From: Nitrospirota bacterium
GTDB lineage: Bacteria > Nitrospirota > Thermodesulfovibrionia > Thermodesulfovibrionales > JdFR-85
DNA: 60,426 nucleotides
Assembly: GCA_015492645.1 (NCBI GenBank)
Contig: WGER01000083.1
Coordinates: forward strand, 1 to 60,426
Reading direction: 5' to 3'
Part shown: positions 1 to 60,426 of the stretch, piece by piece
Numbering within the stretch: position 1 is the stretch's first letter
How the letters are laid out: each line of letters begins with the position of its first letter
The notes under the pieces: model-generated
What the model was told of the DNA's origin: nothing
What the model saw: the letters and a program-made list of their open reading frames with translations, nothing else
The model's database searches: none
Translations under genes and position numbers: made by a program

Positions 1-63
1 CTAAAGGAACTGTCTGAATGGCTTAATAAAATCTGTTATTGTCTCACGCCACGTCTAAATTAA
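1..63 (+). other. possible 3' end of an upstream reading frame
   Basis: The first frame is open from the window edge and reads LKELSEWLNKICYCLTPRLN before a TAA. It has plausible coding character but is too short to assign. Positions 64-245 are AT-rich and hold only short broken frames on both strands; I see no gene there. It could be chance or a decayed gene. Confidence 0.2.
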
Positions 64-245
64 TTACAAAAGAATAAATAAAAGAATAGGTTTGATAACA
101 GAGGTGGCAACGAGAAACCTCGAACTATCAAGACAGTTAAAAAAGGAAACAGAGAGATTCAAAAGTGATTGTTGAGGTGTTAGAGGAGGATATCAAACTC
201 TTCAAGACGGCTTAGAAGGGGATTCGTACAGCCCAAATTTTTTGA

Positions 246-275
246 TTGAAACTTGTTCTGCCTTTGAGATATACT
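246..275 (+). promoter_or_regulatory. predicted promoter of the rplI-dnaB operon
   Basis: A TTGAAA (246-251) and a TATACT (270-275) are separated by 18 bases. The implied transcription start, near 282, lies about 25 bases before the rplI start and leaves room for the AAAGGAG ribosome-binding site at 292-298. The position directly upstream of the first gene supports it. Confidence 0.5.
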
Positions 276-306
276 TTAAGAAAATCGAGTGAAAGGAGAG
301 ATGCCG

Positions 307-753
307 ATGAAGGTGATATTAAAGGAGGATGTTCCTAATCTTGGTCTCATGGGAGAGATTGTAAACGTCAGACCAGGGTATGCCAGAAACTATCTCATAC
401 CCAGGGGATTGGCAGTTGAGGCAAATCCGAGGAATATAAAACAACTGGAGCATTACAGGAGAGAGATTGAGAGGAAAGTCAAGAAGTTGAAGAATGTGGC
501 TGAAGATCTCGCTGAACGGCTCTCAAGGACACAGGTCGTGATAAAGACGAAGGCAGGGGAAGAGGATAAACTTTTCGGCTCTGTCACCACTATAGACATA
601 GAGAGACATCTGAGACAGATCGGTTTTGATATAGACAGGAAGAAGATCCTTCTGCAGGAGCCCATCAAAAGGCTTGGACAGTACAGGGTAAAGGTGAAGG
701 TCCATCCTGATGTGACTGCCGAAATCGGTGTCGTTGTGGAGAGGGAAGAGTAA
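307..753 (+). CDS. rplI: 50S ribosomal protein L9
   Basis: Encodes ribosomal protein bL9, which binds 23S rRNA in the large subunit. The protein opens with the family signature MKVILKEDV and continues with the conserved GEIVNVRPGYARNYLIPRG segment. A basic, helical linker (about residues 45-75) connects to a C-terminal domain with the KLFGSVT motif. From this ATG it is 148 residues, the usual length. I chose the ATG at 307 because the AAAGGAG site at 292-298 is 8 bases upstream; ATG 301 and GTG 289 are in frame but too close to or inside that site. dnaB follows after 29 bases, a common bacterial gene order. The family call is secure and only the exact start is debatable. Confidence 0.97.
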   Translation: MKVILKEDVPNLGLMGEIVNVRPGYARNYLIPRGLAVEANPRNIKQLEHYRREIERKVKKLKNVAEDLAERLSRTQVVIKTKAGEEDKLFGSVTTIDIERHLRQIGFDIDRKKILLQEPIKRLGQYRVKVKVHPDVTAEIGVVVEREE

Positions 754-782
754 AGGGCCTTTAAACAGGGCTGAGGGCCTTA

Positions 783-2165
783 TTGAGGGAGATGTCCACA
801 GCAGGTATTGATGAGACCGTAGAGAGGGTACCACCCCAGAGCCTTGAAGCAGAACAGTCTGTCCTGGGAGCGATACTGCTTGATGGAGAGGCCCTCCTGA
901 AGGCATTGGAGGTCATCTCACCGGAGGACTTCTACAGGGATGCCCATAGAAAGATCTTTCAGGCTATGGTGGAACTGTTTGAAAGGGGTGAGGCTGTTGA
1001 CCTGATCACCGTTACTGACTATCTCAGATCAAAGGGACATCTGGAGGAGGTGGGAGGTGTTACCTATCTCAGCAGCCTTGTCAATACGGTGCCCACTTCT
1101 GCAAATGTGAGGTTTCATGCAAAGATAGTAAGGGAAAAGGCCCTTCTGAGAGGACTTTTAAGGGCCGCAACGGAGATCGTAAGGATGGTCTATGAGGAGG
1201 GATTGCCTGGAGACGAACTGGTGGATATTGCAGAGAGAAAGGTCTTTGCCCTGTCAGATCAGAGGATCAAGACCACATTCTTTTCCCTGAAGGACGTAAT
1301 CAAGGACAGTTTTGAGATGATTGAGCACCTCTACGACAAAAAGGAGGCGATTACAGGGCTACCTTCAGGATTCAAGGACCTTGACGAACTCACCACCGGT
1401 TTTCAGAAGGGTGACCTCATCATAATAGGTGGCAGACCTTCAATGGGCAAGACAGCATTTGCACTTAACATTGCACAGTATGTGGGTGTGGAGAGGGGGG
1501 AACCTGTGGCAATATTCAGTCTTGAGATGTCCAGGAGACAACTTGCCCTGAGACTGCTCTGTGCCGAGGCGATGGTTGACTCCAAGAAGGTTCAGAGGGG
1601 GTTTATCAAGAAGGAGGACTGGCATAAACTCACCTCTGCTGCTGGAAGGCTTGCAGAGGCACCCATATTTATAGATGATTCCTCCAATATCTCTGTGCTT
1701 GAGATGAGGGCAAAGGCGAGGAGGCTTAAGGCAGAGCATGGCCTGAGCCTTGTGATTGTTGACTATCTGCAGTTAATGAGGGGTAGAGGAGGGGTTGAGA
1801 GGAGAGAACAGGAGATATCCGAGATCTCCAGGAGTTTGAAGGCCCTTGCGAAGGAACTGGATGTCCCTGTGATAGCCCTGAGCCAATTGAACAGAGCGGT
1901 AGAGCAGAGACAGGACAAGATACCCACCCTTGCTGACCTCAGAGAATCAGGGGCTATTGAACAGGATGCAGATGTGATACTGTTTTTGTACAGAGATGAG
2001 GTCTATCATAGAAACAGACCTGACAACAGGGGTAAGGCCCTTGTGAGGATAGCAAAGCAGAGGAATGGCCCTACAGGTGATATCCACCTCACATTCCTGT
2101 CCTACTGTACAAGGTTTGTCGATTTTACCGATATCCCCTATGAGGAGGAAGAAGAGGTGTTTTAA
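783..2165 (+). CDS. dnaB: replicative DNA helicase DnaB
   Basis: Hexameric 5'-3' replicative helicase that unwinds DNA at the fork and recruits primase. The N-terminal DnaB domain starts around residue 15 with PPQSLEAEQSVLGAILLD. The RecA-like ATPase domain has Walker A GGRPSMGKT (about 217-225), the FSLEMS motif, a Walker B region VIVDYLQLM and the C-terminal IAKQRNGPTG. Length 460 residues is typical. No intein is present. The start is the TTG at 783, with an ATG at 792 as the alternative; a GAGGG lies a few bases before both. The stop overlaps the next ATG (TAATG), indicating translational coupling within the rplI operon. Confidence 0.97.
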   Translation: MREMSTAGIDETVERVPPQSLEAEQSVLGAILLDGEALLKALEVISPEDFYRDAHRKIFQAMVELFERGEAVDLITVTDYLRSKGHLEEVGGVTYLSSLVNTVPTSANVRFHAKIVREKALLRGLLRAATEIVRMVYEEGLPGDELVDIAERKVFALSDQRIKTTFFSLKDVIKDSFEMIEHLYDKKEAITGLPSGFKDLDELTTGFQKGDLIIIGGRPSMGKTAFALNIAQYVGVERGEPVAIFSLEMSRRQLALRLLCAEAMVDSKKVQRGFIKKEDWHKLTSAAGRLAEAPIFIDDSSNISVLEMRAKARRLKAEHGLSLVIVDYLQLMRGRGGVERREQEISEISRSLKALAKELDVPVIALSQLNRAVEQRQDKIPTLADLRESGAIEQDADVILFLYRDEVYHRNRPDNRGKALVRIAKQRNGPTGDIHLTFLSYCTRFVDFTDIPYEEEEEVF

Positions 2166-2968
2166 TGGTAAGAAGACCTGCTGTGGCAGGACAGTTCTAC
2201 AGGGGGACGGCCGAGGCGCTTCATAGAGAGGTCTCACAGTATATCCTGGATTCGCCAAAGGAGCCTGTGATAGGTATCCTCTCTCCTCATGCAGGGCTGA
2301 TGTATTCTGGCCATGTGGCAGGTGCTGTCTATTCAAGGATCGAGTTTCCGGAGACATTTCTCATGCTCGGACCAAACCACACTGGTATGGGTGAGAAGGT
2401 TTCCCTGATGGCAGAGGGGGTCTGGGAGATACCCACCGGGAGTTTCGAGATAGACAGGGTATTAGCCCACAGGCTCTATGAGGAGTCCTCATGGCTTGTG
2501 TCCAAGGATGTGAAGGCCCACCTCTTTGAACATTCCCTGGAGGTACAACTACCTTTCATTGCATATTTCAGTACGGATGTGAAGATAGTGCCGATTGCTA
2601 TAATGCAACTGAGCCTTGAAGAGGCCCTATCTCTGGGGGATGCTATAGCAGAGGTGTTGAGAAAGACAGAGTATCCTGTTACCATAATAGCGAGTTCTGA
2701 TATGAGCCATTATGTGTCTGATGAAGTGGCGAGGAGACTTGACAGGGATGCTATAGAGAGGATCCTTGCTATCGACCCTGAGGGTCTCTATTACACGGTA
2801 CAGAACAAGAGGATAAGCATGTGTGGATGGTTGCCTGCCACGGTTATGCTTCACGCGGCAAGGGGGCTTGGGGCATCGAGGGCAGAACTGGTAAAATATG
2901 CCACCTCAGCAGAGGTGAGCGGTGATTATGAGCATGTGGTTGGCTACGCGGGGGTTATAGTAAAATGA
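2165..2968 (+). CDS. MEMO1 / AmmeMemoRadiSam system protein B family protein
   Basis: MEMO-family protein of 267 residues. Diagnostic segments are RRPAVAGQFY at the N-terminus, SPHAGLMYSGHVAGAVY, LMLGPNHTG, the EHSLEVQLPF stretch and IIASSDMSHY. The conserved histidines in these segments are the likely metal ligands of the family. In many bacteria MEMO is encoded with an AMMECR1-domain protein and a radical SAM enzyme, often as one system; neither partner is in this window, so this is a solo copy inserted in the rplI-dnaB operon. The start ATG overlaps the dnaB stop and the end overlaps the next gene. Its biochemical role is not established, so I assign only the family. Confidence 0.88.
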   Translation: MVRRPAVAGQFYRGTAEALHREVSQYILDSPKEPVIGILSPHAGLMYSGHVAGAVYSRIEFPETFLMLGPNHTGMGEKVSLMAEGVWEIPTGSFEIDRVLAHRLYEESSWLVSKDVKAHLFEHSLEVQLPFIAYFSTDVKIVPIAIMQLSLEEALSLGDAIAEVLRKTEYPVTIIASSDMSHYVSDEVARRLDRDAIERILAIDPEGLYYTVQNKRISMCGWLPATVMLHAARGLGASRAELVKYATSAEVSGDYEHVVGYAGVIVK

Positions 2969-3639
2969 CCACGGACAGAAGGAGAAGCAAGCGTTATAGT
3001 ATAAATGGTATCAAGGGGCTTCTCACAAACTCTGTAGATGTAGAGGTGGTGAATCTCAGTCTTCAGGGGGTCTCTATAGAAGGGCCACGATACATGAGGA
3101 TCAATAATACATACTATCTCAGGCTCCCCTCGGATGACGGGTCTTCCATGCTGGTAGAATCAGAGGTCGTCTGGTCCAAGATGTTCCTTAAAAGGACAGA
3201 GGACGGAAAGGTAATCCCTTTTTACAGGTCGGGACTCCGATTTAAGGATGTACTCTCGGATAAGGCAAAGAGGATTGTGGAGATAATAAAAAGGCACAGG
3301 GTGTTAACTGCAGAGGAGAGGGTCTTCGGGAGGTTTGAGATAAGGGCTGAGAATGCAGAACTGGTCAGTAGCGGTGAATTTTCTGTTGAGAAACTGAGCG
3401 AGCACGGTATGTCTATAGAGACATCTCATGAATTGCAGAGGAACGAGGTATACCAGATTGTGTTGTCACTGCCCACAGGAGAGGTTCAACTGAAGGGGAG
3501 GATCAGGAATATAGTGGGAAAGGGTAGGGGGAGGTATTCTGCGGGGGTTGAGTTTGTGAATGTGGATAAAACGGGACTGAAGAGATTGAGAGAGTTTATG
3601 AAACAACTTGATTCTCAAGAGGATTTATGTTATGATTAG
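2965..3639 (+). CDS. tandem PilZ-domain protein, probable c-di-GMP receptor
   Basis: A 224-residue soluble protein that appears to hold two PilZ-like halves. The first has the RxxxR motif in RRSKR near residue 6 and the second signature NLSLQG near residue 32, matching the (D/N)xSxxG c-di-GMP binding motif. The second half (about 112-215) has a similar fold pattern, but its equivalent motif reads KLSEHG and lacks a clear RxxxR, so it may be a degenerate, non-binding copy. The gene overlaps the MEMO gene by 4 bases (ATGA) and is followed by a RodZ-like gene. Two HD-GYP proteins elsewhere in the window suggest active c-di-GMP signalling. The output function is unknown. Confidence 0.8.
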   Translation: MTTDRRRSKRYSINGIKGLLTNSVDVEVVNLSLQGVSIEGPRYMRINNTYYLRLPSDDGSSMLVESEVVWSKMFLKRTEDGKVIPFYRSGLRFKDVLSDKAKRIVEIIKRHRVLTAEERVFGRFEIRAENAELVSSGEFSVEKLSEHGMSIETSHELQRNEVYQIVLSLPTGEVQLKGRIRNIVGKGRGRYSAGVEFVNVDKTGLKRLREFMKQLDSQEDLCYD

Positions 3640-3669
3640 AATGGCTAAATTCGTGAGAGGAGAGCCCTA

Positions 3670-4422
3670 TTGCTTGGTGAATATCTGAAGAACAAAAGAG
3701 AGGAAAAGGGCTGGACCCTCAAAGAACTCTCCAAGGCAACAAGAATAAGGACAGATTATCTTGCAGCACTTGAGAGGGAGGAGTTTTATAAACTGCCTGG
3801 AGAGGTATTTGTGAGGGGCTATATCAGGTGCTACTTAAAGGCACTCTGTATCGATCCGAAAGAGGCGATAGAGATCTACGAAAGAGAGTTTGTAAAGGAT
3901 GTCTCTCCCAGTCTCCCCCCTCCAAAGCCAGGACAGCCGGTTTACAGGAGGCCCATCTTCGGAGTGTCAATGGTTCTGATCCTTCTGATTCTGTCATTTT
4001 CAGTGTACCGGTTTTTCCAGGCGGACAACAGGGCCATTACTCAGGAGGTGAAACTTGACAAACCACCGGTGTCTCAACCCACCAAGGGTCTATCCCTCAA
4101 TCTCAATCCTATTAACACTGCAGAGGCCGATTATACCAACAGACATATCCTTGAGGTTAACACCCTGGAGGAGACATGGATTTATCTGAAGATAGATGAG
4201 AACCTCAGTTATTCTATGCTGCTTCAACCAGGTGAGAACAAGAAATGGACAGCAAAGGATGGATTCTTCCTTAAGATAGGTAATGCTGGAGGTATAGAGA
4301 TAACCTTTGATGGGAAGGAGATAGGTGTGCCAGGGAAGAGGGGACAGGTGATGCGCATCTCCCTGCCTGGTGACCTGAAGAGGTTTCTCCCTGAAGAGGA
4401 TACCTCGTCTCAGGACGAGTAA
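3670..4422 (+). CDS. RodZ-like membrane-anchored helix-turn-helix protein
   Basis: A 250-residue bitopic membrane protein. The N-terminal part (about 1-75) is an XRE-like helix-turn-helix opening with LGEYLKNKREEKGWTLKELS and containing FVRGYIRCY, typical of RodZ. One hydrophobic segment follows at about 95-115, then a proline/threonine-rich linker, then a C-terminal beta-rich domain (about 150-240) resembling DUF4115. RodZ links the MreB cytoskeleton to the cell wall machinery; MreB is not in this window. The start is a TTG at 3670, supported by AGGAG at 3658-3662 with a spacing of 7. Last gene of the rplI operon by spacing. Confidence 0.82.
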   Translation: MLGEYLKNKREEKGWTLKELSKATRIRTDYLAALEREEFYKLPGEVFVRGYIRCYLKALCIDPKEAIEIYEREFVKDVSPSLPPPKPGQPVYRRPIFGVSMVLILLILSFSVYRFFQADNRAITQEVKLDKPPVSQPTKGLSLNLNPINTAEADYTNRHILEVNTLEETWIYLKIDENLSYSMLLQPGENKKWTAKDGFFLKIGNAGGIEITFDGKEIGVPGKRGQVMRISLPGDLKRFLPEEDTSSQDE

Positions 4423-4583
4423 CGGTCACCGTCCTGATCAGGTGGCGAACGGAGTAAAAGGATCAGAACCGAAATATCAAGATTCCTATCCGGTGATTGT
4501 TCAGTTTTATAAAGATTCCTCTGCCTTCTGACCTGTCCCTTATTCTTAAGATCCTGATTTTTGGGTAGGAGTACCTCTGCCAT

Positions 4584-4655
4584 CACAAAATCTCTGATTT
4601 TGTGAGAAGTCCCTGCCGCTTATTATGGTGTCTTTTAATCGAACTTCTATCGGCA
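4584..4655 (+). repeat. degenerate dispersed intergenic repeat, copy A
   Basis: Lies in the 292-base gap between the RodZ-like gene and the beta-barrel gene, which holds nothing else recognisable. It starts with a perfect hairpin, CACAAAATC-tct-GATTTTGTG (4584-4604), followed by CCCTGCCG (4611-4618), CTTTTAATCG (4632-4641) and TTCTATCGGCA (4645-4655). The same blocks recur in order around 17285-17332, and two of them at 24528-24546. TGCCG and CGGCA are also complementary, so the whole element can fold. Function unknown. Confidence 0.45.
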
Positions 4656-4714
4656 CTTTCGGGTTTAACATCTGAAATTGACAATTGGAGATTTTCTATG
4701 CTAATGTCTTTGAT

Positions 4715-5494
4715 ATGTCTGTAAAGAGGTATCTCTGTCTCTTGATGATCTTGATATTCGCTAAAGGTGTTTATGCACTGGATGAACATAAGTTTATTCC
4801 AACCCACACAGATGACACCTTCTCTACATTAAGTGCCTATACCCTTGGTAAGTCTAAGGCATCTATTACCCTCTGGGCCGAAAAGGTTGTAGAGCCAGAC
4901 CTTACAAGAATCAGCCTTTCAATGGAGTATGGTCTGGGTGACAGGACAGACATACTCCTTCATCTGCCCTTTGTTACAGGTTATGGAGGTGAGGAAGGCT
5001 TTCAGGACATAGGAGTGGCGATAAAATACAGGTTGCTTGCTGAGAGACTGATAAGCCCTGCGGTCTCAGTTATTGTTGGTTTCACCTATCCTGGAGATAA
5101 TGGTATCTCCACCAGGGGCAGTGGCGGTGGCGGGATTGCTGTGAGCAAAAAGGTGGGACCACTTTCTGGCAACCTGAATCTACTGTATTTTGAACCTGCT
5201 GAATCAGGACTGGAGGAGGAAATAGAAGTGAATCTCGGTGCCTCTCTGGCCGTTGCACATGGTTTTAAGGCTATAGGAGATCTGGTATTTGTGAAGAGCC
5301 ACTACTCCGAGAGGATTGACCGGATAGAGGGTAGAATAGGATACAGGGTCTCTCTGAGCGAGGCCCTGACAGGTTCAGTAGGGGTTGGATACGACTTTAA
5401 GAACAGGGAGCCAGAATGGAGGTTCTTCCTCAGTTTCAGTCTCCACTATCCTGAGAAAAAGAGAGAAATCAGGAGGATATATGAAGAGGATTAG
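4715..5494 (+). CDS. predicted outer-membrane beta-barrel protein
   Basis: A secreted 259-residue protein with a clear signal peptide (KRYLCLLMILIFAKGVYA, cleavage about residue 21 before LDEHK). The mature part alternates short polar turns with amphipathic strands (for example ISLSMEYGLGDRTDILLHLPF, and VGYDF then WRFFLSFSLHYP near the end), typical of small outer-membrane barrels such as the MetA/phenol-degradation-like or DUF3187-type families. No catalytic motif is visible. An in-frame TTG at 4685 is an alternative start; neither start has a strong ribosome-binding site. It overlaps htrA by 14 bases, so the two are probably co-expressed. Function unassigned. Confidence 0.6.
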   Translation: MSVKRYLCLLMILIFAKGVYALDEHKFIPTHTDDTFSTLSAYTLGKSKASITLWAEKVVEPDLTRISLSMEYGLGDRTDILLHLPFVTGYGGEEGFQDIGVAIKYRLLAERLISPAVSVIVGFTYPGDNGISTRGSGGGGIAVSKKVGPLSGNLNLLYFEPAESGLEEEIEVNLGASLAVAHGFKAIGDLVFVKSHYSERIDRIEGRIGYRVSLSEALTGSVGVGYDFKNREPEWRFFLSFSLHYPEKKREIRRIYEED

Positions 5495-6821
5495 CCCTCT
5501 GCTGTGTTTCGTCCTGCCCCTGATTCTGAGTATGCAGGTGAGCGCGAGGGTGGTACCTGAGTCATTCTCTGAGATTGTGAAGTTGAGGGCAAAGACAGTG
5601 GTGAATATAAGTACCACCCAGATTGTGGCTGAACCCCTTCCAGTGATTCCAGGTATACCCCTTCCTGAGGGCCGGCAGAGATTCAAAAGACACTCCCTTG
5701 GATCAGGTTTTATTATTGATCCGGAAGGCTATATTCTCACAAACTACCATGTGGTAGATAGAGCAGAGGACATAAGGGTTACCCTCTGGGACGAGACGGA
5801 GTACAAGGCAACAGTGGTGGGGAAGGACGAAAAGACCGATATAGCCCTCCTTAAGATAACACCTAAGGGACCCTTACCTGTAGCACCTCTTGGCGACTCT
5901 GACACCTTAGAGGTGGGAGACTGGGTACTGGCGATCGGTAATCCCTTCGGGCTCGGACATACCGTGACCGCAGGAATTGTGAGTGCGAAGGGAAGGATCC
6001 TCGGCGCCGGCCCTTACGATGACTTTATTCAGACCGATGCTGCAATCAATCCTGGAAACTCAGGGGGACCACTCTTTAACCTTGATGCAGAGGTGGTAGG
6101 AATCAACACCGCTATATTCTCACCCTCTGGCGCAAATATAGGAATAGGTTTTGCCATACCAATAAACATAGCGAAAGAGATCCTGCCTTCATTAAAGGAG
6201 AAGGGTTATGTAGAGAGGGGATGGCTGGGAGTCACTGTCCAGAAGGTCACACCAGAGATCGCAAAGACCTTTGGACTGCCAGAACCTAAGGGGGCCCTGG
6301 TGGCAGACATAACAGAGGACTCTCCTGCTGAGAAGGCCGGTATTCAGAGAGGCGACATAATAGTTGAGTACAATGGGCAGAAGATCTCTGATATCCATGA
6401 ACTACCAAGACTTGTGGCCTCAACACCTATAGGCTCAGAGGTAACGATCAAGGTCTTCAGGGATGGTCAATACAGGGATCTGAAGGTGGTTATAGAGAAA
6501 CTGAGGGAAGGTATTGCGACTCCAGAGCAATTTATAGAGAAACTCATAGGGATAAAGGTGAAGACACTACATCCCGCAATTGCAGAACAGTATGGCATAA
6601 GGGATGGAGGGGCCGTGGTGATCGTGGATGTGATAATCGGCTCCCCTGCAGACAAAACAAACCTCCGTAAAGGTGATATAATAGTAGAGGTGAACAGAAA
6701 GAGGGTGACCTCTGTTGAGGAGTTGGCATCTCTGTTGAAGGAACTGCAGAAGGGAGACACAGTGCTCTTCCTGCTGAAAAGGAGCACAGGATATCTCTAT
6801 ATGAGCCTTACTCTTGAATGA
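5481..6821 (+). CDS. HtrA/DegP-family periplasmic serine protease
   Basis: Periplasmic protease of protein quality control. Residues 1-22 form a signal peptide. The trypsin-like domain has the full triad: His90 in LTNYHVVD, Asp120 in KTDIALLKI and Ser194 in [11 protein letters not shown]. Two PDZ domains follow (about 255-340 and 355-440), each with the [15 protein letters not shown]-like and KGDIIVEVN-type strands. The length of 446 residues is normal for DegP/DegQ. The ATG at 5481 is preceded by AGGAGG at 5471-5476; the reading frame extends further upstream but lacks a comparable site. The start lies inside the end of the beta-barrel gene, and the stop lies 1 base before tatB. Confidence 0.94.
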
Positions 6822-6822
6822 A

Positions 6823-7104
6823 ATGTTTGATCTCGGTGTACAGGAACTCATTGTAATATTTGCGGTGGCCCTTATAGTGTTCGGGCCAAAGAAACTCCCA
6901 GAACTCGCCAGGGCCATGGGAAAGGGAATGGCCGAATTACGGAGATCGCTGCAGGGTGTAAAAGATCAGATTGAAGAGGAGATACAGGAGGTCGAAAAAC
7001 CGCTCAAGGAGGAGATAGAAGAGGTAACCAAGGACCTTCCCAAGGTGGAAGACATCAAAAAGGAGATTACAAAGATTGAGTCAGACAGAGGAGCAGATCA
7101 ATAG
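6823..7104 (+). CDS. tatB: Sec-independent translocase protein TatA/TatB
   Basis: A 93-residue component of the twin-arginine translocase, which exports folded proteins. It starts [21 protein letters not shown], the typical short N-terminal membrane helix followed by the [11 protein letters not shown] hinge and an amphipathic helix. The charged C-terminal tail (about 45-93) is rich in Glu and Lys and likely a coiled coil. The MFDLG start and the adjacent tatC favour TatB over TatA; no second TatA gene is visible here. ATG 6823 matches the family start; TTG 6814 is the alternative. Confidence 0.88.
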
Positions 7105-7890
7105 ATGGAGGAGAAACTTCCCTTTACTGCCCACCTGGAAGAACTCAGGCAGAGGTTAATAAAGTGTCTTCTGGCCATTGTTGCCGGATTTGTCATCTCC
7201 TTCACATTCTCAGAAAGGATATTTCAGTTACTCACCCTGCCCCTTAAGGCAGACCTGCATATCAAAAGGACCTATCCCTATTTTGAGTTTATCCCGAAGG
7301 AGAACCCGATTCAGAAACTGGTATTTCTTGCCCCCGCAGAGGCCTTCTGGATGCATATAAAGGTCTCTCTCGTCACAGGCCTTATCCTTTCTCTGCCGGT
7401 CATACTCTACCAGGCATGGAGGTTTATAGCACCCGGGCTTTTGCCCTCTGAAAAGAGATATGTAGGCCCTTTCATAGTCGCTGGGACAGGTCTGTTTCTC
7501 CTGGGGGACCTCTTCTGTTTTGTTGTTATCCTTCCCTTTGCCCTGGGCTTCCTCCTCTCATATAAAACAGGTACCCTCACCCCGATGATCTCAGTTGGCA
7601 GTTATATAGACTTTACACTGAAGTTCCTCCTCGCCTTCGGTGCTGTCTTTGAATTGCCCATTGTGATCCTATTCCTCACAAAACTGGGGATTATCACACC
7701 CAAGACACTTGCACGAAACAGGAAATACGCCGTTCTCATAGCCTTTATACTTGCTGCTATACTCACACCAACCCCTGACGCCTTTAACCAGACCCTTATG
7801 GCAGGACCTATCCTGATTCTCTATGAGGTTGGTATAATAGTATCTAAGATATTCTCGAGAAAGGAGAAGGATGAAGGGAATCAGGGGTAA
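7105..7890 (+). CDS. tatC: Sec-independent translocase subunit TatC
   Basis: Polytopic core of the Tat translocon, 261 residues with about six membrane helices. The N-terminus has the conserved MEEKLPFTAHLEELRQRL signal-recognition region, and the first periplasmic loop contains LAPAEAFWMHIKVSL and LYQAWRFIAPGLLPSEK, characteristic of TatC. The C-terminal AAILTPTPDAFNQ motif is also present. It begins directly after the tatB stop and ends inside the next small gene (20-base overlap). The htrA-tatB-tatC order places export and quality control in one transcription unit. Confidence 0.96.
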   Translation: MEEKLPFTAHLEELRQRLIKCLLAIVAGFVISFTFSERIFQLLTLPLKADLHIKRTYPYFEFIPKENPIQKLVFLAPAEAFWMHIKVSLVTGLILSLPVILYQAWRFIAPGLLPSEKRYVGPFIVAGTGLFLLGDLFCFVVILPFALGFLLSYKTGTLTPMISVGSYIDFTLKFLLAFGAVFELPIVILFLTKLGIITPKTLARNRKYAVLIAFILAAILTPTPDAFNQTLMAGPILILYEVGIIVSKIFSRKEKDEGNQG

Positions 7891-8146
7891 GAGTATAAAG
7901 TCTGTGGTCTTTGATATAGCAGAAGGATATGTGACAGTGAATCCCCTCTTCCTCAAACCCCTTGATAATGAGACCATCAGGGAACTCTACACCCAGATAC
8001 AGAGAACACAGGCAGAGATAAGGGCAGAACAGTTTCCCCACGGAGATATAAAGGCGATAAGGCAGAGAAATATAAGGCTACAGAGGCTCCATACAGCAAC
8101 AATGATAATAAGAAACTATATGAAGACAAAGAGGGTATCTATTTAG
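7871..8146 (+). CDS. small protein of unknown function
   Basis: A 91-residue basic, mostly helical protein that I do not recognise. It opens MKGIRGKSIKSVVFDIAEGYV and contains ELYTQIQRTQAEIRAE and a C-terminal MIIRNYMKTKRVSI. No signal peptide or membrane segment is evident. Coding status is supported by a strong AAGGAGAAGG just before the ATG at 7871, by the 20-base overlap with tatC, and by the next gene starting one base after its stop. The tight packing suggests it belongs with the HEAT and HD-GYP genes downstream. Confidence 0.6.
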   Translation: MKGIRGKSIKSVVFDIAEGYVTVNPLFLKPLDNETIRELYTQIQRTQAEIRAEQFPHGDIKAIRQRNIRLQRLHTATMIIRNYMKTKRVSI

Positions 8147-8147
8147 A

Positions 8148-9794
8148 ATGGTCTTAACAGAGGAACTGAAGGGATTCATCAATACCCTGGTAAAGGCAAA
8201 GAAGAATATCCGTCTCTACCCTGAGAACAACCCCATGTACCAGAAGACCCTGAATGATGTTTATCGACATCTGTCGGATTTACTGCACTATGTGGATGAG
8301 ATAAGTTTACAGTTCAAACAATTTGAGATACTCTACGATGGTGAGGTGATTTACAGAAACGAAGACAAGGAGGAGAGCCTTGCACTCTTCTTCTTCAAGG
8401 ACGGTGTGAGGGAACTCACCTTTCTGAGGGGGATACCGATTGAGGAGGTTGAAGACTTCTTAAGAATAATCTCAACAGACTTTGAGAGACAGATGGTAGA
8501 TGACGATGTGGTTACATTGATGTGGGAGCGGGACTTTCAATTCATAAAATATGTTGTGGATGACACCATCCTTGTGGAAGATGAGACCTACGAGGAAGAG
8601 GCTGTCAAACAGGTCAAGGAGGCGGTCAGCGATGCTGACATAATGAAGGCATATGAAGAGGCCTTTGGGCTGGAGAAGACGGAAGAGGTAACCATAGTCC
8701 CTCTCACCAACGACGATATCCAGAGCATAGTACAACAGATTGAAGAAGAAGAAGAGGACAGAGACAAGTCCCAGAAACTGGTATACCTCCTCTTTGAGAT
8801 GCTCACATATGCGAGAGGCAGGTCTGAGTATGAAGAGATCATTAATCTCATAAAGGAGGCCATCCGTTATGCTGTCAACAGAGGAAACCTCGAAACAGTG
8901 ATTTACACCATAAAGAAGATCGAAACTGCTATAAAAGATAGAACATACAATGAAGAAGTAAATACCCTTTTAAAGGGCGTACAGTATTTTATCAACTCCA
9001 ATGTGATAATTAGCCTGCTTGGTGATGTACTGGAAGCGGGTGCAGAGTTTGAAGAGGAGGTACTGGAAGAACTGGCAGAACTCCTCAGCAAGGAGGCGAT
9101 ACCCCATATGATCAAGGTACTGGGTGAACTCCAGAACATCTCTTCACGGAAGGCGATTATCAGGATGCTTATTTTACTCGGCAGAAAGGATATCTCTTTA
9201 CTTGCGAAGGGCCTGAGTGACAGGAGATGGTATGTGGTGAGAAACATCATATATATAATGAGACAGATAAGAGACCCTAAGGGGACAGAGTATATCATAC
9301 CCCTTCTGAGGCATCCTGACAGGAGGGTAAAGAAGGAGGCGATTATTGCCCTTGGAGAACTGGGGGTGTCCAATGCTGTCAATTTACTCAAGGATGCCCT
9401 CAGAGACGGAGATGAATCTGTCAGGATCACTGCGGTCAGGGCGATCAGTCAACTGGCCTCACCTCTCTCAAAGAAGGTAATAATGGAGAGTATAAAATCC
9501 AAGGATTTCAGAGAGAGAGACTTTCAGGAAAAGAAGGAGTTCTTTAAGGCCCTTGCTAGATGGCCAGACGAGGAGACCATTGACTACTTTGTTGGTCTGC
9601 TTAAAAAGAGGTCATTTTTCAGGAGGTCAAGACTTGAAGAGATGAAGGCTGCTGCAGCCTATGCCCTGGGCATCATCGGCTGCTCAGATGCCCTGGAAAT
9701 CCTCAATAAACTCAGGAACTCAAAAAATCCCCTCCTGAAAGAAAATATAGAATTTGCAATAGCAAGGATAAGGGATGCAGGTGGAAGAGCCTAA
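8148..9794 (+). CDS. HEAT-repeat protein (first HEAT/HD-GYP pair)
   Basis: A 548-residue cytoplasmic protein. Residues 1-110 form a mixed helical/beta module containing NIRLYPENNP, a strand FEILYDGEVIY and FLRGIPIEEVEDFLRII. This module recurs in the paralogous HEAT protein (27081-29174) and in both HD-GYP proteins. An acidic linker (EEEEED, near residue 200) and a helical middle follow. From about 355 there are HEAT/PBS-lyase-like repeats, including RRWYVVRNIIYIMRQI and RRVKKEAIIALGELG, which match RWYVRRNMLYIIHEV in the paralogue. It overlaps the HD-GYP gene by 20 bases, implying coupled expression and perhaps a complex. No enzymatic motif is visible. Confidence 0.75.
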   Translation: MVLTEELKGFINTLVKAKKNIRLYPENNPMYQKTLNDVYRHLSDLLHYVDEISLQFKQFEILYDGEVIYRNEDKEESLALFFFKDGVRELTFLRGIPIEEVEDFLRIISTDFERQMVDDDVVTLMWERDFQFIKYVVDDTILVEDETYEEEAVKQVKEAVSDADIMKAYEEAFGLEKTEEVTIVPLTNDDIQSIVQQIEEEEEDRDKSQKLVYLLFEMLTYARGRSEYEEIINLIKEAIRYAVNRGNLETVIYTIKKIETAIKDRTYNEEVNTLLKGVQYFINSNVIISLLGDVLEAGAEFEEEVLEELAELLSKEAIPHMIKVLGELQNISSRKAIIRMLILLGRKDISLLAKGLSDRRWYVVRNIIYIMRQIRDPKGTEYIIPLLRHPDRRVKKEAIIALGELGVSNAVNLLKDALRDGDESVRITAVRAISQLASPLSKKVIMESIKSKDFRERDFQEKKEFFKALARWPDEETIDYFVGLLKKRSFFRRSRLEEMKAAAAYALGIIGCSDALEILNKLRNSKNPLLKENIEFAIARIRDAGGRA

Positions 9795-11157
9795 GCATAT
9801 CATCAACCAACTGGCCGTCCTGGTAAGGACAGGGATGATCCATAGCACGGAGAACGTGGCCGTGATGAAGGCGATAGACAGATTTATCCATCTCATGAGG
9901 CCCTACTTTGAAGAATCAGACCCGCTGAGGATAGATCTGATTGGAGAGTTCTTCTATCTGAATGAGTCAAGGGTGAGATACCCCTTAGAGTATCTACTCA
10001 ATTTTGACTATCTAAGCAGGGAGTTCCGGAGGCGACAACTGGGCACTGTAAAGTTTTCCTCCCAGGTAAGCGGAGCAGATGTGAAGGAGTTCATAAAGGC
10101 CTTCATAAGGGCCGGGTATTCCAACACACCCTTTGAGGCCCTGGAGGCTGCCCTTGAAGGTGTGGATTCCATTCAACTTGAGAGGCTCAAGCATGTGCAG
10201 GAGGAAGAGGGGATTGATAAACGGAGGATTGTGAAGAAGACATACTTTAATGCCGTCTCCTTCACCAAGGGTGTGATGAACAAGTTAAAGGCGGGAGAGA
10301 AGGTGAGCATAAAGAAGGCAAAGAGGGTGGTGGAGTCAATGGTGGACCTGATACTGGAAGAGGAACCCCTGCTCCTCGGGATGACCGCAATAAAGGAATA
10401 CGATGATTATACATACCATCACTCTGTGAATGTGAGTATACTGTCCATCGCAATTGGCCAGAAAATAGGATTACACAGGAGGGCACTGACTGAACTCGGT
10501 CTTGTGGCCCTCTTTCATGATATCGGCAAGATGGAGATACCAAAGGAGATACTGAACAAACCCACTGCATTCACAGAAGAGGAATGGGAAATAGTAAGAC
10601 GTCACCCCTACTGGGGAGCAAGGACCATCCTGAAATTGAAGGGGCTTGACAGGGCAGCCATCCTCGGTGCAATTGTCGCCTTTGAACACCACATGCACTA
10701 TGACCATTCTGGTTACCCCAAGGTAAGAGAACTCCGGAATATCGACTTCTATACCAGAATAGTCTCCATTGCAGACCAGTATGATGCGATGACTTCTTCC
10801 AGGGTATACGCAAGGGTACCTCTCCCTCCGGACAAGGCCCTGAGCGTGATGATGGAGAGGGCAGGCACCCAGATCGACCCTGTCTTATTTAAGTTCTTTG
10901 TAAACATGGTGGGGGTGTACCCTGTGGGTTCCCTTGTCCTGCTCGATACAAAGGAGATGGGGCTTGTTTACGAGTGTAATCCCCTCTTCGCTGACAGGCC
11001 GAGGGTCATGATAATAGTTGATAGCAGGGGACATAAGATAGACGGGTACATAGTGGACCTGACAGAAAAGGATGAATCTGGTAGATACGTAAGGACAATT
11101 GTAAAGACACTTGACCCCAACAAATACAAGATAAACCTTGCAGAGTATCTACTTTAG
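9775..11157 (+). CDS. HD-GYP-type phosphohydrolase (first HEAT/HD-GYP pair)
   Basis: A 460-residue protein of the HD-GYP class, whose founding members hydrolyse c-di-GMP. The N-terminal ~120 residues follow the module of the neighbouring HEAT protein in diverged form. The HD domain (about 205-350) has YTYHHSVNVSI, ALFHDIGK with the HD pair, RRHPYWGA and EHHMHYDHSGYP. The canonical HHExxDGxGYP is changed at the Gly (DHSGYP), so activity may be altered, although the HD and GYP elements remain. A beta-rich C-terminal extension of ~80 residues follows. The gene overlaps the HEAT gene and its 3' end overlaps the convergent phosphatidyltransferase gene by 9 bases. Confidence 0.85.
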   Translation: MQVEEPKHIINQLAVLVRTGMIHSTENVAVMKAIDRFIHLMRPYFEESDPLRIDLIGEFFYLNESRVRYPLEYLLNFDYLSREFRRRQLGTVKFSSQVSGADVKEFIKAFIRAGYSNTPFEALEAALEGVDSIQLERLKHVQEEEGIDKRRIVKKTYFNAVSFTKGVMNKLKAGEKVSIKKAKRVVESMVDLILEEEPLLLGMTAIKEYDDYTYHHSVNVSILSIAIGQKIGLHRRALTELGLVALFHDIGKMEIPKEILNKPTAFTEEEWEIVRRHPYWGARTILKLKGLDRAAILGAIVAFEHHMHYDHSGYPKVRELRNIDFYTRIVSIADQYDAMTSSRVYARVPLPPDKALSVMMERAGTQIDPVLFKFFVNMVGVYPVGSLVLLDTKEMGLVYECNPLFADRPRVMIIVDSRGHKIDGYIVDLTEKDESGRYVRTIVKTLDPNKYKINLAEYLL

Positions 11158-11718
11158 GGTCACCTGTCTCTTCACATACACTATTCTCTGAACCACCGTC
11201 AGGTGAGATAGTATAAACAGTATCCAGAGGAATGGTGTTATATAGGCGGTTATACAGCCTATGGATGTGAGTATAATCCTCTCCGGCCTTTCAAGCAGTC
11301 CCGTATGACAGGGGATACCCACCGCCTCTGCCCTCGCCCTTGTATAACTGATCAGGAAGGCACCAACAAGGCTGCCAAGGCTCAGGCCCACACCGAGATA
11401 GTCATTCATCCTGTACATATACACTGCTATCGCAAGAAATATAAAGGCATCAGAATAACGGTCAAGGACAGAATCGAGAAATGCCCCAAACTCTGTCACC
11501 TTCCCATTGGTCCTTGCCACCACTCCATCAAGAACATCAAAGGCCCCTCCAAACAGTATCAGGACCCCTCCTGCCCTCAGGTTAAAGGGCAGCACTAAGG
11601 CGGCCACAGCAGTAACCAGAAACCCGGTAATGGTGAAGAAATTGGGGGCAATCCTTATCCTTCTGGCAATCGGCTCTAAGGGCTTGTCCAGAAAATGTCC
11701 CCACCTTGCGCTCAACAT
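11149..11718 (-). CDS. CDP-alcohol phosphatidyltransferase family protein
   Basis: Integral membrane enzyme of phospholipid synthesis, 189 residues with several membrane helices. The active-site signature is complete: DVLDGVVARTNGK followed by EFGAFLDSVLDRYSD, matching DxxDGxxAR...G...DxxxD, whose aspartates bind the divalent metals. It transfers a phosphatidyl group from CDP-diacylglycerol to an alcohol. The acceptor (glycerophosphate, inositol phosphate or other) cannot be told from the sequence. It begins 2 bases after the hsp20 stop and is the last gene of the minus-strand operon; its end overlaps the convergent HD-GYP gene. Confidence 0.88.
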   Translation of the reverse strand: MLSARWGHFLDKPLEPIARRIRIAPNFFTITGFLVTAVAALVLPFNLRAGGVLILFGGAFDVLDGVVARTNGKVTEFGAFLDSVLDRYSDAFIFLAIAVYMYRMNDYLGVGLSLGSLVGAFLISYTRARAEAVGIPCHTGLLERPERIILTSIGCITAYITPFLWILFILSHLTVVQRIVYVKRQVTLK

Positions 11719-11720
11719 CT

Positions 11721-12128
11721 CTAATCGATCCTTATCTGTCTCTTCTGAAGACCTCTCTTTGGTATGGTGATCGTCAGAAGCCCATCTCTCAGTGTCGCCC
11801 TCACCGAGGCGCCATCCACTGAAGAGGGCAGAATAAAGGACCTACTGAACTGCCCATAGGAGCACTCCAGTCTGTGGTATCTGCCTGAGTTGTTCTCAAG
11901 GGGATGTCTGTTAAGTGAACGGTAGCCTTCTATTGTAAGACGGTTCTGCTGGAGTGTGACTGTCAGGTCTGACTCCCTCACCCCTGGCACCTCTGCAATT
12001 ACCACGAACTCCCCCTCTGTCTCATAGATATCAACACTGGGAGACCACACTGAAGAGGCCCCTCTCTCAGCCATCACTTCATCGAAGAGTCTGTTCACCC
12101 GCTCATGTATGAAGGGTAAATCGTTCAT
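11721..12128 (-). CDS. Hsp20/alpha-crystallin small heat-shock protein
   Basis: ATP-independent holdase chaperone, 135 residues. The alpha-crystallin domain (about 30-125) contains PSVDIYETEGEFVVIAEVPG, the strand NRLTIEGYRS, RSFILPSSVDGASVRATLRDGLL and the closing TITIPK motif. The start at 12128 is supported by GGAGGTG seven bases upstream and forms an ATGA overlap with recO. The frame extends 8 codons further but without a ribosome-binding site. Being inside a recO/era operon rather than under its own heat-shock promoter is unusual; I see no CIRCE element. Confidence 0.9.
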   Translation of the reverse strand: MNDLPFIHERVNRLFDEVMAERGASSVWSPSVDIYETEGEFVVIAEVPGVRESDLTVTLQQNRLTIEGYRSLNRHPLENNSGRYHRLECSYGQFSRSFILPSSVDGASVRATLRDGLLTITIPKRGLQKRQIRID

Positions 12129-12880
12129 CTGCCCACCTCCAGACTGCCCCATTTGTGCGGTTCTGGGGAGAGATCCCCAGGCTCTACTGTATAGTTTATA
12201 TGAGAAAGCAGAAGTTCCTCAAGTCTATGTCTCAGGCCCTCTGACACCTTGACCCTCTTCAGTACCTGGGGAGGTATCTCAATGAGGAATCTATAGAGTC
12301 TTCTAACTCCCTCGGTCACCTCTATACATCCCTGGGCCTGTGTCTCTTCGATGCACCCTGAACATATGATGCTCCCCTCCGTAAGATAGAACCTGTCGGC
12401 ATCGTTTCCACAGAGGGCACACCTGTCGAGTCCAGGGGCGAACCCTGCCACCTGAAGGAGCCTCGCCAAATAATAGGTGATGGAGATCTGGAAAGAGGGG
12501 TCCTCCTCCAAGAACTCCTCCACAGCAAGTAGAATGGAGAACAACTCCGGTACAGGAGTCCTTTGGGGTATAACCCTGATGGTCAACCTGATACATAAGG
12601 CCAGTCTCTGCATGAGGAGATAGTCCTGTCGTATGCTATGAAAGGGGTGGATGATATCTGACTGGATGAGTCTCGGCAGATTTGACTGTTCCTTACCAAG
12701 AAAGGCTATTTTTGAGTGTGTAAGAGGTTCAAGGCTACTGCCAAAACGGCTTCCCACCTTCCTTGGACTCTTCGCAAAGAGGGTCACAATCCCGAAATCT
12801 CTGGTGAGATAGGTTACAAGCAAATCGGCCTCTGAGAATCTCTGGCTGGTAAGGACAACCGCCTCGGTCCGATTGTACAT
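12125..12880 (-). CDS. recO: DNA repair protein RecO
   Basis: Recombination mediator that, with RecR, loads RecA onto SSB-coated single-stranded DNA and anneals strands. The 251-residue protein has the N-terminal OB fold (about 1-80; RTEAVVLTSQRFSEADLLVTYLTRDFG divided by short loops) and a helical C-terminal half with a zinc site, CALCG (about 152-156) and ICSGC (about 173-177). The length is typical. It starts directly beside the DUF151 gene and overlaps hsp20 by ATGA. Confidence 0.93.
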   Translation of the reverse strand: MYNRTEAVVLTSQRFSEADLLVTYLTRDFGIVTLFAKSPRKVGSRFGSSLEPLTHSKIAFLGKEQSNLPRLIQSDIIHPFHSIRQDYLLMQRLALCIRLTIRVIPQRTPVPELFSILLAVEEFLEEDPSFQISITYYLARLLQVAGFAPGLDRCALCGNDADRFYLTEGSIICSGCIEETQAQGCIEVTEGVRRLYRFLIEIPPQVLKRVKVSEGLRHRLEELLLSHINYTVEPGDLSPEPHKWGSLEVGR

Positions 12881-13333
12881 TTACATTATATTCCCGAAGT
12901 CTTCCGGTTTCAGGTTTCTGAGCCACTCCTCCAGTTCGTCTGTATGTCTCCTCTCAAGTATCCCATCATCAACAAAGATAGGGGCGTTCACCCTGAGTGC
13001 AAGGGCCACCGCGTCAGATGGTCTGGAGTCTATGGCAAGTTCCCTGTCTCCATCCACCAAGTACAGGATGGCATAGTAGGTATTGTCGATTATATCTGTA
13101 ACAACCACCCTGGAGACCTCAATATCCAGTGCCCGCAATATGTTCTTCATGAGGTCATGGGTGAGTGGTCTGGGGGTGGCAACCTTGCCGAGGGCCAGGG
13201 CAATGGAGTCTGCCTCTGGCTTTCCAATCCAGATGGGCAGGGTCTGTGTACCATCAATCTCCTTCAACAGGAGTATGTACATCCCGCTACGTGGATCAAA
13301 GAGCAGCCCCTCTACTTTCATCTGTATAAGCAT
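12881..13333 (-). CDS. bifunctional nuclease (BFN/DUF151) family protein
   Basis: A 150-residue protein of the DUF151 family. Typical features are the N-terminal strand MKVEGLLFDPRSGMYILLL, the LPIWIGKPEADSIALAL segment, TRPLTHDLMKNIL (here with P before R) and the C-terminal SRPSDAVALALRVNAPIFV. Characterised relatives have RNase/DNase activity in vitro. Its ATG overlaps the era stop by one base (TAATG), indicating coupling; an internal ATG four codons in is the alternative start. Confidence 0.9.
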   Translation of the reverse strand: MLIQMKVEGLLFDPRSGMYILLLKEIDGTQTLPIWIGKPEADSIALALGKVATPRPLTHDLMKNILRALDIEVSRVVVTDIIDNTYYAILYLVDGDRELAIDSRPSDAVALALRVNAPIFVDDGILERRHTDELEEWLRNLKPEDFGNIM

Positions 13334-14244
13334 TATTGATACCCCAGTTCCCTCAAACTGTATGGACTCTTACGCCAGTGTTCCTTCACCTTCACCCAGA
13401 GTTCAAGATAGACCTTTGTGTTTAACAGGGCCTCCGCCTCTTTTCTTGCTGCTGTCCCTATCGCCTTCAACCTCGAACCCTTTTTACCTATTATAATACC
13501 TTTCTGTGAATCTTTTTCAACATAAATTGTTGCACCTATGACGATCATGTCATCTCTTTCCTTCCAGTCTGTCACCTCAACAGCCACGGCATAGGGGATT
13601 TCATCCTCAGTCATATTTATTATCTTCTCCCTGATAATCTCAGCAATCATGAATCTCTCCAACTGGTCTGTGACGATATCATCGGGATAGTACTTTGGTC
13701 CCTCTGGCAGATAATCCACCACCCTGTCCAGAAGGATATCAAGCCCATCAGCCTTAAGTGCGGATATGGGAATTATCTCAGAGAACTCCATCATCTTTGA
13801 ATACTCCTCCATGATGGGCAGCAGTTCCGCCTTCTTTATAGTGTCTATCTTGTTTATGACAAGTATCACAGGAAAATTATACTTCTCTTTACTCTCTCTC
13901 ACAGTCCGCAGGAGCATCTCCTCCCTCTGTCCTGGCATGCGAGGTTCCACCATCACGACCACCAGGTCAACCTCTTTCAGGGCTGCTGTGGCTTCCTTCA
14001 CCATAAATTCTCCCAGTCTCTCCCTCGGTCGGTGAATTCCTGGTGTATCCACAAAGACTATCTGGGCATTTGGCAGGTTTTTGATTCCCCTTATCCGGTT
14101 CCTTGTGGTCTGGGGTTTAGGGGTAACAATGGCCACTTTCTCTCCTATTATGTTGTTCAGGAGAGTGGATTTACCCACATTAGGCAGTCCCACTATTGCT
14201 ACAAATCCTGATTTAAACCCCTCTCTACTGGTAGAGTTGTTCAA
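13333..14244 (-). CDS. era: GTPase Era
   Basis: Essential GTPase that binds 16S rRNA during small-subunit maturation. From the chosen start it is 303 residues, the family norm. The GTPase domain has G1 GLPNVGKST, the switch region PQTTRNRIRG, G3 DTPGIH and G4 NKID; the C-terminal KH domain carries ERDDMIVIGATIYVEKDSQK and GIIIGKKGSRLKAIG. The start is uncertain. TTG 14244 gives the usual short lead before KSGFVAIVG, overlaps the aminotransferase by 20 bases and has AAGGG close by. The open frame continues to 14298 without family-like sequence. Confidence 0.94.
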   Translation of the reverse strand: MNNSTSREGFKSGFVAIVGLPNVGKSTLLNNIIGEKVAIVTPKPQTTRNRIRGIKNLPNAQIVFVDTPGIHRPRERLGEFMVKEATAALKEVDLVVVMVEPRMPGQREEMLLRTVRESKEKYNFPVILVINKIDTIKKAELLPIMEEYSKMMEFSEIIPISALKADGLDILLDRVVDYLPEGPKYYPDDIVTDQLERFMIAEIIREKIINMTEDEIPYAVAVEVTDWKERDDMIVIGATIYVEKDSQKGIIIGKKGSRLKAIGTAARKEAEALLNTKVYLELWVKVKEHWRKSPYSLRELGYQ

Positions 14245-15412
14245 TGCCCTTTCTGATCCTTTCCACCCCCTCCTGGAGCCTCTCCATGGAGAGGGCATAG
14301 GAGAGCCTCAGGTATCCCTCCCTCCCGAAGGCCTCTCCGGGCACTGCTGCCACCTGGATCTCCTCAAGTAGATACATCGCCAGGTCAGAAGAACTGCTCA
14401 CTCTTCTCCGTCCCCTTTCAATCGCCTCTTTTACATTCACAAATAGATAGAAGGCACCCTTTGGCATCCGGCAACTGAGTCCCTCTATCTGGTTGATCGC
14501 ATCCACAAGGAACCTCCTCCTCCGGTCAAACTCTGTAACCATCTCAGTTAGTGTATCCTGAGGTCCCTTCAGGGCCTCCACCGCCGCCCACTGGGCTATT
14601 GAGGTGGGATTGGAGGTGGACTGGCTCTGGACCTTCGTCATCGCAGAGATCACCTCTTCAGGGCCTGCAGCATAACCGATCCTCCACCCTGTCATCGCGT
14701 GAGACTTGGACAGACCATTCACGAGTATGGTCCTTTTCTTCAACTCCTCTGACAGGGAGGCGATACTTATATGCTGATGGCCATCATACACGATTTTTTC
14801 ATAGATCTCATCAGAGATTATATAGAGGTTCCGGTTGAGAGCGAGTTCGGCCACCCCTTCCAGGCACTTCCTGTCGTATATCTGGCCTGTGGGGTTTGAG
14901 GGAGAGTTCAGCACTATTGCCTTGGTCCTCGGTGTAATCGCCTCTCTGAGGATATCTATCTCAAGGGTGAAGTCATCCTTTTCTTCTGTCTGGACAAACA
15001 CCGGCACCCCATCGTTCAGCAATACCTGTGCAGGGTAGGATACCCAGTAGGGAGAGGGTATTATCACTTCATCCCCTCTATTCAGGAGGACCTGAAATAT
15101 ATTGTACAGGGTATGTTTGGCCCCACAGGAGACTATTATCTCATTTCTGGTATAACCGAGGTTGTTATCCCTCTGGAGTTTTTCAATAATCGCATCCTTC
15201 AACTCCGGAATCCCGCCCACGGGGGTATACTTCGTCTTCCCCTCTCTGATCGCCCTTACAGCCGCCTCCTTCACATTCTCAGGGGTGTCGAAGTCTGGTT
15301 CCCCCACGCCAAAACTGATCACATCCAGTCCTTTCGCCTTCAGTTCCTGTGCCTTTGTGTTCATCTGGAGAGTGGCAGAGGGCTTGACCCTGCCTATTCT
15401 TTCAGCAAGCAT
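14225..15412 (-). CDS. class I aminotransferase, AspC/aspartate aminotransferase-like
   Basis: PLP-dependent fold-type I aminotransferase of 395 residues, most like class Ib aspartate (or aspartate/prephenate) aminotransferases. It starts MLAERIGRVKPSATLQM. Motifs are ISFGVGEPDFDTPE, TKYTPVGGIPELKDAI, VLNSPSNPTGQIY, the ISDEIYEKIVYDG region, the PLP lysine in NGLSKSHAMTGWRIGY, and RLSYA near the C-terminus. ATG 15412 has GGGAGGTG a few bases upstream, and the start overlaps the NUDIX gene by 11 bases. Substrate is inferred from family only. Confidence 0.9.
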   Translation of the reverse strand: MLAERIGRVKPSATLQMNTKAQELKAKGLDVISFGVGEPDFDTPENVKEAAVRAIREGKTKYTPVGGIPELKDAIIEKLQRDNNLGYTRNEIIVSCGAKHTLYNIFQVLLNRGDEVIIPSPYWVSYPAQVLLNDGVPVFVQTEEKDDFTLEIDILREAITPRTKAIVLNSPSNPTGQIYDRKCLEGVAELALNRNLYIISDEIYEKIVYDGHQHISIASLSEELKKRTILVNGLSKSHAMTGWRIGYAAGPEEVISAMTKVQSQSTSNPTSIAQWAAVEALKGPQDTLTEMVTEFDRRRRFLVDAINQIEGLSCRMPKGAFYLFVNVKEAIERGRRRVSSSSDLAMYLLEEIQVAAVPGEAFGREGYLRLSYALSMERLQEGVERIRKGIEQLYQ

Positions 15413-15926
15413 CGGCACCTCCCTTCTGCTCCTTATATTCAAGATACCTCTGGAGTTCCTCTTCAAAGTTGTCACTCAGAACACCCTTTCCGATGAGACT
15501 CAATAGTTCTTCCAGATCCCAAAACCTCACTTCTGTTATCTCCTCTGGGTTGAACCGAAAGGGCCCATTATGGGTACAACAAAATGTATAGACCAGTTCA
15601 GATTCATAGGAGTTGGTATGGATATAAGAATAGAGAAACCTGAACCCACTTAGATGGATCCCCAGTTCCTCTTCAGCCTCTCTCCTGAGGGCCTCCTCGA
15701 TATCCTCACCAAGCCCCACATGCCCTCCCACTGATGTATCCCACCTGCCAGGGGCAACGTCCTTTCTCTCCGACCGCTTCTGTAGAAGCAGCCTGCCCCG
15801 GGTGTCAAACACGAGCAGGTGTACAACCCTGTGCAGTAGGCGGTTGTTGCCATGTATCTGCTGCCTTGAGGCTGTACCTATTACCTCCCCCCTTTCATTC
15901 ACCACCTCCAGGAGTTCTTCTGTCAT
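15402..15926 (-). CDS. NUDIX hydrolase
   Basis: A 174-residue NUDIX protein with the N-terminal pattern LLEVVNERGEVIGTASRQQIH, as in the YfcD/isopentenyl-isomerase-like subgroup. The NUDIX box is complete: GHVGLGEDIEEALRREAEEE followed by LGI, fitting GX5EX7REUXEEXGU. It would hydrolyse a nucleoside diphosphate linked to another moiety; the substrate is not predictable. First gene of the minus-strand operon that runs to the phosphatidyltransferase, with GAGAG before the ATG. Confidence 0.88.
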   Translation of the reverse strand: MTEELLEVVNERGEVIGTASRQQIHGNNRLLHRVVHLLVFDTRGRLLLQKRSERKDVAPGRWDTSVGGHVGLGEDIEEALRREAEEELGIHLSGFRFLYSYIHTNSYESELVYTFCCTHNGPFRFNPEEITEVRFWDLEELLSLIGKGVLSDNFEEELQRYLEYKEQKGGADAC

Positions 15927-15961
15927 CTCTCTGCTCCCCTGTCCTTTTAGATTCAGTTAAT

Positions 15962-15991
15962 ATTATACTAAGAAGATACTTCGGTGCACAA
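15962..15991 (-). promoter_or_regulatory. predicted promoter of the NUDIX-to-phosphatidyltransferase operon
   Basis: On the minus strand, TTGTGC (15991-15986) and a perfect TATAAT (15967-15962) are 18 bases apart. Transcription would begin about 30 bases before the NUDIX start. It lies in the divergent gap shared with gspF. Confidence 0.4.
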
Positions 15992-16008
15992 ACCCAAACC
16001 AAATAACA

Positions 16009-17175
16009 ATGCCTGAGTTCAGATACATAGGTTACGATTCCAGGGGCAGGAGGGTCAAAGGGGTTATGATTGCCCCCTCACAGGAGGCAGCAATCCAGAA
16101 GATAAAGCAGAGGGATGTGTATCCTGAAGAGATACGACCTGTGAGGGTGCCGAAAGGAGGGCTCCTCAGGCGTAAAGGCCTGGACAATCTGGCACTGTTC
16201 AGCAGGCACCTTTCAGTACTTCTCGCCTCCGGGGTAACCCTTTCAGAGGCCCTTGACTCTATCAGTGAGGAGTTCAGAGGGCAATGGAGAAGACTGACAA
16301 ACAGGGTCTCAGAGCGGGTTCAAGAAGGCGCCTCTCTTGCTACGGCATTAAGGGAGATGGAGGGGGTCTTCCCGGAATACTACTGTCATATGGTGGAGGC
16401 GGCTGAGGAGAGCGGAAACCTACCCGATGTACTGAGGATGCTTTCTGAGTATATAGACATTGAAAGGACCATAGATTCCAAGGTGAGCACCTCCCTTATA
16501 TATCCATCTTTTATGATAGTGGTGGCCGTATTCGTCCTCTCCTTTGTATTCACCTTTGTATTGCCGAGGGTCACAAGGGTGTTTGAGGCGTCCAGGGTCT
16601 CTTTACCCACTGTGACAGTGATCCTCATCAGGGTGAGTCATTTTCTCTATCAGTACTGGTGGGTCCTCTTTTTGAGCCTTGCAGTTGTTATCTATCTTCT
16701 ATGGAGGCTTCATAGGGCATATCCCTGGGTGATTGAGGGCATCCTCTTAAAGGTGCCCCTGCTGAGAGCCCTGTATCTGAGCCGTTTTACAGCCACCCTC
16801 GGATTTCTACTGAAGGCCGGTGTGCCGATCACAAAGGCCATGAAACTCGCCTCTCAAAGTACCGGCAACAGCCAGATCAAGAGAAATATGGAAAGATCAA
16901 CCCAGATGATAACAGAGGGTGCCCCTCTTTCTCAATCACTCCAGGATATCCCTCCTGTATTGAGGCAGATGATAGCCACCGGTGAAAAGACAGGACAACT
17001 GTCGTCTCTGCTGATCAAGGCCTCGGAGGCCTATAGAGAGGAACTCTTCAGGTCTACAGAGCGGCTCCTCTCCATTATTGAACCGTTGATGGTGCTTCTG
17101 ATGGGTGCAGTTGTGGGCCTCATCGTCTTCGGTGTACTCATGCCCATATTCCAGTTAAATCAGATCATACGGTGA
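16009..17175 (+). CDS. type II secretion / type IV pilus inner-membrane platform protein GspF/PilC
   Basis: Polytopic platform protein of a type II secretion or type IV pilus machine, 388 residues. It has an N-terminal cytoplasmic region opening with FRYIGYDSRGRRVKG and two T2SSF repeats (about 65-190 and 265-388). The family motifs LALFSRHLSVLLASGVTLSEAL, MVEAAEESGNLPDVL, and in the second repeat FTATLGFLLKAGVPITKAM and MIATGEKTGQLSSLL are all visible. Three hydrophobic segments lie near 165, 215 and 365. No other secretion gene is adjacent; a GspD secretin lies 30 kb away. It has no strong ribosome-binding site. Confidence 0.92.
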   Translation: MPEFRYIGYDSRGRRVKGVMIAPSQEAAIQKIKQRDVYPEEIRPVRVPKGGLLRRKGLDNLALFSRHLSVLLASGVTLSEALDSISEEFRGQWRRLTNRVSERVQEGASLATALREMEGVFPEYYCHMVEAAEESGNLPDVLRMLSEYIDIERTIDSKVSTSLIYPSFMIVVAVFVLSFVFTFVLPRVTRVFEASRVSLPTVTVILIRVSHFLYQYWWVLFLSLAVVIYLLWRLHRAYPWVIEGILLKVPLLRALYLSRFTATLGFLLKAGVPITKAMKLASQSTGNSQIKRNMERSTQMITEGAPLSQSLQDIPPVLRQMIATGEKTGQLSSLLIKASEAYREELFRSTERLLSIIEPLMVLLMGAVVGLIVFGVLMPIFQLNQIIR

Positions 17176-17284
17176 ATCATCTCTGTGGAATAATCTACAG
17201 GCGGTATACCTCAGAAAATTAAAGCAGGGCATAGAACCTGAGAGGTGAAGGTTCCCTGAATTGCCATTCGACCGTAGTCCCCAG

Positions 17285-17332
17285 AAAATCAGGGATTTCC
17301 CCCTGCCGTAAAAGCACCTATTTCTATCGGCA
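17285..17332 (+). repeat. degenerate dispersed intergenic repeat, copy C
   Basis: The 215-base gap after gspF contains AAAATC-agg-GATTT (17285-17298), CCCTGCCG (17301-17308) and TTCTATCGGCA (17322-17332). These are in the same order as copy A at 4584-4655 but with shorter spacers. Nothing else is seen in this gap apart from the promoter at its end. Confidence 0.45.
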
Positions 17333-17353
17333 AATCTGAGAGGTTGTTGCTTA

Positions 17354-17384
17354 TTGAAATAAATATTACCATCATGTTTATAAT
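17354..17384 (+). promoter_or_regulatory. predicted promoter giving a leaderless mRNA for the PPC-domain gene
   Basis: TTGAAA (17354-17359) and TATAAT (17379-17384) are 19 bases apart. Only six bases separate the -10 box from the ATG at 17391, so transcription should begin at or next to the start codon. No ribosome-binding site is present. Confidence 0.5.
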
Positions 17385-17390
17385 GTAAAA

Positions 17391-17816
17391 ATGAGATTCC
17401 GGGAATTCAGAATTAAGAGGATATTACAGGGAAATCTGCAACATGGGGTTGACCTTTATGAGGGTCTCCTCAAGATAGTAACACAGGAAAATATCAACTC
17501 AGGGATAATCACAGGAATTGGAGCAGTTTGGAAGGCCACCATCGCATATCTAAACCAGTCCAGCAAAGAATATGAAAAGAGGGTGTTCAATGAAGGCTTG
17601 GAGGTGACGGGACTCCATGGCAATGTCTCATTAAAGGAGGGAGAGATATTCCTTCATGCTCATATAACACTCTCCAATAGCCATTTTAATGCCATAGGCG
17701 GCCATCTCCTGCCAGGCACAGTGGTCTATGCCTTTGAGTTCGAAATACTTGAGTTAGAAGGTGACCCCTTTGAACGGGTTTATGACCGTATCACAAATCT
17801 CTTTCTGTGGAAATAA
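17391..17816 (+). CDS. PPC/DUF296 domain protein
   Basis: A 141-residue single-domain protein of the PPC (plants and prokaryotes conserved, DUF296) family. The fold signature is RGLL-like opening LQHGVDLYEGLLKIVTQENI, then SGIITGIGAVWKATIAYL, LEVTGLHGNVSL, and the histidine-rich HAHITLSNSHFNAIGGHL, whose histidines form a metal site in structures of bacterial relatives. The function of free-standing members is unclear. It precedes the GntR regulator in the same direction with its own predicted promoter. Confidence 0.85.
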   Translation: MRFREFRIKRILQGNLQHGVDLYEGLLKIVTQENINSGIITGIGAVWKATIAYLNQSSKEYEKRVFNEGLEVTGLHGNVSLKEGEIFLHAHITLSNSHFNAIGGHLLPGTVVYAFEFEILELEGDPFERVYDRITNLFLWK

Positions 17817-17826
17817 AATTTTTTAC

Positions 17827-17883
17827 AAAAATATTTCATGAAATATTTTTCACTTGACATAAAACATTAAATTGTGTTTTACT
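17827..17883 (+). promoter_or_regulatory. 24-bp perfect palindrome and predicted promoter upstream of the GntR gene
   Basis: Positions 17827-17850 form a perfect palindrome with half-site AAAAATATTTCA. It is followed 3 bases later by TTGACA (17854-17859) and a weak -10 (TTTACT or similar around 17878-17883). The location directly before the regulator gene suggests an autoregulatory operator. The AT-rich palindrome could instead act as a weak terminator for the PPC gene. Confidence 0.5.
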
Positions 17884-17888
17884 TTTAT

Positions 17889-18542
17889 ATGCAGACCATC
17901 CAGAGACAACATTTGAGGGATCAGGTCTACGAGATCCTGAAGAGGAAAATCCAGAATTTTGAGTTTTCACCTGGCCAGCGTCTGAATGTGGAACAACTTT
18001 CAAGAGAGTTGGGGGTTTCAAGAACTCCTGTATGGGAAGCCATTCACAGACTTATCCAGGATGGCTTCTTGGAGAATATCCCACATCATGGGGTATACGT
18101 AACAGAACTGACCCCTTCTGCTGCTATAGATCTGTATATTGTAAGAGGTGCCTTAGAGAAACTCGTGGTTAAACTCATTGTTGAAAGTCCTGTTGAGCAT
18201 GACTTTACCAATCTAAAGGAGATACTCAAAAGACAACACATTGCGGTGGTAGAGGCCAATCTTGATCTGTATTCCAGATATGATTTCGACTTCCACACAT
18301 CCCTCTACAAAATGAGCAAAAACAGATTCCTTGCAGAGACATTGGAGAATATAAAAAGGAGGTGTGACCTCTTCCCATGTGATAAAAAACCTGTCCTGAA
18401 GAGTCTATATAAAGACCATCTGATGATCGTCGATGCCCTTGAAAGAAAGGACTGTCAGGCTGCTGAGGAGGCATTCCAACACCACAATCAGACAGTAATC
18501 GAACGGATCAGGGAATGCTATAAGAGTTTCTTTGAAAGATAA
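17889..18542 (+). CDS. GntR-family transcriptional regulator, FCD subgroup
   Basis: A 217-residue regulator. The N-terminal winged helix (about 1-75) reads LRDQVYEILKRKI, RLNVEQLSRELGVSRTPV and ends in GVYVTEL. The FCD ligand-binding domain (about 85-210) keeps its metal-site pattern: Asp in YDFDFHTSLY, His in that same stretch, KDHLMI and the HHNQ near the end. FCD regulators sense small carboxylates. The tricarboxylate-type transporter and hydro-lyase genes directly downstream therefore make local control of hydroxy-dicarboxylate uptake the natural inference. ATG 17889 has no ribosome-binding site, and GTG 17874 is the alternative. Confidence 0.9.
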   Translation: MQTIQRQHLRDQVYEILKRKIQNFEFSPGQRLNVEQLSRELGVSRTPVWEAIHRLIQDGFLENIPHHGVYVTELTPSAAIDLYIVRGALEKLVVKLIVESPVEHDFTNLKEILKRQHIAVVEANLDLYSRYDFDFHTSLYKMSKNRFLAETLENIKRRCDLFPCDKKPVLKSLYKDHLMIVDALERKDCQAAEEAFQHHNQTVIERIRECYKSFFER

Positions 18543-18553
18543 CACCCTTTAAA

Positions 18554-18570
18554 GGCATCCCTTGGATGCC
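18554..18570 (+). terminator. hairpin between the regulator and the transporter genes
   Basis: GGCATCC-ctt-GGATGCC forms a perfect 7-bp stem with a 3-base loop in the 53-base gap before tctC. There is no U-tract, so it is more likely an RNA-processing or stabilising hairpin than a full terminator. Confidence 0.4.
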
Positions 18571-18595
18571 TGATATCAGTTAAGGAGGTATGAAA

Positions 18596-19558
18596 ATGAG
18601 AATCTTAAAGGCCGCCCTATTTGGAGTGTTGCTATTGATCCTCATAACAGGCACTTCTGCATTTGCCATCAAATTTCCAACAAAACCCGTAACCTATATG
18701 GTCTGCTTTAATCCTGGTGGTGAATCTGATATTACCGCAAGGATACAGGAGAGGGCCCTTGAAAAGCACCTCGGTGTTGATGTGGTTATAACCTATAAGA
18801 TAGGTGCAGGTGGGGCCTTATGCTGGTCTGAACTGGTAAGGAGTAAACCCGATGGGTATACCATTGCAGGAGATAACCTCCCCCATATAATACTTCAACC
18901 ACTAATGAGAAAGGATGCAGGATATCAGACCCTTGACCTTAAACAGATTTATATATTTGAAAGTACGCCAAATGTCCTGGTGGTTCATAAGGATAGTCAA
19001 TTCAAGACCCTAGACGACTTTATAAAATATGCTAAAAAACATCCAGGAGTTGTAACAGTTGGAGGAAGTGGCAGTAACACGGCAAACCATCTTGGAACTG
19101 TCTTGCTTGAAAAGGCCGCAGGTATTAAATTAACTTATATACCTTTTTCTGGCTCAGGTACAGCAGTTCCTGCACTTCTCGGTAAACACGTTACAGCCCT
19201 TATGACATACTCAACCATGGCGGTTAGATACAGGGATCAGTTCAGACCGCTTGCCATCGCCTCAGAGAAGAGGATGGAAGTACTTCCTGATGTGCCCACC
19301 TTTAAAGAACTCGGTTATGATATAGTTGAAGGAGCCTATAGAGGAGCAGCAGCACCTCCTGGCACTCCTGATGAGATTATCAAAATCCTATCCAATGCCT
19401 TTGATAGAGTTATGCGTGAACCCGAGGTTATTCAGAAAATGAACGAGAACGGCTTCAAGATTGAGTATATGGGGCCTGAAGAGGCTACTGCTCTTGTGAA
19501 GAAGAAGATGGTGGAATACAAGAAACTCCTTGAAGAGATGGGCCTGTTGAAGAAGTAG
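18596..19558 (+). CDS. tctC: tripartite tricarboxylate transporter substrate-binding protein (TctC family)
   Basis: Periplasmic binding protein of 320 residues with a signal peptide (RILKAALFGVLLLILITG, cleavage after SAFA). The TctC/Bug family signatures are present: FPTKPVTYMVCFNPGGESDI, DGYTIAGDN, VVHKDSQFKTLDDFIKYAKK, VGGSGSNTANHLG, PFSGSGTAVPALLGKHV and AAPPGTPDEIIKIL. It delivers a carboxylate to the TctA/TctB permease encoded next. The second ATG (18596) is chosen because AAGGAGG (18582-18588) is 7 bases upstream of it but only 1 base from ATG 18590. Ligand inferred from neighbours as tartrate, malate or a similar acid. Confidence 0.9.
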   Translation: MRILKAALFGVLLLILITGTSAFAIKFPTKPVTYMVCFNPGGESDITARIQERALEKHLGVDVVITYKIGAGGALCWSELVRSKPDGYTIAGDNLPHIILQPLMRKDAGYQTLDLKQIYIFESTPNVLVVHKDSQFKTLDDFIKYAKKHPGVVTVGGSGSNTANHLGTVLLEKAAGIKLTYIPFSGSGTAVPALLGKHVTALMTYSTMAVRYRDQFRPLAIASEKRMEVLPDVPTFKELGYDIVEGAYRGAAAPPGTPDEIIKILSNAFDRVMREPEVIQKMNENGFKIEYMGPEEATALVKKKMVEYKKLLEEMGLLKK

Positions 19559-19572
19559 TTAATTAGAGAAAT

Positions 19573-19595
19573 GGAGGCGGGGGCAACCCGCCTCC
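19573..19595 (+). terminator. strong GC hairpin between tctC and tctA
   Basis: GGAGGCGGG-ggcaa-CCCGCCTCC is a perfect 9-bp stem with a 5-base loop, 15 bases after the tctC stop. It lacks a long U-tract. Such hairpins after binding-protein genes usually protect the upstream mRNA or attenuate transcription, so that the binding protein outnumbers the permease. Confidence 0.6.
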
Positions 19596-19615
19596 GAAAT
19601 TTAAGAGGATACCAG

Positions 19616-21127
19616 ATGCTTCATTACATCGTAGAAGGTTTATTAAATGTACTTACAGTTAAAAACCTGCTGTTAGTTTTTGCAGGCACGGTATCGGGTA
19701 TGATAGTGGGAGCAATGCCAGGACTGACCGCAGTAATGGCCCTTGCTCTTTTGGTCCCTTTTACATATACCATGGACCCCACAAGCGGTCTTGTAACTTT
19801 GGGAGCAGTTTATATGGGCTGTATCTATGGAGGTGCCTTCAGCGCTATATTGATAAATACTCCCGGTACTCCCAGTTCAATCGGCACCACCTTTGATGGT
19901 TATCCAATGGCAAAAAAGGGGCAAGGAGAGGAGGCGATAATCACAGCCACCCTTGCCTCGGTCTTTGGCGGTATAGTAGGCGTACTTGCTCTCATCTTTT
20001 TAAGTCCACCGTTGGCTGAAGTGGCCCTGAAGTTTGGACCTGCTGAGTACTTCTGGATCGGGGTGTTTGGCCTTACTATTGTATCAAGTCTTGTTACAGG
20101 CTCATTTCTGAAAGGCATAACAGGTGCTGCTCTCGGGGTTCTCATTTCTACAATAGGCATCGCCCCGATCGGTGGAGATGTCAGATTCACCTTCGGTCTT
20201 CCAAGCCTTCAGGGAGGCGTGGAATTAATTGTGGCATTGATAGGGTTGTTCTGTATACCTGAAGTGTTGAATATGGTCTTGAAAGATGTAAGGCCGCAGG
20301 AAGTGGTTGATTACAAGAAGAAAAAGGGTGTCTTTATGAAGGTCTTTAAATATGTCTTTTCCAGACCTGGAAACCTTATAAGGTCCTCCATAATTGGTAC
20401 AGTTGTGGGAATTCTGCCGGGGGCAGGAGGAAATATAGCCAATCTTGTAGCCTATAACGAGGCAAAGAGGGCCTCTAAAGAACCTGAAAGGTTTGGCACA
20501 GGAATACCTGATGGTATTGTGGCCACAGAGGCAGCAAATAACGCTGTAGTAGGAGGTGGAATTATTCCCTTAGTCACTCTCGGCATCCCTGGAGCCCCTC
20601 CTGATGCAATTCTTTATGGTGTTTTAATGCTTCAGGGACTCAGGCCTGGTGCAGAACTCTTCAAGGAGAGGGCTGATATAACATATACATTTATGATATC
20701 TCTGGCTGTAGCAGCAATTGTTATGATGCCTGTAGGAATTTTTGGTGGTAGGCTTCTCACAAGATTTGTCTCAAAAGTCCCCACCAGATTTCTTGCTCCC
20801 GGTATAGTGATGTTTACTATAATAGGCTCCTACGCGATAAGAAATAACTTTATGGATGTGCTCTTGATGCTTCTGTTTGGGGTATTGGGTTTTGGTCTCA
20901 GAAGGCTTGGTTATCATCCTGCCCCAATAGTACTCGGGCTGATCCTCGGTCCCATAATGGAGACTGGTCTGGTTCAGGCTTACTTAATCGGACAGAAATA
21001 CACCGTTCCCTGGAAGATACTTTTTGTTAATCCGCTTTCATGGGTTATTATTGTGCTCTGCATACTCTCTTTTCTCTGGCCCTATTATGGAAAGATTAAG
21101 CCCCTTTTTCAAACAAATAAAAGATGA
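19616..21127 (+). CDS. tctA: tripartite tricarboxylate transporter large permease (TctA family)
   Basis: Large permease of 503 residues with about 12 membrane helices. TctA motifs are GMIVGAMPGLTAVMALALLVPFTY, GCIYGGAFSAILINTPGTPSS followed by DGYPMAKKGQ, and in the second half VGILPGAGGNIANLVAYNEAK and TEAANNAVVGGGIIPLVTLGIPG. ATG 19616 is supported by AGAGG at 19604-19608. The longer frame from 19571 would begin at the hairpin and has no ribosome-binding site. It overlaps tctB by ATGA. Confidence 0.93.
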   Translation: MLHYIVEGLLNVLTVKNLLLVFAGTVSGMIVGAMPGLTAVMALALLVPFTYTMDPTSGLVTLGAVYMGCIYGGAFSAILINTPGTPSSIGTTFDGYPMAKKGQGEEAIITATLASVFGGIVGVLALIFLSPPLAEVALKFGPAEYFWIGVFGLTIVSSLVTGSFLKGITGAALGVLISTIGIAPIGGDVRFTFGLPSLQGGVELIVALIGLFCIPEVLNMVLKDVRPQEVVDYKKKKGVFMKVFKYVFSRPGNLIRSSIIGTVVGILPGAGGNIANLVAYNEAKRASKEPERFGTGIPDGIVATEAANNAVVGGGIIPLVTLGIPGAPPDAILYGVLMLQGLRPGAELFKERADITYTFMISLAVAAIVMMPVGIFGGRLLTRFVSKVPTRFLAPGIVMFTIIGSYAIRNNFMDVLLMLLFGVLGFGLRRLGYHPAPIVLGLILGPIMETGLVQAYLIGQKYTVPWKILFVNPLSWVIIVLCILSFLWPYYGKIKPLFQTNKR

Positions 21128-21600
21128 GTGTTAGGACAAGGGATAGATTGGGCGCGTTACTACTGCTCGGTTTTGTAGGAGTGTTATGGGTCCAGAGGGA
21201 TTATCTAACACCCTTTGGAGGAATATTTCCTGACAGGGTTATGATTATCCTGGCAGCCCTTCTTCTTCTGGATCTCGTGCTCTCTTTCACACCTTATGCA
21301 TCATTGAAGGAAGAGAAATCTGAAGAGAAACGGATAAAGACCTATCCTGTAAAGATGGCAGTTGTTACAGTATCTCTCTTTTTATGGGTGGGGCTAATTA
21401 AATACTTTGGCTTTGCACTATCCTCTATAGTTGTCTTTACTGGGATCTCCTGGTATCTTGCAGATAAAAGGAGGAAGATAAAGACCGTGGTAAACTCCAT
21501 ACTTGTAGCCGTCGCCCTCACCCTTCTGATAGTGGTTGTCTTTGAAAAGATACTGCTTGTTCCTCTACCGAAAGGAGAACTGTTAAGCAGGCATTTGTAA
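21124..21600 (+). CDS. tctB: tripartite tricarboxylate transporter small permease (TctB family)
   Basis: A 158-residue membrane protein with four hydrophobic segments (about 9-25, 42-58, 80-100 and 120-148), the TctB layout. Sequence conservation in this family is low; the assignment leans on topology and on the ATGA overlap with tctA. It is the small integral subunit that pairs with TctA. tctC-tctA-tctB differs from the classical C-B-A order. Confidence 0.85.
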   Translation: MSVRTRDRLGALLLLGFVGVLWVQRDYLTPFGGIFPDRVMIILAALLLLDLVLSFTPYASLKEEKSEEKRIKTYPVKMAVVTVSLFLWVGLIKYFGFALSSIVVFTGISWYLADKRRKIKTVVNSILVAVALTLLIVVVFEKILLVPLPKGELLSRHL

Positions 21601-21604
21601 AGAG

Positions 21605-22504
21605 ATGAAAGGACAACCCAGAATAGATGTCTTGAGAGAGGCTATCTACCAATTGGTCTGCAAAACTGCCATTGAACTCCCTTCAGATGTGGTTGAGGCA
21701 CTTCAGAAGGCAAAGGAACAGGAGGAAACTGGTTCGATAGGAGAGGTGATACTCTCTGAGTATCTTGAAAATCTACACCTCGCATCTGAAAGGAGTGCCC
21801 CTATCTGCCAGGATACGGGATTTCCTGTCTTTTATGTCAATGTACCCAAGAATTTCGCGATTTCCAGAGAGGAATTAAAGCGACATATTAAAGACTCACT
21901 AAAAAGGGCCACCGAGCACCAGTATTTGAGACCCAACGCAGTTGATCCTGTAACTGGTATCAATAGCGGGATTAACCTTGGAGCGGGATTTCCTGCCATA
22001 TATTTTGAAGAGGATGAAAATAAAGAATATATTGAGATCTCACTAATACTAAAAGGTGGTGGTAGTGAGAATGTGAGTTGTCAGTATAGCCTCCCCTATA
22101 CCCCACTGAATGCCGGCAGAGATCTTGAAGGTGTGAGAAGGGTTGTGCTTGATGCGGTTGTAAAGGCAGAGGGGAAGGGCTGTCCTCCTGGAATTCTGGG
22201 TGTATGTATAGGGGGAGACAGAGAAGGTGGCTACAAGGAGGCAAAACGACAATTTCTGAGAAGACTCGACGATAAAAACAGTGATGAAATTCTTCAGAGA
22301 CTGGAGGAAACCCTACTGAGAGATTTAAACTCCCTTGGAATAGGTCCCCAGGGGCTTGGTGGAAGGTCTACTGTCCTGGCCGTTAAAGTGGGTAGATTAC
22401 ATAGATTGCCCGCATGTTTTTTTGTCACAGTAAGTTATATGTGCTGGGCAATGAGAAGGAGACGATTGGTATACAAAGGAGACTCTGAGTTTGAAATAAT
22501 CTGA
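21605..22504 (+). CDS. class I fumarase / L-tartrate dehydratase alpha subunit
   Basis: Alpha (N-terminal) subunit, 299 residues, of an oxygen-sensitive [4Fe-4S] hydro-lyase. The three cluster cysteines are seen in PICQDTG (about 74), SCQYSLPYTP (about 160-165) and GCPPGILGVCIGGDR (about 200), with NLGAGFPAIYF also conserved. Two-subunit members include fumarase and L(+)-tartrate dehydratase (TtdAB). The adjacent TctCAB transporter and the tartrate/D-malate dehydrogenase favour tartrate, or another hydroxy-dicarboxylate, over central fumarase, but motifs alone do not separate these. Confidence 0.88.
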   Translation: MKGQPRIDVLREAIYQLVCKTAIELPSDVVEALQKAKEQEETGSIGEVILSEYLENLHLASERSAPICQDTGFPVFYVNVPKNFAISREELKRHIKDSLKRATEHQYLRPNAVDPVTGINSGINLGAGFPAIYFEEDENKEYIEISLILKGGGSENVSCQYSLPYTPLNAGRDLEGVRRVVLDAVVKAEGKGCPPGILGVCIGGDREGGYKEAKRQFLRRLDDKNSDEILQRLEETLLRDLNSLGIGPQGLGGRSTVLAVKVGRLHRLPACFFVTVSYMCWAMRRRRLVYKGDSEFEII

Positions 22505-22512
22505 GGCTCAAG

Positions 22513-23136
22513 ATGAAAAAACTTGTAACACCAATAACAGACGAAGACATTCTTGGAGTCCAGATCGGAGATGTGATTGAACTCTATGGAGTCGGGATTA
22601 CTTCAAGAGATATGGCTCATAAATATATAGTGGAAAGATTAATGGAAAGCCAGAATCTCTCTTCAGAAGACCTCTCTATTTACCACCAACTAAAAGAGAT
22701 ATTAAATGGTGGATTTATCTACCACAGTGGTCCAATTGTGAGAAGAGAGGATGACAGATGGAGATTTATATCGTCAGGGCCTACAACAAGCATAAGGACA
22801 GAGTTATATCAACACAGGGTTATAAAGCACTTTAATGTAAAGGTAGTCATAGGAAAGGGAGGTATGGGAGAATTGACTTTAAAGGCCTGTCAGGACAACA
22901 AGGCAATATATCTTCACGGCATCGGTGGAGCAGGGGTGCTAAATGCAGAGAAAGTTGTAGAAATCCTGGATGTCTTTAAGTTGAAAGAATTCGGAACACC
23001 TGAGGCGATATGGAAAATAAAAGTGGAAGGATTTACAGGAATTGTGACAATGGATGCCCATGGCAGAAGTCTGCATAAGGAACAATTACAAAAAGTGAAA
23101 AGTAAGTTTAAAGAAATCATTGTAGGAGGGATGTAA
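22513..23136 (+). CDS. class I fumarase / L-tartrate dehydratase beta subunit
   Basis: Beta subunit, 207 residues, partner of the preceding gene. Visible family features are GDVIELYGVGITSRDMAHKYI, the IYHSGPIVRR region (residues about 72-82), SSGPTTSIRTE, VVIGKGGMG, and the EFGTPEAIWKIKVE stretch near the C-terminus. It completes the hydro-lyase that would turn L-tartrate into oxaloacetate or interconvert malate and fumarate. GAGG lies about 8 bases before the ATG, and the next gene begins one base after its stop. Confidence 0.88.
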   Translation: MKKLVTPITDEDILGVQIGDVIELYGVGITSRDMAHKYIVERLMESQNLSSEDLSIYHQLKEILNGGFIYHSGPIVRREDDRWRFISSGPTTSIRTELYQHRVIKHFNVKVVIGKGGMGELTLKACQDNKAIYLHGIGGAGVLNAEKVVEILDVFKLKEFGTPEAIWKIKVEGFTGIVTMDAHGRSLHKEQLQKVKSKFKEIIVGGM

Positions 23137-23137
23137 T

Positions 23138-24205
23138 ATGAAAGTCCATTCCATAGCAGTAATCCCTGGAGATGGAATAGGGAAAGAGGTTGTGCCTGCC
23201 GCAATGAAGGTACTTGACACGGTCTCAGAGGTTACAGGTAGTTTTAAACTCGAGTATGAAGCATTTCCCTGGGGGTGTGAATATTACCTTAAAAATAAGA
23301 GAATGATGCCTGAAGATGGCCTTGACATACTTAAAAACTTTGAAGCAATTTTCCTGGGTGCAGTAGGTGACCCAAAAGTCCCTGACCATGTTTCATTGTG
23401 GGGCTTATTGATCCCAATCAGAAGAGAGTTTCAGCAGTATGCAAATGTGAGACCTGTAAGGCTTTTTGAAGGGGTGAGATCTCCACTTGCAGATGTTACA
23501 CCTTCCGATATAGACTTTGTCGTTATCAGAGAAAACAATGAAGGAGAGTATTCTAACATCGGGGGCAGAATTTACTCAGGAACTGAAAGGGAAATAGTTA
23601 TACAGGAATCTGTCTTTACAAGATATGGAGTTGAAAAGATCATAAGATTTGCCTTTGAATATGCAGTCAAGACAGGCAGAAGAAGGGTTACAGCTGCTAC
23701 AAAATCCAATGGGATAATCTTTACAATGCCTTTCTGGGACGAGGTCTTTGAAGAAATTGGCAATGAATATCCCCAGATTGAAAGAGATAAGTTTCACATT
23801 GATGCACTGAGTGCGAAATTTGTTCTAAACCCTCAGCACTTTGATGTGGTTGTCGGAAGCAACCTCTTTGGTGATATCCTTTCTGATCTTGGACCTGCAC
23901 TGGCAGGTAGTCTTGGCATAGCAGCCTCTGCAAACCTCAATCCTGAGAGAGAATTTCCATCAATGTTTGAACCAGTACATGGTTCCGCTCCTGATATTGC
24001 CGGTAAAGGGATTGCAAATCCTGTTGCTCAGATATGGAGTGGAGCAATGATGCTTGAATTCTTAGGATATAAGGAAGCAGAGGAACTCATAATGAATGCT
24101 ATAAAGGACACATTTAAAGATGGAATAATGACCCCGGACCTCAAAGGCAAGGCAACAACTGCCGAAGTTACAGAGACCATCTGCAAGAAGATAAGAGAGT
24201 ATTAG
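23138..24205 (+). CDS. tartrate dehydrogenase/decarboxylase or D-malate dehydrogenase
   Basis: NAD-dependent beta-decarboxylating dehydrogenase of the isocitrate/isopropylmalate family, 355 residues. It begins SIAVIPGDGIGKEVVPAA. The block GDPKVPDHVSLWGLLIPIRR then NVRPVRLFEGVRSPL is characteristic of the TtuC/DmlA branch rather than LeuB. VIRENNEGEYS, the TKSNG lysine region, SNLFGDILSDLGPALAGSLG and EPVHGSAPDIAGKG supply the metal, catalytic and cofactor sites. With the hydro-lyase and transporter it suggests use of tartrate and/or D-malate. AGGAGG precedes the start. The stop touches the stop of the convergent msrA remnant. Confidence 0.88.
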   Translation: MKVHSIAVIPGDGIGKEVVPAAMKVLDTVSEVTGSFKLEYEAFPWGCEYYLKNKRMMPEDGLDILKNFEAIFLGAVGDPKVPDHVSLWGLLIPIRREFQQYANVRPVRLFEGVRSPLADVTPSDIDFVVIRENNEGEYSNIGGRIYSGTEREIVIQESVFTRYGVEKIIRFAFEYAVKTGRRRVTAATKSNGIIFTMPFWDEVFEEIGNEYPQIERDKFHIDALSAKFVLNPQHFDVVVGSNLFGDILSDLGPALAGSLGIAASANLNPEREFPSMFEPVHGSAPDIAGKGIANPVAQIWSGAMMLEFLGYKEAEELIMNAIKDTFKDGIMTPDLKGKATTAEVTETICKKIREY

Positions 24206-24520
24206 CCACACTTCTGAGCCTCTCTCAAACAATTTGAGATATTCTCCATACCCCTCCCTTTTGAGGTTCTTCCTCTCTTTTTCCACATTCTTTCAAGAAA
24301 CCTGTCTCTGCCGGAGTCGAATCTATAGAGCCTGTATTTCAACGGATGTTTCTTGTAGCAATCCTGATGGTACTCCTCGGATAGAACTCACCTATTGGCA
24401 GTATCTCCATCACAATAGGTCTCTCAAAGGGTCCCCAACTCCTAAAGTACCTCCTTTGACTCCTCTGCCCAGTAACCTCTGTTCCTCCTCACACTTCGGA
24501 AGTGTGAGGGCAACAGTCCT
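24202..24520 (-). pseudogene. msrA: decayed peptide methionine sulfoxide reductase A
   Basis: Translating the minus strand across this gap in shifting frames gives unmistakable MsrA pieces in order: CEEEQRLLG (near 24475-24505), AEESKEVL followed by an in-frame TAG, FERPIVMEILPIGEFYP (near 24380-24435), then after a frameshift EEYHQDCYKKHPLKYRLYRF and DSGRDRFLERMW (24260-24380). Intact MsrA reads PIVTEI...FYPAEEYHQDY...SGRD. The N-terminal catalytic GCFWG part is absent. At least two frameshifts and one stop make it non-functional. The decayed frame ends at 24202-24204, on the stop of the dehydrogenase gene, which may mark the edge of the catabolic cluster. Confidence 0.85.
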
Positions 24521-24546
24521 CCACCACCTTTTAATCGTATATCGGC
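24487..24546 (+). repeat. hairpin and dispersed intergenic repeat, copy B
   Basis: A 10-bp stem CCTCACACTT-cgg-AAGTGTGAGG (24487-24509) is followed by CTTTTAATCG (24528-24537) and TATCGGC (24540-24546), which match blocks of copy A at 4632-4641 and 4648-4654. It sits at the 5' end of the msrA remnant. The remaining bases to the cbiA start show nothing else; I see no cobalamin riboswitch. Confidence 0.4.
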
Positions 24547-24613
24547 GACGGGAGTCAAATGCCAAATTTGGCCAGGATCTGGTACCATTTATAAAACCTG
24601 AGAAAGGAGTGCC

Positions 24614-25957
24614 ATGAAGGGCTTTGTGGTTGGTGCCCCTTGTACTGGTGCAGGCAAGACGACTGTTGTGCTTGGCCTGATTGCCGCACTGAGGCAGAAT
24701 GGAGTGAGGGTCCAGCCCTTCAAGGTTGGCCCTGACTTTATAGACCCCGGACTGCACAGGATTGTCTCAGGCCGCACCTCATATAACCTGGATATCTGGA
24801 TGTCCGGAACAGGATATGTAAAGGAACTATTTTATCGTAAGACCCTGGATGTGGATGTGGCTATCGTGGAGGGGGTGATGGGGGTCTATGATGGCGGTGA
24901 ATCCTCCACCGCCTCCCTTTGTAAATTACTCGGGTTGCCTCTGGTGCTTGTGATAGATGCACACAATATGGCCGAGTCTGCTGCAGCAGTGGTAAAGGGT
25001 ATAATGGAACTGGAAAACCTCGAGGTGATAGGTGTTGTGCTTAACAGGGTCAGCAGTAAGAGACACCATGAGATATTGAAAGACTCTATAGAGAGATATA
25101 CAGGTGTCCCTGTAATCGGGTATCTACATCCAGAGCCTGAGATCAGGCTACCGGAGAGACATCTCGGCCTCTACACTGCTTCCGAAATTGATGCATCAGT
25201 ATTGAAGGGATTGGCCAGAAGGGTTGGGGCATCAATCAATATATCTGTTCTGCTCGAAAGGACCCCTCTGAAGAATCTCACAGGACCAACCCCTTCAACT
25301 CCTGTTAACCCTAAGGTCACCAGGTTAGCAGTGGCAAGGGACAGGGCCTTTTCCTTCTATTATGAGGATACCTTTGAGCAACTGAGTGAAAGAGGTGTTG
25401 AGTGTATCCCTTTCAGTCCCCTTGCAGACAGCAGTCTGCCCGACAAGACTGCAGGTGTTTATCTCGGTGGCGGATATCCTGAACTCTATCTCTCTGAACT
25501 CTCTGAGAACAGACAGATGAAAAGGGCAATCAGAGATTTTGTTGAAAGGGGCGGGGTTGTCTACGCAGAGTGTGGAGGGTTCATGTATCTGATGCAAGGG
25601 ATATATGATATAAAGGGGAAGTTCTTTCCACTGGCAGGGGTGTTTCCAGTAAAGGCACGAATGAGGAATGATGGTTTCAGTATTGGATACAGGGAGATAA
25701 GACTGAAGAAAAATACAATACTTGGTAACAAAGGAGACCGCCTTCGTGGTCATGAGTTTCATTACTCAGAGATTGTTGAGATGGCCCCTGAGATTGAGGA
25801 TGTCTATACATCCAACAAGAGACTTTCTAAACCTTCCCAGGGAGGTTTCCTCGTTAAAAATTGTCTCGGAAGTTATATACATCTACACCTTGCCAGTAAT
25901 CAGGATGCATTGGACCTGTTTGTTAATGCCCTGAAAACGTGGCTATCTCAAAAGTAG
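24614..25957 (+). CDS. cbiA: cobyrinate a,c-diamide synthase
   Basis: ATP- and glutamine-dependent amidase of corrin-ring synthesis, which amidates the a and c carboxylates of cobyrinate. The protein has 447 residues. The N-terminal dethiobiotin-synthetase-like ATPase half has GAPCTGAGKTT (about 8-18), KVGPDFIDPGLH and VEGVMGVYDG. The C-terminal class I glutamine amidotransferase half has YLGGGYPELY, the nucleophile in YAECGGFMYL and the GHEFHYSE motif. GAAAGGAG just before the ATG fixes the start. No other cobalamin gene is nearby. Confidence 0.94.
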   Translation: MKGFVVGAPCTGAGKTTVVLGLIAALRQNGVRVQPFKVGPDFIDPGLHRIVSGRTSYNLDIWMSGTGYVKELFYRKTLDVDVAIVEGVMGVYDGGESSTASLCKLLGLPLVLVIDAHNMAESAAAVVKGIMELENLEVIGVVLNRVSSKRHHEILKDSIERYTGVPVIGYLHPEPEIRLPERHLGLYTASEIDASVLKGLARRVGASINISVLLERTPLKNLTGPTPSTPVNPKVTRLAVARDRAFSFYYEDTFEQLSERGVECIPFSPLADSSLPDKTAGVYLGGGYPELYLSELSENRQMKRAIRDFVERGGVVYAECGGFMYLMQGIYDIKGKFFPLAGVFPVKARMRNDGFSIGYREIRLKKNTILGNKGDRLRGHEFHYSEIVEMAPEIEDVYTSNKRLSKPSQGGFLVKNCLGSYIHLHLASNQDALDLFVNALKTWLSQK

Positions 25958-25977
25958 TTTTTGACAGAAGATTGAAA

Positions 25978-27084
25978 TTACTGCATGGCAGGAAGGATCA
26001 CCTTTATAAAGTTGTCAAGCAGGAAAGGATTTAATCCCCTGCCGGCCTCCTTTTGCATAATCGAGAGGGTGTCTCTAACAGAGACGGCCCCCCTGTAAGG
26101 TCTGACCGTCCTTAATGCATCAAAGTAATCAGCCACTGCCACAATCTGACTGCATGGATGCTGCCTGTAGCCGGCTCTCTGGGAGGGATATCCCTTTCCG
26201 TCGTACCGGATATGATGCTCATAGGCAACCACTGGTGCAAGGGGAGTGATACCTTTAATAGTGGAGAGGTATTTGGCACCAAGAAGGGGATGCAATTTAA
26301 TCTGATTTATCTCTCTATCACCAAGGGCCCCTTTCTTCTGAATCACCTCTTTCTCAATAAAGACCTTCCCCACATCATGCAGGAGCCCTGAGACTCCCAC
26401 ATCCTGAAGCATCTTGCCTGAAAGACCCAGGGATTCGGCCTGAAACATGGAGAGCACAGCCACATTTACCGCATGGGTATAGGTATACTCATCATAGGAG
26501 ACGACGGGGGCAAGCAGTCTCAATAAAGAGACCTCTCTTTTCAAGGTAATGAAGAAATCAAGAACCATCTCCTCGAGACTCCTTATATTAATCTCAGAAA
26601 AGAGTCCTCCTCTACCATACATACTCTTGAAAATTCCCTTGATCTCTTCCGGATATTCCATCAGTTCGGTTTGAGACTCTTCAGCCACTTCAGAGGGACC
26701 TCTGCAGGCAACACTTACTACACCCACCCTTATATGTTTTACCCCTTCAAGGCCTCGGCCCTTGCCTGCCATGTACTCCACAAACCGCCTCAACTCATCT
26801 GTATCCAGATCTCGATAAATTTCAACCCTTGAGATACCCCTCTCCTTCAACCTCTTCAAAAAGTTCTCTGTCTGAGGCCCCCTTTTCTTCATCGGTTGTC
26901 TGTTCACCACAAGATCATCATCAATCACCATGATCTCAAGGGTGTCTCTCCCGGAAAGGACCTCATCAAGTACCTGCAATGCCCTCCTGGTATTGTCATC
27001 CACATAGGGATGATCAACACCGTATAAACGACAATTTGAAACAGCAGCCATCACAGCATTTATAAAGGCCTCTAAGGATTTCAT
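25978..27084 (-). CDS. HD-GYP-type c-di-GMP phosphodiesterase (second HEAT/HD-GYP pair)
   Basis: A 368-residue protein paralogous to the HD-GYP protein at 9775-11157. The N-terminal module (about 1-115) has NCRLYGVDHPYVDDNTRRAL, the strand IMVIDDDLVVN and ISRVEIYRDLDTDELRRF, the pattern shared by all four HEAT/HD-GYP proteins here. The HD-GYP domain has YTYTHAVNVAVLS, SGLLHDVGK, KLHPLLGA and the canonical EHHIRYDGKGYP, so it is the more likely active enzyme of the two. ATG 27084 overlaps the HEAT gene stop (ATGA), with GAGGGGG before it. It converges on cbiA with 20 bases between stops. Confidence 0.87.
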   Translation of the reverse strand: MKSLEAFINAVMAAVSNCRLYGVDHPYVDDNTRRALQVLDEVLSGRDTLEIMVIDDDLVVNRQPMKKRGPQTENFLKRLKERGISRVEIYRDLDTDELRRFVEYMAGKGRGLEGVKHIRVGVVSVACRGPSEVAEESQTELMEYPEEIKGIFKSMYGRGGLFSEINIRSLEEMVLDFFITLKREVSLLRLLAPVVSYDEYTYTHAVNVAVLSMFQAESLGLSGKMLQDVGVSGLLHDVGKVFIEKEVIQKKGALGDREINQIKLHPLLGAKYLSTIKGITPLAPVVAYEHHIRYDGKGYPSQRAGYRQHPCSQIVAVADYFDALRTVRPYRGAVSVRDTLSIMQKEAGRGLNPFLLDNFIKVILPAMQ

Positions 27085-29174
27085 TTTAACCCCCTCTTTT
27101 TTAACCTCAGACACTCCCTTCTTATTGTCTCATTCTTAGACTTAAGCCCTTCCTCTACAATCCCCTGTATGCTTTCATAGGGGAAATTCTTCAGATGTCT
27201 GAAGACCTCCTCCTTTAATACCTCTATGGTCCCCCTGTGGAGAATGCTCTTCAGAGAAAGGACCTCTCTGAAGGCCTCCAGTGCCCTGATGTCTCCTATC
27301 TTTCCAAGGGCCCTGATTGCTGGTATCTTCCTCTCATAATCAATACCTGTCAGACCCCTCTTCTTCACAATCCTTATCAGTTCAGGGACGAGGTCCCTCA
27401 CCTTATAGATCCCAGCAAGGCTTGTACCCTGATGGTACTCCTTCTCATCGTCTGATTCTATATAACCCCTGAGGACCTCCACTGCTTCGGGATCCCCAAA
27501 TTTAAGCATACACCTGAGGGCCTCCATTCTCACCTTTGGATGAGGATCCTCAGCAAACCTTTTTATGTAAGGCAGTGTATCCCTGTCGCCCACCTCATGA
27601 ATGATATAGAGCATGTTCCTCCTCACATACCACCTGTCATCATCGAGCCTACTGATAGCCTCAGGGATTGAATCCCTGCCTGTATGGATGATCAGATCAA
27701 GCAGATACCTTCTCACGTGAGAGGATTCCTCCTCTGAGAGGGCGTTAAATAGATATGGCAGAAGTGTTTTGCCGAGGTGCTTCATGAGGAATAGTACATC
27801 CTCCCTGTCCTGTTTTTTCGCCCTTGTGATAGAACTCACTACTGTCTTCAGAAAACCGGCATAGGTGAGTTCTTCAAGGGCCTCTGAGGACGGGCCCTTC
27901 AACCTGCCTGTCTGGATGTTCCTCTTCAGAATTTCAATCACCTCCAGCAACTCTCTATATCTACCCCTGCTCACAAACTCCTTCAGATAACCCTTCATTG
28001 TGTTGAACAGCCCCCTCAAGTCCTCCTCTGAGATTAGATCCGAGGAGAGCAACTGAAGCATCACAGAGAAGTGGTGTTCCTTCTGTACTTCCTCAGTAAA
28101 CATCATTTTGATATCATCTGTCTCCGTGATGACAGGTGGTCTTAGAGTAGCGAGTCTCTCAATCTGTCTGTGATACTCCTCAGGGACTATACTGCCGTAT
28201 CCGGTCTTACCAAAAAACTCCCTCATCTCTTCTGTAAGCACAATGTCGTCAAGCAGTGAACCCTTAAGGGAGTGGTCAAATGAGATATCCTGGTACTTTG
28301 TGAATTCATTAATCAGGGTCTTTACTGTCTCTGGCAGGGTAAAGCCCTCCCTGTTAATCAACTCTATCATCTCCTCTATCTCTTCAATCGAGACATCCTG
28401 TAACGCGGTCATCATCACCTCTCTCTGCTTAGAGGCAAATCTTATGGTGCTGCTGAGGAATTTCCTCTTCAACTCAGGTCTCAGGAATTTTATCAGATCA
28501 AAGAGGTTGCGTAATCTGCCTGAACCCTCTCTTGCCCTTCTCAGATATGTGCTTATGACCCTCTCATAGGCGACCTCATCAAATTCTTCAACCGGCAGTT
28601 TATTAAACACCCTGGCAAGGTCCTTAGGTGGCACTGTAACCACGGCCGACGCCTCAGAGGTACCAAGGGTGCCTTTTAAAAGTGCAGAAACGTATCTCTC
28701 CATAAGGCCTTCTCCGGAGTCCTCTGTGGCGGTCTTCTCCTCCAAGACAAAGGCGCTGTAGTCGATAAACTCTATCTGGAGATGGGGTAGGTCCTCCTGC
28801 TGGATCATCTCCCTCAGGTCAACATCTCTTTCAGAAATCATTCTCTGAAATCTGTAGAGTTCATCTCGGGTGATACCAGAGGAGAATGTGATCGAGACAA
28901 TACCGAGGCTGCTTATAAAGGAGGCAAACTCCCTCAGAACAGGATTATTACGCTCTAAATAGTGCTCTCCCACCACAATGGAGTCCCTCACAAAGGCGAC
29001 CCTCAATTCCTTTGTTAATTGTAAGAGTTGCTCCAAGTACTGATAGGCATTATTGAGGGCCCTTTCCACAGCAGGATGTTCCGGTGGGTATATGGCCACA
29101 TTCCTGCGGCAGATGTTCAACTCGATAATTGCATCAGCAAGAAGCCTGTAGTCAATGGGCCTCTGTTCATCCAT
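27081..29174 (-). CDS. HEAT-repeat protein (second HEAT/HD-GYP pair)
   Basis: A 697-residue cytoplasmic protein. The N-terminal module (about 1-115) has NVAIYPPEHPAVERALNNAY, the strand VAFVRDSIVVGEHYL and the segment IVSITFSSGITRDELYRFQR. A long helical middle (about 150-480) is followed by HEAT repeats, including RWYVRRNMLYIIHEVGD, HPKVRMEALRCMLKFGDPEA, and a C-terminal series ending at 697. It matches the HEAT protein at 8148-9794 in organisation and in the RWYV repeat, but it is longer. The downstream HD-GYP gene overlaps it by 4 bases, as in the other pair. I see no catalytic motif. Confidence 0.75.
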   Translation of the reverse strand: MDEQRPIDYRLLADAIIELNICRRNVAIYPPEHPAVERALNNAYQYLEQLLQLTKELRVAFVRDSIVVGEHYLERNNPVLREFASFISSLGIVSITFSSGITRDELYRFQRMISERDVDLREMIQQEDLPHLQIEFIDYSAFVLEEKTATEDSGEGLMERYVSALLKGTLGTSEASAVVTVPPKDLARVFNKLPVEEFDEVAYERVISTYLRRAREGSGRLRNLFDLIKFLRPELKRKFLSSTIRFASKQREVMMTALQDVSIEEIEEMIELINREGFTLPETVKTLINEFTKYQDISFDHSLKGSLLDDIVLTEEMREFFGKTGYGSIVPEEYHRQIERLATLRPPVITETDDIKMMFTEEVQKEHHFSVMLQLLSSDLISEEDLRGLFNTMKGYLKEFVSRGRYRELLEVIEILKRNIQTGRLKGPSSEALEELTYAGFLKTVVSSITRAKKQDREDVLFLMKHLGKTLLPYLFNALSEEESSHVRRYLLDLIIHTGRDSIPEAISRLDDDRWYVRRNMLYIIHEVGDRDTLPYIKRFAEDPHPKVRMEALRCMLKFGDPEAVEVLRGYIESDDEKEYHQGTSLAGIYKVRDLVPELIRIVKKRGLTGIDYERKIPAIRALGKIGDIRALEAFREVLSLKSILHRGTIEVLKEEVFRHLKNFPYESIQGIVEEGLKSKNETIRRECLRLKKRGLK

Positions 29175-29222
29175 TCATATTCACTCATTGTGATTTTTGA
29201 CCATATTTTAATAAAATATTAT

Positions 29223-29438
29223 ATGGCCTTAGCAACCTTCAGGGTGAGTGGTCTCTGTTGTTATGACTGCCAGAATGCGATAAAGAGATTTCTTGGATCC
29301 CTGAACGGAATTATGGCAGTAGAGATGGTGGATGAAGAGTTAAGGATACATTATGATGGTTCAGTCCTCGAGAAGGAGAAACTGAAGAACCTTGTAACTG
29401 AAACGGTTAACAGACTCGGCTATAAAATAACAGAATAG
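29223..29438 (+). CDS. heavy-metal-associated (HMA) domain protein
   Basis: A 71-residue HMA-like protein with a ferredoxin-like fold pattern: [38 protein letters not shown] and a C-terminal [12 protein letters not shown]. The metal site is CYDC, preceded by an extra Cys (CCYDC) in place of the usual GMTCxxC. Such proteins carry Cu or similar ions, but the extra Cys could also indicate a redox or Fe-S related role. The ATG at 29223 starts where homology starts; the frame extends upstream only into the divergent HEAT gene. It precedes rpmE by 11 bases. Confidence 0.75.
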
Positions 29439-29449
29439 GGAGGAAAGAG

Positions 29450-29662
29450 ATGAAAGAAGGCATCCATCCAAAGTATGTAGAGGCACAGGTTGTCTGCGCC
29501 TGTGGTGAAACCTTTGTAACCAGGTCCACAAAATCGAGGATACAGGTGGACATCTGCTCAAAGTGCCATCCCTTCTTCACAGGAAAACAGAAACTGGTTG
29601 ATACTGAGGGAAGAGTTGAAAAATTCAAAAAGAAATATGCCCATCTCGAGGAGAAGCCTTAA
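29450..29662 (+). CDS. rpmE: 50S ribosomal protein L31
   Basis: Ribosomal protein bL31, 70 residues, zinc-binding C+ form: VVCACGETF and [15 protein letters not shown] supply the four cysteines. It starts [14 protein letters not shown], as in most L31 proteins, with AGGGAGG upstream. It heads the rpmE-DUF1385-prfA-prmC-murA-hisG cluster, and its last codons overlap the next gene. Confidence 0.96.
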
Positions 29663-30551
29663 GGTCCTGCCCCTTCTCTTATGGTTATCCCTGTCTAATA
29701 CTGCCCCCATAGGTGGACAGGCTGTGATTGAAGGGGTAATGATGAGGTCCAGAGATCGCTGGGCAGTGGCTGTGAGGGACCGGAGCGGGTTTATTCACAC
29801 AATGACAGATGCGGTCCGTAGGAGACACCCGCTGCTGAGGTTACCCCTTCTGAGGGGAGTTATCCTGCTTATTGACTCGGTGATCATAGGGGTGAGGGCA
29901 CTCAACTTCTCTGCGACCATGGCCTATCCAGAGGATGAAAGCCCTAACGGGACAGCAATGGCCCTGTCCTTTCTGGTCGCCTTTGTCCTTGGTATAGCGT
30001 TATTCGTCTTTGTCCCTCTTTATTTAACAAAACTCCTCTCTCACCTCTGGCCGGTGCTCCGGGATAGCAGGATCGCCTTCAATCTGGTGGACGGAATCTT
30101 CAGACTCGGGATGTTTCTTCTGTATCTGTTTGTAGTCGGTCTCTGGAGTGAAATGGGAAGGATATTTCAGTACCATGGAGCAGAACACAAGGTGATAAAC
30201 GCCTATGAGTCAGGGGCATCCCTTGAGGCTGAAAATACAATGAGGTTCAGCCAACTTCATCCCAGATGCGGGACCAGTTTTCTCCTGATAGTTATGTGCA
30301 TAAGCATCCTGGTCTTCTCCTTTATACCTTCGGGCTGGCCGTTCTGGCAGAAGTTCCTTGGGAGGCTCCTGCTAATACCTGTGGTGGCAGGTGTTTCCTA
30401 TGAGGTGCTGAAGTTTGGAGCGAAGAGGAGGGGAACCCCCCTGTTCAGTCCTTTGATAATCCCAGGCCTGATGCTTCAGAGGCTCACCACAAGGGAGCCA
30501 GAGGTTGATCAGTTAGAGGTGGCAATTGTGGCCCTGAAGGAGGTGCTCTGA
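29637..30551 (+). CDS. DUF1385 family membrane protein
   Basis: A 304-residue DUF1385 protein. The family hallmark [15 protein letters not shown] sits near residue 25, followed by [20 protein letters not shown], several membrane segments (about 85-110, 125-150, 220-265), [13 protein letters not shown] and [10 protein letters not shown]. Function unknown; the gene is commonly found between rpmE and prfA. The start is uncertain: ATG 29637 is inside rpmE and has a weak site, while a TTG at 29598 is also in frame. Confidence 0.87.
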
Positions 30552-31624
30552 TGGAGAATCTCTTAGAGAAACTGTCCAATATCGAACAGAAGTATGAGGA
30601 ACTCACACAGAGACTCTCAAACCCTGAGGTCTTTCAGGACAGGGAACTCTATGCACGTCTGTCCAGAGAACAGGCAGAACTGGAACCTATTGTCAGATTG
30701 TACAGACAGTACAAACAAACAAAGAGGGATATACAGGAGGCAGAGGAACTCCTCCGATCAGAGGATATGGAACTCAGGAGGCTTGCAGAGGAGGAACTGG
30801 TGAACCTCAGGTCAAAACTACCTGAGATAGAGAGGCAACTGAAGATACATCTGTTGCCAAAGGACCCAAGGGATGAAAAGAACATAATCCTGGAGATAAG
30901 GGCCGGTACAGGTGGAGAGGAGGCAGCCCTTTTTGCTGCAGACCTCTTCAGGATGTACAGCAAGTACGCCGAGAAGAAGGGCTGGAAGGTGGAGGTGATA
31001 GATGCCCATCCTACAGGCCTTGGTGGCTTCAAAGAAGTGATAGCCTCTGTGCAGGGCAGGGGTGTGTATAGCCGTCTAAAGTACGAAAGTGGAGTCCACA
31101 GGGTCCAGAGGGTCCCGGTTACAGAGACCTCGGGCAGGATCCATACATCTGCTGCCACTGTGGCAATACTTCCAGAGGCTGAAGAGGTTGACATCAAGAT
31201 AGACGAAAAAGACCTCAGGATAGACACCTACAGGGCCTCAGGGGCGGGGGGACAACATGTAAACAAGGTCTCATCAGCAGTCAGGATAACACATATACCA
31301 ACAGGAATCGTTGTGCAGTGCCAGGATGAGAGGTCACAGCACAAAAACAGGGAAAAGGCGATGAAGGTACTGAGGGCGAGACTCTATGAGATGAAACTCC
31401 GGGAACAGGAACAGAAGATATCAGAGGCGAGGAGGTCACAGATAGGCACAGGTGACCGTAGCGAGAGGATCAGGACATATAACTATCCTCAGAACAGGGT
31501 TACAGACCACCGTATTGGACTCACCCTGAAGAGGCTCCCTGAGATAATGGAGGGGGACCTCGATGAGATTATAGATGCCCTTATAACCCACTTCCAGACA
31601 GAAGAATTAAAAAAGGTGGCATGA
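30551..31624 (+). CDS. prfA: peptide chain release factor 1
   Basis: Class I release factor, 357 residues, recognising UAA and UAG. The catalytic loop reads [10 protein letters not shown] (GGQ near residue 230), and the stop-codon recognition region contains [19 protein letters not shown] with the P-(V)-T tripeptide environment of RF1. The N-terminal helical domain (about 1-105) is complete. Its ATG overlaps the DUF1385 stop (TGATG) and its stop overlaps prmC (ATGA), so translation is coupled to the enzyme that methylates it. Confidence 0.97.
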
Positions 31625-32511
31625 CAGAGGCCCTTGCAATCTATTCTGCACTCAGCGGTATCTTTGAGACAGCAGGACTGGAGGAATCTGAAAGAGAGGC
31701 CGAGTATCTGCTGCTTCAGACTACTGGCCTCGACAGGGTTACACTGTATAGAGACAATCCAACCCTGCCGAGGCCAAAGGTGGACATCCTCCGGGCCTCC
31801 TTCAAGAGGCGACTGAAGAGGGTCCCCCCCCAGTACCTCACAGGCTTTGCCGAGTTTTATGGCCTCAAGATCCTCACCCCGGAGGGTGTATTTATTCCAA
31901 GACCCGAGACAGAACTGCTGGTCGAAGAGGCATTACGGGTCCTCAGGACCATAGGATCCCCAAACCCGAGGGTGCTTGACCTCTGCACTGGAACAGGTTG
32001 CATCGGGTTGGCGATTGGAAAGGAGATGCCCCATATCGAGGTGTACGGCGTAGATATCTCTCATCAGGCGGTTGAAGTGGCAAGGTCAAATGCAGAGACA
32101 AACCGAATAAGCAATGTCTCCTTCCTCAGAGGAGACCTCTTCACTCCTGTGAAGGGGCTCACCTTTGATCTCATCGTCTCAAATCCACCTTATATTCCTT
32201 CAGGAGAGATTCCCCTCCTTCAGCCTGAGGTGGGCAATTATGAACCTAAGGAGGCCCTCGATGGTGGACCTGACGGCCTCCATTACTACAGGAGAATACT
32301 GAATGAGTTTTCAGCCTATCTCAGACCCGGAGGATATCTGCTTCTGGAGACAGGCCCTGGACAGGCCACTGTGGTCTCTGAGATGGCTCAGCAGGCATCC
32401 CTTGCAGTTATTGATATGGTGAAGGACCTTACAGGTATAGAAAGGGTTCTGATACTGGCCGGGTTGAACAGAGAGGCATCCCATTCCAGACGCTCACCTC
32501 GGTATCCCTGA
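31621..32511 (+). CDS. prmC: release factor glutamine methyltransferase PrmC/HemK
   Basis: SAM-dependent methyltransferase that modifies the glutamine of the release-factor GGQ motif. The protein has 296 residues, with an N-terminal five-helix substrate domain (about 1-85), the [11 protein letters not shown] motif, the SAM-binding [14 protein letters not shown], and the catalytic NPPYIPS. It sits directly after prfA with a 4-base overlap, the classical arrangement, and stops immediately before murA. Confidence 0.95.
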
Positions 32512-33765
32512 ATGGATGTGCTCCTCATAAAGGGGGGAAGACCCCTGACAGGCAGGATACGGATTTCAGGGGCGAAAAACTCTGCCCTTCCCCTGATGGC
32601 TGCTTCCCTCCTCTGTCCTGGCACACATCACATCAGTAATGTCCCTGTTCTTAAGGACGTACAGACAATGGCCTCTCTCCTGGAGTCCATGGGAGCGGTC
32701 TGGAGTTTGAGAGACTCCCGTCTCCAGTTAGACACCTCGGATATAAGACACCAGCAGGCCCCCTATGAACTGGTGAGGACCATGAGGGCCTCTGTACTGG
32801 TGCTCGGCCCCCTTCTGGCCAGGTTTGGCCATGCAGAGGTCTCCCTGCCAGGTGGATGTGCCATAGGAGCAAGGCCCATCAACCTCCATCTGGAGGGACT
32901 GAAGAGGATGGGGGCCAGGATCGAACTTGACTCTGGATATATAAAGGCCAGGGCTGGAAGGCTGAAGGGGACAGAGATATACTTGGACATACCCACTGTG
33001 ACAGGTACAGAAAACCTTATGATGGCCGCAGTGCTTGCAGAGGGTGTCACTAAGATCGAAAACGCCGCAAAGGAACCTGAGGTGGCAGATCTGGCAGATG
33101 CCCTGAATAAAATGGGGGCGAGGATAAAAGGGGCAGGCACTGACGTAATCGAGATTGAAGGGGTAGAGAGTCTCAGACCAATGAATCATGAGGTGATCCC
33201 CGACAGGATTGAGACAGGCACCTATATCACTGCTGTGGCCATCACCCAGGGAGAGGCGGTAATTGAAAAGACCAGGCCGGAACACTTGGAGGCCGTTATT
33301 GCAAAACTGAGGGAGACGGGGGTTGATATAAGGGTCTCAGGAGACAGTTTACTGGTGAAGGGGGTATCAAGACCCCTGCCGAGTGATGTGAAGACAATGC
33401 CCTACCCCGGCTTTCCTACAGATATGCAGGCCCAGTTTATGGCACTTATGACCATCGCCAGCGGGACCAGCGTGATAAGGGAGAACATCTTTGAAAACAG
33501 ATTTATGCATGTAGCGGAGTTGAGGAGACTCGGTGCGGACATCTCAGTGGAAGGGTCGGTGGCCACCGTAAAGGGGGTGGATAGATTAAAGGGGGCACCT
33601 GTGATGGCAACTGACCTGAGGGCGAGCGCCTCGCTTGTGATTGCAGCCCTTGTTGCGGAAGGTGAGACATCAATCCACAGGGTATATCACCTGGACAGGG
33701 GGTATGAGAGGATGGAGGAGAAACTGAGGGCACTTGGTGCCGAAGTGGAAAGAAAGAGGCTCTGA
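32512..33765 (+). CDS. murA: UDP-N-acetylglucosamine 1-carboxyvinyltransferase
   Basis: First committed enzyme of peptidoglycan synthesis, transferring enolpyruvate from PEP to UDP-GlcNAc. The protein has 417 residues, with the N-terminal [21 protein letters not shown], the active-site loop [17 protein letters not shown] with catalytic Cys116 (the residue attacked by fosfomycin), GTENLMMAA, and [16 protein letters not shown]. It starts right after the prmC stop and overlaps hisG by one base. Confidence 0.97.
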
Positions 33766-34403
33766 TGTTGACATTCGCGCTGCCGAAGGGAAGACTCCTT
33801 GAGGAGTCCCTTGGACTGCTAAAAAGGGCTGGGGTAATTCTGGGCAACATCACTGATTCACGCAAACTGGTCCACCTCTCTGAGGATGGTAGCATCAGGG
33901 TCCTGATCCTCCGTGCAAAGGATGTCCCCACCTTTGTACAAAACGGTGGTGCAGATCTCGGTATAGTGGGAGAAGACCTGCTCCTTGAGGAACCAAAGGA
34001 TATCTATGAGGTACTCCGTCTGCCTTTTGGCCACTGCAGACTGGTGGTGGCAGAGCCAGAAGAAGGCACAAGACGTTCGAGGGGGCCGTTGAGGATAGCC
34101 ACAAAGTATCCCAATATTACCGAGAGGTTCTTCTCTCAGAAGGGCATACAGTTTGAGGTCATCCCCCTGTATGGTTCTGTTGAACTCGCTCCGCATGCCG
34201 CTATAGCAGACCTAATAGTTGACCTTGTTTCTACAGGAGTGACACTCAAAGAGAACCGCCTCAGAGAGATTCAGACCATAGATGCCTTTTCAGCAAGACT
34301 CATTGTAAACCGTATATCCTTCAAGACGAGATACTGTGAGGTAATCTCACTACTGAATAAACTGAGGAAAGTTGTAGATGAGGAACTGGCTCAGACAACC
34401 TGA
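33765..34403 (+). CDS. hisG: ATP phosphoribosyltransferase catalytic subunit, short form
   Basis: First enzyme of histidine synthesis, joining ATP and PRPP. At 212 residues it is the short form that lacks the C-terminal regulatory domain and normally needs the HisZ subunit, which is not in this window. It begins LTFALPKGRLLEESLGLL and has GADLGIVGEDLLLE and the PRPP-binding DLIVDLVSTGVTLKENRL. Its ATG overlaps the murA stop (TGATG); its end overlaps the sensor kinase gene by 26 bases. Confidence 0.95.
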   Translation: MLTFALPKGRLLEESLGLLKRAGVILGNITDSRKLVHLSEDGSIRVLILRAKDVPTFVQNGGADLGIVGEDLLLEEPKDIYEVLRLPFGHCRLVVAEPEEGTRRSRGPLRIATKYPNITERFFSQKGIQFEVIPLYGSVELAPHAAIADLIVDLVSTGVTLKENRLREIQTIDAFSARLIVNRISFKTRYCEVISLLNKLRKVVDEELAQTT

Positions 34404-35688
34404 AAATCCCCTTAAACTTGCCCTCATCCTGTCGCTTCCACTAATACTTATACTAACACTCCTGGCATTACTGATCTTTTACTGGGAAAAGAGGGGGATA
34501 GAGGAGATACAGCAGAAGAACATGCGACTCTATGCAAGGTCACTCTATCAGCACATACTCCAGTCGGGTATATGGAGGGGCCCCCACGGCGGATACTTTG
34601 TTGAGGTGACCGAACACCTGCAGCGACCCTCCTCTGTAAGGGTGTCTGTTATGGGAAAGGAGTACGCCAGGGTTGACCCCTCTATCTACAGTGAAAGGAT
34701 AAGGGCACTTACCACAAAAAGGGCTGCCTACAGGTTTCATCTAACGAGTCTGCAGGCCCTGGATACAGACAATAGACCTGATCCATGGGAGACAGAGGCA
34801 TTAAAGGCCTTTACCCTGGGCACTAAGGAAGAAGAGAGCACCACCACCTCTATGAATGGGGTTCAGTATTATCGATACATAGCACCTGTGAGATTGAAGG
34901 GTAGATGCCTGGACTGCCATATCAACCTGAGTGCAGCCCTCAGCATTGATATACCTGTAGATTTTGCCTACAGGATCTACTCAGCCCAGATAAAGAGATC
35001 GGCTATCTCCTTCGCCACATTTGGTCTTGTGATGGTCGGGTTTGTTATGATTCTGACGGTGTTCTTTTCCAAGAGGATCAGTGATAGTTTCCGTGAGATA
35101 AAGAGACTGAATCAGTCACTGCAGGAACTGTCAGCAAGAAACCAGCAGGTCCTTGACAGTATTGTTGATGCCATAATGGTTATAGATGAGGATAACAGGG
35201 TTGTGATGGTTAATCCAAGTTTCACCGAGTTGACGGGCCTTTGTGCAGATGATGTGGTTGGCAGGGATGTGAGTGAATTAGACTCTCCCCTTATCAGACA
35301 GATCGTTACCAGCAGAGACATAAAGGAGATAAAACTGTCAAACAGGTATTATACCCTGAGGGAGGTAGCAGTAACAGATGGAAACAGGAGTTATGGAAGA
35401 CTGGTAATACTTCACGATGTGACGGAGGATAGACTTACTGCTGCAGTTGAGATGGCCGCCTCTGCAGCCCATGAACTCAGGCAACCCCTCTCAATTATCT
35501 TAAATATCGCTGAGATTATCAAGGCAAAGGCAGGCACTGGAGAAGACCATTCAGAGGAGATATCTACTCTTGAAGGGCAGTGTCTGAGGATGAACGAGGT
35601 GATAAAGAAGATGCTCAGGATTGAGCAGTACAGGAAAAGACCATATACCGAACGGTTGAGCATCCTGGATCTGGGTGAAGACAGATGA
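34378..35688 (+). CDS. membrane sensor protein with heme motif, PAS and HisKA domains, no ATPase domain
   Basis: A 436-residue protein. A membrane helix (about 13-33) is followed by an extracytoplasmic sensor region resembling the DUF3365/Tll0287-like domain, ending in RCLDCH (CxxCH, 177-181), a c-type heme attachment motif. A second helix lies at 208-230, then a PAS domain (about 255-350) and a HisKA dimerisation helix with the phospho-acceptor His365 in AASAAHELRQPL. The frame ends about 60 residues later, with no N, G1 or G2 boxes. The next gene starts 46 bases on, so the HATPase domain is truly missing. It may be phosphorylated in trans or act as a non-kinase signalling protein. It overlaps hisG by 26 bases. 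Confidence 0.82.
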   Translation: MRNWLRQPENPLKLALILSLPLILILTLLALLIFYWEKRGIEEIQQKNMRLYARSLYQHILQSGIWRGPHGGYFVEVTEHLQRPSSVRVSVMGKEYARVDPSIYSERIRALTTKRAAYRFHLTSLQALDTDNRPDPWETEALKAFTLGTKEEESTTTSMNGVQYYRYIAPVRLKGRCLDCHINLSAALSIDIPVDFAYRIYSAQIKRSAISFATFGLVMVGFVMILTVFFSKRISDSFREIKRLNQSLQELSARNQQVLDSIVDAIMVIDEDNRVVMVNPSFTELTGLCADDVVGRDVSELDSPLIRQIVTSRDIKEIKLSNRYYTLREVAVTDGNRSYGRLVILHDVTEDRLTAAVEMAASAAHELRQPLSIILNIAEIIKAKAGTGEDHSEEISTLEGQCLRMNEVIKKMLRIEQYRKRPYTERLSILDLGEDR

Positions 35689-35695
35689 CCTGATA

Positions 35696-35725
35696 TTGGC
35701 ATTTTCTCACTGAAAACCTTATAAT
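35696..35725 (+). promoter_or_regulatory. predicted promoter of the symporter gene (near-leaderless)
   Basis: TTGGCA (35696-35701) and a perfect TATAAT (35720-35725) are 18 bases apart. The ATG at 35735 lies only 9 bases after the -10 box, so the mRNA would have almost no leader. No ribosome-binding site is present. Confidence 0.55.
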
Positions 35726-35734
35726 CTCCAGACG

Positions 35735-37093
35735 ATGCAGATACTCCAGGCCCTGACAGAACTGACAGGCAGGATTGCGGGATATGTATGGGGTATCCCT
35801 TCAGTGATACTGTTGGTTGGCACCGGACTGTACTTAACGGTCCGTCTGAGATTTGTGCAGATCAGGGGCTTCAGGCATGCCTTTGAACTCATCTCTGGTC
35901 GGTATGACAGGAAGACAGACCCAGGCGAGGTTACCCATTTTCAGGCACTCTCGGCCGCGCTATCAGCCACTATTGGTACAGGTAATATCGCTGGTGTGGC
36001 TACCGCTATAGCCTTTGGAGGCCCGGGGGCTGTTTTCTGGATGTGGATCACGGCCTTGGTGGGGATGGCAACCAAGTATGCATCATGCAGTCTTGCACTG
36101 AAGTACCGTGAGGTGCATCCGGACGGGGAGGTCTCGGGCGGGCCAATGTATACCCTGAAGAATGGCTTGAATATGAAGTGGCTTGGCACCGCCTTTGCCA
36201 TTTTTACCCTTATAGCATCCTTTGGGATAGGCAATATGGTCCAGGCAAACTCCGTTGTTGATGGAATCAGGTTCATCTTTCCAGGTGTGTACAGGTATCG
36301 TCTCTGGCTGGGCATCCTGATGGCAATTGCTGTTGGCCTCGTGATTATTGGTGGTATAAAGAGAATAGCCACAGTTGCCTCAAGGCTCGTACCCTTTATG
36401 GCAATCGCCTACTGCATGGCAGGACTGATCATAATCCTTACAAACCTGGAAAGGATACCATCTGCCCTTTTTACCATCTTCAACCATGCCCTCAATCCAT
36501 GGGCAGTTGGTGGAGGTGCCATTGGCAGTGCCATCAGATACGGAGTTGCCAGAGGGGTCTTCTCCAATGAGTCAGGCCTCGGCTCTGCACCCATGGCCCA
36601 CGCAGCAGCAAAGACCACAGAACCTGTGAGGGAGGGCCTGGTCGCTATGGTGGGCCCCTTCATTGATACAATAGTGATCTGTTCGATGACCGCCCTTGTA
36701 ATCGTGCTTTCAGGTGCCTGGGGTGATGCAAGGCCTGAAGGGCTCCAGGGTGCCGCCCTTTCTGCCCATGCCTTCCAGCACTTTATTGGTCCATTCGGTT
36801 CATGGGTGGTTGGATTCGGCCTTGTCTTCTTTGCCTACTCTACCCTTATCGCCTGGTCCTACTACGGAGACCGGAGTGCAGAATTCCTCTTCGGACATAG
36901 GGCAGTAATGCCCTATCGGATCATATACACAATCCTTGTGGTAATAGGTGCCTATGTACCTCTGAAACTTGTCTGGAACTTTGCCGACATCGCCAACATG
37001 TTCATGGCAGTACCCAATTTGGTGAGCCTGATACTGCTTGCCAGTACAGTGAGTAATTTAACAGAGGAGTACTTCAGAAGGTATAGACCCTAA
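35735..37093 (+). CDS. alanine/glycine:cation symporter family protein (AgcS/AlsT)
   Basis: Inner-membrane sodium-coupled amino-acid transporter, 452 residues with about 10 helices. Diagnostic segments are LTVRLRFVQIRGFRHAF, FQALSAALSATIGTGNIAGVATAI, GGPGAVFWMWITALVGMATKYA, GGPMYTLKNGL and RGVFSNESGLGSAPMAHAAAKT. The substrate (alanine, glycine or related) is inferred from the family. It is a single-gene unit by spacing, with its own promoter. Confidence 0.93.
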   Translation: MQILQALTELTGRIAGYVWGIPSVILLVGTGLYLTVRLRFVQIRGFRHAFELISGRYDRKTDPGEVTHFQALSAALSATIGTGNIAGVATAIAFGGPGAVFWMWITALVGMATKYASCSLALKYREVHPDGEVSGGPMYTLKNGLNMKWLGTAFAIFTLIASFGIGNMVQANSVVDGIRFIFPGVYRYRLWLGILMAIAVGLVIIGGIKRIATVASRLVPFMAIAYCMAGLIIILTNLERIPSALFTIFNHALNPWAVGGGAIGSAIRYGVARGVFSNESGLGSAPMAHAAAKTTEPVREGLVAMVGPFIDTIVICSMTALVIVLSGAWGDARPEGLQGAALSAHAFQHFIGPFGSWVVGFGLVFFAYSTLIAWSYYGDRSAEFLFGHRAVMPYRIIYTILVVIGAYVPLKLVWNFADIANMFMAVPNLVSLILLASTVSNLTEEYFRRYRP

Positions 37094-37108
37094 AAGGTAA
37101 TAGGAGAT

Positions 37109-37138
37109 TTGACTACTTCCTGCTATAAAAACTATACT
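37109..37138 (+). promoter_or_regulatory. predicted promoter of the MOSC-MogA gene (leaderless)
   Basis: TTGACT (37109-37114) and TATACT (37133-37138) are 18 bases apart, and the ATG at 37146 is 7 bases after the -10 box. Transcription would start at or beside the initiation codon. Confidence 0.55.
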
Positions 37139-37145
37139 AAATTCT

Positions 37146-38066
37146 ATGAGAGGCATTGTGGTCTCCATTAATGTAAGCCCCACAAAGGGCACAAGAAAGA
37201 CCCCGGTAGAGGGAGCCACCCTTGAGGCCAACCATGGGATAACTGGTGATGCCCATGCATCATCTACTTGGCACAGGCAGGTGAGTCTACTTGCCATAGA
37301 GAGTATCAATAAGATGAGAGACCTGGGGCTTGAGGTCGGTCCAGGAGATTTTGCAGAAAACATCACCACAAAGGGAATTGATCTCCTGAGTCTCCCCATC
37401 GGCACAAGATTAAGGATAGGAGATGCAGAGGTGGAGGTCTCACAGATAGGTAAGAGATGTCACAGCCGTTGCAACATCTACTACCAGGCAGGAGACTGCG
37501 TGATGCCACGAGAGGGGATCTTTGTTAAGGTCCTGAAGGGTGGGGAGATAAAGGTTGGAGACCCTATAGAGGTCCTTAACTATGCCATCACCTTTGCGGT
37601 GATCACAATGAGTGACAGGGGCGCATCAGGACTCAGAGAGGACAAAAGTGGTAGACTCCTGAAGGAATACCTTGAGGAGAGAGGATATCAATGCCTTGAT
37701 TACAGAATACTCCCTGACGAGTGGGGGCCTCTGAGGGAGGCCCTGCTTGAACTCTCAGAAAGGGTTGACCTTGTGGTGACCAATGGAGGGACCGGGCTCT
37801 CTCCGAGAGACATAACACCTGATGTGACGCTGGAGGTTATAGAACGGGAGGTACCGGGCATAGCAGAGGCATTAAGGGCAGAGGGTATGAAGAAGACGCC
37901 CAGGGCAATGCTATCAAGAGGGGTGGCAGGAATAAAGGGGAGGTGCCTCATAGTGAATCTTCCGGGCAGTCCAAAGGCGGTACAGGAATCCCTCGATGTA
38001 CTGGTAGAGGTGCTGCCCCATGCAATAGAAAAGATTAAGGGTTCAGAAAAGGAGTGTGCAAGATGA
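37146..38066 (+). CDS. MOSC domain fused to MogA-type molybdopterin adenylyltransferase
   Basis: A 306-residue fusion. Residues 1-145 form a MOSC domain: GITGDAHAS, RQVSLLAIESI, GDFAENITTKGI and the conserved cysteine region GKRCHSRC. Residues 150-306 form a MoaB/MogA domain: FAVITMSDRGASG, the nucleotide loop TNGGTGLSPRDITPDVT and the closing LIVNLPGSPKAV. MogA adenylylates molybdopterin before metal insertion; MOSC domains handle sulfur in molybdenum-cofactor enzymes. Such fusions occur in several anaerobic lineages. It overlaps ccdA by ATGA, linking cofactor assembly with thiol chemistry. Confidence 0.9.
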   Translation: MRGIVVSINVSPTKGTRKTPVEGATLEANHGITGDAHASSTWHRQVSLLAIESINKMRDLGLEVGPGDFAENITTKGIDLLSLPIGTRLRIGDAEVEVSQIGKRCHSRCNIYYQAGDCVMPREGIFVKVLKGGEIKVGDPIEVLNYAITFAVITMSDRGASGLREDKSGRLLKEYLEERGYQCLDYRILPDEWGPLREALLELSERVDLVVTNGGTGLSPRDITPDVTLEVIEREVPGIAEALRAEGMKKTPRAMLSRGVAGIKGRCLIVNLPGSPKAVQESLDVLVEVLPHAIEKIKGSEKECAR

Positions 38067-38788
38067 AGACAGATATAAGTTATCCCATAGCATTTATAGC
38101 AGGCATGGCCTCATTCCTGTCTCCCTGTGTACTGCCATTGGTCCCGTCCTATGTCACCTTCATAACAGGCCTGTCTTTTGAGGACCTTACATCTCAAGAG
38201 GACAGACGAAGGGTGAGGTTTCTCACACTCACAAACTCCCTCTCCTTTATACTCGGGTTTTCCTTCGTCTTTATACTCCTTGGAGCCTCTTCATCCCTGG
38301 TGGGCAGGCTCTTCTTTCAATATCAGGACGTGATAAGGATAGCAGGTGGAATACTCATAATCATATTCGGACTCTTCATTTCTGGAATCCTGAAACTTGA
38401 CTTCCTGATGAAGGAAAGAAAACTCCACCTGAGCGGAAAACCCACTGGCTACATAGGTAGTTTCTTTGTGGGGATGGCCTTCGCCGCAGGGTGGACTCCC
38501 TGTATAGGTCCGATTCTGGGCAGTATACTGGTGATGGCGAGCACAAAGGGCTCTGCCTCCTATGGATTGAAACTCCTTTCTGTTTATTCCCTTGGCCTCG
38601 GGATACCCTTCCTCCTTTCCGCCCTCGCCATAAACACCTTTCTCAGTTACTCCCGCAGGCTCCTCAAGTACATCAGGATTATCATGTTCATCAGCGGTCT
38701 GATCCTGGTTGCCTTTGGTGTACTGTTACTCACTAACAGGGTCTCTGACCTGACAGCCCTTATGCCTGACCTCGGTTTAAAATTCTGA
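38063..38788 (+). CDS. ccdA: cytochrome c biogenesis protein CcdA
   Basis: Inner-membrane thiol-disulfide transporter, 241 residues with six hydrophobic helices. It carries the paired active cysteines in SPCVLPLVPSY (helix 1) and WTPCIGPILGS (helix 4). It passes reducing equivalents to periplasmic thioredoxins for cytochrome c maturation. ATG 38063 overlaps the previous stop; GTG 38054 is in frame. The heme motif of the sensor protein at 34378 implies c-type cytochromes in this organism. Confidence 0.94.
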   Translation: MKTDISYPIAFIAGMASFLSPCVLPLVPSYVTFITGLSFEDLTSQEDRRRVRFLTLTNSLSFILGFSFVFILLGASSSLVGRLFFQYQDVIRIAGGILIIIFGLFISGILKLDFLMKERKLHLSGKPTGYIGSFFVGMAFAAGWTPCIGPILGSILVMASTKGSASYGLKLLSVYSLGLGIPFLLSALAINTFLSYSRRLLKYIRIIMFISGLILVAFGVLLLTNRVSDLTALMPDLGLKF

Positions 38789-38877
38789 GAGTCTCCTTGT
38801 CTGACCCAGAAGAGTCCAGGAGTGTCTCCCTGTTAGATAACACCTTCACGGACTTTTTTCTGATCTAATGCGGAGTC

Positions 38878-38906
38878 TTGACTTTTCATATTAACATATG
38901 TTTATA
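38878..38906 (+). promoter_or_regulatory. predicted promoter and ArsR operator of the efflux operon
   Basis: TTGACT (38878-38883) and TTTATA (38901-38906) are 17 bases apart. The spacer holds the palindrome AACATATGTT (38893-38902) within a longer imperfect AT-rich inverted repeat, the usual form and place for an ArsR/SmtB operator that blocks RNA polymerase. The arsR ATG lies 7 bases after the -10 box, so the transcript would be leaderless. Confidence 0.6.
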
Positions 38907-38913
38907 TATAAAT

Positions 38914-39312
38914 ATGACTAAATGGATTGAGATACTCAAGGCAGTGGCAGATCCTCTGAGGTTGAGGCTACTTTTAGTGCTCACGGAGAAGGAGATGTGT
39001 GTCTGTCAGATGATGGCAGTGCTGGGTGTGTCACAGCCAATGGTCTCAAGGTCTCTGTCAATACTTCAGAGGGCGGGGCTGTTAAAAGACCGGAAAGAAA
39101 AGAAACTGCGGTTTTACAGGATAAATGAAGATATGGATAGGGAGATGAAGAGGTTTGTAAAACTCCTGAAGGAGGCATTATGGGATGACAGGACCTTTGT
39201 CAGAGATCGCAAGATGATAGTGGAATGTACAGAGTTCCAGAAAAGGACAGGCCGTTGTGATATGAAGGCATTTGAGGAATTCATGAAAAAGATAAAGGGA
39301 GGCAAGGTATGA
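38914..39312 (+). CDS. ArsR/SmtB-family metal- or thiol-responsive repressor
   Basis: Winged-helix repressor of 132 residues. It opens MTKWIEILKAVADPLRLRLL, carries EMCVCQMM, equivalent to the ELCVCDL As/Sb-sensing motif in helix alpha-3, and the recognition helix SQPMVSRSLSILQRAGLL with KLRFYRIN in the wing. Two more cysteines (ECTEF and RCDMK) lie in the C-terminal helix. It probably represses the operon it heads. The inducer may be As(III)/Sb(III) or a reactive sulfur species. ATG 38914 is chosen because sequence upstream is promoter. Its stop overlaps the next ATG. Confidence 0.88.
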   Translation: MTKWIEILKAVADPLRLRLLLVLTEKEMCVCQMMAVLGVSQPMVSRSLSILQRAGLLKDRKEKKLRFYRINEDMDREMKRFVKLLKEALWDDRTFVRDRKMIVECTEFQKRTGRCDMKAFEEFMKKIKGGKV

Positions 39313-40637
39313 AAAAACTGGCTTTGGTGCTGGCAGCAATTTTTATTCTGCCAACTGCAGTCTCTGCTGGACAGGTTACACTCCGGCAGGCAGTAGAGGA
39401 GGCCCTCCGAAACAACCCTATGCTTCAGGCCTCTGAGCTCCAGACAGAGGCCACGAAAGAGAAGGCCCGGGAGACACTGAGACACTACTATCCAAAGGTC
39501 ACCCTTGAGGAGAGGTTCCTCAGGACCGACAATCCTACATATGCCTTTATGGCAAAACTCAATCAGGAGAGGTTTACCCTTCAGGACTTTCAGATTGACA
39601 GACTGAACTCCCCAGAGCCCCAGAACGATTTTCAGGGCAGTATAAAAATAGAGCAACCCATCTTTATACCCAGATTGATTTACGGGATAAAGGCCTCCAG
39701 GAAGGCTGCAAAGGCAGCAGAGATTCAACACGAAAGGACAAAGGAGACGATTGTGAAAGAGACCGTTCGGGCATACCTTGGTGTCCTGACAGCGAGGGCG
39801 TATCTGGAGGCAGCCCATAAGACCTTGGAAGATACCAAAGAGAATCTGAGAATTGCCACATTGATGTATGAAAAGGGCCTCGGGCTCCTGTCTGACAAAC
39901 TGAGGGCTGCCTCTGCCGTAAAGAAGGCAGAGGCGATGGTGGTTGAGGCAGAAAAGAACCTTGCCCTTGCCAGAAGGGGCCTTGCCCTTATGATGGGGCG
40001 TGATGAACCTGTAGATGTAGAGGACTCCTGGCCGGAGTTCGTTGTTGATGATATCTCCTTTTACAAGAAGGTCTATACTGAGAGGGCAGACCTCAGGGCA
40101 CTCAGGAGGAAGGCCGAATCTGCTGAGGCTGTATTGAAGGTGGAAAGGTCCTCCTTCTGGCCAGAGATTGGTATGGTCGGTACTTACCAGTTCAATGACC
40201 ACAACTCACCATTCACCTCTGAAGGGCAGAGTTACATGATAATGGCCTTTTTAAGATGGAATCTCTTTGACCCAACCTTAGGACCCAGAAAGGCCAGGGC
40301 AGAGGCCGAATTGAATGCCGTAAAGAAGGCCATAGAGGCCAAGACCCTTGAGGCAGGATTTGACCTTCAGAAGGCATATCTCGATGTAAGGGCCAGGGGT
40401 AAGGCACTTGAACTGGCCAGGACAGAACTCGCCTCTGCAGAAGAGGCCCTGAGACTCGTGAGACTGAGATATAAAAACTCTCTTTCTCCTCTGGTTGATC
40501 TGCTCAATGCTGAGGCCGCCCTTGAGGCCGCCAGGGCAAAGGTTATTCAGGCCGAGAATGATTACCGCACAGCAATTATAGAAGTATATTATCAGGCAGG
40601 GATACTTCTGTCACAGATTAGGCAGATTGAAAAATAA
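39309..40637 (+). CDS. TolC-family outer-membrane efflux protein
   Basis: Outer-membrane channel of a tripartite pump, 442 residues with a signal peptide (KKLALVLAAIFILPTAVSA). Two TolC repeats of long heptad-like helices are visible. The first starts LRQAVEEALRNNPMLQASEL and the second includes AEAELNAVKKAIEAKTLEAG and YKNSLSPLVDLLNAEAALEAAR. It overlaps the arsR stop (ATGA) and precedes the adaptor by 12 bases, so it belongs to the arsR operon. Confidence 0.92.
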   Translation: MKKLALVLAAIFILPTAVSAGQVTLRQAVEEALRNNPMLQASELQTEATKEKARETLRHYYPKVTLEERFLRTDNPTYAFMAKLNQERFTLQDFQIDRLNSPEPQNDFQGSIKIEQPIFIPRLIYGIKASRKAAKAAEIQHERTKETIVKETVRAYLGVLTARAYLEAAHKTLEDTKENLRIATLMYEKGLGLLSDKLRAASAVKKAEAMVVEAEKNLALARRGLALMMGRDEPVDVEDSWPEFVVDDISFYKKVYTERADLRALRRKAESAEAVLKVERSSFWPEIGMVGTYQFNDHNSPFTSEGQSYMIMAFLRWNLFDPTLGPRKARAEAELNAVKKAIEAKTLEAGFDLQKAYLDVRARGKALELARTELASAEEALRLVRLRYKNSLSPLVDLLNAEAALEAARAKVIQAENDYRTAIIEVYYQAGILLSQIRQIEK

Positions 40638-40649
40638 AGGAGGTCAATG

Positions 40650-41759
40650 ATGAAAAAAAAGATACTGACAGTCATGTCATCAATACTTTTAGTCCTTGTC
40701 TCCTGTAAGGCACAGGAGACTGAAACACACCTTCAACAGGTCAAGGTTGTAACAGGTGTTAAGACATCAATGCCTGTGGTCAAGACAGTAACAGAGTTTT
40801 ACGAAACCACAGGTTTTGTGAAGGCCAGAAACACCTCCATTGTCTCAGCCAAGGTGATGGGAACAGTGGATGAGATTTATGTGAAAGAGGGTGAGTGGGT
40901 GAAGAAGGGAGACCCCCTGCTCAGGATCAACTCCCCTGAGATTGAGGCGAAGGTCCGTCAGGCAGAAGAGGCGGTGGAGGAGGCCAAGAGGGCCGTGGAA
41001 ATGGCAGAGAAGCAGAAGGCCCTTGCGGAGGTAACCCACAGGAGGTACGAAGCCCTTTATAGAGAAAACGCGATATCACAGCAGGAGTTTGACCAGATAA
41101 AGACCAAAAGAGATGTAGCAACTCTACAGTATGAAATGGCCCTGAAATCCCTCCAGAGGGCAGAGGCGGCACTTCAGGAGGCCATGGCATACAGGGGTTA
41201 TACAGTGGTCACTGCACCTCAGGATGGAAGGATTGCAGAAAAAAAGATAGACATCGGGACCATGGCTGCACCTGGTATGCCCCTTTTTGTGCTTGAAGAA
41301 TCACATTACCAGGTGGTCTTTTCTGTTGATGAATCCCTTGCCGGTAAGATAAGGACAGGTAAAGAAATAGAGGTATCAGTGAGGGCCATTGGATACACTG
41401 CAAAGGTGAAGATTTCAGAGGTGACCCCTCAGGTGGACCCGATGACAAGGACATTCAGTGTGAAGGCCCTTCTGCCTGAGATTGATGGTCTGAGAGGTGG
41501 CCTTTATGCTGAGGTGAAGGTCCCTGTGGGCCAGATCAAGAGACTTCTGATCCCAGAGACTGCCCTATTTCAATGGGGAGCCCTCGAGGCTGTCTATGTG
41601 GTGGACAGGGAAAAGATCGTGCACCTGAGACTCGTAAAGACCGGAAAGGCAGACGGACAGTATGTGGAGGTCCTGTCTGGACTTGAACCAGAAGAGGAGA
41701 TAGTGGTAGAAGGCACGGAAGTGCTCAAAGATGGTGTAAGAGTTGGAAGGAGGCCATAG
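40650..41759 (+). CDS. RND efflux periplasmic adaptor (HlyD/MFP family) lipoprotein
   Basis: Membrane-fusion protein, 369 residues. The N-terminus is a lipoprotein signal with lipobox LVSC (about residues 18-21). A lipoyl half-motif (TSIVSAKVMGTVDEIYVKEG), an alpha-hairpin (about 85-160) and a second lipoyl half (TAPQDGRIAEKKIDIGTMA) are followed by beta-barrel and proximal domains. It bridges the RND pump and the TolC channel. AAGGAGG (40637-40643) favours the second of two consecutive ATGs. The next gene begins directly after its stop. Confidence 0.92.
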   Translation: MKKKILTVMSSILLVLVSCKAQETETHLQQVKVVTGVKTSMPVVKTVTEFYETTGFVKARNTSIVSAKVMGTVDEIYVKEGEWVKKGDPLLRINSPEIEAKVRQAEEAVEEAKRAVEMAEKQKALAEVTHRRYEALYRENAISQQEFDQIKTKRDVATLQYEMALKSLQRAEAALQEAMAYRGYTVVTAPQDGRIAEKKIDIGTMAAPGMPLFVLEESHYQVVFSVDESLAGKIRTGKEIEVSVRAIGYTAKVKISEVTPQVDPMTRTFSVKALLPEIDGLRGGLYAEVKVPVGQIKRLLIPETALFQWGALEAVYVVDREKIVHLRLVKTGKADGQYVEVLSGLEPEEEIVVEGTEVLKDGVRVGRRP

Positions 41760-44960
<3,201 letters not shown>

Positions 44961-44965
44961 ATGAA

Positions 44966-44992
44966 ATCCTTGCACGTCGTAAGTGCAAGGAT
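44966..44992 (+). repeat. hairpin after the RND gene, first of an inverted pair
   Basis: ATCCTTGCAC-gtcgtaa-GTGCAAGGAT, a 10-bp stem with a 7-base loop. The entire 27-base unit is repeated as its exact reverse complement inside the terminator at 45254-45294, with the DUF2892 gene between. It probably attenuates transcription or protects the long upstream mRNA. Confidence 0.7.
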
Positions 44993-45015
44993 AAGATATA
45001 CGGGAGGTGAAGAAG

Positions 45016-45252
45016 ATGTATATAGCAAAAAAGGATAGTTGGTATCTGGAAAGGGTCGTCTGGCTCGTTGCAGGGGTCTTCACCCTGACGGGAACCCTAC
45101 TTGCGGCAGTACACAGCAAATACTGGCTCATACTGACAGGGCTTGTGGGTGTGAACCTCATAATATTTGCCACCACAGGCTTCTGCCTCATGGCCAACAT
45201 CCTTTACAAACTGGGCTTCAGGCCTGCGATAAAGAGAGATAGCAGCGCATAA
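45016..45252 (+). CDS. DUF2892 (YgaP-type transmembrane) protein
   Basis: A 78-residue membrane protein with two hydrophobic segments (about 12-32 and 37-60). The pattern WYLERVVWLVAGVFTLTGTLLA, then TGLVGVNLIIFATTGFCLMANILYKLG, is that of DUF2892 proteins. The family often ends with a conserved Cys in this FCLM context and is frequently found with rhodaneses, sulfide-oxidising genes and ArsR-type regulators. ATG 45016 has GGGAGG 8 bases upstream. It is the last gene of the efflux operon and sits between two inverted hairpins. Confidence 0.8.
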   Translation: MYIAKKDSWYLERVVWLVAGVFTLTGTLLAAVHSKYWLILTGLVGVNLIIFATTGFCLMANILYKLGFRPAIKRDSSA

Positions 45253-45253
45253 A

Positions 45254-45294
45254 GTGAAAAATCCTTGCACTTACGACGTGCAAGGATTTTTCAC
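45254..45294 (+). terminator. strong bidirectional terminator-like hairpin
   Basis: GTGAAAAATCCTTGCAC-ttacgac-GTGCAAGGATTTTTCAC is a perfect 17-bp stem with a 7-base loop, one base after the DUF2892 stop. The ATTTTT tract inside the 3' arm and AAAAAT in the 5' arm allow termination in both directions. It embeds a reverse-complement copy of the hairpin at 44966-44992. Confidence 0.8.
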
Positions 45295-45300
45295 GCCCTT

Positions 45301-45330
45301 TTGAAGCAACTCTGATGGTTCAGTTAAAAT
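45301..45330 (+). promoter_or_regulatory. predicted promoter of the sulfur-carrier/TtuA gene (leaderless)
   Basis: TTGAAG (45301-45306) and TAAAAT (45325-45330) are 18 bases apart; the ATG at 45338 is 7 bases after the -10 box. The 3-7 bases upstream of the ATG contain no ribosome-binding site. Confidence 0.5.
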
Positions 45331-45337
45331 AGTAATC

Positions 45338-46468
45338 ATGATAAGGGTGAACCATTACAATGGCAAGACTGTAGAGATTGAAGGTCCGAAGAGAGTAAGA
45401 GAGATACTGAAACAATTAGGGGTCCTTGAGAATACCGTTCTGGTGGCAAGGGGTGACGAACTTCTCACCCCTGACAGGACTGTCCAAGAGGGTGAGGAGA
45501 TTGAACTCATCCCTGTTATAAGTGGGGGCATGAAGTGCAAGGTATGCGGACAGACTGCTGTTATCTCCCTACCCCGCCACAACAGTGCCTTCTGCAGGGA
45601 CCACTTCTTTGAATTCTTCTATCACCAGGTCAAAAGAGGGATCAACCAGTTCAGGATGTTCACCCATAGGGACAGGATTCTCGTCTGCGTCTCTGGTGGA
45701 AAAGACAGTCTCACCCTCTGGTATGTCCTCTCTCAAATGGGCTACAATGCCGATGGTCTCTATATAGACCTGGGCATAGGGGACTATTCAGAGGCCTCCC
45801 TGGAAATGACAGAAAAAATGGCAGAAACACTCAACAGGAGACTCATTGTGATACCCTTTGGAAGTCAGAAAATGCCGATAGCCCCTCTTGCAAAAAGAGC
45901 GAGAAGGACAGCCTGCTCTGTTTGTGGTACTGTCAAAAGATACTACTTTAACAGGGTGGCCCTTGAGGAGGGCTATGATGTGGTTGCCACAGGACACAAC
46001 CTGGATGATGAGGTGGCACGGCTCCTCGGCAATATACTCAGATGGAACATACCATTTGTTGCAAAGCAGTCTCCTGTACTTGAGGAGGAGAATGGACTCA
46101 GGAGGAAGGTGAAACCCATGTTCAGATTAACAGAGCAGGAAATAGCCGCCTTCGCCTTCCTTAACAGGATTCAGTACATAAGGCAGGAGTGTCCAATGAG
46201 CCGTGACTCTACTTCACTCCTCTACAAAAGGGCACTTAATCTCATAGAGGAAGAAAGCCCAGGGACAAAACACTTCTTCTATCTGGAGTTCCTCAAAAAG
46301 TCTCACATCTTCAAGGCCCTGTCTTCAGATGAAGAGCCACGGGGGACATGCACCGTTTGTGGCGGTCCCTCTCTTACAGAAGTCTGCTCTTTCTGCAGGT
46401 TACTCAGAAGGATCGAGAAGGAAGAACAATCAATGAAACAACCCTTAGGGGCAGAAACCACAGAATGA
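45338..46468 (+). CDS. sulfur-carrier (ThiS/TtuB-like) domain fused to TtuA/TtcA-type tRNA thiolation enzyme
   Basis: A 376-residue fusion. Residues 1-64 form a beta-grasp ubiquitin-like domain (IRVNHYNGKTVEIEG; VLVARGDELLTPDRTVQEGE) ending in ISGG, the Gly-Gly normally found at the C-terminus of ThiS, MoaD and TtuB. Residues 65-376 are a TtuA/TtcA-family enzyme: zinc-binding CKVCG and CRDH, PP-loop VSGGKDS (118-124), the Fe-S cysteines in ACSVCG (193, 196) and ECPMS (285), and a C-terminal zinc finger CTVCGG...CSFC. TtuA makes 2-thiouridine at tRNA position 54 with TtuB as sulfur donor. Met65 directly follows the GG, so internal initiation could yield free TtuA. It ends 7 bases from the convergent gspD. 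Confidence 0.87.
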   Translation: MIRVNHYNGKTVEIEGPKRVREILKQLGVLENTVLVARGDELLTPDRTVQEGEEIELIPVISGGMKCKVCGQTAVISLPRHNSAFCRDHFFEFFYHQVKRGINQFRMFTHRDRILVCVSGGKDSLTLWYVLSQMGYNADGLYIDLGIGDYSEASLEMTEKMAETLNRRLIVIPFGSQKMPIAPLAKRARRTACSVCGTVKRYYFNRVALEEGYDVVATGHNLDDEVARLLGNILRWNIPFVAKQSPVLEEENGLRRKVKPMFRLTEQEIAAFAFLNRIQYIRQECPMSRDSTSLLYKRALNLIEEESPGTKHFFYLEFLKKSHIFKALSSDEEPRGTCTVCGGPSLTEVCSFCRLLRRIEKEEQSMKQPLGAETTE

Positions 46469-46475
46469 GAAACAA

Positions 46476-48707
46476 CTACCTCTCAGGAGGCTCCGATTCC
46501 TCTTGAGATTCACTTTCTTTTAATATCTCCTGGAGGTTCTGCAGTTTCCTGTTAAAGTCCTCCATCACGGCATCTGCCTCGGAGATGGTCTTTATCACAT
46601 GAGGGGTGATAATCACAATCAACTCTGTCCTCCTCTTTGTCTCCTTCTGGTAGCCAAAGAGATAACCAAGGATCGGGAGGTCACTCAGAAGGGGTATCCC
46701 CTCTCGTGAGAACTCGCTGTTTTCCTGTATCAGACCCCCGAGTATTATACTCTGACCATCTCTGACAACCAGATTCGTCTCTGCCGAACGGGTGAAGATC
46801 ACGGGTGACTCTATCCCTTCAGTAATTGGTTGTCTCACGTCAGAGACCTCCTGGGTTATATCAAGTGAGACGAGGCCGCTGTCATTGATCTGGGGTTTCA
46901 CCTTCAGTATAACCCCGGTGTCTCTGTACTGAATTGTCCTCTGGATGTTGGTGGTGCCCTCCACATTCGTCTCTGATGTAACTATCGGGACCTGGTTGCC
47001 CACCTGTATCCTTGCCTCCCTGTTGTCAGAGACAAGGATATGGGGTGAAGAGAGCACATTCAGTTCAGATTTTGTGGAAAGGGCCTGAAGCAGGCCTCTC
47101 ACTGCCTCGGCTGTGTCTATTGCTGCAAAGGTAAAGCCAGCAGATGACAGGGGGGAACCTGGCTCAAAACCGAGAGAGGGGGCCCCTGAGACTGTAAATC
47201 CTGTGAGCCGTGTGTTGTCTAAGGTGAAGTGTGACTTCAGAAACCACTCTATACCGAACTGGAGTTCATCAGTAAGGGAGACCTCTGCAATCAGCGCCTC
47301 TATCAGGACCTGTCTCGGCACCACATCCAGTTTCTTTATCACATCCTCAATTAAGAGGTAGTCCCTGGGAGTTGTCAGTATGATGAGTGAGTTGGTTATC
47401 TCATCTGCAAATATCTTGGTACCAGGGGTAACAAGAGGCTCCTCTAATGGCGAGGAGACCACCCTTGGTGTGGAGGTCTTCTGTTGTGTCTTCTTAGCAC
47501 CCTTCTTCTGAGTGGTGATCTTTGTGGAGGTCTTTACTGTGGCAGTCCTTTTCGTTGTGGTTCCCCCACCTCCTCCAAGAAACAGTTTCTGTAATATCTC
47601 TGCCACATGGTCTGCCTTTGAATTCTGCAATGGATAAACATATATCTTTGGTCTCGCACCTTCAAATGTGCTGTCTATCAACTCTATCCACTTCCCTATC
47701 TCCTCTATATACTTCTCAGAAGGGGCAACGACCAGTATAGAATTCAGTTTTTCAATGGGCAACACCCTTATCTTGAGGGCCTCCCTCTCCCTCGCAACAA
47801 AAATAGGGAATGCACTCTGCAGAGTCTCCAGGACATCCTTCACATTGAAGTTCTTGATCACAAAGAGCCTCACCTTAATTCCGGTGAATATCTCTGCATC
47901 AAAGGTCTGTACAATCTTCAGAAGCCTTTTGATGTTCTCATCGGTATCATTGATTATTAGGCTGTTCCTGTTTGGTACTACCGTAATTGAGGCTCCTTTC
48001 GTGAGAAAGGGCTCCAGGATTTGCTTCATCTCTTCTGCTGACACAAAGTTCAGAGGAACAATCTGGATTATCGTTTCTCCCTTAACCTCCACCGCCTCAG
48101 CAGACCTGCCAAACCTCACCTCCACTGGCTCATGCATGCTCTCTGTCAGGGGGATAATCCTGTATAGCCCTCCCTCCTCCATTATACCAACACCATTCAG
48201 ACGGAAAACTGTAGAGATAACAGGCAGGAGATCTTCTTTCTTTATCGGACTCACCGTCCGGAAGGTGACCCTCCCCTGCACCTTCGGATCTATCAGATAG
48301 TTCACCTTCAGTATCTCACCAAACACCGTATGGACCACCTCATATATGTCTGCATCGTCAAAGAAGAGACTGATACCCCTGGATGGTTCCTCTCTATAAA
48401 TCCTTTTGCCTGAGGCCTCTTCCCTTTCTCTCGGAACCTCTACAGGTGTCTGCTCTACAGGGGAAACCTCTTCCTCTTTTTCAACCGCCTGGACCTCCTG
48501 TTTCCTGGCTTTCTCCTCCTCTTTTTTCTTGAGGATCTTCTCTGGAAACTTCGGAAATATCCTCTGAAAGAACTCGGTAGGAGGAGGTGCAGGAGGGACC
48601 TGCTGGATATCCACAGAACCCTCTGAAGAGGGTGCCCCTTCCTGGGCCAGGGATGGTACAGCCAGGATCACAATAATCAGCAATGCAAATAAAACTCTTC
48701 CCTTCAT
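46476..48707 (-). CDS. gspD: type II secretion system secretin GspD
   Basis: Outer-membrane secretin, 743 residues with a signal peptide (GRVLFALLIIVILAVPSLA). The N0 domain starts at about 105 (ISLFFDDADIYEVVHTVFG). Three ring-building N domains follow (IVPLNFVSAEEMKQIL, LFVIKNFNVKDVLETL, YVYPLQNSKADHVAEIL). Then come a Thr/Lys/Gly-rich insert (about 390-430) and the secretin barrel with VPRQVLIEALIAEV, QVPIVTSE, TGVILKVKPQI and LLSDLPILGYLF. ATG 48707 has GAGGT six bases upstream; GTG 48719 is the alternative. A GspF gene lies at 16009, so the secretion genes are scattered. Confidence 0.93.
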   Translation of the reverse strand: MKGRVLFALLIIVILAVPSLAQEGAPSSEGSVDIQQVPPAPPPTEFFQRIFPKFPEKILKKKEEEKARKQEVQAVEKEEEVSPVEQTPVEVPREREEASGKRIYREEPSRGISLFFDDADIYEVVHTVFGEILKVNYLIDPKVQGRVTFRTVSPIKKEDLLPVISTVFRLNGVGIMEEGGLYRIIPLTESMHEPVEVRFGRSAEAVEVKGETIIQIVPLNFVSAEEMKQILEPFLTKGASITVVPNRNSLIINDTDENIKRLLKIVQTFDAEIFTGIKVRLFVIKNFNVKDVLETLQSAFPIFVAREREALKIRVLPIEKLNSILVVAPSEKYIEEIGKWIELIDSTFEGARPKIYVYPLQNSKADHVAEILQKLFLGGGGGTTTKRTATVKTSTKITTQKKGAKKTQQKTSTPRVVSSPLEEPLVTPGTKIFADEITNSLIILTTPRDYLLIEDVIKKLDVVPRQVLIEALIAEVSLTDELQFGIEWFLKSHFTLDNTRLTGFTVSGAPSLGFEPGSPLSSAGFTFAAIDTAEAVRGLLQALSTKSELNVLSSPHILVSDNREARIQVGNQVPIVTSETNVEGTTNIQRTIQYRDTGVILKVKPQINDSGLVSLDITQEVSDVRQPITEGIESPVIFTRSAETNLVVRDGQSIILGGLIQENSEFSREGIPLLSDLPILGYLFGYQKETKRRTELIVIITPHVIKTISEADAVMEDFNRKLQNLQEILKESESQEESEPPER

Positions 48708-48737
48708 AGCATACCTCACATGATAATAAACTCTGTA

Positions 48738-48768
48738 AGTATAAAATATCCAGACATATTATTGCCAA
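48738..48768 (-). promoter_or_regulatory. predicted promoter of gspD
   Basis: On the minus strand TTGGCA (48768-48763) and TATACT (48743-48738) are 19 bases apart. The implied start leaves a leader of about 25 bases containing the GAGGT site before ATG 48707, in contrast to the leaderless promoters elsewhere. Confidence 0.5.
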
Positions 48769-48881
48769 TGGATTGTAATACCCAGATTTGTTCCATGTTT
48801 TTGTCAAGTCTCACAAAGAGATCTTCTATGCAAATGAAAGTCCTACCAATATCACCCCCTTAAGTGATATAATATGATTGT

Positions 48882-49018
48882 CTCTGCCTGACCTTGCAAC
48901 GTAAAAATGTAGGCGCTGGGCCTAATGTTCCATTCAGGTTCAGGCAGAGGGTGAGGGTGGGAACAACAAATCAGACGGTCTTGAAAGACGATTGCCGTTT
49001 GTGTTCTTTCCTCACCCT
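48882..49018 (-). ncRNA. candidate bridge RNA of the IS110-family element
   Basis: Read on the minus strand, two consecutive structures share one plan of outer stem, internal loop and apical hairpin. The first (49018-48950) pairs AGGGTGAGG with CCTCACCC and GAACA/CAAA with TTTG/TGTTC. It then opens an internal loop with sides CGGCAATC and CGTCTGA, and closes with GTCT-TTCA-AGAC. The second (48949-48882) pairs CTCTGCCTGAACC with GGTCAGGCAGAG. It opens a loop with sides TGAATGGAACAT and CATTTTTACGTTGCAA, and closes with TAGGC-ccagc-GCCTA. Bridge RNAs of IS110/IS1111 recombinases have this two-loop form. The role is inferred from structure and position only; no expression data. Confidence 0.45.
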
Positions 49019-49060
49019 TACTCTTCCTATTATACTTTCCCTAATAGAGAAACCATAAGA

Positions 49061-49595
49061 CTATGATATACGATGCTCCATCACTACTGATATCGCTGCC
49101 CTGCCCTTGTTCGTAAATATGTCACTGTAGTCTTCTAACTCCATCCCAAGCCCATACCTGCCTATCATCGCATGTATCCTGTTCTTATCGCTGTGCAATG
49201 CCTCCTTAGTGCCTCCTCGCCCTCAGTAGTTCCCTCTTGTCCCTTATCTCACGAGGCGGTATCCATACCTCCGGTAATGTCCCTGCCCTCTGCAGTCGGT
49301 TCAACCCCTTTGCGTCCAGTTTGTCCGTCTTGTGCACTGCACCCATCATCAGTTCTGCCTTACCAGGGTCCACTAAGTGTGGCACCATCCCTGCCTCCTC
49401 TATCTCATCCACTATCCAATACCAGTTCGCACTTGCCTCCACCGCTACATTACTGCCCTCAGGCCATCTGCTCAAAAACTCCCTTATGCTGCCACGGTTG
49501 TGCTCTATCCGACCTTCTTCCACTGTCCTGCCTCCCCTATCCTGCACCTCTACCCAGGTATACCTCTTGTGCGAATCAAATCCTATGATGTACAT
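49061..49595 (-). pseudogene. IS110-family transposase, frameshifted and truncated
   Basis: The intact N-terminal part (129 residues, 49595-49206) is the RuvC-like DEDD domain: [20 protein letters not shown] with the first Asp, [12 protein letters not shown] with the Glu, and the [13 protein letters not shown] aspartates. A frameshift ends it at RARRH. In another frame the sequence resumes as ALHSDKNRIHAMIGRYGLGM and ELEDYSDIFTNKGRAA, matching the next part of IS110 transposases, until a stop at 49061-49063. The C-terminal Transposase_20 domain with the catalytic serine is missing (roughly half of a ~340-residue protein). AAAGGAGG precedes the start. Confidence 0.88.
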
Positions 49596-49596
49596 T

Positions 49597-49654
49597 GCGT
49601 GCCTCCTTTCTTTTTGGTTTTTCTATCCTCTAACTATTTTATCTGGAGGCACGC
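49597..49654 (-). promoter_or_regulatory. inverted repeat masking the transposase ribosome-binding site
   Basis: GCGTGCCTCC (49597-49606) and GGAGGCACGC (49645-49654) are perfect 10-base inverted repeats. In minus-strand RNA that enters from outside, the upstream copy can pair with the copy carrying the GGAGG ribosome-binding site one base from the ATG. This would block translation on read-through transcripts, a known strategy of insertion sequences. Confidence 0.6.
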
Positions 49655-49669
49655 CTTTTCATATAATCA

Positions 49670-49939
49670 AATTCGGGGCTACAGCACATACTTGCAAAGA
49701 GATATAAAACCCCTGTAAAGGGCTATATTGACACTATTGCCAAGGCCAAGGCCAGAGGTATTATTGATGAAGCCCTATATGTCCGTCTCAAACCATTTTT
49801 TGATTTCAGGAATGCCCTGATCCACAGGTATTGGGAGATTAATGATGAAGTCCTCTTAAAGAATACCCGAGAGGGGTACAAGGACTTTCTGAGATTTGTA
49901 GAAAATATCAAAAAGAGTTTTCTGTGCCCCGAATTATGA
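49670..49939 (+). pseudogene. 5'-truncated HepT (DUF86, HEPN-fold) toxin gene
   Basis: An open frame with no start codon of its own reads LQHILAKRYKTPVKGYIDTI, then ALYVRLKPFFDFRNALIHRY and WEINDEVLLKNTREGYKDF, ending at TGA 49937-49939. RNALIHRY is the Rx4HxY catalytic motif of HepT-type HEPN proteins, which act with MntA-type nucleotidyltransferase antitoxins. About 50 N-terminal residues are missing, and the frame meets a TAA at the IS edge. No MntA partner is visible on either side. It was probably disrupted by the IS110 element. Confidence 0.75.
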
Positions 49940-49978
49940 TACCTGAGAGGGGTACATCCCCACCAAATCTCTATAAGG

Positions 49979-49997
49979 TTTTGACCTAAGGTCAAAA
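49979..49997. terminator. TTTTGACC/GGTCAAAA hairpin at the end of tsaD
   Basis: TTTTGACC-taa-GGTCAAAA is a perfect 8-bp inverted repeat that overlaps the tsaD stop codon. On the minus strand the 3' arm ends in AAAA rather than a long U-run, so it is at best a weak terminator. Confidence 0.35.
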
Positions 49998-51011
49998 GGG
50001 ATTTTGGGACAACCTGAGTGAGGCCACTGCTGTAAGGCCGAGGTCAGAAAATCTGCCCATCCTGTAGTAGGGAAATCCTGCTGCTGCTATCATCGCCCCA
50101 TTGTCTGTACAGAGATAGGGTGGTGGGAGATAGACCTTAACCCCCAGAGGCCCTGCCTCCACCTGTATCCTCTCTCTCAGGGCCCTGTTTGCAGCGACTC
50201 CACCTGACAGGGTGAGCCTCTCGAGACCCTCTTCTACCAGTGCCCTGAATGTCTTTTTTACCAGTACATCAACAACCGCCTCCTGGAAGGAGGCACAGAT
50301 GTCCCTCTTTGCCCTTTCGTCCAGGGTCCTCAGGGAGTGGATATAATTCCTTACAGCGGTCTTCAGACCGCTGAAACTGAAATCAAGACCCTCATGGATT
50401 AATCCCCTTGGAAACTCTACAGCAGAGGGGTCACCCTCTCTGGCAAGTCGGTCTATGATAGGGCCCCCTGGGTAACCAAGACCCAGCAATTTTGCCACCT
50501 TGTCGTATGCCTCACCAGCGGCATCATCACGGGTCCCCCCAAGGGGCCTGTAGTCCCCAGGGCCGTTGACCCTCACAAGGAGGGTATGTCCACCTGAGAC
50601 CACCAGACTGAGAAAGGGAAACTCAGGTGGCTCAGGTAGCAGAAATGCTGAGAAGATGTGCCCCTCAATATGGTTTATCCCAATAAGGGGAAGGTCTTTT
50701 ACATATGAGATTGCCTTGGCAAAGGAACAGCCGACCAGTAGAGAACCCATGAGCCCTGGCCCATAACATACCGCCACTGCTGACAGGTCATCCAGCCCCA
50801 CAGAGGCACCTTTAAGGGCCTCTGTGACCACCGGTATCATCATCTCCACATGTCTTCTGGATGCTATCTCAGGCACCACTCCACCAAATACACGATGCAG
50901 TTCTGTCTGAGAAGAGACCACATTGGAAAGGATGGCCCTGCCATCCTTTACCACAGAGGCCGAGGTATCATCACAGGAGGTGTCAATCCCGAGTATGAGG
51001 ACTTCACTCAT
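49992..51011 (-). CDS. tsaD: tRNA threonylcarbamoyladenosine transferase TsaD
   Basis: Catalytic subunit that transfers the threonylcarbamoyl group to A37 of ANN-decoding tRNAs. The protein has 339 residues with the family features EVLILGIDTSCDDTSASVV, VPEIASRRHVEMM, AVCYGPGLMGSLLVG, the metal histidines in INHIEGHIFS, LVVSGGHTLLV and LTLSGGVAANRALR. It overlaps lolA by ATGA in a three-gene minus-strand operon. Confidence 0.97.
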   Translation of the reverse strand: MSEVLILGIDTSCDDTSASVVKDGRAILSNVVSSQTELHRVFGGVVPEIASRRHVEMMIPVVTEALKGASVGLDDLSAVAVCYGPGLMGSLLVGCSFAKAISYVKDLPLIGINHIEGHIFSAFLLPEPPEFPFLSLVVSGGHTLLVRVNGPGDYRPLGGTRDDAAGEAYDKVAKLLGLGYPGGPIIDRLAREGDPSAVEFPRGLIHEGLDFSFSGLKTAVRNYIHSLRTLDERAKRDICASFQEAVVDVLVKKTFRALVEEGLERLTLSGGVAANRALRERIQVEAGPLGVKVYLPPPYLCTDNGAMIAAAGFPYYRMGRFSDLGLTAVASLRLSQNPF

Positions 51012-51622
51012 AGAGGTGGTTCTTTGATAATGGTTGTTCCCTCAGGCAGTCTCAATTTAAAGGGGTCGTTACCGAATCCCTTCACCGTCCTTACAGAGGT
51101 TATCTCTATCTGGATTCTGTTACCATACAGGTCCTGAACTTCTATTTTCCTTATCGGGAGTTCCTCTCTTTCAGGCTGAAGTATGAGTTTGATCCATTTA
51201 ACAGATGTTTCTGCTCTGGGGGTCAGCAGTAGAGTGGACCCTTCTTCCTGGATTGTAAACCCCTTCTGCAGGGGGACCCTATCTGTCAGTAGCCAGAGGG
51301 GTAGTCCTCCCGGTAACTCTCCCTTTCTGTAAATGAATGCCTGGTTGTACTCGGGCTGATAGAGGATAACCCCTTCCTCTCCTATAACCACCACATCCTT
51401 GGTACCATCTATGTACTGCCATCTGATCTGACCCGGTCTGTGCAGGAGGAACTCTCCCCTGTAGGTCTCTTCAGCCCTTGTATCGCTGTAGGTGTTTTTC
51501 TGGACAAATCTGCCCTCAAGGAGCCACTCCCCCTCAAGCCACTGGTTCAGGTCCTCTGTGAGTGACAGTGCATAGGTGCTGCCGGCAAAGATGAAGAATA
51601 TTAAAATGAGATAGACCCTCAT
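51008..51622 (-). CDS. lolA: outer-membrane lipoprotein carrier protein LolA
   Basis: Periplasmic chaperone that ferries lipoproteins to the outer membrane. The 204-residue protein has a signal peptide (RVYLILIFFIFAGSTYA) and the LolA fold pattern: LEGRFVQKNTYSDTRAEETY, GEFLLHRPGQIRWQYIDG, VVVIGEEGVILYQPEYNQ and the C-terminal LYGNRIQIEITSV. ATG 51622 makes an ATGA overlap with the upstream transferase gene; the longer frame upstream lacks a signal-peptide context. Confidence 0.87.
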   Translation of the reverse strand: MRVYLILIFFIFAGSTYALSLTEDLNQWLEGEWLLEGRFVQKNTYSDTRAEETYRGEFLLHRPGQIRWQYIDGTKDVVVIGEEGVILYQPEYNQAFIYRKGELPGGLPLWLLTDRVPLQKGFTIQEEGSTLLLTPRAETSVKWIKLILQPEREELPIRKIEVQDLYGNRIQIEITSVRTVKGFGNDPFKLRLPEGTTIIKEPPL

Positions 51623-53061
51623 CTTGCTCCCTTCATCCCTATCACAACCCCTATTGTCTTCACAAGTATAAATATATCGAGCCAGAGTGACCAGTTCATG
51701 ATATACCATGTATCCAGTTTTATACGATACTGATAGGTCGTATCGTTACGGCCACTCACCTGCCAGAGCCCTGTTATTCCTGGATTCACTGAGGTTATGA
51801 TCTCCAGTTTATCTCCCAGGGCCTCCTTCTCCCTAAGCAGATATGGCCTCGGGCCGATGAGGCTCATTTCTCCTTTCAGTACATTCAGTATCTGGGGGAG
51901 TTCATCAAGTGAGGTCCTTCTCAGGAACCTGCCAACCCTTGTAACTCTCGGGTCATTTATTATCTTCCAGTACTGCTCCCACTGTTGTCTTGCCTGGTCA
52001 TCCTGTTCCAGGATCTCCTGCAGCCTTTCCTCGGCATCCCTCTGCATGGTTCTGAACTTGTAGCATCTGAACCTCTTTCCCCCCTTGCCGATCCGATAGT
52101 GTGAGTAGATGACAGGCCCTGGAGACTCCAGTTTAATCACCAACCCTATTACTACCATCAGAAGGAACAGAAAGGGCAGCAGAAGGAGACTCGCTGTTAT
52201 ATCAAAGCACCTCTTTATGAACCTGTTGGTTATGGACATGAGGTTGTTCCTGATATTCAGGAGGAAGAGTTCCTCATAGAATAGGTGGAGTAGTTCGGTG
52301 TTCAAGAGGGCGATGCCATGGAGTTCAGGCACCACCAAGGTATGCCTCACATGCTTCTGTACCTCACCTGCGAGTCGTGCCAGTTTGTCGGTGGGCATGG
52401 ATGGAATCGCAATTATGATCGTCTGGATAGCCATCCTCCTCACAAACCTCTCAAAGTGCCTCAATCCCCCAAAGACCTTTTTTCCCTCCACCACTGTCCC
52501 GATCTTCTGAGGGTCATCATCCAGAAACCCGACCACATCGTATCCTATATGTCTTTCTCTGAGCAGCCATTGCAGTACTGCCCTTCCTGCCCTGCCTGCC
52601 CCCATAATGAGCACCTTTTCTTTACAGATGCCTATGTTATAGAGGACTCTCTTCCCCCACAGCCTCACAAGTGGGAATAAAAAGAGAGAGAGAATCCACT
52701 GAGAGGTGAGGATCACCCTTGAGACCCTGTCACTCATCCTTCCGAGGGTGACTATGCTCATCACCACCAGGGTTGCCACTGTGATCGCCTTGAACATCTT
52801 CTTTGTCTCGTCCCAGAAGGGTAGTTTCAGGGTATAGAGATGTTCATTTGCGATAAAGAAGAGATAGATGGCAGGTATCCAGAGGAGACCTGCAAAGTGA
52901 GTAAAGGAGAATATAAAAGGGGGCAAGTCTCTAACAAAGAGAGGAAGTACAGCCGTTCTTATCTGTACGCTGAGGTACAGGCAGAGGTAAAAGGCCAAAA
53001 GGTCAAGCCCTCCTACTGCTCCGATCTCGAGGAATCTCTTCATGGGGTTTGTATCTTTCAC
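51619..53061 (-). CDS. undecaprenyl-phosphate sugar phosphotransferase
   Basis: Membrane-bound initiating transferase of surface polysaccharide synthesis, 480 residues. Four N-terminal membrane helices and a Rossmann-like region (VLIMGAGRAGRAVLQWLL; VVGFLDDDPQKIG) are followed by a fifth hydrophobic segment. The bacterial sugar transferase domain has IKLESPGPVIYSHYRIGKGG, FRCYKFRTM, RFLRRTSLDELPQILNVLKG, EMSLIGPRP and PGITGLWQVSGRN. It puts a sugar phosphate on the lipid carrier, fitting the dTDP-rhamnose genes diverging next to it. The start is GTG 53061 or ATG 53043; neither has a ribosome-binding site. A TATAAT lies just before the GTG. Confidence 0.92.
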   Translation of the reverse strand: MKDTNPMKRFLEIGAVGGLDLLAFYLCLYLSVQIRTAVLPLFVRDLPPFIFSFTHFAGLLWIPAIYLFFIANEHLYTLKLPFWDETKKMFKAITVATLVVMSIVTLGRMSDRVSRVILTSQWILSLFLFPLVRLWGKRVLYNIGICKEKVLIMGAGRAGRAVLQWLLRERHIGYDVVGFLDDDPQKIGTVVEGKKVFGGLRHFERFVRRMAIQTIIIAIPSMPTDKLARLAGEVQKHVRHTLVVPELHGIALLNTELLHLFYEELFLLNIRNNLMSITNRFIKRCFDITASLLLLPFLFLLMVVIGLVIKLESPGPVIYSHYRIGKGGKRFRCYKFRTMQRDAEERLQEILEQDDQARQQWEQYWKIINDPRVTRVGRFLRRTSLDELPQILNVLKGEMSLIGPRPYLLREKEALGDKLEIITSVNPGITGLWQVSGRNDTTYQYRIKLDTWYIMNWSLWLDIFILVKTIGVVIGMKGAR

Positions 53062-53132
53062 AATGAATTATATAAAATAACACATCATTGCTGGTTAATT
53101 AAAATCTCCCATTCTGGCATAGAGGAGGCAGA

Positions 53133-54200
53133 ATGAAGGCCCTTGTATTGAGCGGGGGTAAGGGCACGAGGCTGAGACCCCTTACCCATACAATGGCAAA
53201 GCAACTTGTGCCTGTGGCGGGCAGACCCATCCTCGGTTATGTGATGTCCCATATCGCCGAGGCCAGGATAAGGGAGGTAGGGGTGATCATCTCACCTGAG
53301 ACAGGGGAAGATGTGAAGGCCTATCTGAAGGATGGCTCAGAGTGGGGGATCAGAACCACCTATATACTCCAGGACAGCCCCCTCGGGCTTGCCCATGCCG
53401 TATTAACGGCCCGGGAGTTTCTTCAGGACAGCGACTTTGTGATGTATCTCGGAGACAACCTCCTCAGTTACGGTGTGAAGGATGCGGTTGAGAGGTTTCT
53501 TGAGGACAGACCAGATGCCCTCATCTTTCTGAAGGAGGTGGAGGACCCGCAGAGGTTTGGTGTGGCAGAACTGGACGAGCAGGGCAGGATAATCAGGCTA
53601 ATCGAGAAGCCCCCTGAGCCTCCTTCGAACCTTGCCCTGGTTGGTGTCTATATATTCTCACCTCACATACATGAGGCCATCTCAAGGATAAGGCCCTCCC
53701 AGAGGGGTGAGTTGGAGATCACCGATGCGATTCAGGAGATGATCAATATGGGCTACACTGTAAAGAGCGAGATACTGGATGGCTGGTGGCTTGATACCGG
53801 CAAAAAGGATGATCTCTTAGAGGCAAACACGATTGTGCTGGATGAATACATAAAGAGGTCTATAAGGGGGAAGGTGGATGGTTCGTCCCAGATAGTGGGA
53901 AGGGTGGAGATAGAGGAGGGCGCAGAGGTCCTGAACTCCATTGTGAGAGGACCTGTCAAGATATGCAGGGATGCAAGGATAGAGAACTCCTTTATAGGCC
54001 CCTACACCACAGTGGGTGAGTCTGTCACCATCAGGGACTCTGCAATTGAACACTCTGTGATCCTGAATAACTCCAAGGTAGAAGGGATAGAGAGACTGGA
54101 GGATAGTCTCATAGGAAGGTCTTCTACAGTTCTCAGGAACCAGAAGATGCATAAGGCCTTAAGGCTTATGATCGGAGACGACACTGTTGTGGAGGTCTGA
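53133..54200 (+). CDS. rmlA: glucose-1-phosphate thymidylyltransferase, long form
   Basis: Forms dTDP-glucose from dTTP and glucose-1-phosphate. The 355-residue protein has the nucleotide loop LSGGKGTRLRPLT, KQLVPVAGRPI, SPLGLAHAVLTA and YLGDNLL, then the EITDAIQEMI and WWLDTG motifs. A C-terminal left-handed beta-helix of hexapeptide repeats (about 245-350) makes it the long form, as in actinobacterial and archaeal RmlA. GAGGAGG precedes the ATG. It opens the rmlACBD operon. Confidence 0.94.
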   Translation: MKALVLSGGKGTRLRPLTHTMAKQLVPVAGRPILGYVMSHIAEARIREVGVIISPETGEDVKAYLKDGSEWGIRTTYILQDSPLGLAHAVLTAREFLQDSDFVMYLGDNLLSYGVKDAVERFLEDRPDALIFLKEVEDPQRFGVAELDEQGRIIRLIEKPPEPPSNLALVGVYIFSPHIHEAISRIRPSQRGELEITDAIQEMINMGYTVKSEILDGWWLDTGKKDDLLEANTIVLDEYIKRSIRGKVDGSSQIVGRVEIEEGAEVLNSIVRGPVKICRDARIENSFIGPYTTVGESVTIRDSAIEHSVILNNSKVEGIERLEDSLIGRSSTVLRNQKMHKALRLMIGDDTVVEV

Positions 54201-54202
54201 GT

Positions 54203-54667
54203 ATGTTTAAAGAAGGCGATATCGAGGGTCTGGTTATTGCGGAGATGAGGTTCTTTGAGGACCACCGTGGCTGGCTTACAGAACTCTACAGGATTGACGA
54301 GATTTCTCAGGATATTCACCCTGTGATGGCCTATATTTCACTGACCCACCCGGATGTGGTGAGAGGCCCCCATGAACACAGGTACCAGACAGACTACTTC
54401 TGCTTCCTCGGCGAGTTTCTCCTCTACCTCTGGGATAACCGGCCTGACTCACCTACCTACAGAAACAGGAAGTTCATTGAGGTGACCAGGAAGATAGTGA
54501 TTGTGCCGCCAGGGGTGGTTCATGCCTATCGTAACATAGGAAAGGATGACGGCCTTGTTATAAACCTCCCCAACCGTCTGTACAGGGGATGGGGAAGGAG
54601 AGAGGAAGTGGACGAGATCAGACACGAGGACGACCCATCATCTCCCTTCAAGGTGGAGGTCCTATGA
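54203..54667 (+). CDS. rmlC: dTDP-4-dehydrorhamnose 3,5-epimerase family protein
   Basis: Cupin of the RmlC family, 154 residues, slightly shorter than the usual 180. It begins DIEGLVIAEMRFFEDHRGWLTE and has the catalytic-histidine region VRGPHEHRYQTDYF, the FLGEFLLYLWDNR strand and VPPGVVHAYRNIG. It epimerises dTDP-4-dehydro-6-deoxyglucose at C3 and C5. It lies 2 bases after rmlA and overlaps rmlB by ATGA, so its role in rhamnose synthesis is well supported despite the short length. Confidence 0.87.
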   Translation: MFKEGDIEGLVIAEMRFFEDHRGWLTELYRIDEISQDIHPVMAYISLTHPDVVRGPHEHRYQTDYFCFLGEFLLYLWDNRPDSPTYRNRKFIEVTRKIVIVPPGVVHAYRNIGKDDGLVINLPNRLYRGWGRREEVDEIRHEDDPSSPFKVEVL

Positions 54668-55668
54668 GGATAGCAGTAACAGGTGGTTGTGGATTCATAG
54701 GTTCGAACTTCATCAGATACATACTCAGAAGGTATCCCAGTTACAGGGTGGTCAACCTGGATGCCCTCACCTATGCAGGCAACAGGGACAACCTGAGGGA
54801 CCTCGAGTCTGACCCCAGATACAGTTTTGTCCAGGGGAGGGTGGAAGACCCTGAGACAGTGAAATACGCCCTTCAGGGTGCGGATGCGGTGGTACACTTT
54901 GCTGCAGAGAGCCATGTGGACAGATCCATTCTGGACTGCCAGCCCTTTCTCACAACCAATATACTCGGCACACAGGTGGTCCTTGATGTGGCAAGATCGA
55001 TGGGTATTGAGAGGCTGGTGCATATATCAACTGATGAGGTATACGGGAGCCTGGATACTGATGAGGGACAGTTTACTGAAGACAGTCCCCTCATGCCGAA
55101 CTCTCCCTATGCCGCCTCAAAGGCAGGGGCTGACCTCCTGGTGAGGTCCTATAATACCACCTATGGAATGGGTGTTATAATCGTCCGGCCCTCCAACAAC
55201 TATGGTCCCTATCAGTTGCCTGAGAAGTTCATCCCGCTTATGGTGACTAACCTGATTGAGGGGAAAAAGGTACCTGTGTATGGTGAGGGTAAGAACATAA
55301 GAGACTGGCTCTTTGTGGAGGATACCTGCAGGGCGATTGACCTGATACTGCACCACGGCAGACCCTCTGAGGTATACAATGTGGGTGGTGGAAACGAGAG
55401 GAGGAACATCCAGGTGGTGAGGGAGGTCCTCAGGTTGATGGACAGATCAGATGACGAGATAGAGTTTGTCCCTGACAGACCAGGCCACGACTATCGATAC
55501 TCTGTGAGTTTCAGAAAGTTCCAGGAGGAGTTGAACTGGAGTCCCCAGATAGATTTCCAGGAGGGTCTCAGGTTGACCGTCCAGTGGTACATCGAAAATG
55601 AGTGGTGGTGGAGGCCCCTGAAACAGAGACTCCAGAAAGAGAGCAGGGGGTTCTGGACAGCCCGATGA
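54664..55668 (+). CDS. rmlB: dTDP-glucose 4,6-dehydratase
   Basis: NAD-dependent extended SDR, 334 residues. The Rossmann motif is VTGGCGFIGSNFIRYIL, followed by NLDALTYAGNRDNL, HFAAESHVDRSI, HISTDEVYGSL and the catalytic YAASKAGADLLVRSY. The C-terminal part has RPSNNYGPYQLPEKFIPLM and the PGHDYRYSV motif. ATG 54664 overlaps the rmlC stop; the longer open frame begins inside rmlC. It converts dTDP-glucose to the 4-keto-6-deoxy sugar used by RmlC. Confidence 0.96.
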   Translation: MRIAVTGGCGFIGSNFIRYILRRYPSYRVVNLDALTYAGNRDNLRDLESDPRYSFVQGRVEDPETVKYALQGADAVVHFAAESHVDRSILDCQPFLTTNILGTQVVLDVARSMGIERLVHISTDEVYGSLDTDEGQFTEDSPLMPNSPYAASKAGADLLVRSYNTTYGMGVIIVRPSNNYGPYQLPEKFIPLMVTNLIEGKKVPVYGEGKNIRDWLFVEDTCRAIDLILHHGRPSEVYNVGGGNERRNIQVVREVLRLMDRSDDEIEFVPDRPGHDYRYSVSFRKFQEELNWSPQIDFQEGLRLTVQWYIENEWWWRPLKQRLQKESRGFWTAR

Positions 55669-56516
55669 GGGTCCTTGTGACAGGTGCCTCGGGGATGCTC
55701 GGCTCAGACCTTGTTCCCCTGCTGGCAGAAGAGGACGAGGTAATAGCCCTGAGCAGACAGGACCTTGATATCACAGACACCACGGCCCTGAAAGATATGC
55801 TCGACAGATACAGTCCCCAAGTGGTTGTTAATTGTGCTGCCTATACTGCTGTAGATAGGGCGGAGACAGAAAGACATAGGGCCTTTACAGTTAATGGATT
55901 GGCGGTGCAGGCTCTTGCTATGCTCTGTGCCGAAAGGGGTATACACCTCTGTCATATAAGTACAGATTATGTATTTGATGGCGCCAGCCGTAGACCATAC
56001 ACTCCCTATGATTCCACCCGTCCTCTGAACTTCTATGGACTCACAAAACTTGCCGGGGAAAGGTACATCCAGTGGTGTATGAGGGAGTTCTATATAGTGA
56101 GAACGAGTTGGCTTTACGGTGTAAGGGGCAAGAACTTTGTGAAGACCATCATGAGACTCGCCAGAGAAAGAGACACACTGAGGGTTGTGGCAGACCAGTG
56201 GGGGTCTCCCACCTGGACCGTTACGCTCTCAAAGGCGATAAAAAGTATCATCCATTCCGGAAGATTCGGGATATACCACGTAACAGACAGGACAGAAGAG
56301 GGTATAACCTGGTATGACTTTGCACGGGCGGTGGTTGAACTCTCCGGACTTCAATGTTCGGTGGTACCGATAAAGACTGAGGAGTATCCAACACCTGCAA
56401 GGAGACCATCCTACTCAGTGCTTGACACTTCCCTCACAGAACTCACCTTTGGCCTGAACCTGCCCCGATGGGACGAGTCCCTGCGACAGATGCTCCAGGG
56501 CCTGAGTGAGATGTGA
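55665..56516 (+). CDS. rmlD: dTDP-4-dehydrorhamnose reductase
   Basis: Final enzyme of dTDP-L-rhamnose synthesis, 283 residues, NAD(P)H-dependent SDR. Motifs are LVTGASGMLGSDLVPLL, LSRQDLDITD, VVNCAAYTAVDRAE, HISTDYVFDG and the YGLTKLAGE catalytic stretch, then RTSWLYGV and DQWGSPTW. ATG 55665 overlaps the rmlB stop by 4 bases. It completes a four-gene A-C-B-D rhamnose operon. Confidence 0.95.
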   Translation: MRVLVTGASGMLGSDLVPLLAEEDEVIALSRQDLDITDTTALKDMLDRYSPQVVVNCAAYTAVDRAETERHRAFTVNGLAVQALAMLCAERGIHLCHISTDYVFDGASRRPYTPYDSTRPLNFYGLTKLAGERYIQWCMREFYIVRTSWLYGVRGKNFVKTIMRLARERDTLRVVADQWGSPTWTVTLSKAIKSIIHSGRFGIYHVTDRTEEGITWYDFARAVVELSGLQCSVVPIKTEEYPTPARRPSYSVLDTSLTELTFGLNLPRWDESLRQMLQGLSEM

Positions 56517-56583
56517 GGAAAAGGTTCTCATATTGGAGTCATTTAATATTTTGGCCATCAAATACCACAAGGCGAGGACTTCA

Positions 56584-56692
56584 ACATTATCCTCCCCCCT
56601 GGGGAGTGGGTTAGGGGAGGAGGAACCTATTGAATTTAAATCAATAATTCATCCTCACCCCTTCCCTCTCCCTCAAGGGAGAGGGGGTAATG
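56584..56692. repeat. GC-rich intergenic inverted-repeat element
   Basis: The arms ATTATCCTCCCCCCT (from 56586) and AGGGAGAGGGGGTAAT (to 56691) are near-complements. Inside are two local hairpins, one near 56591-56620 and one perfect, CCCTCTCCCT-ca-AGGGAGAGGG (56664-56685). It resembles mobile palindromic intergenic repeats seen in many bacteria. It stands between the rhamnose operon and the defence-like helicase, where base composition turns AT-rich. Confidence 0.5.
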
Positions 56693-56731
56693 TTTATGGT
56701 GTTTTTCATTTTCAGTTGCCGGGTTAATAAA

Positions 56732-56760
56732 TTGACAGTTTTTAAGAATTTTTATTATAT
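56732..56760 (+). promoter_or_regulatory. predicted promoter of the helicase gene
   Basis: TTGACA (56732-56737) and TTATAT (56755-56760) are 17 bases apart, giving a leader of about 100 AT-rich bases in which I see no other feature. A GAGAT lies 4 bases before the ATG. Confidence 0.4.
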
Positions 56761-56869
56761 TATAAGCAGTTATGAGGGATTGATGTTTTTATAAGGTAAC
56801 AGACAGTAAAGGGAGGGAGAGTTTTAAGCAGAAAGAATATTCATTAAATTGAAATTGATAAAGAGATAA

Positions 56870-59800
56870 ATGATTGTTCCTGGTGATATAGTTTCAGGAC
56901 TTGAACCTAATGAGTTAGTTGAGATACAGCGTATTGTTCCTTTTGGAAGAAAAAAACTCGTTGAAGGTATAGTACTGAAAAGCCAGCGGCGTATTAAGCG
57001 TCCTCTTACTGAAGAAGAACTTTACAAACTCAAAAGGGTTAGAGGTAAAAACTATACATTTGACGGAGATGCAGAGATTTTTCTCCTTGGCGCCGAAGCT
57101 GAGAGGATAAGAATTGCACACCAGTTTGACCCACTTTTTGCCGTGAACTCAAGCATCGTTGACCCACTTCCTCATCAAATAGAAGCCGTATATAGATACC
57201 TCCTGCCCCTTCCAAGGATTCGTTTTCTCCTTGCCGATGATACAGGTGCAGGTAAAACTATCATGACAGGTTTATTGATAAAAGAACTTATTTTTCGTGG
57301 AGTTATTAAGAAAGTTCTCATCATTGCCCCTGGTGGTTTAACGAAACAGTGGCAGGAGGAGATGGAAGACAAATTTGGTCTATTTACAAAACTTGTAAAT
57401 CGTGCATCCTTTGAAGCGGACCCTGCTCAGTTTGCCCATAATGACGAAGGAATGTTCGTTATATCTATGGACTTTCTGGCACGCAATGAAGGTTGTCTAA
57501 GGGCAGTTGAAGAGGTCCAATGGGATATGATAGTGGTGGACGAGGCCCATAAGTTGTCAGCCTATGAATATGGGAGTAAAGTGGAAGAAAGTGACCGTTA
57601 CAAGGCCATTAAGGCTTTATCAGATAAGACCGACCATCTGCTGTTTCTTACTGCAACACCCCACCGTGGCCGCAAGGATACCTTCAGGAGATTGCTTCAA
57701 TTATTAGACCATGATCTGTTTCAGAAAGATGAGCATGTTGAATTAAGAGTAAAAGAGCAGGTCGCCTTCTATGACAGCCATGGGGAATATTTGGAAGACG
57801 AAAAGTCAATAAGAAGGTCCTGCAATAGATTTTTTCTTAGAAGACTTAAAGAAGAAATGGTTGATTGGGACAACAAACCTCTTTTTAAACAGCGTCATAC
57901 AAAGACAGTGGCCTATGATTTAACTCCAGAAGAGAAGAGACTTTATGATGAGGTGACCAACTATGTTCGTTCAAAACGTAAAGAGGCTATAGAAAAGAAA
58001 AACAGAAATGTAGAACTCACTCTCATGGTAATGCAACGCCGTTTAGCAAGCAGTATTTATGCTATAACAAAAACACTTGAAAACAGACTTAAAGCCCTTG
58101 ATGAAGTGCTAGTTATACTCAATGACCCTAAAAGAAGTGCTACTGAAAAGAGACGGTTACTGATAGGACAGCCGGGCCCTGATGAGCCTCGGGATATTTC
58201 TGAATATGAAGAACTCACTGACGAGGAACGTGCAGTAATAGACAAAAGGATATTTAGACAGGTCCTAACTGCTGATCCAGAGAAGGTTCAACAAGAGCGA
58301 GATGAGGTGGAAAGGTTATACAAGATGGCCTTAGATTTAAAAGACCACAAAGAGGCAAAGTTTAATGAACTCCTTAAGGTTCTGGATTCCTCCGATATTA
58401 TAAGAAGAGAAGATGAGAAACTATTAATATTCACTGAACATCGTGACACCCTTGAATATTTAGCCAAACGGCTTGAAGATATAGGATATACAGTTACTAC
58501 TATCCACGGAGGGCTATCTCCAGAAGAGAGAAAGGCCCGCCAAATTGAATTTTATCGTAAGGCCAAGATTATGGTGGCTACAGATGCAGCAGGTGAGGGT
58601 ATAAATCTCCAGTTTTGCCGATTCTTAATAAACTGGGATATTCCATGGAATCCCAATCGTCTTGAACAGCGTATGGGCCGTATTCATCGTTATGGCCAAC
58701 CGAATGATGTATGGGTTTATAACCTTGTCGCACAAAATACAAGAGAGGGTGCTGTTCTTAATAAGGTTCTCTCTAAATTAGATATCATGAGAGAACAGTT
58801 GGGGTCTGATAGGGTTTATGATGTTATAGATGAGTTGCTTAAATCTGTCCCTCTTATAAAATTAATAGAAGAAGCAATTGATCAAGAAGACCCTGAAGAA
58901 GCCATTCGTCAAACAGAGGCTGCACTCCAAATCGCTTCTGAACAAAAGGCAAAACGCCTTATATCTCTACAGGAACATTCAGCCCTTACATCAAAACTTG
59001 ATCTTAGAAGAGCACGAGAACTCCGAGATGCCTCTGACGAAAGACGCCTTCAACCTTTATTTATTCAACGGTTCTTTGAAAGGGCATGGACCGCCTGTGG
59101 AGGAACATTGATAAAAGATAAACATTTTCCTGTATGGCATCTTGGACCTACTCCGTTTAAATTAATAGAACTGTCCAGAGAATTGAAAAGACCCGTTGCA
59201 GAACATTATAAAACACCTTTTGTATTTGATAAACAATTTTTGAGCGTAGCCAGCAGGATTCGTATCCCAGAACGAACAAAACTCTTAGGTCCTGGACATC
59301 CTCTCTTTGACACGCTTATTGAATGGGCAAGAAGAGAGGCACATCAAGCCTTTGTCAAAGGAGCAATTCTGGTTGACCCTAATATTGCCAAACCACACAG
59401 ACTCTGGATTGTTCGTTCCACTGTTGAGGACAGCAGACATGATTTAAAGAAAAGAATCGCTCACGAAAAGTTGTCAGTGATTATTCGTGACCATTTAGGC
59501 TTCAGAGAAACCTCACCTTCATATTTGCTTAATTGTATTCCTCCTTCAGAGCCCTTACAGTTACCTGAATTGCCTGAGCACTCAGAGGAAGAAATTCAGG
59601 CATGGGCTTATGAGGAAGTAACTGAGAAACAGTTAAAAAAGGTCAAAGATGCCCGTCAGGAAGAATGTGAGATTCGTCGTGAATACCTAAATACCACCTT
59701 TACAGATTTAATTCTGGAATTACAGGAAAAACTCAATGACCTGCAGGAGGCCCATCTTTTTGGTGAAGATAATACTGAAGAAATGGAGCGTCTTCATAAA

Positions 59801-60370
59801 AGAATAGAAGAACTAAAGGTACGGAAGGCTGAAAGGCTAAAAGAACTTGATGATATGATGAATCTCACTGCAAACCTTCCTGAGATTTTAACACAGGCTA
59901 TTGTAGTTCCCGCACCCGTGGCAAAGATAGAATCTGAAGAGGTAACACCTCCTAAGGGGGTTCCAATGCGTAGAGATGATGAGGTAGAGGCTATTGCAAT
60001 GGATATTGCTATGAGATATGAACGGAGTCGTGGATGGACTCCAATTGATGTAAGCAAAGAAGGAGAACATTATGATATAAGATCAGAATCTCCCACAGGA
60101 GAGAAAAGATTTATAGAGGTAAAAGGTCGCTCTCAATCGGGTGCCATTGTTTTGACAGGACCCGAGGTGGACAAACTCCGTCAGTTAGGGGAGCGTGCAT
60201 GGCTTTATATTGTCACATTTTGCAAGACTGAACGCCCCAAGTTGCATATAATCCAGGATCCAATTTCTAAACTGAACCCGGAAGTGCTCTACCGGCAGGT
60301 TCAGTTTGTAGTAGAGGAGTCAGATTGGACTAACAAAGGTATAGAGATTTCTTTAGACTATGGATCGTGA
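56870..60370 (+). CDS. SNF2-type helicase with C-terminal DUF3883 domain
   Basis: A 1166-residue superfamily 2 protein. The ATPase core has a Q-like PLPHQIEAVYRYL, Walker A LADDTGAGKT (121-130), DEAH (224-227), FLTATPHRG, and in the second lobe FTEHRDTLEYLAKRL, TDAAGEGINLQF and the motif VI RMGRIHRYGQ. A coiled region (about 975-1030) leads to a DUF3883 domain (about 1050-1160; YDIRSESPTGEKRFIEVKGR, with the E-x-K pattern of Mrr-like nucleases). Helicases of this build accompany methyltransferases in DISARM-like and related defence systems; DrmD is the nearest named role, not proven. Codon use is AT-richer than upstream genes. It overlaps the next gene by 11 bases. Confidence 0.85.
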   Translation: MIVPGDIVSGLEPNELVEIQRIVPFGRKKLVEGIVLKSQRRIKRPLTEEELYKLKRVRGKNYTFDGDAEIFLLGAEAERIRIAHQFDPLFAVNSSIVDPLPHQIEAVYRYLLPLPRIRFLLADDTGAGKTIMTGLLIKELIFRGVIKKVLIIAPGGLTKQWQEEMEDKFGLFTKLVNRASFEADPAQFAHNDEGMFVISMDFLARNEGCLRAVEEVQWDMIVVDEAHKLSAYEYGSKVEESDRYKAIKALSDKTDHLLFLTATPHRGRKDTFRRLLQLLDHDLFQKDEHVELRVKEQVAFYDSHGEYLEDEKSIRRSCNRFFLRRLKEEMVDWDNKPLFKQRHTKTVAYDLTPEEKRLYDEVTNYVRSKRKEAIEKKNRNVELTLMVMQRRLASSIYAITKTLENRLKALDEVLVILNDPKRSATEKRRLLIGQPGPDEPRDISEYEELTDEERAVIDKRIFRQVLTADPEKVQQERDEVERLYKMALDLKDHKEAKFNELLKVLDSSDIIRREDEKLLIFTEHRDTLEYLAKRLEDIGYTVTTIHGGLSPEERKARQIEFYRKAKIMVATDAAGEGINLQFCRFLINWDIPWNPNRLEQRMGRIHRYGQPNDVWVYNLVAQNTREGAVLNKVLSKLDIMREQLGSDRVYDVIDELLKSVPLIKLIEEAIDQEDPEEAIRQTEAALQIASEQKAKRLISLQEHSALTSKLDLRRARELRDASDERRLQPLFIQRFFERAWTACGGTLIKDKHFPVWHLGPTPFKLIELSRELKRPVAEHYKTPFVFDKQFLSVASRIRIPERTKLLGPGHPLFDTLIEWARREAHQAFVKGAILVDPNIAKPHRLWIVRSTVEDSRHDLKKRIAHEKLSVIIRDHLGFRETSPSYLLNCIPPSEPLQLPELPEHSEEEIQAWAYEEVTEKQLKKVKDARQEECEIRREYLNTTFTDLILELQEKLNDLQEAHLFGEDNTEEMERLHKRIEELKVRKAERLKELDDMMNLTANLPEILTQAIVVPAPVAKIESEEVTPPKGVPMRRDDEVEAIAMDIAMRYERSRGWTPIDVSKEGEHYDIRSESPTGEKRFIEVKGRSQSGAIVLTGPEVDKLRQLGERAWLYIVTFCKTERPKLHIIQDPISKLNPEVLYRQVQFVVEESDWTNKGIEISLDYGS

Positions 60371-60426
60371 TAACCTTAAAGAACTGCATTTTATTGCCCA
60401 TATTAGTATGGTATATTATGTCATAG
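60360..60426 (+). CDS. 5' end of a gene resembling DUF4433/DarT ADP-ribosyltransferase (partial)
   Basis: A frame beginning with ATG at 60360 stays open to the window edge and reads MDRDNLKELHFIAHISMVYY. DUF4433 proteins (DarT family, which ADP-ribosylate DNA) typically begin with a similar LKELHYI.HI.N...I pattern. Only 22 residues are available, so this is a resemblance and not a firm call. The 11-base overlap with the helicase gene supports it being a real, co-translated gene. Confidence 0.4.
   Translation, partial: MDRDNLKELHFIAHISMVYYVI

What the first reader, a model, noticed from the sequence alone, without database searches (positions are those of the whole stretch)
48882..49018. Two-loop structured RNA beside an IS110-type transposase: candidate bridge RNA
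Seen: two adjacent minus-strand structures, each with a long outer stem, an asymmetric internal loop and an apical hairpin (GTCT-TTCA-AGAC and TAGGC-ccagc-GCCTA). They lie directly 3' of a DEDD transposase remnant. Known: IS110-family recombinases use a bridge RNA with target- and donor-binding internal loops, encoded in a noncoding end of the element. Inferred: this is such an RNA, and its position on the 3' side would fit the IS1111-like arrangement. It survives although the transposase is dead, so it could be a fossil or be used in trans by an intact copy elsewhere.
Basis: partly seen in the sequence, partly recalled or inferred. Interest (0 to 1): 0.7.

Follow-up and report, generated by a model that had tools for sequence, protein, structure and literature searches.

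The report
Transposase-less IS110 with bridge RNA
The two-loop RNA is a genuine bridge RNA (the guide of an IS110-type jumping element), but it belongs to a second, 287-base element that has lost its enzyme and landed inside the transposase gene beside it, so it is most likely a well-preserved relic of a known kind of RNA-guided mobile DNA.

Summary
On the minus strand, 49017-48949 and 48948-48883 fold into two internal-loop hairpins, with a 5' stem-loop at 49058-49030 (z -4.9). The sequence is a bridge RNA: a covariance model from the window and one homologue found four near-identical intact IS110-group elements (1,261 bp) in a related genome (E 1e-7). There the RNA lies directly 5' of an IS110 recombinase, its target-loop guides match the insertion sites and its donor-loop guides match the element ends. 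Those ends also flank the window RNA, once each in 60 kb: the left end (CATCGTATAT) at 49075 and the right end (CTTGACA..GGAACA, closing at 48789). They delimit a 287-bp IS110 element with no recombinase. The adjacent transposase remnant belongs to an IS1111-group subfamily whose own RNA is different and absent here; the small element sits inside that remnant. So this is an IS110-type (left-end) bridge RNA, not an IS1111-type 3' one. No second copy of the RNA, and no recombinase of its subgroup, was found in the genome. Most likely it is a relic of an internally deleted IS110. Mobilisation in trans is possible but unproven.

The parts
48789..49075 (-). Recombinase-less IS110-group element, 287 nt counted with a CA core at each end
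   Evidence: LE CATCGTATAT and RE CTTGACA..GGAACA each occur once in the window, on the minus strand, either side of the RNA. Ends defined from four insertions of the intact relative
49065..49075 (-). Left end (LE): CA core plus TCGTATATC; TATATC at 49070-49065 is the -10 half of the circle-junction promoter
   Evidence: 10/10 identity to the LE of the intact element
49030..49058 (-). 5' stem-loop of the bridge RNA
   Evidence: Fold; an RNA from about 49058 to 48882 would be about 177 nt, the length reported for IS621 (PMC11208160)
48949..49017 (-). Target-binding loop hairpin; left guide ..CGGCA at 48997-48993, right guide ..GATTTG at 48972-48967
   Evidence: Fold, homology and compensatory changes, guide test
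48883..48948 (-). Donor-binding loop hairpin; left donor guide ATGGAACA at 48933-48926, right donor guide ACGTTG at 48902-48897
   Evidence: Fold, homology, 8-nt identity of the left donor guide with the element's right end
48789..48808 (-). Right end (RE): C-TTGACA-AAAACATGGAA-CA; TTGACA at 48807-48802 is the -35 half of the junction promoter
   Evidence: Pattern shared with right ends in G094, G157 and G087 and with no other site in 164 loci
48810..48881 (-). Spacer where the recombinase gene should be; possible remnant of its ribosome-binding site and first codons (LVGLSFA*), rest deleted
   Evidence: Translation and comparison; inference only
49076..49595 (-). Host of the insertion: IS1111-group DEDD transposase remnant, frameshifted near 49200, interrupted at 49075; frame would run on as ..VVMEQ across the empty site
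   Evidence: PF01548, 53-63% identity to L023/L047/L048/L049, empty-site reading
49596..49668 (-). Left end of that IS1111-group element: terminal extension GATTATA, subterminal repeat TGAAAAGGCG (49661-49652), hairpin GGCGTGCCTCC..GGAGGCACGC before the ATG
   Evidence: Conserved in L023, L047, L048, L049

Best explanation
The structure is the bridge RNA of an IS110-group element, encoded on the minus strand in the element's left end. In a live element (known biology), excision joins the right and left ends, which makes a promoter (here TTGACA-N16-TATATC) that transcribes an RNA of about 177 nt. Its first internal loop pairs with the genomic target, its second with the joined ends, and a DEDD recombinase exchanges strands at a CA core. 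The window copy retains both ends, the 5' stem-loop and both loops, but has lost about 1 kb including the recombinase. It inserted with a CA core into the transposase gene of a different, IS1111-group element already present between tsaD and gspD. Shown here: the bridge-RNA identity by homology, the guide/target/donor matches in intact relatives, both ends in the window, the missing gene, and a separate neighbouring element. Inferred: that the deletion explains the missing gene, that the copy is now inactive, and that it once moved by the standard pathway.
For: (1) Homology: blastn to L046, E 5.8e-8. Model R1, built only from the window and L046, hits four loci of G094 at per-genome E 1.7e-7 to 4.8e-7. 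(2) Those four loci are 1,261-bp elements with the RNA 5' of a full-length IS110 recombinase: PF01548 E 7e-24, PF02371 E 5e-22, NCBIfam 'IS110 family RNA-guided transposase' E 3e-58. (3) In G094 the guides match, core included: right target guide 8, 8, 8 and 11 nt, left target guide 6, 4, 4 and 5 nt, left donor guide 6 nt, right donor guide 6 nt. (4) In the window LE CATCGTATAT and RE CTTGACA-N-GGAACA each occur once (0.02 and 0.04 expected), flanking the RNA in the right order and strand. The RE pattern occurs in 164 loci only at right ends of this group. (5) The window left donor guide ATGGAACA equals the element's own right end over 8 nt; only 2 of 4,346 CA sites match as well. One base varies together in guide and end between window (AT-GG) and G094 (AC-GG). 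(6) The right target guide matches the right flank over 6 nt (0.9% of CA sites). (7) Compensatory stem changes. (8) The neighbouring transposase is another subfamily: no significant BLASTP match (best E 0.43), and relatives carry IS1111-type subterminal repeats and a different 3' RNA absent from the window.
Against: The left target guide does not match the left flank beyond chance. The right donor guide has a mismatch next to the core (7/9; 1.6% of CA sites do as well). Only one intact relative set (four copies of one element) gives the ends, so the window's exact ends rest on a 10-nt and an about 20-nt match. No transcription data. The second homologue, L046, has no identifiable ends.
Confidence: 0.88

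Rival explanations
1. One reading: the hairpins are the 3' (right-end) bridge RNA of the adjacent transposase remnant, an IS1111-like arrangement.
For: Same strand, directly 3' of the remnant; the remnant's subfamily is indeed IS1111-like with a right-end RNA.
Against: That subfamily's right-end RNA (hairpin over the stop codon, then CATGCCGCTAKGACGGCG) is absent from the window. The window RNA instead matches an IS110-group left-end RNA and is bracketed by that group's own ends.
Confidence: 0.04
2. A non-autonomous, trans-mobilised mini-IS110 (bridge-RNA MITE): both ends plus the bridge RNA travel together using a recombinase supplied by another element, with the deletion predating the jump to this site.
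For: Everything needed in cis in the published IS621 assay, RE-LE donor plus bridge RNA, is present in 287 bp (the IS621 RE-LE is 298 bp; PMC11208160). ISEc11 with its central part replaced moved when transposase and non-coding region were supplied in trans (PMC11187229). A second copy of the RNA without a transposase occurs in another family (L046).
Against: Single copy in its genome; no recombinase of this subgroup detected there; L046 shows no identifiable ends. A deletion after insertion explains the same facts.
Confidence: 0.25
3. A host non-coding RNA (for example a gspD leader or 6S-like RNA) unrelated to mobile DNA.
For: Lies upstream of gspD on the same strand; plus-strand folding is also strong and a TATAAT-like box sits at its plus-strand start.
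Against: Non-syntenic, between unrelated genes in L046; inside mobile elements in G094; 6S RNA lies elsewhere in the genome; no Rfam match.
Confidence: 0.02

Closest known systems
IS621 and IS110-group bridge RNAs (Durrant et al. 2024, PMC11208160)
   Same: 5' stem-loop, target-binding loop and donor-binding loop in that order; RNA in the left end; core shared by target and donor; junction promoter across the joined ends; similar length (about 177 nt)
   Different: CA rather than CT core; left target guide short and right target guide long in the G094 relative; no recombinase in the window copy
seekRNAs of IS1111/IS110 elements (Siddiquee et al. 2024, PMC11187229)
   Same: Same class of guide RNA; upstream non-coding region in the IS110 type
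   Different: The IS1111 type has the RNA downstream and long subterminal repeats, as in the neighbouring remnant's relatives, not in this element
Bacterial MITEs (internally deleted, transposase-less insertion sequences)
   Same: Both ends retained, gene lost, about 0.3 kb
   Different: Single copy, no terminal inverted repeats needed, carries its own guide RNA

Membership tests
IS110-group bridge RNA | Homologous RNA lies in the left end, 5' of a DEDD/Ser recombinase | tested here: met
   Four G094 elements, RNA immediately 5' of a PF01548+PF02371 protein
IS110-group bridge RNA | 5' stem-loop plus two internal-loop hairpins | tested here: met
   compensatory changes. In G094 the two loop hairpins fold when taken alone, but the 5' stem-loop is not clear
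IS110-group bridge RNA | Donor-loop guides match the element's own ends | tested here: met
   G094 6+6 nt. Window left donor guide 8 nt; right donor guide 7/9 with a mismatch beside the core
IS110-group bridge RNA | Target-loop guides match the insertion site | tested here: inconclusive
   G094: met in all four copies. Window: right guide 6 nt, 0.9% by chance; left guide not above chance
IS110-group bridge RNA | Promoter formed at the joined ends | tested here: met
   TTGACA-N16-TATATC in the window and TTGACA-N18-TATATT in G094 by sequence; activity not tested
IS110-group bridge RNA | Binds its recombinase and directs recombination | not testable with these tools
   No experiment possible
Complete IS110 element | Intact recombinase gene between the ends | tested here: not met
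   Only about 72 nt between RNA and right end
IS1111-group right-end bridge RNA of the adjacent remnant | Same sequence/structure as the right-end RNA of that subfamily | tested here: not met
   Subfamily motif CATGCCGCTANGACGGCGAAGA absent from the window; different hairpins
MITE family | Multiple similar short copies in a genome | tested here: not met
   One copy in G000 by DNA and covariance-model search

The most novel reading that the evidence does not exclude
A non-autonomous mini-IS110: a 287-bp mobile unit consisting only of two ends and a bridge RNA, carrying its own target programme and moved by a recombinase supplied in trans.
Probability: 0.22. Interest if true: 0.6.

Novelty: new member of a known kind. 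Interest (0 to 1): 0.4.

Why it matters
It shows that bridge RNAs can be recognised without their recombinase and can be checked by matching loops to ends and flanks. If short recombinase-less IS110 copies with intact guides are common, genomes may hold a reservoir of guide RNAs and donor ends that a newly arrived recombinase could use. It also warns that a guide RNA next to a transposase need not belong to it: here two different members of the superfamily are nested.

Tried and rejected
Rfam at gathering and at E<=10: nothing relevant. 6S RNA: found elsewhere in the genome. Ownership by the adjacent transposase: rejected. I first read the conserved GTGATATAAT on the plus strand as a promoter and modelled the plus strand; the G094 elements showed that the minus strand is the sense strand. 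Weak model hits L127-L131 (E 0.02-0.09 per genome) align only in part or poorly and are treated as chance. No copies in plasmids or phages; no relatives of either transposase in viral contigs. L046 ends could not be identified. No gspD was found beside tsaD in the relatives examined (short flanks), so no empty orthologous site was available. R1 on IS110 loci of more distant recombinases: no hits.

Full report
Observation. They fold far better than shuffled sequence (z -4.2, z -4.89 with the 5' stem-loop at 49058-49030). Rfam has nothing for them. The adjacent DEDD fragment is real but lacks its C-terminal domain and carries a frameshift.

The adjacent transposase. Its nearest relatives (53-63% identity) are L023, L047, L048 and L049. 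L049 and L023 show the anatomy of this subfamily: a short left end with a subterminal repeat (TGAAAGCGC..), the matching inverted repeat in a long right end (GCGCTTTCA), and a structured RNA starting over the stop codon and followed by CATGCCGCTAKGACGGCG. In L023 the loop of that RNA contains GAGGAATGATT, which is also the sequence across the left junction. This is the IS1111 type of organisation, with the RNA in the right end. None of that right-end RNA is in the window. The window hairpins are therefore not this element's RNA.

Homologues of the hairpins. DNA search of 149 relatives gave one true homologue, L046, about 64% identical over the whole two-hairpin region (E 5.8e-8), in an intergenic region without any transposase. 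A covariance model from the window and L046, run over 230 genomes of the class, found four places in one single-contig genome (G094) at per-genome E 1.7e-7 to 4.8e-7. They are four nearly identical 1,261-bp elements, two of them in a duplicated stretch. Each carries the RNA 5' of a 330-residue recombinase with both IS110 Pfam domains and an NCBIfam match named 'IS110 family RNA-guided transposase'.

Proof that it is a bridge RNA. The published definition (PMC11208160) says that the left guides pair with the bottom strand, so they read as the top strand up to the core, and that the right guides pair with the top strand, so they read as the reverse complement of core plus right side. In G094 the core is CA. 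The right target guide pairs with 8, 8, 8 and 11 nt of the four right targets, core included; the left target guide matches 6, 4, 4 and 5 nt; the left donor guide matches the right end over 6 nt and the right donor guide the left end over 6 nt. The joined ends give TTGACA-N18-TATATT, as expected from the reported junction promoter (PMC11208160). Stem changes between window and G094 include compensatory pairs (U-A/A-U and A-U/G-C in the target hairpin, G-C/U-A in the donor hairpin, U-A/C-G and C-G/U-A in its apical stem).

The window element. The G094 left end CATCGTATAT occurs once in the window, at 49075-49066 minus, 59 nt before the target hairpin. The right-end pattern CTTGACA-N-GGAACA occurs once, at 48808-48789 minus. 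Across 164 fetched loci the latter pattern is found only at right ends of this IS110 group: window, four G094 copies, G157 and G087. The window thus holds both ends, a junction promoter (TTGACA-N16-TATATC), the 5' stem-loop and both loops within 287 nt, and no recombinase. The spacer of about 72 nt may preserve a ribosome-binding site and a few first codons (inference). The left donor guide ATGGAACA is identical over 8 nt to the element's right end; of 4,346 CA dinucleotides on the same strand only two match as well. The right target guide matches the right flank over 6 nt (0.9% of CA sites). The right donor guide matches 7 of 9 (1.6%), with a mismatch beside the core. The left target guide is not above chance. 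Joining the flanks across CA keeps the transposase remnant open for about 25 further codons and gives ..VVMEQ, which aligns with ..GRMEQ of L049, though similarity ends there; this fits an insertion into that gene.

Activity. The genome shows no second copy of the RNA and no recombinase of this subgroup at E 1e-5. Repeated IS copies can be lost from draft assemblies (91 contigs), so absence is not certain. The simplest reading is an IS110 relic that lost its recombinase by internal deletion. A recombinase-less unit moved in trans is possible: RE-LE plus bridge RNA is sufficient in cis in published assays with the recombinase on another plasmid (PMC11208160), and replaced-centre elements move in trans (PMC11187229). 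I found no report of such natural elements in the open-access papers searched, which do not cover most subscription journals.

Verdict. The locus is a nested pair of decayed elements of the IS110/IS1111 superfamily, the inner one a recombinase-less IS110 with a well-preserved bridge RNA.

Noticed in passing
49670-49937 (+): Fragment of a HepT-like (HEPN) ribonuclease toxin gene (PF01934, E 5.7e-12, RNALIHRY motif) between the transposase remnant and tsaD; the interval is a small graveyard of mobile genes.
   Followed up: partly
L022 (G000 C1 near 94515): A second decayed copy of the IS1111-group element in the same genome, with the same left flank GAATTT before GATTATAT as the window copy, so both hit the same target motif.
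   Followed up: partly
L023 1418-2740 and L049 2970-4160: IS1111-group elements (L023 transposase frameshifted) with a right-end RNA that overlaps the transposase stop codon; in L023 its loop repeats the insertion-site sequence.
   Followed up: partly
L046 1517-1646: Solo homologue of the bridge RNA with no transposase and no recognisable ends, between a rhodanese-like gene and a UDP-glucose dehydrogenase gene; its genome holds a decayed recombinase of the same subgroup on another contig.
   Followed up: partly
L136, right flank of the IS110 fragment in G157: An IS110 right end of this group inserted at CA-ATTTTGGGTAACG, about 0.3 kb upstream of what looks like a 16S rRNA gene; the right flank resembles that of the window element (AATCTGGGTA).
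   Followed up: no
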